NCBI RefSeq assembly: GCF_037414475.1
Contig: NZ_CP147913.1
Coordinates: forward strand, 62,001-126,000
DNA from: Myxococcus stipitatus
GTDB taxonomy: Bacteria; Myxococcota; Myxococcia; Myxococcales; Myxococcaceae
Reading direction: 5' to 3'
Length of the DNA stretch: 64,000 nucleotides
Shown: positions 1-64,000 of the stretch, in pieces
How positions within the stretch are numbered: position 1 is the stretch's first letter
Layout: each line of letters opens with the position of its first letter
Translations under genes and position numbers: made by a program
Notes under the pieces: generated by a model
Seen by the model: the letters and a program-made list of their open reading frames with translations, nothing else
What the model was told of the DNA's origin: nothing
Database searches by the model: none

Positions 1-1604
1 GGACGCACCGCGGACACGACCAGGTCCGTCGTGCAGACGGTGCTGGCGCTGACCAGTTCGATGAGATCCCCCACCCGCACCTGCTTGTTGACGTCCGCCG
101 ACTGGGGGACTTCGAAGAGCGTGGGCGTGCTGAGGTCTCGCGTCACGTTGAACATGCCAGGGAAGACGCCCTGATAGATGAACCGGAAGGTCCCGCCGGG
201 GACCGACCCTTCGATCAAGGCCGTCCGGGTGACCTTGGGGCCCGTCGGATTCGCCGGGTCACACGGATACACCGTCGTCTGGGAGACATTGACGAGCGAG
301 GCGGCGCCCTCGACGGCGATATCGGCGGTGTCCGTCGCGTCGCGCACCACCACGTTCACGAAGGGCTTGCGCGTGTCGAGGTCGAACTCGCGCCGGTCAT
401 TGCCGGAGAAGAAGGTGATGGTGCCCGTCGACGAGGGCATGATGGCCAGCAACGGCACGATGGCCGGATTGCTCACCCCTCGGGGCTGCAAGCCATCCTT
501 GTCCACGAGGCTGAAGTTCACGGAGGCGTTGGGAATCAACGTCAACCCCGTGGGAATGCCCGCCGTCGGGCGGATGGGGAGCATGGTCGCGCCACTCAGG
601 TCCGTGGCCGTCTGGCCCGTCGCGGTGTCCACCGCGAGCACCCCCGTGCATGCCTCCGCGCCACCACACGCCAGCTCATCCTTGAGCCCGAAGACGAACT
701 GCCCCGCGACCATCTCCTGGAGTTCGTTCACGTTCGGGGTGCCCGGGTCATCCGCCCGGATCGTAACCCGCGGATGGGACACGACGAAGCGCACCGGGGT
801 GTTGCCGAACCCCGCGGACAGGTCACGCGTCGCGGTGGTGGGCGTCTTGCAATCGACGTTCGCCGTCGGCTCCGTGTCCGTCACCAGGAGCGTGCGCCCC
901 GTGAGCGCCGTGGCCTGCCGCGTGGCCACCACGAGCTGATTGTTCGGGAGCACCGCCATCGACTGGACGGACTCGCCCGGCAACAGGCAGAACAAGGTCA
1001 CCGGTGCTGGGACGACCTCACCCGCATCGAGCGCTTCGGGCCCTGGAATGGGCTGGCGCACGACCCGCGCCCCACCCGTGTCCTCGCCAAAGGGCGCATC
1101 CGGGTCCTGGATGGCGAAGTAGAGCACGCTGGGCCCCGGGGCCGCGCCCTCGGGGACCTCCGCGGGCGAGCGGGCCGCGAAGGCCGTCACGAGGCTGGGC
1201 GCCGTGAACTGGTGCACCTGCACCAACCTCGAGGGGTCCGCCGCCACCACCGAAACCCCCGCGCTCCCCGCGCTGCGCGCGTAGACGTAAGGGCCGGGCA
1301 ACGCCGAGCCGTCCGCCTTGTAACCCGTGTCCCGGGCCAACGCGTCCGGCCGGTCCAGCACGGGGATGGCCAGGGTCTGGAGCGGGTTGGGCGCGGGGAT
1401 GAAGTGCCGGTTGTCCGGGTCCCGCGCATCCAACACCTGGAGCTCGTCCCGGTCCGACGACGTGACGAAGACCAGCCCCCCCACGTAGGTCACGTCATAC
1501 GTGCCCGAGAGGCCCGCGAACCCTCGGCGTTCCTCGTTGGAGTCCGAGCACCCGGCCACCAGGCCGGCACATGCGAAGAACACAGGAAGGATGCCGCGCT
1601 TCAC
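1..1604 (-). CDS. Secreted lipoprotein, beta-propeller-like (3' end outside window)
   Basis: Open from a GTG at 1604 to the window edge, so the C-terminus is missing. The first 19 residues form a lipoprotein signal (hydrophobic stretch ending LVAGC, lipid Cys19). The rest is rich in short beta-strand-like blocks with phrases such as 'FVTSSDRDELQVLD' and 'VLAVDTATGQT', typical of YncE/YVTN-type propeller proteins; no named domain is certain. The GTG overlaps the TGA of the upstream gene (GTGA), and AGGAG lies 8 bases before it, so the two lipoprotein genes are translationally coupled. Probably sits in the outer membrane; function unknown. Confidence 0.8.
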   Translation of the reverse strand, partial: MKRGILPVFFACAGLVAGCSDSNEERRGFAGLSGTYDVTYVGGLVFVTSSDRDELQVLDARDPDNRHFIPAPNPLQTLAIPVLDRPDALARDTGYKADGSALPGPYVYARSAGSAGVSVVAADPSRLVQVHQFTAPSLVTAFAARSPAEVPEGAAPGPSVLYFAIQDPDAPFGEDTGGARVVRQPIPGPEALDAGEVVPAPVTLFCLLPGESVQSMAVLPNNQLVVATRQATALTGRTLLVTDTEPTANVDCKTPTTATRDLSAGFGNTPVRFVVSHPRVTIRADDPGTPNVNELQEMVAGQFVFGLKDELACGGAEACTGVLAVDTATGQTATDLSGATMLPIRPTAGIPTGLTLIPNASVNFSLVDKDGLQPRGVSNPAIVPLLAIMPSSTGTITFFSGNDRREFDLDTRKPFVNVVVRDATDTADIAVEGAASLVNVSQTTVYPCDPANPTGPKVTRTALIEGSVPGGTFRFIYQGVFPGMFNVTRDLSTPTLFEVPQSADVNKQVRVGDLIELVSASTVCTTDLVVSAVR

Positions 1605-3067
1605 GGGGAGGACTCCTGACACACGCTGGTTCCCTGGCGGCTGTCGCGCAGTTGCTGCGCGCCGAGCAGGGCGACCCGCCGCGCGTCCTGCGGCTGGTCG
1701 AGGTTGGGGATATCAATCACGGCGACACGGCCATCGCCGAAGGTCGTGGTGAACAGGCGCGCCGAGTTCCCCCGGATGTCCACCGCCAACCCGAAGGGCT
1801 GGCTGGGCTGCGCCGGGTCCTGGTTGCCCACCAGCACCTGGGCGACGAGCTGCCCCACCTCCTCGTCGTAGATGGAGACCGCTTCGTCGCCACTGCCCGT
1901 CACCGCCACCAGGTTGCCCCGGTTCGAGCCGCGCGGGATGATCTTCAGCTCGCTGGCACCCTCGGGGAGCGACAGCGCCGCCGCCACCCGCAGCACCGGC
2001 AGGTCGGCGCGGGCATTGTCGATGTCGAGGATGAGCAGGGTGTCCGGTCCGCGCGCCAGCAGGTAGACACGCTCCCGGTTGGGGTCCACTTGCGTGGGGT
2101 TGTCGCGCATCATCAGCGGCACCACCGCGAGGCCACGCGCCTCACGAATGGCGTAGAGCTCACGCAGGCTGCTGTCGAGGACGCGCCCCGTGTTCGTCCG
2201 GTCGACCAGCCGCAACACGAAGCTCGCGCCGACGGTGCCTCGGTCCGCCGTCGCGGCGTTCCGCCCGGAGGCGTAGATGTACCGCCCCCCGAACGCCACG
2301 GAGTTGGCGGCGCCCGGGGCGAGGTTGTCCACGCCCAGCGGCACGAAGCGCGAGGTGGTCAGCTCCTCGCGCGTCGGGGACGCCGCGGGCAGGTTCACCA
2401 GATACGCCTGGAGATCTCCAATCCTGTCGGTCCCCTGCGGCCCCACCAGCTCCGTGTGGGTCACCCAGACGAGCGAGTCCGGGTTGTTGCCCTCCACCGT
2501 GACCCCCAGCGGAGCGGGAGCCCCAGGCATCCCGTCCTTGTTCGCGCCCGGCACATTCACCAGCGACAGCGCATTCACCCGACAATCCACGGCGGTGCCG
2601 CCCTGCGCGCAGGTGAGGTTCTTGCCGTCCGCCGACACGTCGAGCACCTGCAGGAAGCTGTTCTCCGCGCGGGTCGGGACGAACAACCGCGGCGCGCGGC
2701 CGGGCGGGCTCCACAGCGCCATCTCTCCGGCGAAGCTGTCGATGAGCGCGTAGGACGTCGCGCCGACGTGCAGGTCCGTGAGCAACGCCGGGAAGCTCGA
2801 GACCTCGGCCGCGTCGGAGAAGTCCTTCCCGAAGGGTCTCAAGCCAATGGCATCCAGGTCCAGCGCCGACACCGCGCCGGAGGCGTAGCACTTGTCGAAG
2901 TTGGCCCCGGCCACGTACAGAAATCCGTTCGTGGACGCGAGGGCCTCGGGTCGCCAGAAGGCGATGCCGCTCGGATAGACGAGGCGAGTGGACGGCGGAG
3001 GCCGCGGCTCGGTGTCGACGGAACACGACGCGAGCAGCAGCGCGGAGGTGACAAGGTAGGCGCGCAT
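1601..3067 (-). CDS. Secreted lipoprotein, YncE-like beta-propeller
   Basis: 488 residues starting at the ATG at 3067. This start gives a canonical lipoprotein signal (MRAYLVTSALLLASC, lipid Cys15); an open frame extends further upstream but has no signal. The body repeats strand-rich units of the kind 'FLYVAGANFDKC', 'LLILDIDNARADLPVLRV' and 'RVAVIDIPNLDQP', as in YncE/YVTN propellers, which usually form 6-8 blades. Its end overlaps the next lipoprotein gene by 4 bases, so they probably act together at the cell surface. It lies downstream of glyQS after a 145-base gap. Substrate or partner unknown. Confidence 0.8.
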   Translation of the reverse strand: MRAYLVTSALLLASCSVDTEPRPPPSTRLVYPSGIAFWRPEALASTNGFLYVAGANFDKCYASGAVSALDLDAIGLRPFGKDFSDAAEVSSFPALLTDLHVGATSYALIDSFAGEMALWSPPGRAPRLFVPTRAENSFLQVLDVSADGKNLTCAQGGTAVDCRVNALSLVNVPGANKDGMPGAPAPLGVTVEGNNPDSLVWVTHTELVGPQGTDRIGDLQAYLVNLPAASPTREELTTSRFVPLGVDNLAPGAANSVAFGGRYIYASGRNAATADRGTVGASFVLRLVDRTNTGRVLDSSLRELYAIREARGLAVVPLMMRDNPTQVDPNRERVYLLARGPDTLLILDIDNARADLPVLRVAAALSLPEGASELKIIPRGSNRGNLVAVTGSGDEAVSIYDEEVGQLVAQVLVGNQDPAQPSQPFGLAVDIRGNSARLFTTTFGDGRVAVIDIPNLDQPQDARRVALLGAQQLRDSRQGTSVCQESSP

Positions 3068-3192
3068 CAGAGGGGGGCGGAGTGTAGGAAGGGGCCTCCC
3101 CCTGGGCAACCGGAAAGGGCGCCGGTCATTCCCGGGCGCCCTGCACCCGACGAACCGGCGCCCCCGGGGACGTGCTCCATTCCCCGGGGGGC

Positions 3193-3210
3193 AGGCGGCC
3201 ACGAGGCCGC
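3193..3210 (-). terminator. Possible hairpin terminator after glyS
   Basis: A 7-bp perfect inverted repeat (GGCGGCC/GGCCGCC) with a 4-base loop starts 2 bases after the glyS stop codon. No T-run follows, so it is at best a weak intrinsic terminator or a 3'-end stabiliser. Confidence 0.35.
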
Positions 3211-3212
3211 CG

Positions 3213-5307
3213 TCAGCTGGCCGTTTCGGCCTGAATCTTCGAGAAGTCGGCCACCTGGTTGAACAAGGCCCCAATCTCCACGAGCAACCGGATGCGGTTT
3301 TCCCGGAGGTCCTTGTCCTCGGCCATGACCATCACCTTGTCGAAGAAGGTGTCCACCGCGGGCTTCAACCCGGTGATTTCCTTCAGGGCGCCGGAGAAGT
3401 CGTCCGACTGGACCAGCCCCGCCACGGAGTTCCGGGCCTGCGTGAAGGCCGTGTGGAGCTGCCGCTCGGCGTCATCCACCAGCTTCTGGGGCTGGGTCTG
3501 CCCGCCAGCCACGTCGCGGCCCTGCTTCTCCACGATGTTGACCACGCGCTTGAACGCCGCCGCCAACGGCTGGAAGTCCGCCCGCCCGACGATGAGGCTC
3601 AGCGCCTCCAGGCGCCTGTGCGCCGACACCAGGTCGTCGAAGCCCGCGGCCAGCACCGCCTCCACCACGTCCGTGCGGTGCTGCTCGCCCCACAGCGCCT
3701 TGAGCCGGCCCCGGAAGAACTCCAGCACCTGCTCGCGAGGCGCGGGCTCGCCCGCCTTGCGCTTCACGTTGGCCAGCTTGGGCGCCAGCAGCCGCAGCGC
3801 CTCGTCCACCGCCACCGACAGGCTGAAGCGATAGCCCCGACCGAGCACCAGCCGGATGATGGCGAGGCAGGCCCGGCGCAGACCGAACGGGTCCGCGGCG
3901 CCGCTGGGCGCCTTGCCGATGGCGAAGATGCCGCACAACGAATCCAACCGGTCCGCGATGCCAATCAGCGCGCCCGCGTCCTTCGTGGGCAGCGCGTCCT
4001 CGGCGCCGCGCGGCAGGTAGTGCTCGAAGATGGCCAGGGCCACCGCTTCCGGCTCGCCGCTCGCGCGGGCGTACTCGCGGCCCATGACGCCCTGGAGCTC
4101 CGGGAACTCACCCACCATGCCCGTGACCAGGTCCGCCTTGGCCAGGGTGGCCGCGCGCTCGATGGTCGCGCTCTCCCCTGCCCGCTGCGTCTGGCCCGCG
4201 AGCCACACCGCCAGCGACCGGAAGCGCTCCACCTTCTCCAGGTACGTGCCCAGCTGCCCCTGCCACACCACGCGGCCCAGCTTCTCCACGCGGTCCATCA
4301 GCGGCGTCTTGCGGTCCTCGTCGTAGAAGAAGCGGCCGTCGGCCAGGCGCGCGCGCAACACCCGCTGGTAGCCGCGCAGGCTGAGCTGCTCGTCACGCAC
4401 GGGTGTGTTGGACACGGCGATGAACTTGGGCAGGAGCTTCCCCGCCCCGTCCACCAGCGAGAAATAGCGCTGGTGACCCTTCATCTCCTGCACCAGCACC
4501 TCTGGGGGCAGGTCCAGGTGGCGCTCCTCGAACGTGCCCACCACCGGGCTGGGCAGCTCCACCAGGTTCGTCACCTGGTCGACCAACCCCTCGTCCTCCA
4601 GGACCTGGCCACCGGCCGCCTTGGCCGCCGCCGTCACCTTCTGGACCAGCTGGGCGCGGCGCTTGGCGATATCCGCCACCACGTTCGCCTTCTCCAGCAC
4701 GGCCTCGTAGTCGCCCGGGGCCTTGAGCTCGATGGCGCCCGGCGAGAGGAAGCGGTGGCCGTAGGTGACGCGGCCGCTCTTCACGTCGCCAAACACCACG
4801 GGCACCACGTCGCCGCCCAAGAGCGCCAGCAGCCACTGCACCGGACGCGCGAAGGACGCCTCCACGTCACCCCAGCGCATGGACTTTCGGAAGTTGATGG
4901 AGTGCACCGCCACGTGCAGCGCGTCCTTCAGGATGTCCGCCGCCGGACGCCCCTTCTCCTCCACGCGGGCGGAGACGTACTCGCCCTTGGCCGTCTGCGC
5001 GCGGCCCAGCTGCTCCACGGTCAGCTTGAGGCCCTCGGCGAACTTCTCGGCCGCCTTGGTGGGCTTGCCCTGCGCGTCGAAGGCCGCCTTGGCGCTGGGC
5101 CCCAGCACCTCCTTCACCACGTCCTCGCCCGCGTCCGCCACGCCGCGCACCAGCACCGCCAGCCGCCGGGGCGTGCCGTAGACATTCACGTCGCCGTGCT
5201 TGAGCCGCGCGTCCGCCATCCGCTCCGTCACCACGCGCCGCAGGTCCTCCAGCGCGGGGCCAATGAACGAGGCCGGAATCTCCTCCGCTCCGACTTCCAG
5301 CAGCAGG

Positions 5308-5318
<11 letters not shown>
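3213..5318 (-). CDS. glyS: Glycyl-tRNA synthetase beta subunit
   Basis: 701 residues, close to the usual ~690 for bacterial GlyS. It opens with the family signature '[15 protein letters not shown]' and carries the recognisable core '[21 protein letters not shown]' and '[11 protein letters not shown]'. In the alpha2beta2 enzyme the beta subunit binds tRNA-Gly while GlyQ makes glycyl-adenylate. The start is a GTG at 5318 with GGAGG 6 bases upstream, inside the end of glyQ: the genes overlap by 11 bases, as expected for subunits made in equal amounts. Cytoplasmic and essential. Confidence 0.97.
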
Positions 5319-6300
<982 letters not shown>

Positions 6301-6386
6301 AGGCTTTCGGTGTCCTTCTCGCAGTGCGTCGAAGGAGAAGCCCGCGGACCCTAGTGAGGGGGGTCCGTGGGCGTCAAGGACGGCGC

Positions 6387-8765
6387 TCACTCCTTGAACA
6401 GAGGGAGGTCCGCCAGTCGGATTTGAATCGTCGTCTCCTTGCCGGGGTTGATGGGCGCGGACAGACGCCGGCTCACCGCGTCGGCATTCGAGGGGTCCAC
6501 CACTCGCAAGGAGTACGTCCCCACCGGGAGGGGGAACTTCCTCAGCGGCGTGGTCCCCAACTGGGTGGAGCCATCGAACACGGCCGCCGGAGGCACCGTG
6601 CTGAGACTGAGCCACCCCATCCCCGCCTTCGCGGCCCCTCGCGCGGAGCTGGTGTCCACCACCTCGGCCAGCGCATCCGGGTCCTGCGTCACGGTGGTGA
6701 CAGGTTCCGTGTCCGTCTTCGGCTTGGACTCCTTGCCACGTCCCCCACGCGCCCCACCCTTACCCGGGTCGACGGTCCCCTTCGCGACCGAGGTCTCCTT
6801 GTCCTTGCGCGTCCCCGAAGCGGACTTCACCACGGGCGCTTCCGGAGGGGGCGTGCGGACCTCGGGCTCGGGGGTGGGCTCGACGGCCGCGGCCTGGGCG
6901 GCCGGACGTGGGTCCGGCGCCGGGGTGGTGCCAGGGAACCCCGGCGGAGGCCCGGGCTTCTGCTGCGGAGGCCAGGCCGCGTCGAGCGCGGGGTCCTTCG
7001 CGGGTTGGGGGTCCAGCTCCGCCTTCACCCAGGCCTTCACGGACTCAAAGGCGGGGACGAACTGCGCGCGAACCAGCGGCTGGGTCGCCGCCCAGCCCAC
7101 GCCGCCCAGCAGCAGGAGCAGGAACAACCGCCCCACCCACTTCGACCCCGACGATTTCGCCGCGGGCGTCTGCACGGGCGTATCGGAACGTGAGCCACCT
7201 CGCGCCGCGCCCCGCGCGCTCCCACGAGCCCCCGCCGAGGCGGCCCCGGGACGCGGAGGCCGCGTGCGGAACTGCTGGGTCGACAGGTCGCTGGGTTCGT
7301 CGAGCGACTCCAGGTCCTCGGCCGCCTCCTCGACGGGCTCGGACCGGGGCCGAGGCGTCCGGGCGAACCCCGCCTCCAGCGCCGGCATGGGCCGGGGCGT
7401 GCGCTGTTGCGTTGACGCGGGCAGCTCCGCCTGGAGCTTTCTTGGCTGGGTCTTGGGGCCACTTCCCGCGCGGGTCGGAATCTCCGGGTCCGTCGCGGTG
7501 GCGGGCCGCCGCTGCGGCACGGGCTTGGGCCCGCTGCCCATCCCCGCCCGGGTGACGAGCTCCGGGTCCGTCGCGGTGGCGGGCCGCCGCTGCGGCACGG
7601 GCTTGGGCGCGCTGCTGCCGTCCGCCCGGGTCTGCGCCGTGCCGGAGCTCGGCACCGACGGCGTGAGCTGAGCCCGAGGCACGGGCAACTGGGCGGTGGA
7701 GGCGTGCTCGCCGCCTTCATCCTGCTGAAGCTCGCCGGCCGCCTCGCTCACCCGCGCGTCCTCGGCGCGGCTGGCCAGCTCCAGGAGCGTGCGCGTCTTC
7801 TGACGCTTCTCCTCGAACAGGGCCCCCATCACCTCGGTGACGCCGTCCTCGTCGAACAGCTCGGAGCCCAGCGCCGCCTCGATGGCGCGCGCCATCTCCC
7901 TGCACGTCGCGAAGCGCTGCCCCGCGTCTCGCGAGAGCGCCCGCATCACCACCGCGTCCAGGGCCTCCGGAATGATGGGGTTGCCCGCGCGAGGCGACAC
8001 CACGTCCGCCTCGACGATCTGCAACATCACCGCGGCTTCATGCGGACCGTTGAACAGCCGCTGCCCGGTGAGCAGCTCGTGCATCATCACGCCCACGGAG
8101 AACAGGTCGCTTCTCCCGTCCATCGCGTGGCCGCGCACCTGCTCCGGGGACATGTAGCCGCTGGTCCCCTTCACCGTGCCCACCTGCGTGCGGCCCAGCC
8201 GGCCACGCGCCTTCGCGATGCCGAAGTCGATCACCTTGACGACACCGTCGTAGGTGAGCATCACGTTCTTCGGCGAGACATCCCGATGCACCACCGCCAC
8301 CGGCCGCCCGGAGGGGTCCGTGAAGTGGTGGGCGTAGTGCAGCCCCAGGCACGTGTCGCGAATCACCCGGCCAATGAAGCCCAGCGGCAAGCCGTACTGC
8401 TTGCGCGCGGCGGCCTTGATGACCTGCTCCAGGTTCTGTCCTGGCAGGAACTCCATCGCCAGGTACAGCTCCCCGTCCTCCTCGCCCAGGTCGAACACCT
8501 GCCCGATGTTCGCGTGCGAGAACGCCGCGGTGATGCGCGCCTCGTCCAGGAACATCTGGACGAACTGCTCGTCCTTCTTGATGTCCGGGAGGATCTGTTT
8601 GACGGCGACGAACTTTCGAAATCCGCCCGGTCCCGAGGTGAAGGCGAGAAACAGCTCCGCCATTCCTCCCAACGAGAGGCGAGTGAGGATTTCGTACTTT
8701 CCGATGCGCCGCCCCCGGTCGGGATCTTCGCTGGCGCCAACCTGCCTGGCCATGAGCCCCAGCAT
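6387..8765 (-). CDS. Membrane-anchored Ser/Thr protein kinase with PEGA domain
   Basis: 792 residues from the ATG at 8765 (an ATG at 8753 is an alternative; neither has a clear ribosome site). The cytoplasmic kinase domain spans about residues 24-290 with Lys56 (VAVK), HRDVSPKN with catalytic Asp162, DFG at 180-182 and an SPEQ activation-segment end. A Pro/Arg-rich linker with a duplicated 26-residue unit follows. One membrane helix is at about 543-562, then a Pro/Lys-rich extracytoplasmic stretch and a PEGA domain at about 716-785, a fold often thought to bind surface polymers. The architecture suggests an envelope-sensing Hanks-type kinase. All catalytic residues are present. The signal is unknown. 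Confidence 0.93.
7482..7608. repeat. Two 49-bp direct repeats inside the kinase linker
   Basis: Copies at 7482-7530 and 7560-7608 are identical over 49 bases and 78 bases apart, so they add exactly 26 codons. They encode a duplicated [16 protein letters not shown] unit in the linker between kinase domain and membrane helix. Confidence 0.9.
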
Positions 8766-8936
8766 GTTAGCCGCGCGCTCCCACGCCGTCGATGAGTGTC
8801 GTGCGAAAAGGACCCACCCCCATGGGTGACACTCACCAGCGGGTTCAACCTCACCCCATGTCCGGGGCGACTCCTCTAGACTCCGCCGCTCCCAACACGG
8901 CGGCGCCCCCCGGGCTCCGCGCCGAAAGGACACCTC

Positions 8937-9353
8937 ATGCTTCGCCACGCCGAACGGCTGAGCCTCATCCTGGGAATCGCCACCGCCGCGCTGCTCGCCT
9001 GTTCTCCCGCGAGCGCGGAAGGTCCCGGAACTCCAGCGCCAACCCCGAACAAGAACACCCAGGCCAAGACGCCCCCGGCCGCCCCACCCGCGTCCAGCAA
9101 CGACGCGGCGAAGCCTCCCTCGGGCAAGGACACGACGGAGCCGGCCCCGGATGCCTCCGCGCCCAGTGACACGGGCGGCAAGTGCACCGGCAAGGCGACC
9201 TTCTGCGCGGTGTACTCGAGCATCTTCTGCAGCAGCCAGCCGGGGTGCGCCTACTCCTATGCCTCGAGGATGTGCATGGGCATCGCGGTGGAGTGCAACA
9301 AGGCCACCAACGCGGCCTTCTGCGGGAAGATCAAGGGCTGCACCTGGAAGTGA
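8937..9353 (+). CDS. Small exported cysteine-rich protein
   Basis: 138 residues with AAGGA 8 bases before the ATG. Residues 1-22 form an export signal ending LLAC (possible lipid Cys22); cleavage after SPASA is the alternative. A low-complexity Pro/Ala/Lys linker (about 28-80) leads to a compact C-terminal domain with eight cysteines, which suggests four disulfides in the periplasm or outside the cell. No family recognised. It is divergent from the PEGA kinase and shares the 171-base region between them. Codon usage matches its neighbours. Confidence 0.8.
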   Translation: MLRHAERLSLILGIATAALLACSPASAEGPGTPAPTPNKNTQAKTPPAAPPASSNDAAKPPSGKDTTEPAPDASAPSDTGGKCTGKATFCAVYSSIFCSSQPGCAYSYASRMCMGIAVECNKATNAAFCGKIKGCTWK

Positions 9354-9362
9354 CGCGCGCTG

Positions 9363-10562
9363 TCACGCACTCAAGGCGCGCACCCGCTCCGCCAGGTTCT
9401 GGGTGAAGAGCCGGTAGATGCGGAGCGCCGCGGCCTCGTGGGTGTCGAGGTAGTGCTCGAAGGCGGTGCGGCTGATGCGCAGTGCACGCACGGCCGTCCG
9501 CGCCCGCACGTGCGCGGACACCGGAGCGTCCTGCACCAGCGAAATCTCCCCGAGATAGGCCCCCGGCCCCAGTGAGTTGAGGCGCCGGGCGTCCGGCTCG
9601 GGGCCGCTGAAGACATCCACCGTCCCCTCCATGAGCACCAGGAGCCCCACGGCGGGCTCGCCCTTGCCCAGCACCACCGAGCCCTGCGCGAGCACGACCT
9701 GCCGGGCCTGCCGATAGAGGTCCTTCATGTCCTCCAGCGACAGCTCGCTGAAGATGGGGATGGCCTTGAGGAACCGGTACCCGTTGGCCACCGGCTTCGC
9801 GCTGGGCACGTTGCGGCGGCCCAACACCGCCTCCGCCTCCGCGTTCATCCCCATGCGGCGCAGGAGCCGGGCCCGCTCCGTCACCATCGCCGGCTCGGCG
9901 CGCGCCGCGTCGGAGCTAGTCAGCGAGTCCACCAGCACCGCGAGCGCCCGGTGCGTGAAGCCCTCCACGTCCAGAAGGCGGCACATGCGCAGCACCGCCT
10001 CGATGTAGCGAGGGTCCTCGGGCGTCACGCTGCCCAGGACCTCCACTTCGGCGTGTGGCTGGCCCAGCTCCCGGTAGAGGTCCGCCGCGTCGAAGGGGCG
10101 CTTGAGCCGGACCAGACACTGCGCCATCGACTCCCGGGCGCCCAGGCCGCGATACACCTCCAGCGCCCGCTCCAGGGCGCCGCCCCGCTCGAAGAACGCC
10201 GCCGCGCGCACGGAGTCCCCCGCGCGCAGCCACGCCTCCGCGGCATCCAGATACTGACCACTCTGGGCATACAGGTCTGCGGCGGCGGCATCATCGCCAC
10301 TGCCATCCATCAGCCGCGCGGCGCCCAGGAAGTCGCGCGCCCTGCGCAGCACCTCCACCAGCCCGCGCCGCTCCTTGGGGGGCCGCTGAGCCGCCTGCTT
10401 GCGCAGCCGCTCCCGCTGAGAGGCCCCCAGCTCCTCATAGAGCTGTGCCGCCTCTTCTGTTTCGTCCAGTTCCACCAGCGACCGCACCGCCCGCAACGCG
10501 CCGTCGGCATCCGTCCCCATGCGTGCGCCCCCCACGCTCTGACCGCCTGTGGCTCCTGGCAT
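9363..10562 (-). CDS. TPR-like protein with C-terminal cyclic-nucleotide-binding fold
   Basis: 399 residues. The ATG at 10562 is well supported by GGAGG 7 bases upstream. The first ~250 residues are helical repeats of TPR type (for example 'AADLYAQSGQYLDAAEAWLRAGD'). From about 262 there is a CRP/cNMP-binding beta-roll ('FSELSLEDMKDLYRQ', 'GAYLGEISLVQDAPVSAHVRA'). No helix-turn-helix is present, so it is not a transcription factor of CRP type. The phosphate-binding cassette lacks the usual Arg (PVSAHV where PRAATV is typical), so ligand binding is doubtful. A cytoplasmic scaffold or sensor is inferred. Confidence 0.85.
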   Translation of the reverse strand: MPGATGGQSVGGARMGTDADGALRAVRSLVELDETEEAAQLYEELGASQRERLRKQAAQRPPKERRGLVEVLRRARDFLGAARLMDGSGDDAAAADLYAQSGQYLDAAEAWLRAGDSVRAAAFFERGGALERALEVYRGLGARESMAQCLVRLKRPFDAADLYRELGQPHAEVEVLGSVTPEDPRYIEAVLRMCRLLDVEGFTHRALAVLVDSLTSSDAARAEPAMVTERARLLRRMGMNAEAEAVLGRRNVPSAKPVANGYRFLKAIPIFSELSLEDMKDLYRQARQVVLAQGSVVLGKGEPAVGLLVLMEGTVDVFSGPEPDARRLNSLGPGAYLGEISLVQDAPVSAHVRARTAVRALRISRTAFEHYLDTHEAAALRIYRLFTQNLAERVRALSA

Positions 10563-10756
10563 GTCTCATCCTCCGCCCGGTTCGGCGCTTCTATCGCGCC
10601 TGCCCCGATTGACTCGACGTCTCTGTCTCCATGAATCACCCTAAACGTGAGATAGAAAGCATCCAGTTGATTCGCCGCCCGGGCAATACACGCCACGATT
10701 CAACGTCAATAACGCGGGCCCCATCGGTTCCTCGCATCGCCCTGGCCAATCTCCCC

Positions 10757-11494
10757 TCACCGAGGTGGGCGCACACGGCGCCGGGTCCGAGGCCGAGGTC
10801 CCCCTCGCCGAGCCTGTCCTCTGGATGATGAAGCCCGGCGCGGCGGGGCCTTGGTTGCCCCCGGCCCATCCATGCTCTTCATCACCATCTGCTTCAACAG
10901 CGCATACACAGGTGTCGCATCGAACGTGGGGTCCAGCAACGACTGGAGCGCGAGTCCGTCGAAACACGCCTTGATGATGGAGGCGTAGTGTTGATCGATG
11001 GGCTCGGGCTTCGTGTCATCCCCACTGCGATAGCGCGCCACCACCCGCGCCACCTCTGAGTCGCCCTGCGACTGGAGCTCGGCGACCGCGGACGTGAGTT
11101 CCGCGTTGCGAAGTCCCAGCGCGAACAGTTCGTAGCGCAGCCGGAACTGCTCCGGAGCCGAGCGCAGGTGACGCTCCCCCCACGCGAAGCTCGCATCCGC
11201 CAGCTGCTCCAGCGGCGTGTCCTCCCGAAGCCGCCGCAACTCCGCCACATACTGTTGGCTGTGCTCTCGCGTCACCGCGAGCAACAACGCGTCCTTGCTT
11301 CCGAAGTAGTAGTGAACCAACCCCTGGTTCACTCCCGCCACCCGCGCGACCTCCTTCACCGTCGTCGCGTCGTAGCCACGCTCGGCGAGCACTCGGTAGC
11401 TCGCGGCGATGAGCCGGGCGCGAGCATCCGACTCGCCCGCGACCTCCGGCTCCGGCGCGTTGGTTGAGGTCTTGCCGCTGCGTGGTCGAGCCAT
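10757..11494 (-). CDS. TetR-family transcriptional repressor
   Basis: 245 residues, ATG at 11494 with AAGGGAG 4 bases upstream. The N-terminal TetR helix-turn-helix is clear at about residues 24-70 (LIAASYRVLAERGYDATTVK, VARVAGVNQGLVHYYFGSKD). The ligand-binding half is followed by a basic low-complexity tail of about 30 residues (SSRGQARRGGPRPRTRRRV). It is divergent from a barrel-like protein and an RND pump, and the 136-base gap holds two inverted repeats with TTAGT half-sites. By analogy with AcrR-type systems it most likely represses itself and the pump; the inducer is unknown. Confidence 0.92.
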   Translation of the reverse strand: MARPRSGKTSTNAPEPEVAGESDARARLIAASYRVLAERGYDATTVKEVARVAGVNQGLVHYYFGSKDALLLAVTREHSQQYVAELRRLREDTPLEQLADASFAWGERHLRSAPEQFRLRYELFALGLRNAELTSAVAELQSQGDSEVARVVARYRSGDDTKPEPIDQHYASIIKACFDGLALQSLLDPTFDATPVYALLKQMVMKSMDGPGATKAPPRRASSSRGQARRGGPRPRTRRRVRPPR

Positions 11495-11557
11495 CTGTCT
11501 CCCTTAGGACGCACAACTCCCACCTGCAAGGGTGCCACACCCGGCTGCCCGGTCGCC

Positions 11558-11586
11558 TTGACATCGCTCGAGCCCAGTCTTAGTTA
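11558..11586 (+). promoter_or_regulatory. Near-consensus sigma70-type promoter of the efflux operon
   Basis: TTGACA at 11558-11563, a 17-base spacer, then TAGTTA at 11581-11586, reading towards the gene at 11631. The -10 element lies inside the first inverted repeat, so a bound repressor would block RNA polymerase. Confidence 0.7.
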
Positions 11587-11599
11587 GTCGTGTAACTAA
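11580..11599. promoter_or_regulatory. Candidate TetR operator 1
   Basis: Perfect inverted repeat TTAGTTA-6-TAACTAA overlapping the -10 element. Repeats of this kind between a tetR gene and its target are typical repressor sites. Confidence 0.7.
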
Positions 11600-11600
11600 A

Positions 11601-11616
11601 TTAGTCGACCGACTAA
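11601..11616. promoter_or_regulatory. Candidate TetR operator 2
   Basis: Perfect inverted repeat TTAGTCG-2-CGACTAA. Its centre is 19 bp from that of operator 1, about two helical turns, so two dimers could sit on the same face. It ends 4 bases before the GGAGG ribosome site at 11621. Confidence 0.7.
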
Positions 11617-11630
11617 ACCTGGAGGACACA

Positions 11631-12266
11631 ATGAAGGCGAAATCGAAGGGAGTCATGAAGGGCGTGCTGGCGGCGGCGGTGTTGGCGGGGGCCCCCGTGC
11701 TGGCGGATGACGCGGCGGGGGAGCGGATTCCGCCGCAGGAGCGCGAGCGGCGCGGCGCGGTGTTGTTGGAGATTTCACCTCCGGCGCTGGACGCGTCGAT
11801 GTACGGCATCCGGCTGGATATCTCCCCCTCGTTCGACGGCCCGTTCTCGTTCGGGTTGATGGCGCGCGCCGGACAGTGGGGCAACTCGGTGGGCGTGCGG
11901 ACCCGCTTCGAGGGCGCGGACCTGGGCGAGGCCAAGCTGAACTACGCGGTGGGCGCGGACGCGCGGTACACGGTGGCCACGTTGTTCCACGGAACGCTGC
12001 GCCCCTTCGTGGGGATGACGGCGGGCTTCGAGGAGTTCGTCGCGCGCTCCGACAAGGGACCCTATCAGGGCGCGAGCACGGCGGCGTTCCTGGAGCCGGC
12101 CGTAGGCGTCATGTTCAGGCCCGGGGCTGGGCGCGTCGGCCTCACCGCGCGGGGCGGACCTGGCTTTACCTTCACGGATGTCCGCCACCTGAAGGTGACG
12201 GGCGGTGAGATGACGCTGCGGCAGGTCTACCCGACGGCGTCGCTCGCGCTGCTCGTTGTCCTTTGA
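11631..12266 (+). CDS. Exported barrel-like outer membrane protein
   Basis: 211 residues, with GGAGG 5 bases before the ATG. A Sec signal (about 1-25, cut near VLADDA) is followed by alternating hydrophobic/polar strands and a C-terminal hydrophobic strand (SLALLVVL), as in small outer membrane barrels. No specific family recognised. It is the first gene behind the TetR-controlled promoter, 167 bases before the RND adaptor. It is far too short to be a TolC-type channel, so an accessory or reporter-like envelope role is inferred. Confidence 0.75.
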   Translation: MKAKSKGVMKGVLAAAVLAGAPVLADDAAGERIPPQERERRGAVLLEISPPALDASMYGIRLDISPSFDGPFSFGLMARAGQWGNSVGVRTRFEGADLGEAKLNYAVGADARYTVATLFHGTLRPFVGMTAGFEEFVARSDKGPYQGASTAAFLEPAVGVMFRPGAGRVGLTARGGPGFTFTDVRHLKVTGGEMTLRQVYPTASLALLVVL

Positions 12267-12433
12267 GCATCCGAACACCCTCCCCTGTCGAGCGCGTGAC
12301 AGGTCTCGCTCACCACGCAGTCCCCACCCCCGAGACCTTCTTTCACCGTGGTGAGCTTTCCTCCACGACGGCGTCCTTCTTCCACGCGCCGTCCTCCACG
12401 CAGCGCGACGTTCTGGGCGCGGGAGCCAGTGTC

Positions 12434-13561
12434 ATGAGGATGTCGTTGAAGGCCCTCTGCTTGTCGGCGTGGGCCCTGGTCGGACTCGCATGCGGGCGAA
12501 GTGCACCTCCCGCCGAGCCTCCCACCGCGGTGCGCATCGCCACCGTGGGCCGGGCCGGAGCCCCCGCGGATGCCCGGTTCTCCGCGGAGATTCAACCCGC
12601 CACGCGAGTCGACGTGGCCTTCAAGGTCGGCGGCTACGTGGAGTCCATCGCCAAGGTGCGCGACGTGGATGGCCACCCTCGCATCATCCAGGAAGGCGAC
12701 TCTGTCCGCGAGGGCATGGAGCTCGCGAGGCTGCGCACCACGGACTATGCGCAGAAGCTCACGGAGGCCCGCGCCGCGCTCGCCCAGGCCCGCGCGGCCG
12801 AGGAACAGGCGCAGATCAACTTCGACCGCACGACGAAGCTCGTCAGCGCGGAGGTCGCAACACCCGCCCAGCTCGACGCGGCGCGCACGCAGCGGGACAG
12901 CTCCGCGGCGGCGGCGGCCGTGGCCCGAGCGCGTGTGGAAGAAGCCCGCACCGCGCTCGACGACACCCAGCTGCGCTCTCCACTGACGGGCGTGGTGCTC
13001 AAGCGAGCCATCGAGATTGGCGTCCTGGCCGCGCCCGGCACCGTCGCGTTCTCCGTCGCGGAGACCCAGAGCGTCCGGGTGGTGTTCGGTGTGCCCGACA
13101 CGCTCCTGCCCAACGTCCGGCTGGGCGCCCCTCAGGCGGTCATCACCCAGGCGTTCCCTGGCCAGCAGTTCCAGGGACGCATCTCTCGCATCGCCCCTTC
13201 CGCCGACCCGAAGAGCCGTGTCTTCGCGGTGGAGGTCTCCATCCCCAACGCCGACCAGCGGCTCAAGCCCGGCATGGTGGCCGCGCTGTCCCTTCGCGGC
13301 GGTGAAGCCGCGGCCCTCCAACCCGAGCTGCTCGTGCCGCTGTCGGCCATCGTGCGCGCGCCGGGCAAGCCCGATGCCTTCGCCGTCTTCGTCCTCGAGG
13401 CCCAGGACGGCAAGAGCGTGGCGAGGGCCCGCGAGGTGGAGCTGGGCGAGTACCTGGGCAACGTCATTCCGGTGAAGCGAGGGCTGAAGGCCGGTGAGCG
13501 CATCGTCGTCACGGGAGCCAGCCTGCTCTCGGACGGCGAGGCGGTGGAGGTGATTCCTTGA
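12434..13561 (+). CDS. RND efflux periplasmic adaptor (membrane fusion) lipoprotein
   Basis: 375 residues from the ATG at 12434, chosen because GGGAG lies 8 bases upstream and the protein then starts with a lipoprotein-like signal (lipid Cys20 in VGLAC). Adaptor order is visible: lipoyl half 'ATRVDVAFKVGGYVESI', an alpha-hairpin coiled coil of Ala/Glu/Arg-rich helices (about 95-165), second lipoyl half 'LRSPLTGVVLKRAIEIGVLAAPG', then beta-barrel domains. It links the inner-membrane pump to an outer channel. Its stop overlaps the TTG start of the pump gene. Confidence 0.93.
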   Translation: MRMSLKALCLSAWALVGLACGRSAPPAEPPTAVRIATVGRAGAPADARFSAEIQPATRVDVAFKVGGYVESIAKVRDVDGHPRIIQEGDSVREGMELARLRTTDYAQKLTEARAALAQARAAEEQAQINFDRTTKLVSAEVATPAQLDAARTQRDSSAAAAAVARARVEEARTALDDTQLRSPLTGVVLKRAIEIGVLAAPGTVAFSVAETQSVRVVFGVPDTLLPNVRLGAPQAVITQAFPGQQFQGRISRIAPSADPKSRVFAVEVSIPNADQRLKPGMVAALSLRGGEAAALQPELLVPLSAIVRAPGKPDAFAVFVLEAQDGKSVARAREVELGEYLGNVIPVKRGLKAGERIVVTGASLLSDGEAVEVIP

Positions 13562-16500
13562 GCGGGCCGGGTGGAGAGTCCGGCGCGCCGCCCTCCGATC
13601 CGCGGCAAGCGGAGCGCGCACGTGACGAGGTGCTGGTCCGCACCAAACACAACACCGCGCGCTACTTCACCGAGAAGCGCCAGGTGGCCTGGGTGTTCCT
13701 CGTCTTCACCCTGGCCTGGGGCATCTACGGCTACATCAAGATGCCCAAGGCGAAGGACCCCGTCATCGCCGTGCGCGTCGCGGTGGCAACCTGCGTCTGG
13801 CCCGGCGCGGAGGCGGAGAAGATTGAACAGCTCGTCACGCGCCGCATCGAGCAGAAGATCTCCGAGAACGCCAGCGTCGAGAAGATCGAATCCATCAGCC
13901 GCACCAGCCTGTCCGTCGTCTACGTCACGTTGAAGGAGGACGTGACGGACCGGGCCAAGGAGTTCGACGACATCCAGGGACGGCTCGACACCCTCCGGGA
14001 CCTGCCCAACGGCGCGGGCCCCGTGCAGTTCCTGAAGGACTTCGGCGACACCGCCACGCTGATGCTGACGGTGGCGAGTCCCCAGGCCAACGGCGTCGAA
14101 CTGGAGCTGCGCTCGCGCGCCATCGCCCGCGCCATCGAGGAGGTTCGCTCCGGCGCGAAGGCCCAGGGCTCCCGAGCCACCGTGGTGGTGAGCTTCCCGC
14201 CCTCCATCAACGCGACGTCCATGCAGCGGCTGGGAGACCAGGCTCGCCAGTTCTTCGACACGCTCCCGGACACGAGCGATGCCCGCTTCATCCAGAGTCC
14301 CGGGTTCATCGGCGTGGACATGGCGACCACGCTGGGGGATGCGGCCCTGCTGGAGCACCTGCGCACCTTCGCGCAGGACCACCTGAGCATCTCCGAGCTC
14401 CACCCGGATGTCTGGCGTCCCATCGTCGTCCGGGACCCGAAGGAGACGCTGGCCCGGCTGACCCGGAACGCGGGAGACCGCTACACCCACCGGCAGCTCG
14501 ACGACTTCACCGACACGATTCAGCGCCACCTCCAGCGCTTGCCCGTCGTCTCCAAGGTCACTCGCGCGGGGGTGCTCCCGGAGAAGATCTTCCTCGAGTA
14601 CTCCCAGGAGCGGCTCGCCTCCTATGGCATCCAGGCGTCGGGGCTCACCAATGTCATCTCCGCGCGCAACATCACCGCGCCCGGCGGAATCCTGGAGATT
14701 GGGGGCAAGAGCATCACCATCGACCCGTCGGGGGAGCTCACCAGCGAGACGCAACTGAATGACATCATCGCCACCCGGAGCAGCGCGGGCACCCCCGTCT
14801 ACCTGCGCGACCTGGTGGACATCCGGCGCGACTACCAGAGCCCGCCGCGCTTCTTGAACTACCTGGACGCGAGGAACGCGCAAGGCCACTTCGTCCGCAG
14901 CCGCGCCATCACCCTGGCCATCAACATGCGGCCTGGCGAGCAGATCGACCACTTCGGCAAGGTGGTGAACGACGAACTCGCCCACGTGGAGCGGCTCCTC
15001 CCGGAGGACCTGGTCATCCGCCGCACGTCGGACCAGCCGCTCCAGGTGAAGGAGAACGTCGCGCTGTTCATGTCGTCGCTGTACGAGGCCATCATCCTGG
15101 TCGTCCTCGTGGCGCTCATCGGCTTCTGGGAGTGGCGCACCGCCCTGCTGCTCGCGCTGTCCATCCCCATCACCCTGGCGATGACGTTCGGGCTGATGCA
15201 CCTATTCGGCGTGGACATCCAGCAGATCTCCATCGCCTCACTCATCATCGCGCTGGGGTTGTTGGTGGATGACCCGGTGGTCGCCAGCGACGCCATCAAG
15301 CACTCGCTGTCCATGGGCTGGAAGCCTCGCATCGCCGCGTGGCTCGGTCCGACGAAGCTGGCCACCGCCATCCTCTTCGCCACCCTCACCAACATCGCCG
15401 CCTACCTGCCCTTCCTCTCGCTTCCCGGCGACACCGGCCGCTTCATCCGCACGTTGCCTATCGTCCTCACCTTGTCGCTGGTCGCCTCGCGCATCGTGTC
15501 GATGACGTTCATCCCCCTGCTGGGGTCGACGCTCCTACGCGCCCCCGCCGAGGACGAAGCCGCATCACGCTCCACGCGAGGCTTCGCGCGGCGCTATCAG
15601 CAGGTGGTGGGCTGGGCCATCGACCACCGGTTCCTCGTCGCCGGCATCGCCACGGCGCTGCTCGTCGTGGGGGCCCTCGTGGGGACTCGCATCCGCTCCG
15701 CCTTCTTCCCCAAGGACCTCTCCTACCTGTCCTATGTGGACGTCTGGCTCCCCGAGGACGCCACCCTCACGGCGACCCGGGACACCGCGCGCGAGGCCAC
15801 TCGCATCATCCAGGAGGTCTCCGAGAACTACGGACAGGCGCATCCGGGTGACGACGGAAAACCTCGGCGTGTGCTTGAGTCCGTGACGGAGTTCATCGGC
15901 GGCGGAGGCCCGCGCTTCTGGTTCTCGGTGGCGCCGGAGCTCCAGCAGCTCAACTACGCGCAGCTCGTCGTCCAGGTCCGCGACAAGGAGGACACACGGG
16001 TGCTCGTGCCGCTGTTCCAGGATGCGCTGTCGCGCAGAATCGCGGGCGCGCGCATCGACGTGCGCGAGTTGGAGACAGGCAAGCCCGTGGGCATCCCCGT
16101 GTCCGTCCGCGTGTCCGGCGAGGACGTCGCCCAGCTGAGAGCCATCGCCGAGCAGGCCAAGGCGCTCTTCCGCGCCATCCCTGGCACGGCCCGCACCCGC
16201 GACGACTGGGGCAGCGACACCTTCTCCGTGAAGCTGGAAGTGGACCCCGACCGCGCCAACCTCGCCGGCGTCACCAACCTGGATGTGGCGCTCTCCTCCG
16301 CCGCGGCGATGAACGGCATGACGGTGGGACAGCTTCGCGAGGGGATTCATCAAATCGACATCGTCGCGAGGCTGCGCGCGGAGGAGCGTGCTCGGCTGGG
16401 CGACATCGAGAACCTGTACGTCAGCTCCCAGAGCGGGCCGCAGAAGGTCCCCCTCCGTCAGGTCTCGCAAATCACCTACTCGTTGCAGACGGAGAAGATT

Positions 16501-17202
16501 CGCCGTCGAGGCCAGTTCCGGACCGTCACCATCGCCACGTTTCCGCAGCAGGGAGTGCTGCCCTCGGAGATCCTGAAGGAGGCGAAGCCCGGGCTCGACG
16601 CGCTCCAGCGCAGCCTGCCCATCGGCTACACGCTGGAGATTGGAGGCGAGGCCGAGGAACAGAAGAAGACCTTCGGCAGCATGGTCGTCGTCCTGGGACT
16701 GCTCATCGCCGCCATCTACGTGATGCTCACCATCCAGTTCAAGAACGCCATCAAACCCCTGGTCGTCTTCGCGACGCTGCCCTTTGGCGCCGTGGCGGCG
16801 ATGGTGTCCCTGGTCGTGATGGGCGCGCCGTTCAGCTTCATGGCCTTCCTGGGCATCATCAGCCTGATGGGGGTCATCGTCAGTCACATCATCGTCCTCT
16901 TCGACTACATCGAAGAGGCCCACGAGCGCGGCGAGTCCCTGCGCGAGTCGCTCATCGACGCAGGGGTGCACCGCCTCAGGCCCGTGCTGGTGACGGTGGC
17001 CGCGACGGTGCTGGGACTCATCCCCCTGGCGCTGCATGGCGGGCCGCTGTGGCAGCCCTTGTGCTACGCGCAGATTGGTGGCCTCACCGCGGCCACGGTG
17101 TTGACGTTGCTGCTCGTCCCGGTCCTCTACACGCTCTTCGTCAGGGACTTGCGATGGATACGTTGGGAGGAGACCTCGCACGACGCGTCCGGCACGGGAT
17201 GA
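13558..17202 (+). CDS. RND efflux pump, inner-membrane permease
   Basis: 1214 residues, somewhat longer than AcrB (1049). The TTG start overlaps the adaptor stop (TTGA), with GGAGG 7 bases upstream. Two halves each have a membrane helix block and large periplasmic loops. The proton-relay pair in helix 4 is kept ('IALGLLVDDPVVASDAIKH'), as are the motifs around 'LLIAAIYVMLTIQFKN' and 'MAFLGIISLMGVIVSHIIVLFDY'. The N-terminal ~45 residues before the first helix are a hydrophilic extension. It uses the proton gradient to expel substrates from the periplasm or membrane. No TolC gene is adjacent. Likely de-repressed when TetR is released. Confidence 0.94.
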   Translation: MSGPGGESGAPPSDPRQAERARDEVLVRTKHNTARYFTEKRQVAWVFLVFTLAWGIYGYIKMPKAKDPVIAVRVAVATCVWPGAEAEKIEQLVTRRIEQKISENASVEKIESISRTSLSVVYVTLKEDVTDRAKEFDDIQGRLDTLRDLPNGAGPVQFLKDFGDTATLMLTVASPQANGVELELRSRAIARAIEEVRSGAKAQGSRATVVVSFPPSINATSMQRLGDQARQFFDTLPDTSDARFIQSPGFIGVDMATTLGDAALLEHLRTFAQDHLSISELHPDVWRPIVVRDPKETLARLTRNAGDRYTHRQLDDFTDTIQRHLQRLPVVSKVTRAGVLPEKIFLEYSQERLASYGIQASGLTNVISARNITAPGGILEIGGKSITIDPSGELTSETQLNDIIATRSSAGTPVYLRDLVDIRRDYQSPPRFLNYLDARNAQGHFVRSRAITLAINMRPGEQIDHFGKVVNDELAHVERLLPEDLVIRRTSDQPLQVKENVALFMSSLYEAIILVVLVALIGFWEWRTALLLALSIPITLAMTFGLMHLFGVDIQQISIASLIIALGLLVDDPVVASDAIKHSLSMGWKPRIAAWLGPTKLATAILFATLTNIAAYLPFLSLPGDTGRFIRTLPIVLTLSLVASRIVSMTFIPLLGSTLLRAPAEDEAASRSTRGFARRYQQVVGWAIDHRFLVAGIATALLVVGALVGTRIRSAFFPKDLSYLSYVDVWLPEDATLTATRDTAREATRIIQEVSENYGQAHPGDDGKPRRVLESVTEFIGGGGPRFWFSVAPELQQLNYAQLVVQVRDKEDTRVLVPLFQDALSRRIAGARIDVRELETGKPVGIPVSVRVSGEDVAQLRAIAEQAKALFRAIPGTARTRDDWGSDTFSVKLEVDPDRANLAGVTNLDVALSSAAAMNGMTVGQLREGIHQIDIVARLRAEERARLGDIENLYVSSQSGPQKVPLRQVSQITYSLQTEKIRRRGQFRTVTIATFPQQGVLPSEILKEAKPGLDALQRSLPIGYTLEIGGEAEEQKKTFGSMVVVLGLLIAAIYVMLTIQFKNAIKPLVVFATLPFGAVAAMVSLVVMGAPFSFMAFLGIISLMGVIVSHIIVLFDYIEEAHERGESLRESLIDAGVHRLRPVLVTVAATVLGLIPLALHGGPLWQPLCYAQIGGLTAATVLTLLLVPVLYTLFVRDLRWIRWEETSHDASGTG

Positions 17203-17283
17203 ACCGGTCAGGGGAGTGAGCGCTGGAGTGCCCCTGGTCGTCACGAGCAACCCGCACCAGGTTGCAGGGTGGGCGATTCCACC

Positions 17284-20211
17284 ATGACGGCCGTGCGACG
17301 CAGTGGATCCTCGCACCCGCTCGACAGGGTGCTCGACTGGCTGGTCCCCGCCGTGAGCCTGTTCGCCATCCTGGTGGCGACCAGCACGTTGCTGGGTTGG
17401 GCCATGGCCAGTGAGCGAGCCGTCCGCATCGTCAGCAGCCCCGGCGCCGGCATCATGATGCCGAACACGGCCCTGGCCTTGATTTGCACGGCCGCGGCGC
17501 TCTGGCTGTTGAGCGAAAGGCCGGTGAGCCGGCTCCGGCGGTGGGTGGGATGGAGCATCGCATCGCTCGTCCTGCTCGTCGGTCTGGTCGTGGTCGCGGA
17601 ATATGTCGGCGGACAGGTGGCTCCGGGCATCAACCAACTTCTCTTCCCGCGCACGGTGGCGGAATTGTCTCCCCGTACTCCAGGTCGGCCATCGCCGATG
17701 ACGGCGGTGAATCTCTGCTTGATGGGAGCCTCGCTCCTGTTGCTCCACGTCAGGACGCGCTCGGGGTGGTATCCGGCCCGGCTCCTGGCGATGGCCGTCG
17801 CGCTCATCGCCGCCCAGGCGCTCATCGGCTACGTCTATCTGGAGGAGTTTCCTCACGACCCGCCTCCCGGGCTCAGTGCATTCGGCCCTTTCACCGCCAT
17901 GGCGGTCCACACGGCGCTCTTGTTTCTGTTGTTGGCGCTCGGAGTTCTCTCGGTCCATCCGCAGCTGGGACTGCTGGGGGTGCTGCGCAGGCAGGATGCG
18001 GGCGGCCTCATGGCCCGCAGGCTGTTACCAGCGGCCATCGTCGCGCCGCTGCTCGTCTGGGGGGTGAAGCTCTTCAGCGAGCGCATGGGCTTGAAAGGGG
18101 CACCGTTCAGCACGTCCATCTTCGCGCTCCTCACCGTGGCCGCGTTCCTGGGCATCCTGGTCCGCAGCGCGAATGCGCTGTCCCGGATGGACCTGCGTCA
18201 ACGTGAGGTGGAGCAATCCCTGCGGGTCTCGGAGGCTCGCTTCTCCAGCATCGTCAACAACGCGGCGGATGCCATCCTCACCATCGACGAGCAGAAGCGA
18301 ATCACCCTGTTCAACGCGAGCGCGGAGCGAATCTTCGGCTACTCCGCGAACGAGGCCTTGGGGCGGCCCCTGGGCTTGTTCATCCAGGAGCCTCGTGTGC
18401 TGCTGGAGGTGACGGCGGGGAGCCGGGGACGTGTCGGAGAGGAACGGCGCAGGTTGGCGGGACGCCGCAAGAATGGAGAGGTCTTCCCCGCGGAAGCCAC
18501 GCTCGGCGACGTTCGCGTGGATGGGATGCGACAGCAGGCGGTCATCCTGCGCGACATCAGCGCCAGGGTGCGAGCCGAGGAGGCCCGGAGGAATCGGGAG
18601 GAGCTCTTTCGCACGGCGTTCGAGCACACGCCCATTGGGAGCAGTCTCGTTGCCATTGATGGGCACCTGCTCATGGTCAATGACGCGCTCTGCGCGATGG
18701 TGGGGTATTCACGAGAGGAGCTGCTCGCGAGGACCTTCCAGGACATCACCCATCCCGAAGACCTGGAGATGGACCTGGGATTCGTGAAACGACTCCTCGA
18801 TGGGGAGCTGGACACGTACCAGTTGGAGAAGCGCTACATCCACAAGCAAGGCCACACCGTCGACGTGTTGTTGACGGCGTCACTCGTTCGCGACTCGAGG
18901 GGGAAGCCGCTCCACTTCATCTCGCAGATTCAAGACATCTCGGAGCGGAAGCGGCTGGAGTTGGACTTGCAGTTGCTTGCCGAGGCGGGGCCCAGGCTCG
19001 CGAGTTCGCTCGACCCCACGACGACGTTGTCGACGGTGTCACGCTTGCTTGTGCCGACGCTCTCGGACTTCTGCATCCTCACGATGCTTGACGAGTCCGG
19101 GCAGGCGCTGCGGCGGGAGTGCCTGGCGTCGACGCCGGAGAAGACGCGGCTGTTGGAGGCGCTGTTCGAGGCGTATCCCCATGCGCCGTTCCGGCGGGGG
19201 CATCTTCTCGCGGAGGTGTTCCAGACGGGTCACTCGCTCCTGCTGAACGAGGTGCCGTTGAAGTTATTGGAGTCCTCGGCGGAGGACGCGCGGCATCTGG
19301 AGATGATGCTGCGGCTTGCCCCCCTGTCGATGATTGTCGTGCCGCTGAGCGCGCGGGGACACACGGTGGGGGTTGTTGCCCTGGGCATGTCCGAGTCCGG
19401 GCGCCGCTATGGGCCTCGGGACCTGGCCTTGGTCGAGGAGGTGGCCCGGCGCGCGGCGTTGGCCATCGATAATTCGACGCTGCATTCCCAGTCCGAGCAG
19501 GCCACGCACCTGCGTGACGAGGTGCTGAGAATCGTGGCGCACGACCTGAGGTCCCCCCTCAACGTCATCGCGTTGAGCACGGGGACGATGATGAAGCGGA
19601 CGCCCGAGGAGCGGGCCGCGGACTCGAGGCCGCTGGTGTCCATCCAGAAGGCGGTGGGGCGAGCCACGGCGCTCATCCAAGATTTGATGGATGTGGCGCG
19701 GATGCAGGGAGGGAAGCTCAATGTCGAGCGCCGGCCGGAGCCCACCGAGGCGCTCCTGCAGGACGCGCTGGAGTTGCATCGGGCGTTGGCCGATGCGCGG
19801 TCCATTCATCTCCGTTTGGAAATAGCGCCTGGGGTGCCGGCGGTCTTCGTCGACAAGGACCGGGTGTTGCAGCTGTTCTCGAACCTGCTTGGGAATGCGC
19901 TCAAGTTCACGCCGATGGGAGGGCTGGTGACGCTGAGGGCGGAGCCCTGGAGGGGCATGGTTCGGTGCGCGGTGAGCGATACGGGCCCGGGGATTCCGGC
20001 GGAGAACATGCCCCACCTCTTCGAGCCCTTCTGGCAGGCCGAAAGCCGGAGCAAGGAAGGCGCTGGCCTGGGACTCACCATCGTCAAGGGCATCACGGAT
20101 GCCCACGGAGGCCAGGTCTGGGTGGAGAGTCGCCCGGGCCTCGGAACGACGTTCTACGTGGCGCTGCCCGTCGCGAGAGAGGCGGCAAGCACCCTCGACT
20201 GGCATGTGTGA
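17284..20211 (+). CDS. Membrane sensor histidine kinase with two PAS and one GAF domain
   Basis: 975 residues from the ATG at 17284; a GTG at 17269 in the same frame is possible. About eight membrane helices (1-300) come first, then PAS ('FSSIVNNAADAILTIDEQKR'), a second PAS-PAC ('FRTAFEHTPIGSSLVAIDG'), a GAF-like domain, HisKA with His753 in 'VAHDLRSPLN', and HATPase with N box 'LLGNALKF', 'DTGPGIP' and 'GAGLGLTIVKG'. All kinase boxes are intact. No response regulator is adjacent, so it is an orphan kinase as is common in myxobacteria. The signal is unknown. Confidence 0.93.
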   Translation: MTAVRRSGSSHPLDRVLDWLVPAVSLFAILVATSTLLGWAMASERAVRIVSSPGAGIMMPNTALALICTAAALWLLSERPVSRLRRWVGWSIASLVLLVGLVVVAEYVGGQVAPGINQLLFPRTVAELSPRTPGRPSPMTAVNLCLMGASLLLLHVRTRSGWYPARLLAMAVALIAAQALIGYVYLEEFPHDPPPGLSAFGPFTAMAVHTALLFLLLALGVLSVHPQLGLLGVLRRQDAGGLMARRLLPAAIVAPLLVWGVKLFSERMGLKGAPFSTSIFALLTVAAFLGILVRSANALSRMDLRQREVEQSLRVSEARFSSIVNNAADAILTIDEQKRITLFNASAERIFGYSANEALGRPLGLFIQEPRVLLEVTAGSRGRVGEERRRLAGRRKNGEVFPAEATLGDVRVDGMRQQAVILRDISARVRAEEARRNREELFRTAFEHTPIGSSLVAIDGHLLMVNDALCAMVGYSREELLARTFQDITHPEDLEMDLGFVKRLLDGELDTYQLEKRYIHKQGHTVDVLLTASLVRDSRGKPLHFISQIQDISERKRLELDLQLLAEAGPRLASSLDPTTTLSTVSRLLVPTLSDFCILTMLDESGQALRRECLASTPEKTRLLEALFEAYPHAPFRRGHLLAEVFQTGHSLLLNEVPLKLLESSAEDARHLEMMLRLAPLSMIVVPLSARGHTVGVVALGMSESGRRYGPRDLALVEEVARRAALAIDNSTLHSQSEQATHLRDEVLRIVAHDLRSPLNVIALSTGTMMKRTPEERAADSRPLVSIQKAVGRATALIQDLMDVARMQGGKLNVERRPEPTEALLQDALELHRALADARSIHLRLEIAPGVPAVFVDKDRVLQLFSNLLGNALKFTPMGGLVTLRAEPWRGMVRCAVSDTGPGIPAENMPHLFEPFWQAESRSKEGAGLGLTIVKGITDAHGGQVWVESRPGLGTTFYVALPVAREAASTLDWHV

Positions 20212-20235
20212 ACGGGTGGCTCCGCGCGGAACTGC

Positions 20236-20628
20236 TCACGCCTGATGGTCAGGCAATGGCACCAACCACTTCTCCACGGCGGCTTCGGAGGGAGCAAGTG
20301 TCAGCAAGAAACCCAGCAGTATGCCCTGCACCTCGGCAATCGCCGAAGCCAGTTTCGCAGGCGCGACGTCCGCCACATCCTCGAACTCACTCGCCAGATG
20401 GATGGCATGCCGGAGTTCCGGATGGGCCTTCAATGTGGCCAGGCGTGACAAGAGGGCCGGCCCAAAAAGTTGGTGGCACGCATAGGTAGGAGTCACGGCC
20501 CCCTGCGCCAGGGCGTGACACAAGCCCAGGGCAGCAATGGCCACCAGTCGCTGGGAATCAATGAGACCTTCCGCTCGCAGCCAGAGGCTCTCGTGTGATG
20601 CCAGGCGATGCGGCATGGATTCGCTCAT
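20236..20628 (-). CDS. Candidate immunity protein for the SitA-like toxin
   Basis: 130 residues, mostly helical (SQRLVAIAALGLCHALAQGA, FEDVADVAPAKLASAIAEVQ), with no export signal, so cytoplasmic. The pattern resembles DUF3969-type small proteins from memory; I could not test this. Its ATG overlaps the TGA of the toxin gene (ATGA), so the two are co-translated, which is the classical toxin-immunity arrangement. It converges on the histidine kinase gene with a 24-base gap. By position it would neutralise the C-terminal toxin domain in the producing cell and its kin. Confidence 0.75.
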   Translation of the reverse strand: MSESMPHRLASHESLWLRAEGLIDSQRLVAIAALGLCHALAQGAVTPTYACHQLFGPALLSRLATLKAHPELRHAIHLASEFEDVADVAPAKLASAIAEVQGILLGFLLTLAPSEAAVEKWLVPLPDHQA

Positions 20629-21788
20629 GAATTACTCCACCCTGGTTTGACCTTGAAATTGAAGACCTTGCCCGACGCACTCTCAAAGTAGTGGAGTGAC
20701 ACCTTGTCGGGCCCCACCCAGCCATCTCGATAAACCTTGGTCCATTCGCCAGGTTCGAGTTCTCGAAGTTTCTCCAACAGGTCCTTGTTTGCCACGCGGT
20801 GCCGAGTCGTTCCATTCTGAAGGGCCTTGAACTCGGAAGGATAGCCAGGCGCGCTCCTCACTCCGTTATAGACGTTCTTCAGTCCATGGCCATCCCCCAC
20901 CGCCGAGGCGGCTGCGTCAGAGCCCGTCTCACCACTCCAAGCGGTTGCGACAACAGCTCCTGGCGCGAGCCCCACTGTCAGCGCGCCATTCGCCAGTGAG
21001 ACGGAGCGGACCCCGCCCGACAGCGCCGCGGACATCTGGACGCCCGCGTTCGTCTCCATCGCTAGTGCCGCACGAGCGAATCCCGGAAGCATGGGGCCCT
21101 TGGACGCGATGTTCGCGGCTCCACCCCCCAAGGCCATGGTCAGAGCCAGGATGAGGACACGTGCACCATTGGCCCCCATCACCTCCCCAAAGCGCTGCCC
21201 CGCGTCCTGCAACTCCCCGAAGGACACCGCCCGTTCCGAGTCCACGGAAAGGCGTCTCCACCCCTCCACGAGATTCACGAACGCATCCACCCCGATGTAC
21301 GCGATGACGTAAGTCGTCAGGGCAATCGCCACGAGCTTGGTCACGGGCTCTGGCGCCACGACCAGGAACATGTAGGCCGCCATTGCCGACGAGAGCATCA
21401 GCTTGAGGGTCAGTGGATTGACGACGTCCTTCACCACGTCCTGTACGCCGCCCCACACACCATCCCAAGCAAACGACATCGCCATCTTCCGTCGGGCACT
21501 CTCATCCAGGAGGCTGAAGCCTCCGTCCCTTCGCGGAGACTCCCACGAGGCCCGCTGGAGTCCTACCGTCCTCTCGGCATCCGTCCTCACCGAGAAATGC
21601 ATCTCCAGGAGGAGTTGGACCAAGGCCCGCTCAAACTCGGGCCCACGAATCTCGATGGGGGCAACCCTCGAGGAAGGGGAATGCACAAGAGGGACACCCT
21701 CGCCTGTATCGAGGTGAACCCCCCGCGACGTTGCGCAACCCACTCCAAGAAGCCCAAAACACAGGATGGCGACCCGCATCAGTAACAT
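20625..21788 (-). CDS. SitA-like polymorphic lipoprotein toxin
   Basis: 387 residues from the ATG at 21788, which has GGAGG 5 bases upstream. The N-terminus is a lipoprotein signal (lipid Cys18 in LLGVGC), followed by 'ATSRGVHLDTGEG' and 'IEIRGPEFERALVQLL', which match my memory of the conserved front of SitA toxins of Myxococcus. The middle has hydrophobic segments (about 130-175 and 200-225). The last ~75 residues, beginning near 'YPSEFKALQNGTTRHRV', form a distinct domain with 'WTKVYRDGWVG' and 'KVFNFKVKPGW', probably the variable toxin part. SitA proteins pass between kin cells by TraA-dependent outer membrane exchange. Toxic activity not identified. Confidence 0.8.
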   Translation of the reverse strand: MLLMRVAILCFGLLGVGCATSRGVHLDTGEGVPLVHSPSSRVAPIEIRGPEFERALVQLLLEMHFSVRTDAERTVGLQRASWESPRRDGGFSLLDESARRKMAMSFAWDGVWGGVQDVVKDVVNPLTLKLMLSSAMAAYMFLVVAPEPVTKLVAIALTTYVIAYIGVDAFVNLVEGWRRLSVDSERAVSFGELQDAGQRFGEVMGANGARVLILALTMALGGGAANIASKGPMLPGFARAALAMETNAGVQMSAALSGGVRSVSLANGALTVGLAPGAVVATAWSGETGSDAAASAVGDGHGLKNVYNGVRSAPGYPSEFKALQNGTTRHRVANKDLLEKLRELEPGEWTKVYRDGWVGPDKVSLHYFESASGKVFNFKVKPGWSNS

Positions 21789-21913
21789 CACGGCCTCCGG
21801 GGCATCCCTCAATCTCAGGGTGCGCGAGGGACGGACTATCAGCAGGGTCCGACTGTGTGGGGCTGACGACCCTTGCCCCACATCATGAGACCTCCGGCCA
21901 CAAACGTGCTGCT

Positions 21914-24724
21914 TCAGTGCGGCGCGGGCACCGGCCATTGACCGGTGTCTTCTCGTGGACTGACCTCTCGGGGTTCCGGAACCCTTCGCGTGCCTCCGCT
22001 CGCGACGCGCTCCAGCGCGGACTCCGTGAAGACACTCAGCCCCAGCTCCGGCCGGTAGCCGTGGACCTCCTTCACGTCGAGCTTCGTCATGAACTCCACG
22101 ATGCCCGGGCTCACCTCCTGCCCCGGCACCAGGATGGGGAACCCCGGCGGATATGGCACCACGAAGCGCGTCGACACCAACGGACGCCCTGACTCCAACT
22201 CCTCCGCCGCTTCGTTCAGGGGCACGAACTCACAATTCTCCTCCTGATACGCCAGGAAGAACGCGCTCCTCAAATCCCCCTCCCCCACGCTCCCCGTCGG
22301 CTGGAACGCGGGATGAAACCCACTGAAGTCCGGCAGCGGCGGCAGCTCGTCCGTGATGGACCGCACCTTCGCCTCGAACAACTTCCGCTCCACCCCCGTC
22401 GCCTGCGACAACATCAACTCCAGCCGCTCCACCTCCTGCCGCAACCCATCCAACAGGAACGACAGCGACCCCCACGTCACGCCGATCGTCGCGTTCAACA
22501 ACACCGTGTTGATGGACGTGTGATTCACCTGGATGCCCAACCGCTCCATCAACACCTTGCCCCGGAACTCGAAGCCGTTGCGCCCCGTGAGCGCCGTGAA
22601 GAGCGTCATCCGCGTGGGGTCCAACACGAACTCGTCCTGACTCCACGCGCGCGTCAAATCCTCCACCCCCGCGGCCCCCGGCCCCACGTAGCGGTTCAAC
22701 CCCGACTCACGGAACACCTTCGGCACCATCTGCTCCGCATCCAGCAGCCGCAGATACCGATGCAGCATCGGGTCCTCCCGCAACCGCTCCCGCATCCGCA
22801 TCGACAACTGGTAGGCCTCCTTCACCATCGCGAAGCCCTCCAGGTCCATCTGCCGCCGCGCCAGGTCCAACGACGCCACCAACTGATGGTTCGGCGACGT
22901 GGTGATATGCGTGAAGTACGCCTCCGTCAGCGGCGCAATCGCACGCCGCTCGAAGTCCTCATCCCAGACATGCAACATCGAGCTCTGCCGGAACGCCGAC
23001 AGCGATTTGTGCGTGGACTGCGTCGCATACACACGCAGCCGCACCTTGTCCGGGTCCACCATCAGCCGGTCCTCCAGCGCCCGAGCCCCCACCACCGGGT
23101 CCCCATCCCCCCGGCGCGCACGCCATGCCCGATACTGCTCCCGGTACGCGCGGCTCCGCAGCCGCTCCGCCAACCGCTTCGCCGCCGACATCGCCGTGCG
23201 CTGCCGCGCCAACGGCATGAACGTCGCGAACGCGAACCACGCCTCATCCCAGAGGAACGCCAGGTCCGGCTTGATGGCCAGCAACTCCTCCATCACCCGC
23301 TCCGGGTGATACACCAGCCCGTCGAACGTGCAGTTGGTCAACACCACCAGCTTCACCTTGTCCAACCGCCCCGCCGCCTTCAGCTCCAGCAACTTCGCCT
23401 TGAGCGTGCTCAACGCCACCCCACCGTAGATGGCGTACTCCCGCACCGGATACGCATCCAGATACAGCGGATGCGCCCCCGAGAGCATCAGCCCATAGTG
23501 GTTCGACTTGTGGCAGTTGCGGTCGATGAGCACCACATCCCCAGGCTGCAACAACGTCTGGTGGACAATCTTGTTCGCCGTCGACGTGCCATTGGTGACG
23601 AAGAACGTATGCCGCGCGCCAAACGTCCGCGCCGCCATCTCCTGCGCTTCCTTGATGGACCCCGTGGGCTCCAACAACGAGTCCAATCCCCCCGCCGTGG
23701 AGGACGACTCGGCCATGAAGAGGTTGGGCCCGTAGAACTCCCCCATGTCCCTCAACCATCGCGAGTTGAAGACCGAGTGTCCTCGAGCAATCGGCAACGC
23801 ATGGAAGTTGCCGATGGGCCTCGACGCATACTGTTTCAACGCATCGAAGAACGGCGTCCGGTACCGCGCCCGCACCCCATCCACCACGGTGACGTTCAGT
23901 TCGAGCGGGGACTCATAACGGTAGAAGACACGGTCGAAGAGCCGCTCGGTGTGCATCTCCCGCCCCACCAGCGACTCGTCGGTGATGAGATACACGTTGA
24001 GGTGCGGACGCAGACGACGCACCCAGCGGGCCAGCACCACGCTCGCCTCCTCGCCCGTCCGCTCCGCCTCCGCGATGATGGGCTCCAACACGGCCCGAAG
24101 CTGCTTCACCGGCGCGCGGGAGCGCAGCGGCAGGTCCTGGCGCACGACACAGACCTGCACGTCGTTGTTCACCAGCACCGCCACCAGCGCATCCTCGACC
24201 GAGCGGACCTGCAACATCTCGTGGACGAACTGCTTCTCCCCGCGCTGCGCATCCAGGATGCCTCGGCGCACCCTCGCGAAGTCCTCGGCGGACATGTCAT
24301 CCACCACCAGCGTGGTGAAGTAGTGCGGCCCTTCCATCTCCACCACGCCCGCCCGCGAGATGCCCCCCTCCGACTCCAGCAGCGCCGCGCGGTCCTGATG
24401 AAGGCTCAAGAGCGCCACCAGGCGGCGCACCTCCTCGGCCAGCTCCTCCACATCGTGCCGCCTCGCCATGTCCGCCAACCGCTGCAGGCGCGCCTCGCCG
24501 GGGAACACGAAGAGCCGCTCGATGGGATGGACCTCCGCGAAGAGCGCCAACACCTGCTCCACGTGCGCGGCCGACACCTGGCCCTCCCCGTGGCGGGCTT
24601 CCAGCCGGGACATCTCCTCTCGCAGCCGATTCCACACATCCAGGCGGACTTGCTCGGGATTGAAGACCGCGGACAACAAGTGGGCTTGGACCCCTGCTTC
24701 CAACGAGGTCATCGGCTCCGGCAT
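21914..24724 (-). CDS. Orn/Lys/Arg decarboxylase family PLP enzyme, extended
   Basis: 936 residues against about 710-760 for E. coli relatives; ATG at 24724 with AAGGA 9 bases upstream. The fold type I core starts only near residue 325 ('FNSRWLRDMGEFYGPNLFMAES'). It has 'FGARHTFFVTNGTSTANK', the cofactor-nitrogen Asp in 'LWDEAWFAF', and the PLP lysine Lys573 in 'TQSTHKSLSAF'. The first ~300 residues exceed the usual wing domain by nearly 200, and about 50 Arg-rich residues are inserted between the Asp and Lys motifs. Substrate (arginine, ornithine or lysine) cannot be told from sequence alone. It is divergent from the glutaminase gene. Confidence 0.88.
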   Translation of the reverse strand: MPEPMTSLEAGVQAHLLSAVFNPEQVRLDVWNRLREEMSRLEARHGEGQVSAAHVEQVLALFAEVHPIERLFVFPGEARLQRLADMARRHDVEELAEEVRRLVALLSLHQDRAALLESEGGISRAGVVEMEGPHYFTTLVVDDMSAEDFARVRRGILDAQRGEKQFVHEMLQVRSVEDALVAVLVNNDVQVCVVRQDLPLRSRAPVKQLRAVLEPIIAEAERTGEEASVVLARWVRRLRPHLNVYLITDESLVGREMHTERLFDRVFYRYESPLELNVTVVDGVRARYRTPFFDALKQYASRPIGNFHALPIARGHSVFNSRWLRDMGEFYGPNLFMAESSSTAGGLDSLLEPTGSIKEAQEMAARTFGARHTFFVTNGTSTANKIVHQTLLQPGDVVLIDRNCHKSNHYGLMLSGAHPLYLDAYPVREYAIYGGVALSTLKAKLLELKAAGRLDKVKLVVLTNCTFDGLVYHPERVMEELLAIKPDLAFLWDEAWFAFATFMPLARQRTAMSAAKRLAERLRSRAYREQYRAWRARRGDGDPVVGARALEDRLMVDPDKVRLRVYATQSTHKSLSAFRQSSMLHVWDEDFERRAIAPLTEAYFTHITTSPNHQLVASLDLARRQMDLEGFAMVKEAYQLSMRMRERLREDPMLHRYLRLLDAEQMVPKVFRESGLNRYVGPGAAGVEDLTRAWSQDEFVLDPTRMTLFTALTGRNGFEFRGKVLMERLGIQVNHTSINTVLLNATIGVTWGSLSFLLDGLRQEVERLELMLSQATGVERKLFEAKVRSITDELPPLPDFSGFHPAFQPTGSVGEGDLRSAFFLAYQEENCEFVPLNEAAEELESGRPLVSTRFVVPYPPGFPILVPGQEVSPGIVEFMTKLDVKEVHGYRPELGLSVFTESALERVASGGTRRVPEPREVSPREDTGQWPVPAPH

Positions 24725-24983
24725 GGCTCTAAATCCTTTCGTCGGCGAACACCGGCGAAGCGCCGTGCGTGGCGACGCCGGTCAAGGTAGCCGCCGCCCC
24801 GCTCCCGCGAAGCCTGGACGAAGGGGAGGGATGCAATACCTTGCCTGGGCCCATGAGCACGAGGGTTCACCTGCCCGCGTGCCTGCCCGTTGCCTCGCGG
24901 CCCGAGCGACCACACTCCTCAACCACCGAGGCTGGGCACCCACTGTCCGCTCGCAAGCGCTCGGGTCTCTGGGAGGAGATGAC

Positions 24984-26168
24984 ATGACGCTCGCACTTCG
25001 CCGTCGCAGAAGCTGGCTGCTCTCCACGTGCCTGCTGGCGCTCGCCGGCCCCAGCCTCGCGCTCGGCGCGAACCCTCCGTCCTCCACGAAGCCCGCCCCG
25101 GCCCCGAGTACAGCCGCCCGCCCCTCCCCAGGAGACGAGGCCCGCCCCTCCGGCGCGGAGATTCAACAGGCGCTCCAGAAAGCCCACCAGCAGTTCCGGG
25201 GGACCAAGGACGGCAAGAACGCCGACTACATCCCCTACCTCGCCAAGGTGGACTCCAACCTGTTTGGCCTCGCCGTCGTCACCGTCGATGGCGAGGTCTA
25301 CACCGTGGGCGACGCGACCTCGCCCTTCCCCATCGAATCCCTCTCCAAGCCCTTCACGCTCGCGCGGCTCATGGAAGAGGTGGGCGCCAAGAAGGTCGAG
25401 GACAAGATTGGCGTGGACGCCACCGGCCAGCCCTTCAACTCCATCATCGCCATCGAGATGAACAAGGACCACCGCGCGGGCAACCCGCTCGTCAACGCGG
25501 GCGCCATCACCTCGGTGAGCATGATTCCGGCCAAGACGCCGGAGGAGCGCTGGAAGAAGCTCAGCGACAACTTCAACGCCTTCGCGGGTGACCACCTTCC
25601 GGTGAACCAGGACGTCTACAAGTCCGAGACGGACACCAACACGCGCAACCAGTCCATCACCGCGCTCCTGGAGTCGTACGACGTGCTGGGCTCTCCCGCG
25701 GACCAGGCCCTGGACCTCTACACCCGGCAGTGCTCCGTCAATGTCACCGCCAAGCAACTGGCCACCATGGGCGCCACGCTGGCCAACGGCGGCATCAACC
25801 CCATCACCGGCGCCAGGGTCATCAGCGCCGACACGGCCCGGCGCACGCTGGCGCTGATGGCGACCAATGGCTTGTATGAGAACACCGGTGAGTGGCTCTA
25901 TCAGGCGGGTGTCCCCGCCAAGAGCGGCGTGGGTGGAGGCATCGTCGCGGTGGTGCCCGGCCGCTACGCCATCGCCGCCTTCTCACCTCCGCTCGACAAG
26001 GCCGGCAACAGCGTTCGCGCCCAGCGCGCCATCACCCAGGTGGTCAACTCGCTGGGCGACAACCTCTACGCCTCCACCCCCACGCCCGAGCATCAGCAGG
26101 GCATCGGCGGCTCCGGGCGCCCCATGAAGAAGCACGCGCCGAAGTCCACCCCCGCGCATTCTCCGTGA
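24984..26168 (+). CDS. Secreted glutaminase (GlsA family)
   Basis: 394 residues from the ATG at 24984, chosen because GGAGG lies 7 bases before it and a Sec signal follows (RRSWLLSTCLLALAGPSLALGA). A Pro/Ala linker leads to the serine-dependent glutaminase domain: 'NPLVNAGAI', catalytic Ser119-x-x-Lys122 in 'ESLSKPF', and 'KSGVGGGIVAVVPGRYAIA'. It hydrolyses glutamine to glutamate and ammonia, here outside the cytoplasm. The family is usually ~310 residues and cytoplasmic in E. coli; the signal, linker and a Lys/His/Pro-rich tail make up the difference. Confidence 0.93.
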   Translation: MTLALRRRRSWLLSTCLLALAGPSLALGANPPSSTKPAPAPSTAARPSPGDEARPSGAEIQQALQKAHQQFRGTKDGKNADYIPYLAKVDSNLFGLAVVTVDGEVYTVGDATSPFPIESLSKPFTLARLMEEVGAKKVEDKIGVDATGQPFNSIIAIEMNKDHRAGNPLVNAGAITSVSMIPAKTPEERWKKLSDNFNAFAGDHLPVNQDVYKSETDTNTRNQSITALLESYDVLGSPADQALDLYTRQCSVNVTAKQLATMGATLANGGINPITGARVISADTARRTLALMATNGLYENTGEWLYQAGVPAKSGVGGGIVAVVPGRYAIAAFSPPLDKAGNSVRAQRAITQVVNSLGDNLYASTPTPEHQQGIGGSGRPMKKHAPKSTPAHSP

Positions 26169-26408
26169 GCCGCGGTCCCCGGGGTGCGCGCCAGTGAACA
26201 CGGCACCGTGCTCGAAGTCCCCTGGCGCATCGCCTCGTCCCCAGGAACGAGCCCGCTGTCCATCCGTGGGCGCGAAACCGTCACGGTCGTCTGCTCGCGA
26301 ATAGCGCACGCGACCTGAGACTGGCGCGCCGTCGACGCATGCCCAGAGTGCCGCTCGGGCCCGTGCGAGTCCTCTCGTGCGGGCCCGAGCTCGTTCAAGG
26401 GACAGGGT

Positions 26409-27617
26409 ATGCGCTGGATGCGGTTCGCGGCGTTCTTCGCCGCTGTGAGCAGCGGGCTCCTCGCGCCGGCCGAGAGCCGCGCGGACGACGAGGACTCCAA
26501 GGACAAGGACGAAGACAAGCCCACCCTCGTCGGAGGCTTCGACGAGAAGAACGGCTTCCACCTCCAGTCGGAGGATGGGAACTACCTGCTCGCCATCGGA
26601 CTCCAGGCTGGCTACAAGCTCGAGCCCGTCTTCCTCGACGGCAAGGCCGAGTCCCGCACCGCCTTCTCGTTCCTGCGCCCCATCATGCGCGGCAACATCT
26701 ACCGGCCGTGGATTCGCTTCTGGACATCCCTGGAGTTGGCGGACCCGCCGCTGTACCTGCTCGACTCGCTGGTGGAGATTCAGCCCATCGACGCGGTGGG
26801 TGTCCGCGCGGGCCAGCAGTACACGCCCCTCAGCCGGCACGAGTCCTGGGGCCCCCAGCAGATTCTCTTCCCCGAGTTCGCCACCATCGCCAACTACTAC
26901 TGGACCGGCCGCGACAAGGGCGTGACCCTCTTCGGAACGATGGAGCGCCTGGAGTACTACGTGGGCATCTACAGCGGCTCGCCGCTGCGGACCGTCACCT
27001 CCGAGGCCGGCAAGTTCCAGCTCAACGCCCGCGCCACCATCTCCCCCATGGGCAAGCCCGGCTACGGCGAGCTGCCCTACATCATGTCAGGAGACAAGGA
27101 ACCCCCACCGCTCAACGTGTCCTTCACGCTCCAGGGCGCGGGTGGCGAGGTCAACCAGGTGAAGGAGAACTTCAACCCGGAGGCCGGCATCTTCCAGATT
27201 CTCCGCGAAGGCACGCGGCGCTTCGCCACCGGAGGCGTGGACCTCTTCATCCAGGCGCGCAGGTTCAACTTCTTCGGCGAGGCGTACATCAGCCGGATCG
27301 ACCCGCCGGGCACCGCCGCCAACTACACGAGCTTCGGCGCGTGGGTTCAGGCCGACTACTGCTTCTACAAGAAGATCCTCGATGCGGGCGTGAGGCTGAG
27401 CTACCTCAACCCCAGCATCGAGCTGCCGGATGACCTGCTCTACATCGTGGAGGCGCAGCTCGGCTGGTTCGTCAACGCGCCCCACCTCGCCTTCAAGCTG
27501 CGCTACCAGCTCGCCCATCAGCAGGAAGCCGCGGGCGCGGAGGCCGCCGCCGTCCCCATCGCCACCAAGGCCGGCACCACGCAGCTCGTCACGCTGCAAC
27601 TCAATCTGGCGTTCTAG
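26409..27617 (+). CDS. OprO/OprP-like porin
   Basis: 402 residues. A Sec signal (about 1-25, RWMRFAAFFAAVSSGLLAPAESRADD) is followed by an acidic stretch and amphipathic strands characteristic of phosphate-porin-like barrels: 'FDEKNGFHLQSEDGNYLLAIG', 'GLQAGYKLEP', and a C-terminal strand ending in Phe (VTLQLNLAF), the usual outer-membrane insertion signal. It lies 240 bases after the glutaminase. The spacing allows its own promoter. Substrate unknown. Confidence 0.8.
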   Translation: MRWMRFAAFFAAVSSGLLAPAESRADDEDSKDKDEDKPTLVGGFDEKNGFHLQSEDGNYLLAIGLQAGYKLEPVFLDGKAESRTAFSFLRPIMRGNIYRPWIRFWTSLELADPPLYLLDSLVEIQPIDAVGVRAGQQYTPLSRHESWGPQQILFPEFATIANYYWTGRDKGVTLFGTMERLEYYVGIYSGSPLRTVTSEAGKFQLNARATISPMGKPGYGELPYIMSGDKEPPPLNVSFTLQGAGGEVNQVKENFNPEAGIFQILREGTRRFATGGVDLFIQARRFNFFGEAYISRIDPPGTAANYTSFGAWVQADYCFYKKILDAGVRLSYLNPSIELPDDLLYIVEAQLGWFVNAPHLAFKLRYQLAHQQEAAGAEAAAVPIATKAGTTQLVTLQLNLAF

Positions 27618-27720
27618 CCCCCACCTCCCGCTCTCGCGGGCGTCCGCGCGGGCTTCGCGTTATGCCATCCGTCCACCGCCGCTCCCCGCGGCGCCCGGCC
27701 GGCACGGAGACGCCGAAGCC

Positions 27721-28785
27721 ATGCTCCCCATCGACCACACCCTCCTCGCCCGCCTGGACCTCAACCTGCTCGTGGCCTTCGATGCCCTCATGCGCGAGCG
27801 CCACGTCACCCGGGCCGCTCGCCGCATCGGTCTGGGCCAGCCCACGATGAGCCACCACCTCGCGCGCCTGCGTGAGCTGCTCGGCGACGAGCTCTTCACG
27901 CGCGCCCCCACGGGCATCGTGCCCACGCCTCATGCGCTGGCGCTCGCGGAGCCCGTCCGCACGGCGCTCGAGTGCCTCCAGGGAGTGCTCACCCGGCGCC
28001 CGTTCGACCCCGCGACCCAGGAGCGTCACTTCCGCGTGAGCCTCTCGGATGGACTGGAGTCCTCGCTGATGCCGCCCTTCCTGGCGCTCGCCGCCCAGGA
28101 AGCACCGGGTGTCACCCTGTCGCTCTCGCCGCTCCAGGAAGGCACGGGCCCCGCGATGCTGGATGACGGCTCGCTGGACCTGCTCGTGGGGCCGCCCCAG
28201 GAGCAGGCCCCGCACCACAAGGTGCGCTTGTTCTGCAGCGCGGGGTATCTCGTCCTCTTCGACCCTCAAGTCGTCCACGTGGACACGCCGCTGTCGCTGG
28301 AGGACTTCCTCTCCATCCCCCACGTCCGCGTGTCGCGGCGCGCGGACTCCAGCGACGCCGTGGATGATGCGCTGGCGAAGCTCCGGCTGCGGCGCCGCGT
28401 GGCGGTCCACACGGCCCACTCGCTCAGCGTGCCCCACCTGCTGCTCGGGTCGAGGCTGCTCGGACTTCTTCCGCGTCGCGCGGCGCTGGCCACCGCGAGG
28501 GCCTTTGGCCTGAGCCACAGCCCGCCCCCGCTCGAGCTCCCGCAGGACTCCATCGCGATGCGCTGGCACGCCTCGCGCGACTCCGACCCCGGCCATCGCT
28601 GGTTGCTCGAGGCCATGTTCCGAGCCGCCACGCTGAGCGTCGAGCCCAGTGGCTTCACGCGCCTGGCCGCGAGGACACCTCCACCGCCCCGGCGTTCGTC
28701 GCGTCAAAAGGTCGCGATGGGATTCACCGGAGAGCCGGTTCCTCCCTCCACGGCCAGGGGCGCCACGCTCAAGAGGAAGTCATAG
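27721..28785 (+). CDS. LysR-family transcriptional regulator
   Basis: 354 residues from the ATG at 27721. The N-terminal winged helix-turn-helix is clear ('LARLDLNLLVAFDALMRE', 'ARRIGLGQPTMSHHLARLR'), followed by the periplasmic-binding-like effector domain (about 95-310). The last ~45 residues (TPPPPRRSSRQKVAMGFTG onwards) are antisense to the end of the convergent cyclase gene; the two coding regions overlap by 82 bases. LysR proteins usually regulate a neighbouring gene, so the cyclase-family hydrolase or the porin are candidate targets. The co-inducer is unknown. Confidence 0.88.
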   Translation: MLPIDHTLLARLDLNLLVAFDALMRERHVTRAARRIGLGQPTMSHHLARLRELLGDELFTRAPTGIVPTPHALALAEPVRTALECLQGVLTRRPFDPATQERHFRVSLSDGLESSLMPPFLALAAQEAPGVTLSLSPLQEGTGPAMLDDGSLDLLVGPPQEQAPHHKVRLFCSAGYLVLFDPQVVHVDTPLSLEDFLSIPHVRVSRRADSSDAVDDALAKLRLRRRVAVHTAHSLSVPHLLLGSRLLGLLPRRAALATARAFGLSHSPPPLELPQDSIAMRWHASRDSDPGHRWLLEAMFRAATLSVEPSGFTRLAARTPPPPRRSSRQKVAMGFTGEPVPPSTARGATLKRKS

Positions 28786-29708
28786 CGGCCCCGCGAGGAC
28801 GCGGCCTTCGCCAGCGCTTCCAGGTCCGCGTTGTCGATGACGTGGACGCCCAACGCGGCGATGAGCATCACATGCACCGGCACCAGCATCCCGTCGACCC
28901 CCGAGGGAATCACGTCCAACCCCACATCCGTCGCGACGACCGCCACCCCACGCGCGGCGAACCACTCCGCGCTGGAGGCATGCAGGCCCGGGGATTGAGC
29001 CGAAACATTCCAGGGCCCCACGGCCGCGCGGCGAGCCCACCTTCCCGTGCGCACGATGACCGCGTCCCCGCTCGTCACCTTCACCTTGTGCTTGCGCTCC
29101 CAGGCCTCCAGGTCCGACGCATGAATCGGAGTGCCCGGCTCCAGGTAGGGCACCCCCTTGAACGCGGCCATGTCGATGAGCACCCCGCGCGTCAGCAGCC
29201 CGTCCCGCATCCCATTCACCGACAGCACCGAGCAGCCCTTCGAGTCCACCTTGCTCTGCGCATGGCCGTTGTACGTCCGGCCTTCGTCGAAGACGTGGCA
29301 GAGCGCATCCAGGTGCGTGTGAGACCACCCGTGGTAGCCCAGGTCCAACCGGTCCGCGGCATACGTCGATGTCGGCGCCTCGCCGTGCGCAATCATCTCG
29401 TGCACCAGCGGCGACGGCACATCCGGGGCCTCGTGGGTCTCCAGCGTGTGCGCCAGTGAGACGGACACGCCCTCGCGCACGAGCTTCACGGCCTCCTTGC
29501 GCTTGGCGGGAGTGATGAGGTTGGCCGTACCGAGCTGGTCCTCCGCGCCCCACCTTCCCCAGTTGCGGCGCTGCTTCTTCCAGGCCTGGATGGACGCGGG
29601 GGTCCACAGTCCTGGCGTGTTCTCGGGCTTCCCGGAGGGAGTCGCGCCCACGGTGCTGCTCCAACCCATGCTCGCGATGAGCAGGGCCTGGATGGCTTGC
29701 TTGAACAT
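28704..29708 (-). CDS. Secreted cyclase-family (kynurenine formamidase-like) hydrolase
   Basis: 334 residues from the ATG at 29708, preferred over one at 29729 because AGGAG lies just upstream and a Sec signal follows (MFKQAIQALLIASMGWSSTVGA). It has the metal-binding motif of the family, 'GWSHTHLDALCHV', plus 'VIVRTGRW' and the typical end 'GGTGSPVNPIATF'. Family members hydrolyse amides or esters such as N-formylkynurenine with bound metal ions; export to the periplasm is the less usual feature here. Its 3' end overlaps the LysR gene by 82 bases. Confidence 0.87.
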   Translation of the reverse strand: MFKQAIQALLIASMGWSSTVGATPSGKPENTPGLWTPASIQAWKKQRRNWGRWGAEDQLGTANLITPAKRKEAVKLVREGVSVSLAHTLETHEAPDVPSPLVHEMIAHGEAPTSTYAADRLDLGYHGWSHTHLDALCHVFDEGRTYNGHAQSKVDSKGCSVLSVNGMRDGLLTRGVLIDMAAFKGVPYLEPGTPIHASDLEAWERKHKVKVTSGDAVIVRTGRWARRAAVGPWNVSAQSPGLHASSAEWFAARGVAVVATDVGLDVIPSGVDGMLVPVHVMLIAALGVHVIDNADLEALAKAASSRGRYDFLLSVAPLAVEGGTGSPVNPIATF

Positions 29709-30185
29709 GATGCTCCTGATGCTGGGCATCCCCGGGGGTGGGAATGCGGCCTCGCCCTCTCAGGTCGCGAGAAGTGGCGGCGCTCACTTCGTAGCGGCCG
29801 GGGACAGGGGTGCCCAATCAAGCCTGTCGATGTCGGTCATCGACACGCGACCAGGTCCCCACCTGTAGCCAGTCCCGCCACAACTCCATGGACGTTGTAG
29901 CGCCCGGCGCCACGCTTCCCGCCTCCAGGCCCGCGGCGCGTCCGAGTGCGGGAGCATGGGCACACCCGCTGCAAGGTGTCGCGGTTGCCACACGGTCGGG
30001 AGCAACCCACCACGGCCGTGAGCTCCGTGTCGCAAGGGGGGCCTGGGGGGCGGAGCGGGGGGACGCGGGGCCCGGACGGTCTCCACCGTGCCGGGCTTCC
30101 GCGGGGGCGTTCCAAGCAAGCCCGTCATCGGGTGCGGCTGGATGACCGAAGTTCGTCACCGTTCGGTCGTGGTATCTTGGGGCAC
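29709..30185. other. 477-base intergenic region
   Basis: GC-rich, between the divergent hydrolase and sigma54-activator genes. Open frames on both strands lack ribosome sites and recognisable sequence. No sigma54 -24/-12 element was found. The only structure noted is the inverted repeat at 30144-30168. Both flanking promoters must be here. Confidence 0.6.
30144..30168. promoter_or_regulatory. Inverted repeat upstream of the FHA-sigma54 activator
   Basis: Perfect 7-bp arms GACCGAA/TTCGGTC around an 11-base spacer, 18 bases before the start codon. It could be a protein-binding site or a hairpin in the leader; unproven. Confidence 0.4.
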
Positions 30186-31604
<1,419 letters not shown>

Positions 31605-31607
31605 GCC

Positions 31608-32993
31608 TCAGCGCCGACCGGTGATGCGGGACCAGATGGCTCCGCCACCGGGCAACGGCGCCGCGAGGAACCCCGACTCCAGGTCTCGCAGCGCCGGCTC
31701 GGTGGCGACCAGCCCCGACCCGGAGGAGTCCGCCACCCAGCCTGGCAGGTGCATCAAGCTGCCACCGCCACTAGTGCGGCCCTCGGAAGTGGAGTGCCGG
31801 TCCACATGGACGGTGATGGCCAACTCCACGGCCTCCTCGGAAGCACGAGCCCCCTCGAGCAGCTCCAGGGCCGCGGCCAGCACCCGCTCCCGCACCGCGC
31901 GCTCGGAGTCCACATCGTCCGGCAGAGGCGCGAGCGCCATGAGACAGCCGCTCCCCTCCACCCGCACCTCAAGCCCCGCGCCCCGGACGAGCGCGCCCGT
32001 GCGCTCCAGCAACGAATCCATCCGCTCCAGCAACTCCGCATCTGGAGTGCGTGAGAGACGGGCCTCCGCGTAGAGCGCCACGGCATGGCCCACCAGCTCC
32101 CGTGGCCGCCCTCCGCCCACCGCGCGGCGCAGGTCCTCCAGGAACAGGCCCACGTCCGGGTAGCGGTCCTCGCGCCGCTTCGCGAGACACCGCAGCACCA
32201 CGTCATCCAGCGCCGCGGGAACAGGAGCACGCTCGGCGGGACGAGGCGGTGGTGCGTGGAGATGCTGCTCCTCCACCTCGTGGCGCGTGGCACCCTGGAA
32301 CGGCGGCTGTCCCGTGACGAGCTGGAACAGGAGCACCCCCAGCGCATAGAGGTCCGTGCGCGCATCGGGCACCTCGCCGCGAATCTGCTCCGGCGCCATG
32401 GACAACGGCGTGCCCAGGGCCACACCCGTGTGCGTCAGCGAGGAGGCGCCCGGTGCATCCGGCGTGAGCCCTTTCGCCACGCCGAAGTCGACGAGCTTCA
32501 CCAACAGCGTCTCGCCGCTGCCCGACAGCTTCATCACGTTCTGGGCCTTGAGGTCGCGGTGGACGACACCCGCGGCGTGGGCGACACGCAGCGCCGCGCC
32601 CACCTGCTCCAACACCTCCAAGGCCTCACGCGAAGCGAGGGGACCTCGCGCGGCCAGCTCCGCCGCCAGGTCCCTGCCCTCCAGCCACTCCATGGCGATG
32701 AAGGGCCGGCCGTCGGCAAGCTCGCCGTAATCGAGCACCCCGACGATGTGGGGATGACTCAAGCGCTGGAGCGTGGCCGCCTCGCGGCGGAAGCGGCGCA
32801 GCGAGGTGTCCGACGTGGACGCCGGAGTCGGAAGCACCTTCAGCGCCGCGAGCGAGCCACCACTCACGTCCCGAGCCCGGTAGAGCGTGGAGAGCAAGCC
32901 TCGGTAGTGGACACGCTCCACCACCCATCGGCCCACCAACGCTCCGGGCCTCAGCTCCTCGCCATAGAGCGACTCCACGCCTCCGGTGGTCAT
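31608..32993 (-). CDS. Ser/Thr protein kinase with degenerate glycine loop
   Basis: 461 residues. Kinase domain about 18-290: Lys52 (AALKVL), HRDLKAQN with Asp147, DFG at 169-171 and MAPEQ. The glycine-rich loop is unusual ('VHYRGLLSTLYRA', only one Gly instead of GxGxxG). After the kinase come about 150 residues resembling a degenerate class III cyclase-like region, ending in a loop-rich tail. No membrane helix, so cytoplasmic. The start lies 3 bases after the stop of the lipoprotein gene upstream, so they are probably one transcript. It converges with the FHA-sigma54 activator. Confidence 0.9.
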   Translation of the reverse strand: MTTGGVESLYGEELRPGALVGRWVVERVHYRGLLSTLYRARDVSGGSLAALKVLPTPASTSDTSLRRFRREAATLQRLSHPHIVGVLDYGELADGRPFIAMEWLEGRDLAAELAARGPLASREALEVLEQVGAALRVAHAAGVVHRDLKAQNVMKLSGSGETLLVKLVDFGVAKGLTPDAPGASSLTHTGVALGTPLSMAPEQIRGEVPDARTDLYALGVLLFQLVTGQPPFQGATRHEVEEQHLHAPPPRPAERAPVPAALDDVVLRCLAKRREDRYPDVGLFLEDLRRAVGGGRPRELVGHAVALYAEARLSRTPDAELLERMDSLLERTGALVRGAGLEVRVEGSGCLMALAPLPDDVDSERAVRERVLAAALELLEGARASEEAVELAITVHVDRHSTSEGRTSGGGSLMHLPGWVADSSGSGLVATEPALRDLESGFLAAPLPGGGAIWSRITGRR

Positions 32994-32996
32994 GGG

Positions 32997-34493
32997 TCAG
33001 TACTTCCCTCTCGGCTTTCTCGCACGGTCGCAGAGCTTGTCCGCGTCCGGCCCCGACACGGGTCCGCAAGGCTCATGAAGGAACGTGGTCACCGGCTCCA
33101 ACCACAGGCGGCCTTGAGGGTCCTTGCACCGCTCGAAGTCACCGTCGCCCTTCACCATCAACCCATCGTTCAATTCGCACCTGCCCGACTTGGGATTGGA
33201 GTCAGGCCCCCAGCAAGGCCCCGCGACAGTGGCCGCGCAGTTGGCACCCGAGTTCGGCAAGGCACAGACGCGGTGCGTGGAGTAGGCGGAGCCGCTCGCC
33301 CAGGACGGGTCATAGCAGGAGTACATCTTGCGGTAGATGGCGCCCGGGATCTCCACATCATCTCCCACGACGACGAACTTCGACTGGTCGCCGAACTTCA
33401 CCTCTTCCACGTAGACCTCGGTGGCCAGGGCCTTCTTGTCGAAGATGTTGCCGTAGAACGCGCCCTCACGCATGCCATAGACCTGCGCCTCCGACAGGGC
33501 ATACGCCTGGGGTGACGTGGACGTGGTTGCCACGCTCGCGACACCTGCGTCCTCGCTGTTCCAGGGCGCCGTCATCACGCTGTAGTAGCCCCGGCTCGGA
33601 CAGGTGAACGACACCACCGGGTCCGTGCCAGCACAGCTTCCATCGCCTTCCGCCAGGACCTCGCTGGAGTCGGAGTCACAGCCCACGACACCCGAGCACA
33701 CCCGCAGCACCATCCGGCTTCCCGCGCTCGCGCCCAGCGCCGAGCCCGGACACGAGACGGAACCTCCGGCTCCGACCCAGACAGTCGCGCCCGGCGTACA
33801 CGCGCCAATGCCATCGCCCGTCCAGCCACAGGTGCGCTGCGCGCCAGTCTCGGCCATCGTGCAGTCGTTGAAGCTGGCCAGCTTCTGCGCCGAGACGGGG
33901 TCGTACTCCGCCGGCCGCGTCACCGGCTCCAGATAGAAGACGTTCGGGTCGCCCTGAACCTCGCCGCGGATGGACAGCTCCACGCGGCGGCCCAGCGCGT
34001 TGTTGCGCGCGAGGAGACACGCGGAGACGCGATTGAGGCACTCCTGCGTGGGCGGTGAGTACAGCCACTTCGGGCACAGGCCCGCATTGCCGCCCCAGAC
34101 CCGAGGGCCCGCGGCAGGAGTCTTCGGGTTGAAGTACCAGAGCGTCTGGTTGGGCCCCAGCGCGCAGCTCACCAGGTACTCCATGAACTTCTGCGCGTCG
34201 GGATCATGCAGCTGCTTGGAGATGTGCGGATGGCCTCCCAGCGGCGTGGCGTCGAAGAGGGAATCCAGGCTCGACGTCGCCAGCAGCGTCGTCGCGGCCC
34301 CGTTGGTGCCGATGGCGTTGAGGACCAGCGCATCCGTGGACAGCGAATTGGCGATGCGGATCTCCGCACCACTCTCCCCCACCTCGCTCTCCGGAGCGTG
34401 GGCCGGCGCGACCTCTCCTCCGCCACATCCAGCCACGGCCCACAGCAACAACGACACAACCCACGACGGGGGGCGACGGACAGTGACACCCAT
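32997..34493 (-). CDS. Cysteine-rich lipoprotein of unknown function
   Basis: 498 residues from the ATG at 34493, which has GGAGGAG 5 bases upstream. The signal ends AVAGC (lipid Cys23). The mature part has many cysteines, in 'NDCTMAETGAQRTCGW', 'RVCSGVVGCDSD' and 'GANCAATVAGPCWG' among others, so disulfides are expected and it probably faces the periplasm or surface. Myxobacteria carry many such proteins; no domain is recognised. It is read just before the Ser/Thr kinase gene (3-base gap), which suggests a link between an envelope protein and the kinase. Confidence 0.8.
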   Translation of the reverse strand: MGVTVRRPPSWVVSLLLWAVAGCGGGEVAPAHAPESEVGESGAEIRIANSLSTDALVLNAIGTNGAATTLLATSSLDSLFDATPLGGHPHISKQLHDPDAQKFMEYLVSCALGPNQTLWYFNPKTPAAGPRVWGGNAGLCPKWLYSPPTQECLNRVSACLLARNNALGRRVELSIRGEVQGDPNVFYLEPVTRPAEYDPVSAQKLASFNDCTMAETGAQRTCGWTGDGIGACTPGATVWVGAGGSVSCPGSALGASAGSRMVLRVCSGVVGCDSDSSEVLAEGDGSCAGTDPVVSFTCPSRGYYSVMTAPWNSEDAGVASVATTSTSPQAYALSEAQVYGMREGAFYGNIFDKKALATEVYVEEVKFGDQSKFVVVGDDVEIPGAIYRKMYSCYDPSWASGSAYSTHRVCALPNSGANCAATVAGPCWGPDSNPKSGRCELNDGLMVKGDGDFERCKDPQGRLWLEPVTTFLHEPCGPVSGPDADKLCDRARKPRGKY

Positions 34494-34657
34494 GGACGCT
34501 CCTCCAGTAAAGCACACGAAAGTGGGGAAATGCACCTTCCGGAAGCACGCCTCAGGCCAGCCGACTCGGAATCCCAGGGCCACTGCGAGGAACTATCTGG
34601 GAGGTTACCCGCTGTAACTGTTCACGTCACATGCAGACGCGTTTGTAGCGGCCGGGG

Positions 34658-37600
34658 CTACAGACGCGGGGGCACGTCGCGGAGCGACTCCAGCCGGGGG
34701 CGCCACAAGGGCGCGGCGGACACGGCGCTCTCGGCCTCGGCCAGCCATGCCAGGCCCTCGGCATGGGCACCCGCGGCGAAGGCGGAACGGGCCGCTTGCA
34801 GGAGCAGCTCCGCCTTCTCGTCGGGCGAAGCCAGCTCCCGAGCTTCTTCCTCGAGGACTCGCCAGGCCTGGCCTTCTCGCGCCTCCGTGCCGGCCTTCGA
34901 CTCTCGCACCTGGAGCTCCACCAGCCGGCGCATGACCGCGGTGGGCGGCAAGGAATCCGGAGGACAGTGGGCCTCAATCCAGCGCAACTGCCGCGACGCC
35001 TCGTCCATGTCCCCCAGGGCCGCGCCGATACGCGCGAGCAGGAGCGCGTCCACGGGCACGGGATGTTCGAGGAAGAAGCGCACGCCCAGTTCATGTGCGC
35101 GACGCGCCAGCGGGAGGGCCTCTTCGAGCCGCCCTTGCATGTAGAGCACCTCCGCCAGGTTGAAGGTAGACCAGCGCTCCACCTGGGCATGGCCCAGCTC
35201 ACGGCCCAACGCCATGGCGCGGCGCAGGTCTTCTTCCATGCGCACCACATCTCCCTGCCCCAACCACAACAGCACGCGGTTGATGAGAGCCGCGGCAAGG
35301 TGCAGCGAATCCCCCGCGGCCTCGCAGCGGACCAGGGCTTCCTCGAAACGTGTAGCGGCCTCGTCCGTGCGCTGGAGGAACGTGAGCGCGGAGCCGAGCA
35401 TCGCGAGCGCCACGACGAGCGTCTCATGCTCACGCGCGCGCTCGGCGCCTTCGACCACGGAGTCGAGGACCCGCGCCGCCGCCCCCCACTCACCCTGGCG
35501 AACGTGCAGACGGCCTCGGGCCAACGAGCAGCGCAGCGACAATCGAGGGTCGTCGAGGTGCTCGATTCGCTCCAGCGCCTCGCGTGCGCGGTCCGTCGAC
35601 CCCGCGGTGTCCTCCATCCAGTCGCGCGCCGTGGCTTCTTCCAACAACAGGTCGACGATCAGCGACTTGTCACCCCGGCGCTCGGCGAGGACGCGCGCGG
35701 AGGCCAGGTCACCGAGCCCCTCCTCGAAACGTTGGAGGCGATGCCGCACCCGACCTCGTCCGGCCAACGCGAGCGAACGGCGCTCCAGGTCCTCTTCCGC
35801 GAGCAGCGCGAGCGCTCGGGTGTAGTGCTGCTCCGCCTCCACGGATTGGTGCGCGCGACGAGCCTCCTCCGCCAGGTTGAGGAACGCATTGGCGGCCTCC
35901 TCGTGTGCACCGCAAGCCGCGGCATGGTGCGCGCGACGACGGCGCTCGCCCGGAGAATCTCCCGGCGTGGCCATGCGCGCGGCGGCGTGCAGCGCGCGGC
36001 GGGCCGATGGGGGCAGCAGGGCCTCGAGTGCTTCTCGAAGCAGCGGATGCCGGAAGGCGAAGCGGCCCAATCCCATGGGACGCAGCAGTCCGGCGCGAGC
36101 CAATCGCTGGAGCCCCGCTCCGGCGTCGAGTGACGTGGCCACGCCGACGAGTTCCTCGCGCGGAGACACGTGACGCAGCGCGGAGTCCACGCGAGAGACG
36201 TCCAGCTCCGTGCCCAGCACCGCGCACAAGCGGGCCAGGACACCGTGCGCCTCGGGCAACCCCGCGAGCAGGCGCGTGGCGAGCCGTTGGAACAGCGGCG
36301 TCACCGACACGTCCAGCAAGGCATCCGGCGCGATGTACCAACCCCCACCGGGTGCGGCCCTCAGCGCGCCCGCGGTCCTCAGCGCCACGCCGAGCTCCAC
36401 CAGGGACAAGGGAACACCTTGAGCGAGCTGCTCCAGTCGCGCCAGCACGGGCTCGGGGATGTGCTCCGCGGGACGCAGCAGATGCAGGAGCACCGTGCGG
36501 CTGGCCTCGGGAGACAACGGCGGCAGGACGTAGCGGGATGGATGAGCGCTGCGCTCACCGAGATGCGGTCGAAGCCCCAGCAGCGCGGGCCGAGCCACGA
36601 CGCAGACCCACAAGGGCGAGGACGTCCCCGCGAGCGTGGCCACCTCGAGCGCATCGAGGCTGGTCGGGTCCGCCAAGTGCGCGTCATCCAGCAACAGCAC
36701 GCGAGGAGTCTCGCGAGCCCTGAGCCGCAGTGCCTCCGCGAGCCAGCGAGCCGCCGCGTGGCGAGCATCCGCGAGTGGAACAGCGCGGGTGCGAGGAACC
36801 TCGGGAAGCGGCGACGTGCCATCCGCGACGGAGGCCCGCAGTGCCTCCAGCAATGCCTCTGGTGCTCCCACATCCGGAGCCGAGGCGCGCAGGCGGAAGA
36901 CTTGAGCGCGACCCGCCCCCTCCAATCTCGCGGCCAGCGCCTCCAGGACCCGGGACTTCCCCAACCCCACATCACCCGTGAGGACCGAGAAGCCCGGCAC
37001 ACCATGCGCAAGACAGCGCATGGCGTCGTGCTCCAGTTGGTCCAGCAAGGCCTCGCGCCCCATGAGCGGAGGTGGCTCCGACACCGAGCTGGATGCGGCG
37101 CTATCGAGCAGGCGCAGACGTCCCGAGGACGCCGAAGACTCGATGGACGAGGCCACATCATGCGCCACGGCCTCGGTGTCGCTCGGGCTCAATCGCGTGG
37201 CGGCGGCGTCGGTGACACGCGTCTCCCCCGGCACCCATTCGGTAGGCCACCACTCCGGCGAGGCATCCAGCGCCGGCCCCGCCAGGCGCAGCGTGGAGGT
37301 CCCCGCATGGACGTGCAGCTCCGCGAGGTGGAGGACCGCCGCGCCCTCACCGTTCTCCAGCAATCTGCGCGCGGTGAGTGCGGCCGCGCGGACGTTCGCC
37401 TCGGCGGTGAGCGACTCGGCGAAGGCGATGACATAGCCACCGGGCTTCACTCGCGCGAGGATGCCGCCTCTCGGCTCGATGGCGGACAGCACCGCGTCCA
37501 CCGACAACGGTGCATTCAAGCCGAGCAGCGCCACTTGCCGAGGTCCTGCCCCTGTCGACGGCGGAAGCAAGGCCGCCTGTTCACTCGGCGGGACGACACT

Positions 37601-38536
37601 CGCGGACGCGGCGCCGAGGCAGGCCGCATCAAACGCGGCGAGCACCTCGGCTGCACGGGAGAAACGCTCGAGGGGCGACTTGGCCAGGCACGTCCTGAGG
37701 ACCTCATCCAGCGCGGGAGGAATCTCCGCGCGCTCGGAGACACGCGGAGGTCTCAAGCTGACGTGGCCGTGGCGGATCTGCTCGGGACTGCCGACGAACG
37801 GAGGTGCCCCCGTGAGAAGTTCGAAGAGGAGGACTCCCAGCGAGTAGATGTCGGCCGGCGTGTTCGCGAGACGCGCGTCGAGACACTGCTCCGGGGACAT
37901 GTAGAGCGGCGTGCCCAAACGCTGCCCCGCGGGTGTCATTCCAGGAGGAACATCGTCCGCCGGGCCATCGCCCTCGCCGTCGAGGAATCGCGCGAGGCCC
38001 AGGTCGAGGAGACTGAGCGTGCCGCCCTCGCGAAGGAAGACATTCTCGGGCTTGAGGTCGCGGTGGGCCACTCCCACCGAGTGCGTGCGCTCCAACGCGG
38101 AGCACAGACCTCGGAGCATCTCGCGCACCCGCGGCAGCGATGCGGCGCCCGTCCCAGGGAGCGCGGCCATCCACGTCGCGAGCGTCTGCCCGTGCAGATG
38201 CTCCATCACCAGGAAGGGCCGGCCGCGAGCCACGCCGTGCTCGAACAACTCCGGCACGGTGGGAGCCCCCACGCGGCGCAGCGCGCTGGCCTCGCGTGCG
38301 AAGCGCTCGTGATGCGCCCCCCGCCCCAGCTTGAGGGCCACCTCGAGGCCGTCCGAATCCCTGTACGCGGTGAAGACTTGCGAGAAGCCTCCGCTGCCCA
38401 GGAGCGCGGCGCCGCGCACGCCAGGAACGTCCGCGAGTGGCAGCGCCTCGGAGGAGACGGAACCAAGAGCTCGCGTCCCGTGCACGGGACAGGCCGCGCC
38501 CAGGGGAAGGCGGCGGTGACAGTTCGGACAACGCAT
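34658..38536 (-). CDS. Giant Ser/Thr kinase with zinc ribbon, ATPase and TPR domains
   Basis: 1292 residues from the ATG at 38536. A small zinc ribbon (Cys3, Cys6, Cys16, His19) opens the protein. The kinase domain (about 40-310) has GSGGFSQVF, Lys69, HRD with Asp160, and DLG (Asp178) in place of DFG. A cyclase-like remnant spans about 350-470. An AAA/STAND-type ATPase has Walker A 'GDVGLGKS' (Lys527) and 'VLLLDDAHLADP'. The C-terminal ~450 residues are TPR-like helical repeats. The layout matches large PknB-ATPase sensors of myxobacteria. Its start is 16 bases after the OPT transporter stop, so co-transcription is likely. Confidence 0.92.
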   Translation of the reverse strand: MRCPNCHRRLPLGAACPVHGTRALGSVSSEALPLADVPGVRGAALLGSGGFSQVFTAYRDSDGLEVALKLGRGAHHERFAREASALRRVGAPTVPELFEHGVARGRPFLVMEHLHGQTLATWMAALPGTGAASLPRVREMLRGLCSALERTHSVGVAHRDLKPENVFLREGGTLSLLDLGLARFLDGEGDGPADDVPPGMTPAGQRLGTPLYMSPEQCLDARLANTPADIYSLGVLLFELLTGAPPFVGSPEQIRHGHVSLRPPRVSERAEIPPALDEVLRTCLAKSPLERFSRAAEVLAAFDAACLGAASASVVPPSEQAALLPPSTGAGPRQVALLGLNAPLSVDAVLSAIEPRGGILARVKPGGYVIAFAESLTAEANVRAAALTARRLLENGEGAAVLHLAELHVHAGTSTLRLAGPALDASPEWWPTEWVPGETRVTDAAATRLSPSDTEAVAHDVASSIESSASSGRLRLLDSAASSSVSEPPPLMGREALLDQLEHDAMRCLAHGVPGFSVLTGDVGLGKSRVLEALAARLEGAGRAQVFRLRASAPDVGAPEALLEALRASVADGTSPLPEVPRTRAVPLADARHAAARWLAEALRLRARETPRVLLLDDAHLADPTSLDALEVATLAGTSSPLWVCVVARPALLGLRPHLGERSAHPSRYVLPPLSPEASRTVLLHLLRPAEHIPEPVLARLEQLAQGVPLSLVELGVALRTAGALRAAPGGGWYIAPDALLDVSVTPLFQRLATRLLAGLPEAHGVLARLCAVLGTELDVSRVDSALRHVSPREELVGVATSLDAGAGLQRLARAGLLRPMGLGRFAFRHPLLREALEALLPPSARRALHAAARMATPGDSPGERRRRAHHAAACGAHEEAANAFLNLAEEARRAHQSVEAEQHYTRALALLAEEDLERRSLALAGRGRVRHRLQRFEEGLGDLASARVLAERRGDKSLIVDLLLEEATARDWMEDTAGSTDRAREALERIEHLDDPRLSLRCSLARGRLHVRQGEWGAAARVLDSVVEGAERAREHETLVVALAMLGSALTFLQRTDEAATRFEEALVRCEAAGDSLHLAAALINRVLLWLGQGDVVRMEEDLRRAMALGRELGHAQVERWSTFNLAEVLYMQGRLEEALPLARRAHELGVRFFLEHPVPVDALLLARIGAALGDMDEASRQLRWIEAHCPPDSLPPTAVMRRLVELQVRESKAGTEAREGQAWRVLEEEARELASPDEKAELLLQAARSAFAAGAHAEGLAWLAEAESAVSAAPLWRPRLESLRDVPPRL

Positions 38537-38552
38537 CAGTGGGACGTGCAGG

Positions 38553-40436
38553 CTACCAGAGCGACTGTGACAGCACGATGGCGACACCCACCAATCCCTC
38601 CCCCGCGATGGCGCCCGCCGCGAGCGTCACCACCCGGCCTTCCAGCGTCGTGGATTTCACGTATCCCGAAATCGCGGAGACACATCCACCCAGGAAGAGC
38701 CCCAGCGCATACGAGGGGGGCAGCAGACACGCCAGTCCCATCCCGAGGGGCGAGGGAACCCAGCGTCGCAAGCGAGAAGGCACGACTCGCTCGGCGAGTA
38801 CGAGGATGGCCGCGCCCAGTGCGGCCCACCCGATGGCGGCGCGCGTCGCCGGCTCCAGGGTCCCCAATCCCGAGGACAGCACCCGCGCCACGCTCGCGGT
38901 GATGAAGGCGGCGGGGGCCGGAAAGCGCTCACCGCCCAGGGCTTCGCGGTCAGGCACGAGCAGGAAGAACAGCGGAACGACAACGATGGCGCCCACCGCC
39001 GAGCCCAGCAACTGCGCCAGGAACAGGCGGCGCGGATGAGCGCCCAGGAGGTGACCTGTCTTCAAGTCGGTGAGGAGGTCCGCGGACGATGAAGCCGCGT
39101 TGACGGTGATGCCCGCCGTGGCGAGGTTGGCGGTGACCTGGTTGGGCAACAGCACGCCGTACGTGAGCTGCGTCACCTGGCTGAGCGCGCCCACGGGCGT
39201 GGCATCGGTCTCACCCGTGACGCGGCAGGAGATGAGGCACAACACGAAGGACAACGCGATGGCGAGCGCGGCATGCGCGAATGGGACACCAAAGCTCCCA
39301 TGCGCCACGGCCAGGACCGCGGGCACGAGGACGCACAGTCCCGCGATGAGCCACCACCGTGGCACTTGAAGCGCGTCCACTGGATGAGGAGGCGCGTCGC
39401 CGCGCGCGAACCATCCGCGCAAGGCGCGGCGAAGGACACGGCCATCGAGGATGAACTGGAGCAGCGAGGCCGTGGCGAGCGCGGCGGCCCCGGGCCACAA
39501 GCTCCACTCGAGGAAGGCACCTGACTCCGCGAACACGAGCCCCGAGCCGAGTACGCGCGGAGCCACGAGCCCATGGATGAGCAGCGCGCCCAGCATCAGC
39601 GAGGTCGTGGTGCGAGGCCCCAGCAGGACTCCCGCGCCCACGGGAAGCAGGCTCGACTCCAGCGCGAACCCCAACCGCTCCAGGGAAAATCCCCCCCAGG
39701 TGCCAGGGAACGGAATCGACGTGGGAAGCCGAGCGAGCCCATCGCGAAACAGCGTGACGAATCCCGACACCGCCCCGCCCCATCCGAGCATGCGCAGCCG
39801 AGGGCGCGCCTCCGAGTCCGTCGAGTGCAGCGCGCGGATGGTGGTCGCCGCCGCGGTACCCGAGGCGAATGGAAGCTGCTCATGGTCGACGAGCCGCCGC
39901 TTGAACGGCACGGCGAAGAGGACTCCCAGCGCGGACAGGAAGAACGTCCACGCGAGCAGTGTCGAGCCGGAGGGATGGTGTCCGGTGACGATGAGCCACG
40001 CGCCCTGCACGGAGACGAGCGCGCCCCCCGTGGCATACCCCGCCGCCGAGGCCACCGTCTGCGCGTTGCACGTCTCCAACGTGGACAGCGGCGTGCCCGC
40101 GAGTGAAGGCGAGAGCCGGCGAAGGAGTCCATGCGACGCATGGGCGAGCAACGCCGCGGTGATTGCAACGCCGAACGCGAGCCCCGTCTTGAGCCCCACG
40201 TAGAGGTTGGTCGCACAGGTGACGACGCCGATGGCGGCGCCCAGCAGCACGGAGCGGAGCGTGAACTGCGGCAGCCGGTCCGCTTGATAGACGTGGGTGA
40301 GCCAGTAGGAATCCGTGGCCTCGGCGGAGTCTCCAGGGATGCTCAGCAACGTCAGGGAAGCGGGAGACGGAGCCTGGGGGGACTCGGCCGTCTCGGGCGA
40401 GGCTTGCGGAGAGGACAAGGCCATGGGCCACCCCAT
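38553..40436 (-). CDS. OPT-family oligopeptide transporter
   Basis: 627 residues with about 14-16 hydrophobic helices. The family sequence 'TLRSVLLGAAIGVVTCATNLYVGLKTGLAFG' is near the N-terminus, and 'LETCNAQTVASAAGYATGG' and 'LPNQVTANLATAGITVNAASSSADLLTDLKTGHLLG' also fit the bacterial OPT branch. These proteins import peptides or metal chelates with protons. The start may be the ATG at 40436 or 40424; neither has a strong ribosome site. It is the first gene of a probable operon with the giant kinase. Substrate unknown. Confidence 0.93.
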   Translation of the reverse strand: MGWPMALSSPQASPETAESPQAPSPASLTLLSIPGDSAEATDSYWLTHVYQADRLPQFTLRSVLLGAAIGVVTCATNLYVGLKTGLAFGVAITAALLAHASHGLLRRLSPSLAGTPLSTLETCNAQTVASAAGYATGGALVSVQGAWLIVTGHHPSGSTLLAWTFFLSALGVLFAVPFKRRLVDHEQLPFASGTAAATTIRALHSTDSEARPRLRMLGWGGAVSGFVTLFRDGLARLPTSIPFPGTWGGFSLERLGFALESSLLPVGAGVLLGPRTTTSLMLGALLIHGLVAPRVLGSGLVFAESGAFLEWSLWPGAAALATASLLQFILDGRVLRRALRGWFARGDAPPHPVDALQVPRWWLIAGLCVLVPAVLAVAHGSFGVPFAHAALAIALSFVLCLISCRVTGETDATPVGALSQVTQLTYGVLLPNQVTANLATAGITVNAASSSADLLTDLKTGHLLGAHPRRLFLAQLLGSAVGAIVVVPLFFLLVPDREALGGERFPAPAAFITASVARVLSSGLGTLEPATRAAIGWAALGAAILVLAERVVPSRLRRWVPSPLGMGLACLLPPSYALGLFLGGCVSAISGYVKSTTLEGRVVTLAAGAIAGEGLVGVAIVLSQSLW

Positions 40437-40454
40437 CTTTTCATTGTGGCCCCG

Positions 40455-41228
40455 TCAGGACGAGCCCCCTCCCCCGAGAGAACGGCGCTGCACGGCGATC
40501 ATCAGCAGGTAGCGGTCCGGCGCTTCGGGCAGATACCGCTCCAGATGGAGCCCCTCGGGGCGGAAGCCGAGCTCGTCGAGGAACCTGAACACGCGATGGG
40601 CCGCGACGTCGTCCCTCAAGGCGCACTCCAACGTGGCGAAGAGCGAGGGTGGAACCTCCTCGCGCCGTGCCCCGGGAGGCGTCCGTCGTCCGGGCCGCAC
40701 TCGAAACCCCACCTCCCCCACGAGGTGCCCATTCGCGAAGTCGAGGGTGCGCACATAGCCACTGGTGAGCACGCGAGCTCCCCTGCGTTCGAGCAGCTTC
40801 TTGTGGGCGAGGATTTCCGAGCGGAAGGGCAAGAGCCCCTCGGGGACACGCGCGGGGAACCAGAGGAGCACGGAGGGCTCGGCCCAGTGCTCCAGGTGTA
40901 CCCGAGGCCATGAGGGCTTCAGGCCTTGCAGGTACTGGTCGGCGACTTGGAGGGACAGCAGACGCGCCGACATCTCCTGTCGCCAGGTCGTGAGCAAGGC
41001 TTCGCGTGAGCGATCATCTTTCCGGAGGAAGTCCCGGATGGCACGAAGGGAGATTCCCGCCGCGCGCAGGCTTCCGAGGAAGCGGGCCTCGGCCACCTGC
41101 TCGGGTGCATAGGACCGGTAGCCGTTCTCCCGGCGCTGCGCCGGAACGAGCAATCCCTTTCGCTCGTAGAAGCGAAGGGCGCTCGGAGAGATGCCGCAGC
41201 GGTCTGCGAAGGCGGAAATCGACAGCAT
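40455..41228 (-). CDS. MerR-family regulator with effector-binding C-terminal domain
   Basis: 257 residues from the ATG at 41228. The MerR helix-turn-helix is clear at 1-70 ('ISAFADRCGISPSALRFYE', 'LRAAGISLRAIRDFL'), followed by a coiled coil and a domain with GyrI/BmrR-like strand pattern ('SGYVRTLDFANGHLVGEVGF'). Such regulators sense aromatic or cationic compounds and twist the target promoter. It is divergent from a GyrI-like protein gene, 77 bases away, with a 10-bp-spaced direct repeat between them. No metal-binding cysteine pair of the MerR/CueR kind was seen. Confidence 0.9.
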   Translation of the reverse strand: MLSISAFADRCGISPSALRFYERKGLLVPAQRRENGYRSYAPEQVAEARFLGSLRAAGISLRAIRDFLRKDDRSREALLTTWRQEMSARLLSLQVADQYLQGLKPSWPRVHLEHWAEPSVLLWFPARVPEGLLPFRSEILAHKKLLERRGARVLTSGYVRTLDFANGHLVGEVGFRVRPGRRTPPGARREEVPPSLFATLECALRDDVAAHRVFRFLDELGFRPEGLHLERYLPEAPDRYLLMIAVQRRSLGGGGSS

Positions 41229-41246
41229 GCGGCCACTTTCCCCTGG

Positions 41247-41264
41247 AGCTTCAACCAGCTTCAA
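41247..41264. promoter_or_regulatory. Direct repeat in the MerR/GyrI-like divergent promoter
   Basis: AGCTTCAA occurs at 41247-41254 and again at 41257-41264, exactly one helical turn apart, in the 77-base gap between two divergent genes. It is a candidate regulator-binding element; MerR sites are usually inverted repeats, so this is tentative. Confidence 0.4.
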
Positions 41265-41305
41265 GGTGCAGGGTATGTGGCCATCACCGCCGGAAGGAGC
41301 GCGCC

Positions 41306-41794
41306 ATGAAGGTCTCCGTCGTGTCCCGAGAAGAAATCAAGCTGGTGGGGCTGAAGGTCGTCGGTCGCCGCAGTGAACTGAGCCACCGGGTCCCCCTCGC
41401 CTGGACCGAGCTCCTCGCGAGGCTCCCCTCCATCCCGAACCTCGTGAATCAGGAGGTGCTCCACGGCGTGTCCCCCGAAAGCGACTTCCTCCGAGACCAC
41501 TCCGATGGTGTCTACACGTATGGCGTCTGCGTCGAGGTGGCCACGCTCGACTCGGTGCCCGAGGGGATGCTCTCGTGGGTGCTTCCACCGCGCGAGTACG
41601 CGATGACGAGAGTCCAGGGAAGTGCCTCGGCCATCGACGAGGCCTACCTGGGCCTGGTGCGCTGGATGGCGGAGACCGGGCGAAAGACAGACGCACAGGC
41701 TCACAGCCTGGAGCGCTACGACGTCACTCGCCAGCGGGTGACGCCTCCGTATGAGCGCTTCGACTACGACATCCTCAAACCCCTGGCGCGCTGA
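41306..41794 (+). CDS. GyrI-like small-molecule-binding protein
   Basis: 162 residues from the ATG at 41306, with GGAAGGAG 6 bases upstream. It has the two-strand-helix-strand pattern of the GyrI/AraC effector-binding fold ('VSREEIKLVGLKVVGRRSEL', 'YTYGVCVEVATLDSVPEGML', 'YAMTRVQGSASAIDEAY'), with no DNA-binding domain. Such free-standing domains bind toxic compounds or act as anti-toxins of gyrase inhibitors. Divergent from the MerR gene and probably its target. Cytoplasmic. Confidence 0.82.
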   Translation: MKVSVVSREEIKLVGLKVVGRRSELSHRVPLAWTELLARLPSIPNLVNQEVLHGVSPESDFLRDHSDGVYTYGVCVEVATLDSVPEGMLSWVLPPREYAMTRVQGSASAIDEAYLGLVRWMAETGRKTDAQAHSLERYDVTRQRVTPPYERFDYDILKPLAR

Positions 41795-41888
41795 ACAGCC
41801 CACTCCATTCGACACGTGTCGCTCACCCCCGAACGCTTGACCCGGGGCGGCCTTGCGGCGGGATGAATCCGCTCCCTAGCCTGCCCTC

Positions 41889-43259
41889 ATGAATAGACTA
41901 TTCAGAGTGACATCCCTTGTCGGGTGGTCCATGTTGGCGGCCGCATGTGAGGCCTTGCCCGAGCCGGAGGCAGCCACGCCAGTGACAGGCGATGACCGGG
42001 AGCAGGAGCTTCCGCTCGAAGCCACACGTCGACGATGGACGACGGTATTGGACACCGAGGGAATGGGCCAACTCGCCGCGCAATCCGACGGGCATGTGGC
42101 GTTGGTCTCCAGCTTCAACTCAGACATCCACGTCGCGCGATTCAATCCCCGAGGACAACTGCTCTGGCGGCACCGCTTTGGTGACTCCAACTATCAACAA
42201 GTCGCAGGCGTCAGCATCGACGCGAAAGGCAATGTGCTCCTCACGGGCGACTTCTGGGGAGCGCTCGATTTCGGTGGAGGTCCCCTGCCCTGCCCTGGGG
42301 AGCCAGGCAACCCACGCGCCTTCGTGGCGAAGTTCGATGCGACGGGACGCCACGTCTGGAGCCGTTGCTTTGGCAACCTCGGGCAACAACAAACAGGAAC
42401 CCTCGCGCTGGCGCCTGACGGGGACGTGTTCGTCAGCGGCTACTTCGACCGCATCATCGACCTGGGCGACGGACCGATTCCCGTGAAGGGCGCGGTGAAT
42501 CATTTCGTCGCGAGGCTGGACCGGAACACGGGAGCCACTGTCTGGCATCACATCTACGAGACGGGGATGGGAAACCTCGTCAGGCTCGCATCCGACCGTG
42601 AGGGGAATCTCTTCATCAGCGACGCATACATGGATGAGCTCAGAATCCATGGTGTGCCATGGCTCTCCACCCCCGGCTTCAATGCCTATGTCTTGAAGTT
42701 CAACCCACTCGGGCAGCCACTCTGGGCGAAGGCGTTTGGCGCCGCGCATCAGCAGACGGGATGGAGCATCGCCGTGGACCCGGAGGGGAACCTCATCGGA
42801 GCGGGTTCCTTCATCGGCACGGTGGACTTTGGCGGCGGCCCGCTCACCAGCCGGGAGTTGGATGTCTTTGTCGTCTCGTTGGACTCCGAGGGGACCCATC
42901 GCTGGAGCCGGCAATTCGGTGGTCCCGGCCCCGACAGGGGTCACGACGTAAGCCTGGACCCCGCCGGCAACCCGGTGGTGACGGGCTCGTTCCAGGCGAC
43001 CATCGACCTGGGCGACGGGCCTCTGACGAGCATGGGTGGGAATGACATCTTCGTGGTGAAGCTCGACCGTGACGGCGGGACTCGCTGGAGCCGAGCGTTT
43101 GGAGACGTCAACCACCAGACCGCGTATCAGGTCGTCAGTGTGGGCCGGCGCGATGTCGTCCTCGGAGGCCCCTTGGTGGGCACGCTCGACTTCGGCTCGG
43201 GTCCCGTGACGGGGACTGCTTCAGGGAACGCGTTCCTCGCTCGCATCTCTCCCAGGTAG
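41889..43259 (+). CDS. SBBP-repeat beta-propeller lipoprotein
   Basis: 456 residues. Lipoprotein-like signal (MNRLFRVTSLVGWSMLAAAC, lipid Cys20). The mature protein is built of repeating blades with 'GNVLLTGDFWGALDFGGGPL', 'GDVFVSGYFDRIIDLGDGPI', 'GNPVVTGSFQATIDLGDGPL' and paired 'FVAKFDATGRHVWSR' strands, characteristic of SBBP-type propellers common in myxobacteria. Outer membrane or secreted; ligand unknown. It converges with the PfkB kinase gene, 22 bases apart. Confidence 0.85.
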   Translation: MNRLFRVTSLVGWSMLAAACEALPEPEAATPVTGDDREQELPLEATRRRWTTVLDTEGMGQLAAQSDGHVALVSSFNSDIHVARFNPRGQLLWRHRFGDSNYQQVAGVSIDAKGNVLLTGDFWGALDFGGGPLPCPGEPGNPRAFVAKFDATGRHVWSRCFGNLGQQQTGTLALAPDGDVFVSGYFDRIIDLGDGPIPVKGAVNHFVARLDRNTGATVWHHIYETGMGNLVRLASDREGNLFISDAYMDELRIHGVPWLSTPGFNAYVLKFNPLGQPLWAKAFGAAHQQTGWSIAVDPEGNLIGAGSFIGTVDFGGGPLTSRELDVFVVSLDSEGTHRWSRQFGGPGPDRGHDVSLDPAGNPVVTGSFQATIDLGDGPLTSMGGNDIFVVKLDRDGGTRWSRAFGDVNHQTAYQVVSVGRRDVVLGGPLVGTLDFGSGPVTGTASGNAFLARISPR

Positions 43260-43281
43260 ACGCCTTCCTCGTCGGTGGGGC

Positions 43282-44283
43282 TCAGCGAAGGACTCGGCTG
43301 GGCCACACCTCGCGCAGCTCTTCCGCTCGAGGCAACCCCTCCACGGCCCCGGGCTTCTCCACGACGCGAGAGCCCACCTGGCACGCGAAGGTGGTCAACG
43401 CCACCAACTCCTCACGCGTCGCGCTCGCCAGTGCGCGGGCCCCGCCGTACCAGCTCACGAGCCCATGCAAGAGGCCCGCGACGAAGCCATCGCCCGCGCC
43501 CGTCGTGTCCACCACGTGGACAGACGGCGCCGGGACATGAATCCGCTCGCCCTGCCAGAGAAACAGCGCGCCTCGTGCACCCAACGTCACCACCGGCAGA
43601 AGCACGCCCAAGGTGGACAACTTCGACAAGGCCTCCTCGGGAGACTCGGTTCCCGTCACGAAGCCAATCTCCTCTTCGGACAGCTTGACGACGGTGCACA
43701 GCGGCAACATCCGCGCGAGCAGCCCCTTGAGCAGCGAGGGGTCCTCCCACGCATGCAGCCGCAGATTGGGGTCGCAACTCACGATGCGGTCCGCGTCGCG
43801 CGCGAGCCCGAGCATCCGCACCGTGGCCTCTTGAGCCTCGTCGCGCTGAAGGGAGTTGGAGCCACAATGCACGGCCTTGGCGCGGAGCAGGAAGGCCGCG
43901 TCCACGTCGACGCCGGACAGGAGGAACTCCGCGGACCGGGTGCGGAAGAAGGTGAAGCTGCGTTCGCCGCGCGCATCCAGGGAGATGAACACCAGCCCCG
44001 TGCGAGCATCCGCCGTCTGGCGAAGGTGACTCACGTCCACGCCATCCTTCGCCAGGCGCTCGCGCAGGAAGTGGCCAAACTCATCCGAGCCCACCACGCC
44101 CAGCATGGCGGACCGCAGCCCCAACCGGGCCAACCCCACCGAGACATTGGCGGGAGAACCGCCGGGGCACGGATGCCACGCGGGGACCTCCCGTACGCGC
44201 AGGCCCTGCTCGGAGGGAAGGAAGTCCACCAACGTCTCACCGAAACACACCACATCCAGCGGTGACGGCAATCCGTCGCTCAC
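43282..44283 (-). CDS. PfkB-family carbohydrate kinase
   Basis: 333 residues from the GTG at 44283, chosen because GGGAGG lies 4 bases upstream; an earlier GTG at 44295 has no ribosome site. PfkB signatures are present: 'GGSPANVSVGLARLG' near the N-terminus and 'DTTGAGDGFVAGLLHGL' with the catalytic Asp near residue 265. 'VKLSEEEIGFVTG' and 'VVTLGARGALF' fit fructokinase/ketogluconate-kinase-like members. The exact sugar cannot be told. Lies 36 bases downstream of recO, same strand. Confidence 0.92.
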   Translation of the reverse strand: MSDGLPSPLDVVCFGETLVDFLPSEQGLRVREVPAWHPCPGGSPANVSVGLARLGLRSAMLGVVGSDEFGHFLRERLAKDGVDVSHLRQTADARTGLVFISLDARGERSFTFFRTRSAEFLLSGVDVDAAFLLRAKAVHCGSNSLQRDEAQEATVRMLGLARDADRIVSCDPNLRLHAWEDPSLLKGLLARMLPLCTVVKLSEEEIGFVTGTESPEEALSKLSTLGVLLPVVTLGARGALFLWQGERIHVPAPSVHVVDTTGAGDGFVAGLLHGLVSWYGGARALASATREELVALTTFACQVGSRVVEKPGAVEGLPRAEELREVWPSRVLR

Positions 44284-44319
44284 AGTCCCTCCCACCGCGG
44301 CGTCAGGCGCGCCGCTTCG

Positions 44320-45054
44320 TCAGTCCAGGCCCACCTGGGCCATGAAGTCCACGCTCTTGAGGCGGCGGCCCAGGTGGTGGGCGATGAAGATATTGAGCAG
44401 GCCCCGCGCCCGCGCCCGCAGGTCCGCGGGGAGCGGCGTGCGCTCGCCCTCCTGGAGCGCTCGCAGCCCGGAGAGCAGCGCCACGGGGACGGGCACTGAC
44501 TCCCGTGCGCGCACGCCACACGGCTCACACACCGCGCCGCCATGGGCCTGGTCGAACCGGGGGCGCTCACCGGGAGGTCCCCCACACAGCGAGCACGCAT
44601 CGAAACGCGGCATCAGCCCCGCATGCGCCAGGGCCGACAACTCGAAGGCCAGCAGCGACGTGGGCCCCGCCTCCTTCGCGTCGAGCCGGCCCAGGTAGCC
44701 CTCGAGCAGGAAGAACAGCTCCGGCTGCGGCTCGTGGTCTCTCGTCAACTCGCGGCACAGCTCCACGGCGTACAAGGCCCGGGCGATGAGCGACAGGTCC
44801 TCGCGCGCGGCGTAGTAGCCCGCGACGATGTCCGTGGAGTCCAGGCGCACGGTGGAGCCACGCGTCTCGACAAGGTGCACGCGAAGCCGCATGAACGGCT
44901 CCAGCGCGCCCGCGAAGCGCCGCTTGCTCTTCCGAGCTCCCGCGGCGAAGGCCGTCAGCTTCCCATGCTCGCGCGTCAGCAGCGTGACGAGCCGGTCCGA
45001 CTCGCCGTAGTCCACGGTGGACAGCACGAGCGCGTCGTCGTCGTAGCGCTCCAT
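44320..45054 (-). CDS. recO: DNA repair protein RecO
   Basis: 244 residues, normal for the family. N-terminal OB fold ('LVLSTVDYGESDRLVTLLTREHGKLTAFAAGARK'), helical middle, and a zinc-binding CSLCGGPP...CEPCG four-cysteine site near 155-180. RecO helps RecR load RecA onto SSB-coated single strands in gap repair. It follows the RodZ-like gene with an 8-base gap and precedes the PfkB kinase. Confidence 0.96.
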   Translation of the reverse strand: MERYDDDALVLSTVDYGESDRLVTLLTREHGKLTAFAAGARKSKRRFAGALEPFMRLRVHLVETRGSTVRLDSTDIVAGYYAAREDLSLIARALYAVELCRELTRDHEPQPELFFLLEGYLGRLDAKEAGPTSLLAFELSALAHAGLMPRFDACSLCGGPPGERPRFDQAHGGAVCEPCGVRARESVPVPVALLSGLRALQEGERTPLPADLRARARGLLNIFIAHHLGRRLKSVDFMAQVGLD

Positions 45055-45062
45055 GGCGTCAG

Positions 45063-45449
45063 CTAACGCGCGAGCGGAGAGGGAAGCTTCCCGCTCAGCA
45101 CGAGGAACAGGTAGACGCCCAACGCGAGGGCCACCAGGAGGACGGACAGCCCGACATAGGCCCGCTTGCGGCGCTCCTGCTCTAGCTGCGCGGGCGACGG
45201 CGCGGGCACCGAGCGGTCCACCTCCTCGTAGCGGAGCACGGCCTCCTCGGGCGACAGGCCGATGACCTGGGCATAGGCCTTGATGTAGTTCACCACGAAG
45301 ATGCGCGAAGGCAGGCGCTCCACCTGCCCCGCTTCCAGCGCGGAGATGAGCGTCGGCGGAATCTTGGTCTCTCGCGCGACGTCCTCGCGCGACAGGCCTC
45401 GAAGCTCCCGCTGCTGGCTGAGGTACTTGCCGAAGTCGACGTGGTCCAC
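45063..45449 (-). CDS. RodZ-like helix-turn-helix membrane protein
   Basis: 128 residues from the GTG at 45449. The N-terminal half is a Cro/RodZ-type helix-turn-helix ('FGKYLSQQRELRGLSREDVARETKIPPTLISAL', 'LPSRIFVVNYIKAYAQVIGLSPEEAV'). One membrane helix (about 100-120) and a short tail follow, with no periplasmic domain. RodZ proper is much longer (about 340 residues) and links MreB to the envelope; here only the cytoplasmic domain and anchor remain. It lies between tgl and recO. Confidence 0.85.
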   Translation of the reverse strand: MDHVDFGKYLSQQRELRGLSREDVARETKIPPTLISALEAGQVERLPSRIFVVNYIKAYAQVIGLSPEEAVLRYEEVDRSVPAPSPAQLEQERRKRAYVGLSVLLVALALGVYLFLVLSGKLPSPLAR

Positions 45450-45468
45450 GGTACGCCCAGATAGCAGA

Positions 45469-46230
45469 CTAGAGCTTTTCGAGCAGCCTTCGGCAGTCGT
45501 CCTTGATTCCCTGCTCGGAGGGCTTGGCCTTCGTCTCACACACCGCGAAGGACTGCTTGGCGGCATCCGCCTGGCCCAACTTGGCCAGGCACACGCCTTC
45601 ACGCATGTACGCCTCGGCCACCTCGGGGCACGACTCCCGGAAGCGCGTGAACTGCCGGCACGAGTCCTCGGTGCGGCCCGTCTCGTCAAAGATGATGCCC
45701 AGGTTGCGGTAGCCCATGCAGAAGCCGGGGTTCGTCGTCACTGCCGCCTTGAGGCTGCCCACCGCGCGCTCCGTCTCGCCCTTCTTGTAGAGCGCCCAGC
45801 CCAGGTTGCCCTGCGCGATGTAGGGCGTCAGGTAGAGCATGTCATTGAGGACCTGCTCATAGAGCTTGATGGCCTCGTCGTAGTTGCCCTGGTCCAGGTA
45901 CACGTTGGCCATGTTGGTACGGGCCTCGGAGAAGCCCGGCCGGATCTTCAACGCGCGCTGGTAGTGCTCCACGGCCTCCCCGTGTCTCTGGAAGGCCAGA
46001 TGGAGCAGCACGCCCATCGCGTTGTTGGCCTCGGGATAGTCCGGGTCGTTCTTCAGCGCCACGTTCAGCTCGCGGACCGCGTCCTGGATGTGGCCATCCT
46101 GCTGGGCCGTGATGGCCAGGTCGTAGTGGATCTCCGCGAGACGGCGCTCCTTCTCCGAAGGGACATGGGCACAGCCGGAGAGCGCCAGGAGGAGCGCGAG
46201 GGAACCAGTAGCGGAGGCAAGCCGGAGCAT
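45469..46230 (-). CDS. tgl: Type IV pilus assembly lipoprotein Tgl (TPR)
   Basis: 253 residues, matching Myxococcus Tgl in length and layout. Signal ends LALSGC (lipid Cys20). About six TPR repeats follow ('AVRELNVALKNDPDYPEANNAMGVLL', 'AVEHYQRALKIRPGFSEARTNMANVYLDQGNYDEAI'), then a cysteine-containing C-terminal part ('NPGFCMGYRNLG', 'EDSCRQF', 'REGVCLAKLG'). Tgl sits in the outer membrane, is needed to assemble the PilQ secretin, and can be passed between cells by outer membrane exchange. PilF/PilW are relatives. Named from memory of the family; not aligned. Confidence 0.82.
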   Translation of the reverse strand: MLRLASATGSLALLLALSGCAHVPSEKERRLAEIHYDLAITAQQDGHIQDAVRELNVALKNDPDYPEANNAMGVLLHLAFQRHGEAVEHYQRALKIRPGFSEARTNMANVYLDQGNYDEAIKLYEQVLNDMLYLTPYIAQGNLGWALYKKGETERAVGSLKAAVTTNPGFCMGYRNLGIIFDETGRTEDSCRQFTRFRESCPEVAEAYMREGVCLAKLGQADAAKQSFAVCETKAKPSEQGIKDDCRRLLEKL

Positions 46231-46271
46231 GGGTACGATTCTCGACGACGGGAAAGGGATGGGAGACGGAC

Positions 46272-46736
46272 TCAGAAGGCCGCGAGGAACCGGCCCAGGG
46301 TGGTGGTGACGTTCTTCTTCTCTTCCGCGCGAGCCTTCACCGCGGGCACCAACTTCGGGTCCTTGAAGAACACTGGCAACGTCTTGAGCAGTTCGTCCTG
46401 CTGCTCGGCGGACTGGGCCCGCCAGTTGCCATCGTCCATCATGAAGCCGAGCGACTCGACGAACGCCAGCGCCTCGCTCTCGTCGTCGCGGTACTCATCC
46501 GCGGTCATGTTGCGACGGCCGGACAGGTACACGGCGCAATCCTCCGCCTCGGAGAGGTAGAGGTACACGAAGACGGCCGCCCCCTGCCCTCCTCGCAACC
46601 CCACGACGAACGCCTGCGAGGGCCCCGCCTGCTTGCCGGGGATGGCCACATGGGGCGTATTGAGCGAGGTGTGCAGCGCGAGGATCTGCTCGCGTGTCGC
46701 GGGAAGTCCGCGGTAGCGCTCGTCCAGGTTGAACAC
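46272..46736 (-). CDS. Conserved-looking hypothetical protein near tgl
   Basis: 154 residues starting with GTG at 46736; a GGAG lies 9 bases upstream. No export signal, so probably cytoplasmic. It is acidic in the middle ('TADEYRDDESEALAFVESLGF') and ends in a charged helix ('PAVKARAEEKKNVTTTL'). No family recognised. It is 41 bases before tgl on the same strand, so it is a candidate for the same transcript. Confidence 0.7.
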   Translation of the reverse strand: MFNLDERYRGLPATREQILALHTSLNTPHVAIPGKQAGPSQAFVVGLRGGQGAAVFVYLYLSEAEDCAVYLSGRRNMTADEYRDDESEALAFVESLGFMMDDGNWRAQSAEQQDELLKTLPVFFKDPKLVPAVKARAEEKKNVTTTLGRFLAAF

Positions 46737-46762
46737 GACGTGTCTCCGTGACCCTCTCCCCG

Positions 46763-47482
46763 TCAGCGCGTGGTGAGGGTGAACTCCTGCGTAACGTCCT
46801 TCGACTCCGCCGCCGACGCCTGGAAGCGGATGAGCGGGTTGTCGATCATCACGTTCCCACCGCCCTCATTCCCTTCCCCGATGATGACCCGGAACACGTG
46901 CTTGGGCGAATCGCTGCGCTTCTGCCCCGCGACGATTTTTCGCGCCACCAGCATCACCTGGTTGCCCCCGGGCTGGAGGTGCTTGGTGATATCCGCCACG
47001 ACCTGGTCGTCGTTGCTCCGCAGCTTCTTGAGCCAGCGGGAGTTGACGTACACGTCGATGTCGTAGTCCGTCATCCCCGGCACCGTCTGCTCCGTCACCA
47101 GCCAGTAACGCTGGGTGATGCGGTCCGGGCGAGGCTGCGGCGCGGCGGGAGCGGCGGGAGGGGGCGCCGCCGAGGCGACGGGCGCGGCGGGAGCCGCCGT
47201 TCCCGGTGCCGCCGACTCGGCCGGAGGCGTCGCGGGCTTCGTCGGGGGGCTGGGGGTTTGTGCCGTGGGGGGCTGCGGCGTCACCGTCGAGACGCGGTAG
47301 CCGGCGGCATCGATGTGGACATTGCCGGCCTCATCGATGCGGACGGTGGCCTTCTCGAACTTCTGGTTGGTGACGCCATCAATCAACACACCGTTGAGAT
47401 AGACGGAGCCAGCAACGGCCCCCATCGGACTCAGCGCGACCAGGGCGGCGACGAGCGCCGTGCTCGAAAACGGGCGAGTCAT
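46763..47482 (-). CDS. Exported protein with Ala/Pro linker, function unknown
   Basis: 239 residues from the ATG at 47482, which has AGGAG 7 bases upstream. A Sec signal (about 1-28, ending GAVAGS) is followed by a short strand-rich domain ('YLNGVLIDGVTNQKFEKATVRID'), an Ala/Pro-rich linker of about 70 residues, and a beta-rich C-terminal domain ('RYWLVTEQTVPGMTDYDIDVYV'). No family recognised. Its stop is 26 bases before the next gene on the way to tgl. Confidence 0.75.
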   Translation of the reverse strand: MTRPFSSTALVAALVALSPMGAVAGSVYLNGVLIDGVTNQKFEKATVRIDEAGNVHIDAAGYRVSTVTPQPPTAQTPSPPTKPATPPAESAAPGTAAPAAPVASAAPPPAAPAAPQPRPDRITQRYWLVTEQTVPGMTDYDIDVYVNSRWLKKLRSNDDQVVADITKHLQPGGNQVMLVARKIVAGQKRSDSPKHVFRVIIGEGNEGGGNVMIDNPLIRFQASAAESKDVTQEFTLTTR

Positions 47483-47608
47483 GTTGTCACTCCTAGGAAT
47501 CTCCAACAGTCCCGGGCACTTGCAACGCTTAGCGCACCCTGAAGGACGGGACAAGGCGCACATGCGTCCGCTTGGAGCGGCCGCGGCGCCTGGAGATTCA
47601 CGGGGATG

Positions 47609-48358
47609 TCAGGGGGTGGGCTCGGCGTCGGCGCTGGGGGCTTCGCGCTGAGCCAGGGCCCAGTCTCCACCCAGGCCATGGCCCTCTCGGAAGCGGCGGA
47701 AGTCACGCCGCACGGCCCGAGGATACCGCCGGAACCGCTCCAGTTCGCCCTGCTTGATGGCGTTGCGGATACGGGTGGGCCCCGCGTTGTACGCCATCAG
47801 CGCCAGCTCCAGGTCTCCGCCGAAGCGGTCCTGCAACGAGCGCAGGTAGCGGATGCCCAGCCGGACACACAGGGCCGTGTCCGCCGTCACTTCTTCACGG
47901 GATAGCCGCAGCCCCGCCTTCTCCGCCAGGAAGTGGAGCGTGCTGGGCTTGATCTGCATCAGCCCTCGCGCGCCCTTCTCGGAGACCGCCTCCTCCGCGA
48001 AGTCCGACTCCACGTCGATGAGCGCCAGCACGAGCAGCGGATCATACCCCGCCGTCCGAGCCTCCTCCGCGATGGCCTGTCCCAGCTGCCGCCGGAGCGT
48101 GAGGCCCAGGTCCGGAGCCCGACGGGAGAGCACCGCGTCAATCAGCGACGCCTCCGGAAACGCGCTCTCCGCGACCACGCGCTCGGGGACCACGGGCTGG
48201 ACGGAGCGCTCCTCCAGCAACGGCACCAGCCGCGCTGACACGACGAGCGCCATTCCCGCCAGCAGGGGGAGTCGGGAACAGCCAGAGCTGAGGGCGTGGA
48301 GAGACTCGAAGAACCGCGTGCCGAAAGACCTCCCGCCCGAGGGGGCGGGAGAAGTCAC
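47609..48358 (-). CDS. Lytic transglycosylase (SLT domain)
   Basis: 249 residues; the GTG start overlaps the TGA of the coiled-coil gene upstream (GTGA). One N-terminal hydrophobic segment (about 30-48) anchors it or serves as a signal. The catalytic domain is clear at about 95-200: 'ALIDVESDFAEEAVSEKGARGLMQIKP' with the catalytic Glu in DVES, and 'LALMAYNAGPTRI'. It cuts the glycan strands of peptidoglycan with formation of anhydro-muropeptides, in the periplasm. Confidence 0.93.
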   Translation of the reverse strand: MTSPAPSGGRSFGTRFFESLHALSSGCSRLPLLAGMALVVSARLVPLLEERSVQPVVPERVVAESAFPEASLIDAVLSRRAPDLGLTLRRQLGQAIAEEARTAGYDPLLVLALIDVESDFAEEAVSEKGARGLMQIKPSTLHFLAEKAGLRLSREEVTADTALCVRLGIRYLRSLQDRFGGDLELALMAYNAGPTRIRNAIKQGELERFRRYPRAVRRDFRRFREGHGLGGDWALAQREAPSADAEPTP

Positions 48359-48705
48359 TTGCGGTGCTCCAGTTCCTGGATGCGCTCAGCCAGTCGGTCC
48401 AACCGGCTTCCAAAGGCCTGCAGCTCCTCGCGGCGGGGCAGCTTCATGAGCAACAGCGCGGCACGGACACGGTCCTCCACGTTGTGCTCCAGGTCCTTGC
48501 GGTGTCCCGCCAGCCGGTCCGAAAACGCCTGGGCCTGACGCTTCACCTCGTCCTGGCTCCAGCCCGCGACCGCCGCCACCTTCTGCACTGCTCGGGAGGC
48601 TTCCTCTTCCGCCGTGTTCACAGCCAGAAGCGCCTGACTCCAGATGCGCTCAAAAGTTTCTGCGACAGGGTTCTTCTCTCGGGGGGCCTCAGGCTTGTTG
48701 TCCAA
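48355..48705 (-). CDS. Short coiled-coil (phasin-like) protein
   Basis: 116 residues from a TTG at 48705, chosen because GGAG lies 7 bases upstream; an in-frame GTG at 48765 has no ribosome site. Almost wholly helical, with heptad-like stretches ('FERIWSQALLAVNTAEEEASRAVQKVAAV', 'LDRLAERIQELEHRK'). It resembles phasins, which coat polyester granules, and other small coiled-coil proteins; assignment is loose. It overlaps the lytic transglycosylase gene. Confidence 0.7.
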   Translation of the reverse strand: MDNKPEAPREKNPVAETFERIWSQALLAVNTAEEEASRAVQKVAAVAGWSQDEVKRQAQAFSDRLAGHRKDLEHNVEDRVRAALLLMKLPRREELQAFGSRLDRLAERIQELEHRK

Positions 48706-48871
48706 TGGGTCTCTCCGGGAGGGGGTGTGACCAGGCAGGCGTGCAAGCGACGACGGACCTGCCACGTAATCACACCCCCGGGGTGAAGGAAACGAGAACG
48801 AGCCCCCTCGCCTGCTCCATGTCCACTCCTGGAGCGTCTAGGGGATACCGTCCGTCAACAACGCGGCGTTC

Positions 48872-49348
48872 TCAGGCGCGCGGCGCCGTCTCGGAGTCCT
48901 TCGAGGCGCCCTGGCGGCGAATGGGCTTGAGCAGCGAGTCCACCTTCGCGGAGAGCTTGGCCAGCTCCTTGTTGATTTCCTGAAGCTGCGACTGGCTGGC
49001 GACGCCGACCGTCTCGACGACCTTGGTCTGCAGCCCGTCAAACCGCTTGCGCAGCTCCGCGCCGGCCGCGTCCACCTTCTTGCCCAGCTCCTTCACGCGA
49101 GGGTCCGCCAGCAGCTCTCCGGCCTGGAACTTCGTCCACAGCGACTGGGCCTCCTTGGTGGCCTCCAGCCGCCGCGCATCCAGCGCCTTCACCACCTTGC
49201 CAGCCTCACCCTCCAGCTCCTCGATTCGCTTCTGCGCCTGGGCGAGTTGGGCCTTCAGAAATTCTTCGACGTTCGACAGTCCGCTCTTCGCCGCCTCGGC
49301 GGTGGTGCTCTGCTCGTGGTTCGTCTCCGCCTGCTTCGTCGTGGTCAT
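48872..49348 (-). CDS. Phasin-like coiled-coil protein
   Basis: 158 residues from the ATG at 49348, which has GGGGAGG 5 bases upstream. After a Thr/Glu-rich start it is one long helix with heptads ('FLKAQLAQAQKRIEELEGEAGKVVKAL', 'LQEINKELAKLSAKVDSLLKPI'). It resembles the 116-residue gene downstream in style but is not a copy. Phasin or cytoskeletal spacer roles are possible; nothing decides between them. It lies downstream of rpoC, behind a terminator. Confidence 0.75.
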   Translation of the reverse strand: MTTTKQAETNHEQSTTAEAAKSGLSNVEEFLKAQLAQAQKRIEELEGEAGKVVKALDARRLEATKEAQSLWTKFQAGELLADPRVKELGKKVDAAGAELRKRFDGLQTKVVETVGVASQSQLQEINKELAKLSAKVDSLLKPIRRQGASKDSETAPRA

Positions 49349-49487
49349 GTGGTCCTCCCCTTTGCTCCCGGCGTCACCGGGAATCGACTCAATGTGTCGA
49401 AACTCTCTGCGCAAAATTTAACGCGTCGCGCCATGAGCGTCAAGGAAGACGTCCTGGAAAACACGACTACCAGGGTCGGAAAATAGA

Positions 49488-49520
49488 ACCGCCGCCTCGG
49501 TGCGGAACCGAGGCGGCGGT
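49488..49520 (-). terminator. Intrinsic terminator after rpoC
   Basis: A 13-bp perfect stem (ACCGCCGCCTCGG) with a 7-base loop, followed on the minus strand by TCTATTTTCC. It begins about 40 bases after the rpoC stop and separates the RNA polymerase genes from the phasin-like gene. Confidence 0.85.
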
Positions 49521-49559
49521 GGGAATCAAGGGGCCGCCCCTGAGGGCGACAAGTGGGGC

Positions 49560-53774
<4,215 letters not shown>

Positions 53775-53845
53775 GTTGCCTCCGAAATCTCGTGAGGCGT
53801 CCCCCGTGGGGAACGCCAGCTGATTCGGGCCCCCGCCCCGGACCC

Positions 53846-53880
53846 GGCCGCGCCCACCCTTCTCAGGGTGGCGGGCGGCC
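53846..53880 (-). other. Strong hairpin between rpoB and rpoC
   Basis: Arms of about 15 bases (one bulge) around a 4-base loop (TCTC), GC-rich and without a T-run on the coding strand. It could be a processing or pausing site rather than a terminator, since rpoC needs read-through. Confidence 0.6.
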
Positions 53881-53904
53881 GGTCAGGCGGGCGCTCCGGC
53901 TAAA

Positions 53905-58134
<4,230 letters not shown>

Positions 58135-58221
58135 TCTGGCTCCGGGGACGGCTGCTCGGGCGGGGCAAACTTCAGTAACGCGCGGCGGCGCCGGGAAATT
58201 TGCAAAGGTCAAACGGGCAAA

Positions 58222-58251
58222 GCCGGCACCCCCCGCACTGGGAGCGCCGGC
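58222..58251 (-). other. Hairpin 2 in the rplL-rpoB gap (attenuator candidate)
   Basis: A 12-bp stem (GCCGGC plus GCTCCC/GGGGGT with two G-U pairs) and 6-base loop, followed on the minus strand by TTTG. It resembles a leaky intrinsic terminator that would lower rpoBC relative to rplJL. Confidence 0.55.
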
Positions 58252-58270
58252 CTGCACATTCGGTCAGGAA

Positions 58271-58301
58271 GCTGCTTGGAAAATCCCGGAAAACAAGCAG
58301 C
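58271..58301 (-). other. Hairpin 1 in the rplL-rpoB gap
   Basis: 8-bp perfect stem (GCTGCTTG/CAAGCAGC) with a 15-base loop, directly after the rplL stop. In E. coli the same gap holds an attenuator and an RNase III cut site; the position here is comparable. Confidence 0.55.
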
Positions 58302-58312
58302 CCCTGTACGAC

Positions 58313-58687
58313 TTACTTGATGTCGACGGTGGCGCCAGCGGCAACGAGCTGGTCCTTGATCTTCTTGGCGTCGTCCTTGTTGACGCCCTCCTTGACCGTC
58401 TTGGGCGCGCCCTCGACCAGGTCCTTGGCCTCCTTCAGGCCCAGGCCGGTGATGGCGCGGATCTCCTTGATGACGTTGATCTTGTTGGCGCCGGCGTTCG
58501 ACAGCACCACCGTGAACTCCGTCTTCTCCTCAACAGCCGCGGCGGGAGCAGCGCCACCCGCGGGGGCAGCGACAGCAACGGCGGCGGCGGAGACGCCCCA
58601 CTTCTCCTCGAGGGCCTTCACCAGGTTGGCGGCCTCGATGATGGTCAGGCCGGAGAGCTGCTCAACGATTGCATTCAGGTCAGCCAT
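58313..58687 (-). CDS. rplL: Ribosomal protein L7/L12
   Basis: 124 residues. N-terminal dimer domain, Ala/Pro-rich hinge ('[15 protein letters not shown]'), and the conserved C-terminal domain ('[29 protein letters not shown]') that recruits translation factors. Several copies bind L10 to form the ribosomal stalk. 101 bases separate it from rplJ. Confidence 0.97.
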
Positions 58688-58788
58688 GGAACTGTGTCCT
58701 TCTTGGTTTGACTAACGACCTACGTCCCGGGTGGGAGCAACGGCCGTCAAGGTTGGTGTAGAAAAACTTCTCGGATGAATCAGGGAAA

Positions 58789-59310
58789 CTAACCCTGCGC
58801 CTTGTCCGCGTGAGCCTGAACGACCCGCGCGAGCTGGGAACCCGGAGCCGCAATCGTCCGAACCAGCTTGCCAGCAGGCTGGTTGAGCATGCCGAGCAAC
58901 TGCGCCCGGAGCTCGTTGAGACCCGGCAGCTTCGCCAGCTGCTTGACGCCGTTGACGTCGACCTTGCGGCCGTCGACCACGGCGGTGCGGATCTTGATCT
59001 TGTCCTCGATGTCCTTCGTGAACTCGGTCAGGATCTTCGCCGGGGCAACCACGTCGCCGTAGCTCAGGCACAGAGCCACCGGACCCGTGAAGTCATCAGC
59101 GATGACAGCCACGTCCGTGCCCTGCGCGGCACGGCGCGCCAGCGTGTTCTTGATGACCTTGTACTCGACGCCGCCCTCGCGGAACTTCTTGCGGAGCTTC
59201 GTCACCGTCTCCACGTCCACCTTGGAGAACTCAGCGACGATGGCCGACTTGGTCCGCGAGAACTTCTCGTGGAGCTCCTTGATCATCTCCTCCTTCTCGC
59301 TCTTCAGCAC
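58789..59310 (-). CDS. rplJ: Ribosomal protein L10
   Basis: 173 residues with a GTG start at 59310. The ribosome site is near perfect (AAGGAGGTGA, about 6 bases upstream), which fits a strongly expressed gene and settles the start. Family sequence 'FSRTKSAIVAEFSKVDVETVTKLRKKFREGGVEYKVIKNTLARRA' is present; the C-terminal helix that binds L7/L12 dimers follows. In other bacteria L10-L7/L12 represses its own translation by binding the leader. Confidence 0.97.
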   Translation of the reverse strand: MLKSEKEEMIKELHEKFSRTKSAIVAEFSKVDVETVTKLRKKFREGGVEYKVIKNTLARRAAQGTDVAVIADDFTGPVALCLSYGDVVAPAKILTEFTKDIEDKIKIRTAVVDGRKVDVNGVKQLAKLPGLNELRAQLLGMLNQPAGKLVRTIAAPGSQLARVVQAHADKAQG

Positions 59311-59697
59311 TTTGACTCACCTCCTTACTGGCCCACCTTCCGATGGGCGTGATGCCTGGGCCAAAGTGGCAGAGCGAGAGGAGTCTCCGAGAGACACCAC
59401 ACCGCACCTCCAGTCTCGGCAGGGCTGACCTTTCGGCCGTTTGAACCCGACAGAGGAAGCCATGTCCCGACCGGATTCACCCGGTTCCCAACGGGGCACT
59501 TCTCCTCTGACCGGGTCCCTGCTGTCATGAACCAGGTCGGAAACGCACGTCTCATGACGTGGCGCTCCAATTGCAAAAGCCGGGGGCCTATACCCCCGGC
59601 TTCAGCAAAGATCCAGCACTTTCTTACCTGAGACGTCAGGCAGGCAGCCGCTCCGTCACCCCTGTGCGGGGCAGGAACCGCAGCCTACCCTCCCCGC
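59311..59697 (-). promoter_or_regulatory. rplA-rplJ gap: terminator plus probable L10 leader
   Basis: 387 bases. It holds the terminator-like hairpin just after rplA, then about 250 bases of structured, gene-free sequence ending in the rplJ ribosome site. The length and position fit an L10 leader RNA with its own promoter. I did not identify promoter boxes or the L10-binding kink-turn with certainty. Confidence 0.55.
59575..59600 (-). terminator. Intrinsic terminator or attenuator after rplA
   Basis: 8-bp perfect stem (GCCGGGGG/CCCCCGGC) with a 6-base loop, followed on the minus strand by TTTTGC. It ends the rplKA part or attenuates reading into rplJL. Confidence 0.75.
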
Positions 59698-60411
59698 CTA
59701 GCGGTGGCGGGCCAGGATTTCCTGGGTGTCGATCTTGATGCCGGGGCCCATCGTCGTGGAGATGGCAATCCCCTTCAGGTACACGCCCTTGGCGGTCGCA
59801 GGCTTGAGCTTCATCACCAGGTCCACCAGCGCGTTGAAGTTGCCCTCGAGCTTGTCCGCGGCGAAGGACGCCTTGCCCATCTTCGCGTGAACGATACCGG
59901 CCTTCTCCACGCGGAAGTCGACCTTACCGCCCTTGGCGTCCCGGATGGCCTTGGCCACGTCCATGGTCACCGTGCCGACCTTCGGGTTCGGCATGAGGCC
60001 GCGGGGACCGAGCACCTTACCGAGGCGGCCCACGATACCCATCATGTCCGGGGTGGCGATGACGGTATCGAAGTCGAGGAAACCCTCTTCGATGCGCTTC
60101 TGGAGGTCCTCGGCGCCCACGACGTCCGCGCCAGAGTTGGTCGCCTCGGTGGCGCGCTCGCCCTTCGCGAACACGGCCACGCGCACGGTGGCGCCCGTAC
60201 CGTTGGGGAGAACCACGGCGCCACGGACCATCTGGTCCGCGTGCTTCGGGTCCACACCCAGGTTGATGGCGACGTCGACCGTCTGATCGTACTTCGACGC
60301 CCGAGCCTCCACCGTCTTCTTCAGGAGCTGAAAGCCCTCAGCAACCGAGTAGCGCTTCTCGCGGTCCACCAGCGCGGCAGCCGCACGGAACTTCTTCCCA
60401 TTCTGAGCCAT
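59698..60411 (-). CDS. rplA: Ribosomal protein L1
   Basis: 237 residues from the ATG at 60411 ([16 protein letters not shown]). L1 sequences '[29 protein letters not shown]' and the signature '[22 protein letters not shown]' are intact. It binds 23S rRNA at the E-site stalk and, in E. coli, represses its own operon by binding the rplK leader. 34 bases after rplK. Confidence 0.98.
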
Positions 60412-60445
60412 GACAGAAATCCTCGTCCGTGAGTGGGGCGGCGGC

Positions 60446-60892
60446 TTAGCCGACGACGTCGATGCCCATGGAGCGCGCGGTGCCAGCAATGGTGTTCATG
60501 CAGGCCTCAAGCGACGCGGCGGTGGTGTCCTGAATCTTCTTCTTGGCGATCTCCTCGAGCTGCTTCCGGGTGATCTGCCCCACCTTCTCCTTGCCAGGCT
60601 TCTTCGCGCCCGAGCCCTTCTTCTTCTCGGTGTGCAGGCCCGCCGCCTTCTTGATGAGGACGGCCGCCGGAGGCGTCTTGAGGATGAACGTGAAGGAGCG
60701 GTCCTGATAGACGGTGATGATCACCGGGATGATCAGCCCCTCCTTGGCCTCCGCCTGCGTCTTCGCGTTGAACTGCTTGCAGAACTCCATGATGTTCACG
60801 CCCTGCTGACCGAGCGCGGGGCCGATCGGCGGAGCGGGGTTCGCCTTGCCGGCGGGAATCTGCAGCTTGACCTGTCCTGTGACCTTCTTCAT
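60446..60892 (-). CDS. rplK: Ribosomal protein L11
   Basis: 148 residues. The N-terminal proline-rich switch ('[32 protein letters not shown]') and the C-terminal RNA-binding domain ('[15 protein letters not shown]') are normal. Binds the GTPase centre of 23S rRNA and is needed for RelA activation in other bacteria. First gene of the rplKA pair, after nusG. Confidence 0.98.
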
Positions 60893-60964
60893 CGGCTGAC
60901 AACTGCCTTTCGAGGGGGTGGTTCCAACGGGCCTTCAGACGGGAAGACCCTCCCACCCATGGGA

Positions 60965-60984
60965 CCGTGCCCCGAAGGGCACGG
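60965..60984 (-). other. C(UUCG)G hairpin upstream of rplK
   Basis: 8-bp perfect stem (CCGTGCCC/GGGCACGG) closed by TTCG on the transcribed strand, the extra-stable UUCG tetraloop. It is between nusG and rplK and could protect an RNA end or form part of the L1-binding leader. Confidence 0.6.
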
Positions 60985-61024
60985 AGACTGCGCGGGGCGC
61001 TCTATCCGAGTCGCCCGCGAAAAA

Positions 61025-61567
61025 CTAGCCGGTGGTCTTCTCCACCTGCATGAAGTCGAGCTCCACGGGCGTCGCACGACCGAAGATGCTCACGAGCACC
61101 TTCACGCGACCCTTCTCCGCGTTGACCTCCTCCACCGTGCCGTTGAAGTTGGCGAAGGGCCCGTCAATGACGCGCACCGTGTCGCCGTCGTCGAACTGCA
61201 CCTTGGGCTTTGGCTTGAGCGTGCCCTCGGAGATCTGCGACGTGAGCCGGGCCACTTCCTGGTCGGAGATGGGCAGCGGGTTCTGGTTCTGCGCCGTCCC
61301 AGGGAAACCCGTGATCTTCGGCGTGTTCTTCACCAGGTGGAGCGTCCGGTCGTTCAGCTCCATCTGCACGAAGATGTAGCCCGGGAAGAACTTGCGACGA
61401 GACGTCTTCTTCTCGCCCTTCACCATCTCCACGACCTGCTCCATGGGGATGAGAATCTCGCCGAACTGGTCCTGCAACCCCTCGAGGCGGATCTTCTCCT
61501 CAAGGCTCTTCTTCGCCTGATTCTCGAAGTTCGAGTAGGTGTGGACCACGTACCATTTCATCGCCAT
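61025..61567 (-). CDS. nusG: Transcription elongation factor NusG
   Basis: 180 residues from the ATG at 61567, whose A is shared with the secE stop codon (TAATG); an ATG at 61561 is possible. NGN domain ('[23 protein letters not shown]', '[14 protein letters not shown]') and KOW domain ('[25 protein letters not shown]') are intact. Links RNA polymerase to Rho and the ribosome. Confidence 0.98.
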
Positions 61568-62010
61568 TACAGCTTCCCCCACAGGGCGGGCAGCCAATCC
61601 ACCATCAATTTGTACGCGACGGAGTCGATGCAGAAGAGGAGCACCGCCGCGACAACCGAAGCGACGACCACGGCCATGGTCGACGTCCGGGTCTCCGGCC
61701 AGGTAGGCCAGGATACCTTCATCAGCTCGGACGCTACCTCCAGCGAGAGCACGTGGGTCTTCGGATGGAAGTACCCCAACAGTGCGAGCCCCACCGCGGT
61801 GACGTAGCCCACAACGGTGGAGACCTTCCAGTCCGACCCCTCGATGAGCACGCCGTCAGGCCATCCAAAACTGGCCCAGAGCATCCCGAAGACACGCTCC
61901 AGGAACAGCGCCAGGACAATGGCGGCGAGGAGGTAGAAGATGACCACGAGCCGCTTCGGATCCATCGCCGAGCGGTTAGCCTGCTGGCTGGCCTCTGATG
62001 CCGTCGCCAT
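61567..62010 (-). CDS. secE: Preprotein translocase subunit SecE
   Basis: 147 residues with three membrane helices (about 21-45, 65-82, 110-135), as in E. coli SecE (127 residues) but unlike the one-helix SecE of many bacteria. The conserved '[21 protein letters not shown]' amphipathic helix before the last membrane helix is present. It stabilises SecY. Its stop overlaps the nusG start. Confidence 0.96.
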
Positions 62011-62066
62011 GGTGCCTCACGAGGTACTGCGGATGCGAAATTTCACGAACTGCGGAAACACAGGAA

Positions 62067-62092
62067 CCCCCGGTACCTCCAGGTACCGGGGG
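62067..62092 (-). terminator. Hairpin between tRNA-Trp and secE
   Basis: 11-bp perfect stem (CCCCCGGTACC) with a 4-base loop. The following transcribed sequence is only moderately T-rich (TTCCTGTGTTT), so it may terminate partially or mark processing of the tRNA 3' end. Confidence 0.55.
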
Positions 62093-62111
62093 CCCCTCTC
62101 CCACTGAGACT

Positions 62112-62187
62112 TGGCAGGCCAGGAGGGATTCGAACCCCCAACACGCGGATTTGGAGACCGCTGCTCTACCGTTGGAGCTACTGGCCT
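62112..62187 (-). tRNA. tRNA-Trp (anticodon CCA)
   Basis: 76 nt including an encoded CCA end. Acceptor arms AGGCCAG/CTGGCCT, anticodon loop CTCCAAA, T-loop GGTTCGAATCC. Its place between rpmG and secE is a conserved arrangement. Confidence 0.95.
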
Positions 62188-62210
62188 AAGAACTCTCAGG
62201 AACTACCGAC

Positions 62211-62375
62211 CTAGACCTTACCTTCCTTGTGGTCCGTGTGCTTGCGGCAGCGCGAACAGAACTTGCTCAGCTCGAGCTTGTCCTGGCTCTTCCGCTTGTT
62301 CTTCGTGGTCGTGTAGTTCCGCTCCTTGCACACCGTGCACTCGAGCGAAATAATGGAACGATTGCCCTTCGGCAT
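62211..62375 (-). CDS. rpmG: Ribosomal protein L33
   Basis: 54 residues, [20 protein letters not shown] onwards, ending HTDHKEGKV. The C+ form with two CxxC pairs (ECTVC and FCSRC) that bind zinc. Small basic protein of the 50S subunit. It lies between tuf and tRNA-Trp. Confidence 0.95.
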
Positions 62376-62396
62376 GGCCTACCTCATCAGACACGA

Positions 62397-62429
62397 GAGG
62401 GGAAGGTTACCAGGAGGCACCTTCCCCTC
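62397..62429 (-). other. Hairpin between tuf and rpmG
   Basis: 11-bp perfect stem (GAGGGGAAGGT/ACCTTCCCCTC) with an 11-base loop that contains GGTA. No T-run follows on the coding strand. Probably a processing or stabilising element after tuf. Confidence 0.55.
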
Positions 62430-62476
62430 AAAATCCGGTGTTTAGGGCCAGGAGGCTTGAGTGCCTCCCAGGCGTG

Positions 62477-63667
<1,191 letters not shown>

Positions 63668-63684
63668 GACACTCCTCTAAAAAA

Positions 63685-63760
63685 TGGAGCCCTGAACCAG
63701 GATTGAACTGGTGACCTCATCCTTACCAAGGATGCGCTCTGCCAACTGAGCTATCAGGGC
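63685..63760 (-). tRNA. tRNA-Thr (anticodon GGT)
   Basis: 76 nt with encoded CCA. Acceptor GCCCTGA/TCAGGGC, anticodon stem CATCC/GGATG around TTGGTAA. Directly upstream of tuf. Confidence 0.95.
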
Positions 63761-63786
63761 TTGGCGATACTATGAACTACAACGTT

Positions 63787-63864
<78 letters not shown>

Positions 63865-63871
63865 TGCCGAG

Positions 63872-63955
63872 TGGAGGGAGATGGATTCGAACCATCGAAG
63901 GCGTAGAGCCGGCAGATTTACAGTCTGCTCCCTTTGGCCGCTTGGGTATCCCTCC
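63872..63955 (-). tRNA. tRNA-Tyr (anticodon GTA)
   Basis: 84 nt with the long variable arm of class II tRNAs. Acceptor GGAGGGA/TCCCTCC, anticodon loop CTGTAAA. The CCA end is not encoded, unlike its three neighbours. Confidence 0.93.
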
Positions 63956-64000
63956 AGATTTTCACAACCACTTCCTACTACGCCACCCCGTTACTGCTTG

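Follow-up and report, generated by a model that had tools for sequence, protein, structure and literature searches.

Two adjacent putative TetR-type operators on the promoter of a predicted outer-membrane barrel gene in Myxococcus stipitatus, with a separable RND pump downstream

Sequence comparison makes it highly probable that a local TetR-type repressor circuit is encoded in the window (the whole 64,000-nucleotide stretch of M. stipitatus DNA that was analyzed), in which two neighboring palindromes, O1 and O2, lie on the promoter of a small barrel gene divergent from tetR and most likely serve to switch this gene off. Control of this sort, by a TetR protein at two adjacent operators, is nothing out of the ordinary, and the drug-efflux genes located downstream of the barrel gene come and go between species. 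The comparison defines a clear operator for an uncharacterized myxobacterial regulator, and the neighboring TetR protein would probably be assigned the wrong main target if it were labeled an efflux regulator. The features of the locus are given in Table 1.

Table 1. Features of the tetR-barrel locus and the downstream pump genes (positions in the window).
Feature	Position	Strand	Remarks
TetR/AcrR-family regulator, 245 aa, presumed repressor	10757..11494	-	Helix-turn-helix at about residues 28–74
Probable tetR promoter, TTGCAG (11529–11524)-17 bp-TAAGGG (11506–11501)	11501..11529	-	Hexamers inferred
-35 element CTTGACA of the barrel-gene promoter	11557..11563	+	One variable position among 7 across the 26 distinct sequences
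TTAGTTA, holding the presumed -10 TAGTTA and the left O1 arm (20-bp frame)	11580..11586	+	TTAG at 11580–11583 invariant
Putative operator O1, TTAGTCGTGTAACTAA	11584..11599	.	Overlaps the -10 and the expected start site; TTAGT-N6-ACTAA core; found in Hyalangium too
Putative operator O2, TTAGTCGACCGACTAA, perfect 7-bp arms	11601..11616	.	In the expected 5′ untranslated region; degenerate in Hyalangium
Predicted outer-membrane beta-barrel protein gene, 211 aa	11631..12266	+	ORF; first downstream gene; GGAGGA ribosome site just upstream
RND periplasmic adaptor, 375 aa	12434..13561	+	Facultative downstream gene; TIGR01730, 1.8e-71
RND transporter, up to 1214 aa	13558..17202	+	Facultative; start codon uncertain; Pfam ACR_tran, 1.3e-152

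The leftward tetR gene and the rightward barrel gene were found to be separated by an intergenic region of 136 bp. For the promoter TTGACA-17-TAGTTA described within this region in an earlier note on this DNA, the coordinates (TTGACA at 11558–11563 and TAGTTA at 11581–11586) and the 17-bp spacer were confirmed. It is the 17-bp spacing that points to a -10 role for TAGTTA. As a -10 hexamer TAGTTA is weak, sharing only 2 of 6 bases with TATAAT, and a scan for consensus promoters and terminators called nothing at or near the operator site. The case for a promoter is made by conservation and fixed spacing, not by the hexamer.

Regulator orthologues were found in 17 of the 61 genomes searched, the window's own counted, and also in named contigs of Myxococcus, Pyxidicoccus, Corallococcus, Citreicoccus, and Hyalangium, with several genomes represented in both sets. 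After removal of identical sequences, the orthologous intergenic regions from the first four of these genera gave 26 distinct sequences. A multiple comparison of these showed invariant columns at 6 of 7 positions of CTTGACA, all four positions of TTAG (11580–11583), 11 of 16 positions of O1 and 10 of 16 of O2, and the operator columns were conserved above the rest (p = 3e-12 in a rank test, shared ancestry uncorrected). The distance from the -35 element to TTAG was always 16 bp and the gap between O1 and O2 always 1 bp, with differing bases in the spacer; the neighboring segments changed in length (15–25 bp and 12–19 bp). A spacer that is constant in length and variable in bases is what a promoter would give. 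In Hyalangium the -35 element and O1 were intact and O2 was degenerate, down to GGTCGAACGACC, which makes O1 appear to be the principal site. The right half of O1 reads TTAGTTA, TTAGCTA or TTAGTCA depending on the clade and that of O2 reads TTAGTCG or TTAGCCG. Graded repression, which had been proposed from the differing half-sites, found no support, as the half-site that departs from TTAGTCG differs between clades.

The presence of two related inverted repeats was borne out, and they are 19 bp apart, center to center, if O1 is taken in the earlier note's 20-bp frame. In this frame the O1 arms are TTAGTTA/TAACTAA (11580–11586/11593–11599), the O2 arms being TTAGTCG/CGACTAA (11601–11607/11610–11616), and both pairs of arms are 100% complementary. 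In a 16-bp frame (11584–11599), O1 lies 1 bp from O2 with the centers 17 bp apart, and it shares 12 of its 16 bases and the core spacing with O2. Judged as a palindrome, O1 of the window pairs at 5 of 7 arm positions in the 16-bp frame versus 7 of 7 in the 20-bp frame (11580–11599), and the mean O1 arm pairing is 4.7/7 versus 6.5/7. O2 is known in the 16-bp form only, and the changes T11593C and A11594G seen in relatives bring the right half of O1 closer to TTAGTCG. Symmetry alone favors the 20-bp frame; we lean toward the 16-bp frame because of the likeness to O2 and the direction of some of the changes, with TTAG at 11580–11583 reserved for the -10.

The core TTAGT-N6-ACTAA was found twice in the window versus 0.00 times expected from shuffles of it, and O1 and O2 were the sole exact matches in the whole 10.3-Mb genome. 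A genome search for TTAGTCGNNCGACTAA with two mismatches allowed gave one extra site, compared to 13 for the reversed control, and thus no evidence of a wider regulon. A further search for the operator tandem in 195 Myxococcota genomes, also with two mismatches allowed, detected it in 34 genomes belonging to three genera, once in each, and the reversed control pattern was detected in one genome. The tandem adjoined the barrel gene in all 34 loci and tetR in 32, the remaining two loci being shortened by contig ends. Genus-wide, an intact tetR, the barrel gene and the tandem were present together in 17 of 27 genomes, and the other 10 contained none of the three. Because tetR, the operators and the barrel gene pass down together as a single block, their co-occurrence is evidence of linkage, not of binding. 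The palindromes could instead be bound by another regulator than the neighboring TetR protein; however, a pair that is unique in the genome is what is expected of a local regulator, and the ten Myxococcus genomes from which the pair is missing also lack an intact tetR copy, which makes such a reading improbable. Uniqueness in the genome, strict conservation and co-occurrence together back the two TetR-type operators as putative sites of the neighboring regulator: as in a TetR-type operator, the palindromes stand beside a regulator gene and over a presumed promoter.

The regulator matched the Pfam profile TetR_N (PF00440; 3.1e-17, 62.5 bits compared to a cut-off of 24) and also TetR_C_31 and TetR_C_6. 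Its AlphaFold model was all-helical with nine helices (mean pLDDT 80), and the best Foldseek matches of this model were TetR-family structures. Among the NCBIfam models no equivalog reached its cut-off, the AcrR and MtrR models scoring far below theirs. By domain and fold the protein thus belongs to the TetR/AcrR family, with no named equivalog. Residues 53–68 (AGVNQGLVHYYFGSKD) were invariant in 19 orthologues; the invariance of this DNA-reading helix region runs parallel to that of the near-invariant operator cores.

The tetR gene would be driven by its own promoter away from the operators, and its transcript would begin near the tetR start codon. The promoter-like pair read TTGCGG-17-TATGGG in most relatives and TTGC(A/G)G-17-TA(A/T)GGG overall, and the distance between its two conserved blocks was constant in all 26 distinct sequences. 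With this conserved promoter-like block more than 50 bp from O1, and the presumed tetR promoter about 50 bp or more from the operators, direct autorepression is not expected and seems unlikely. The pair is located very near the start codon, which may leave the tetR mRNA almost leaderless.

In the circuit that we infer (from TetR binding and repression, as opposed to activation, to the start sites, the inducer and pump read-through), the divergently encoded TetR-family protein would bind O1 and O2 as dimers and repress CTTGACA-N17-TAGTTA. A dimer on O1 would sit over both the -10 and the expected start site and should for that reason block open-complex formation; O2, just downstream in the transcribed leader, would strengthen the block, and a ligand would release the repressor. 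The centers of the sites are separated by 17 bp, or about 1.6 helical turns, so that the two dimers would lie next to each other but on different faces of the DNA. The dedicated target would be the outer-membrane barrel gene, to which read-through may add the adaptor and RND pump genes in this species. Some TetR-family proteins are activators, and the protein could in principle activate this promoter instead of repressing it, but with O1 on the -10 and O2 past the expected start, a protein bound there would hinder the polymerase, and we regard activation as very improbable. For O2, which would be within the transcript and can pair, a role in RNA as a leader hairpin instead of a DNA operator was also considered. 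However, its fold was no stronger than those of shuffled sequences (z = -0.62), the inner pairs are disrupted by TTAGTCAAACAACTAA in one relative, and O1, which shares the core, would be transcribed only in part; a function in RNA is therefore extremely improbable.

The gene next to the operators did not match any Pfam or NCBIfam family. Its protein model contained eight main strands (mean pLDDT 73), and Foldseek matched it to the 8-stranded barrels OprF, NspA, Ail, OmpA, and OmpW, so that the product is predicted to be an 8-stranded outer-membrane barrel. Compared to the N-terminal domains of OmpA and OprF and to NspA, Ail, and OmpW, strand number and overall fold are alike in the prediction, whereas the identities are only about 10–15%, the TM-scores are modest and the protein here falls into no Pfam or NCBIfam family.

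The adaptor and RND genes begin about 168 bp past the barrel gene. TetR-type regulators are commonly found beside RND pumps, and the region had been described as an efflux promoter between divergent tetR and efflux genes; under this reading TetR would sense a drug and derepress primarily the RND pump, with the barrel gene as a pump accessory. The divergent tetR holds and pump genes do lie downstream here, the adaptor coming after the barrel gene in the same orientation in the window and at 13 other loci, but the immediate downstream gene is not an efflux gene: the barrel gene came first in every operator-bearing locus, and an adaptor gene was near the operators in 14 of the 34. In the other 20 no adaptor was nearby; these include all Corallococcus loci examined, where unrelated genes were found, and several tetR-barrel genomes (G009, G011, G019, G020, and G026) had no close orthologue of the adaptor. 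The opposite case was found in the genome G004 of a relative, in which the operators and the barrel gene are gone and the adaptor (89% identity) is kept with its upstream leader. Here a deletion (L139, 2775–2865) has joined a 61-bp remnant of tetR directly to the last barrel-gene codons, and the adaptor and RND genes run on intact beyond it, as far as the sequence extends. Because barrel loci without an adaptor exist and a pump without operators exists, the pump can, by this comparison, be separated from the regulator-operator-barrel unit in either direction. The pump that persists in G004, where the operators and the barrel gene are lost and only about 61 bp of tetR remain, speaks against the efflux reading, as do conserved blocks belonging to the gap that separates the adaptor from the barrel gene. 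Efflux genes as a direct and conserved target, as in a TetR-controlled efflux divergon, were not found, and primary control of efflux is possible but rather unlikely.

Two blocks in this gap (12267–12433), CCTGTCGAGCGCGTGACA and CCGTGGTGAG, were conserved within the Myxococcus clade and were retained by G004 without the operators. Because G004 keeps them after operator loss, the gap may contain a separate pump promoter. A terminator at the inverted repeat GCTCACCACG/CGTGGTGAGC in the same gap was rejected, as the right arm alone is conserved. No TolC-type outer-membrane factor is encoded between the operators and the pump, the sole outer-membrane gene there being that of the small predicted 8-strand barrel. 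Because many RND operons lack a TolC gene of their own, its absence does not count against the pump being functional.

The nearest known arrangement is the tetR-tetA divergon of Tn10 with tetO1 and tetO2, in which the TetR gene is divergent from its target and two palindromic operators of differing strength, bound by dimers, lie between the genes (PMC3037858). In the locus studied here, a TetR-family gene and its presumed target likewise diverge, and two putative palindromic operators lie between them. The Tn10 operators overlap the promoters of both genes, so that tetR is controlled too (PMC3037858), whereas here both sites lie on the putative target promoter and the presumed tetR promoter would be more than 50 bp off; further, the sites are 16-bp cores 1 bp apart, and the first target is an outer-membrane barrel gene, not a pump. 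As in RND operons of the AcrR-acrAB type, a TetR/AcrR regulator is divergent from a locus with an adaptor and an RND transporter in this species, but the pump genes are second and third here and missing from most related loci, and the regulator is far under the AcrR and MtrR model cut-offs. A literature search, mostly of titles and abstracts, gave no paper with the operator sequence, and among the papers listed none visibly dealt with this regulator or with an efflux system of this locus. Coralinone self-resistance was considered as a related system and rejected, since it works by a protease and is unrelated.

More tentatively, and with a chance that we put slightly below even, a one-promoter TetR regulator may run an unnamed family of small barrels via two adjacent dimers, with the pump as a separable passenger; as far as searched, this would occur within the Myxococcaceae and a Hyalangium relative, and the ligand may be an envelope signal and not a pump substrate. 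The natural variants, barrel without pump and pump without operators, make the assignment of regulator to target testable.

For the RND transporter (1214 aa), family profiles place residue 305 at about profile position 142–154, which suggests an insertion of roughly 150–160 residues in its N-terminal half.
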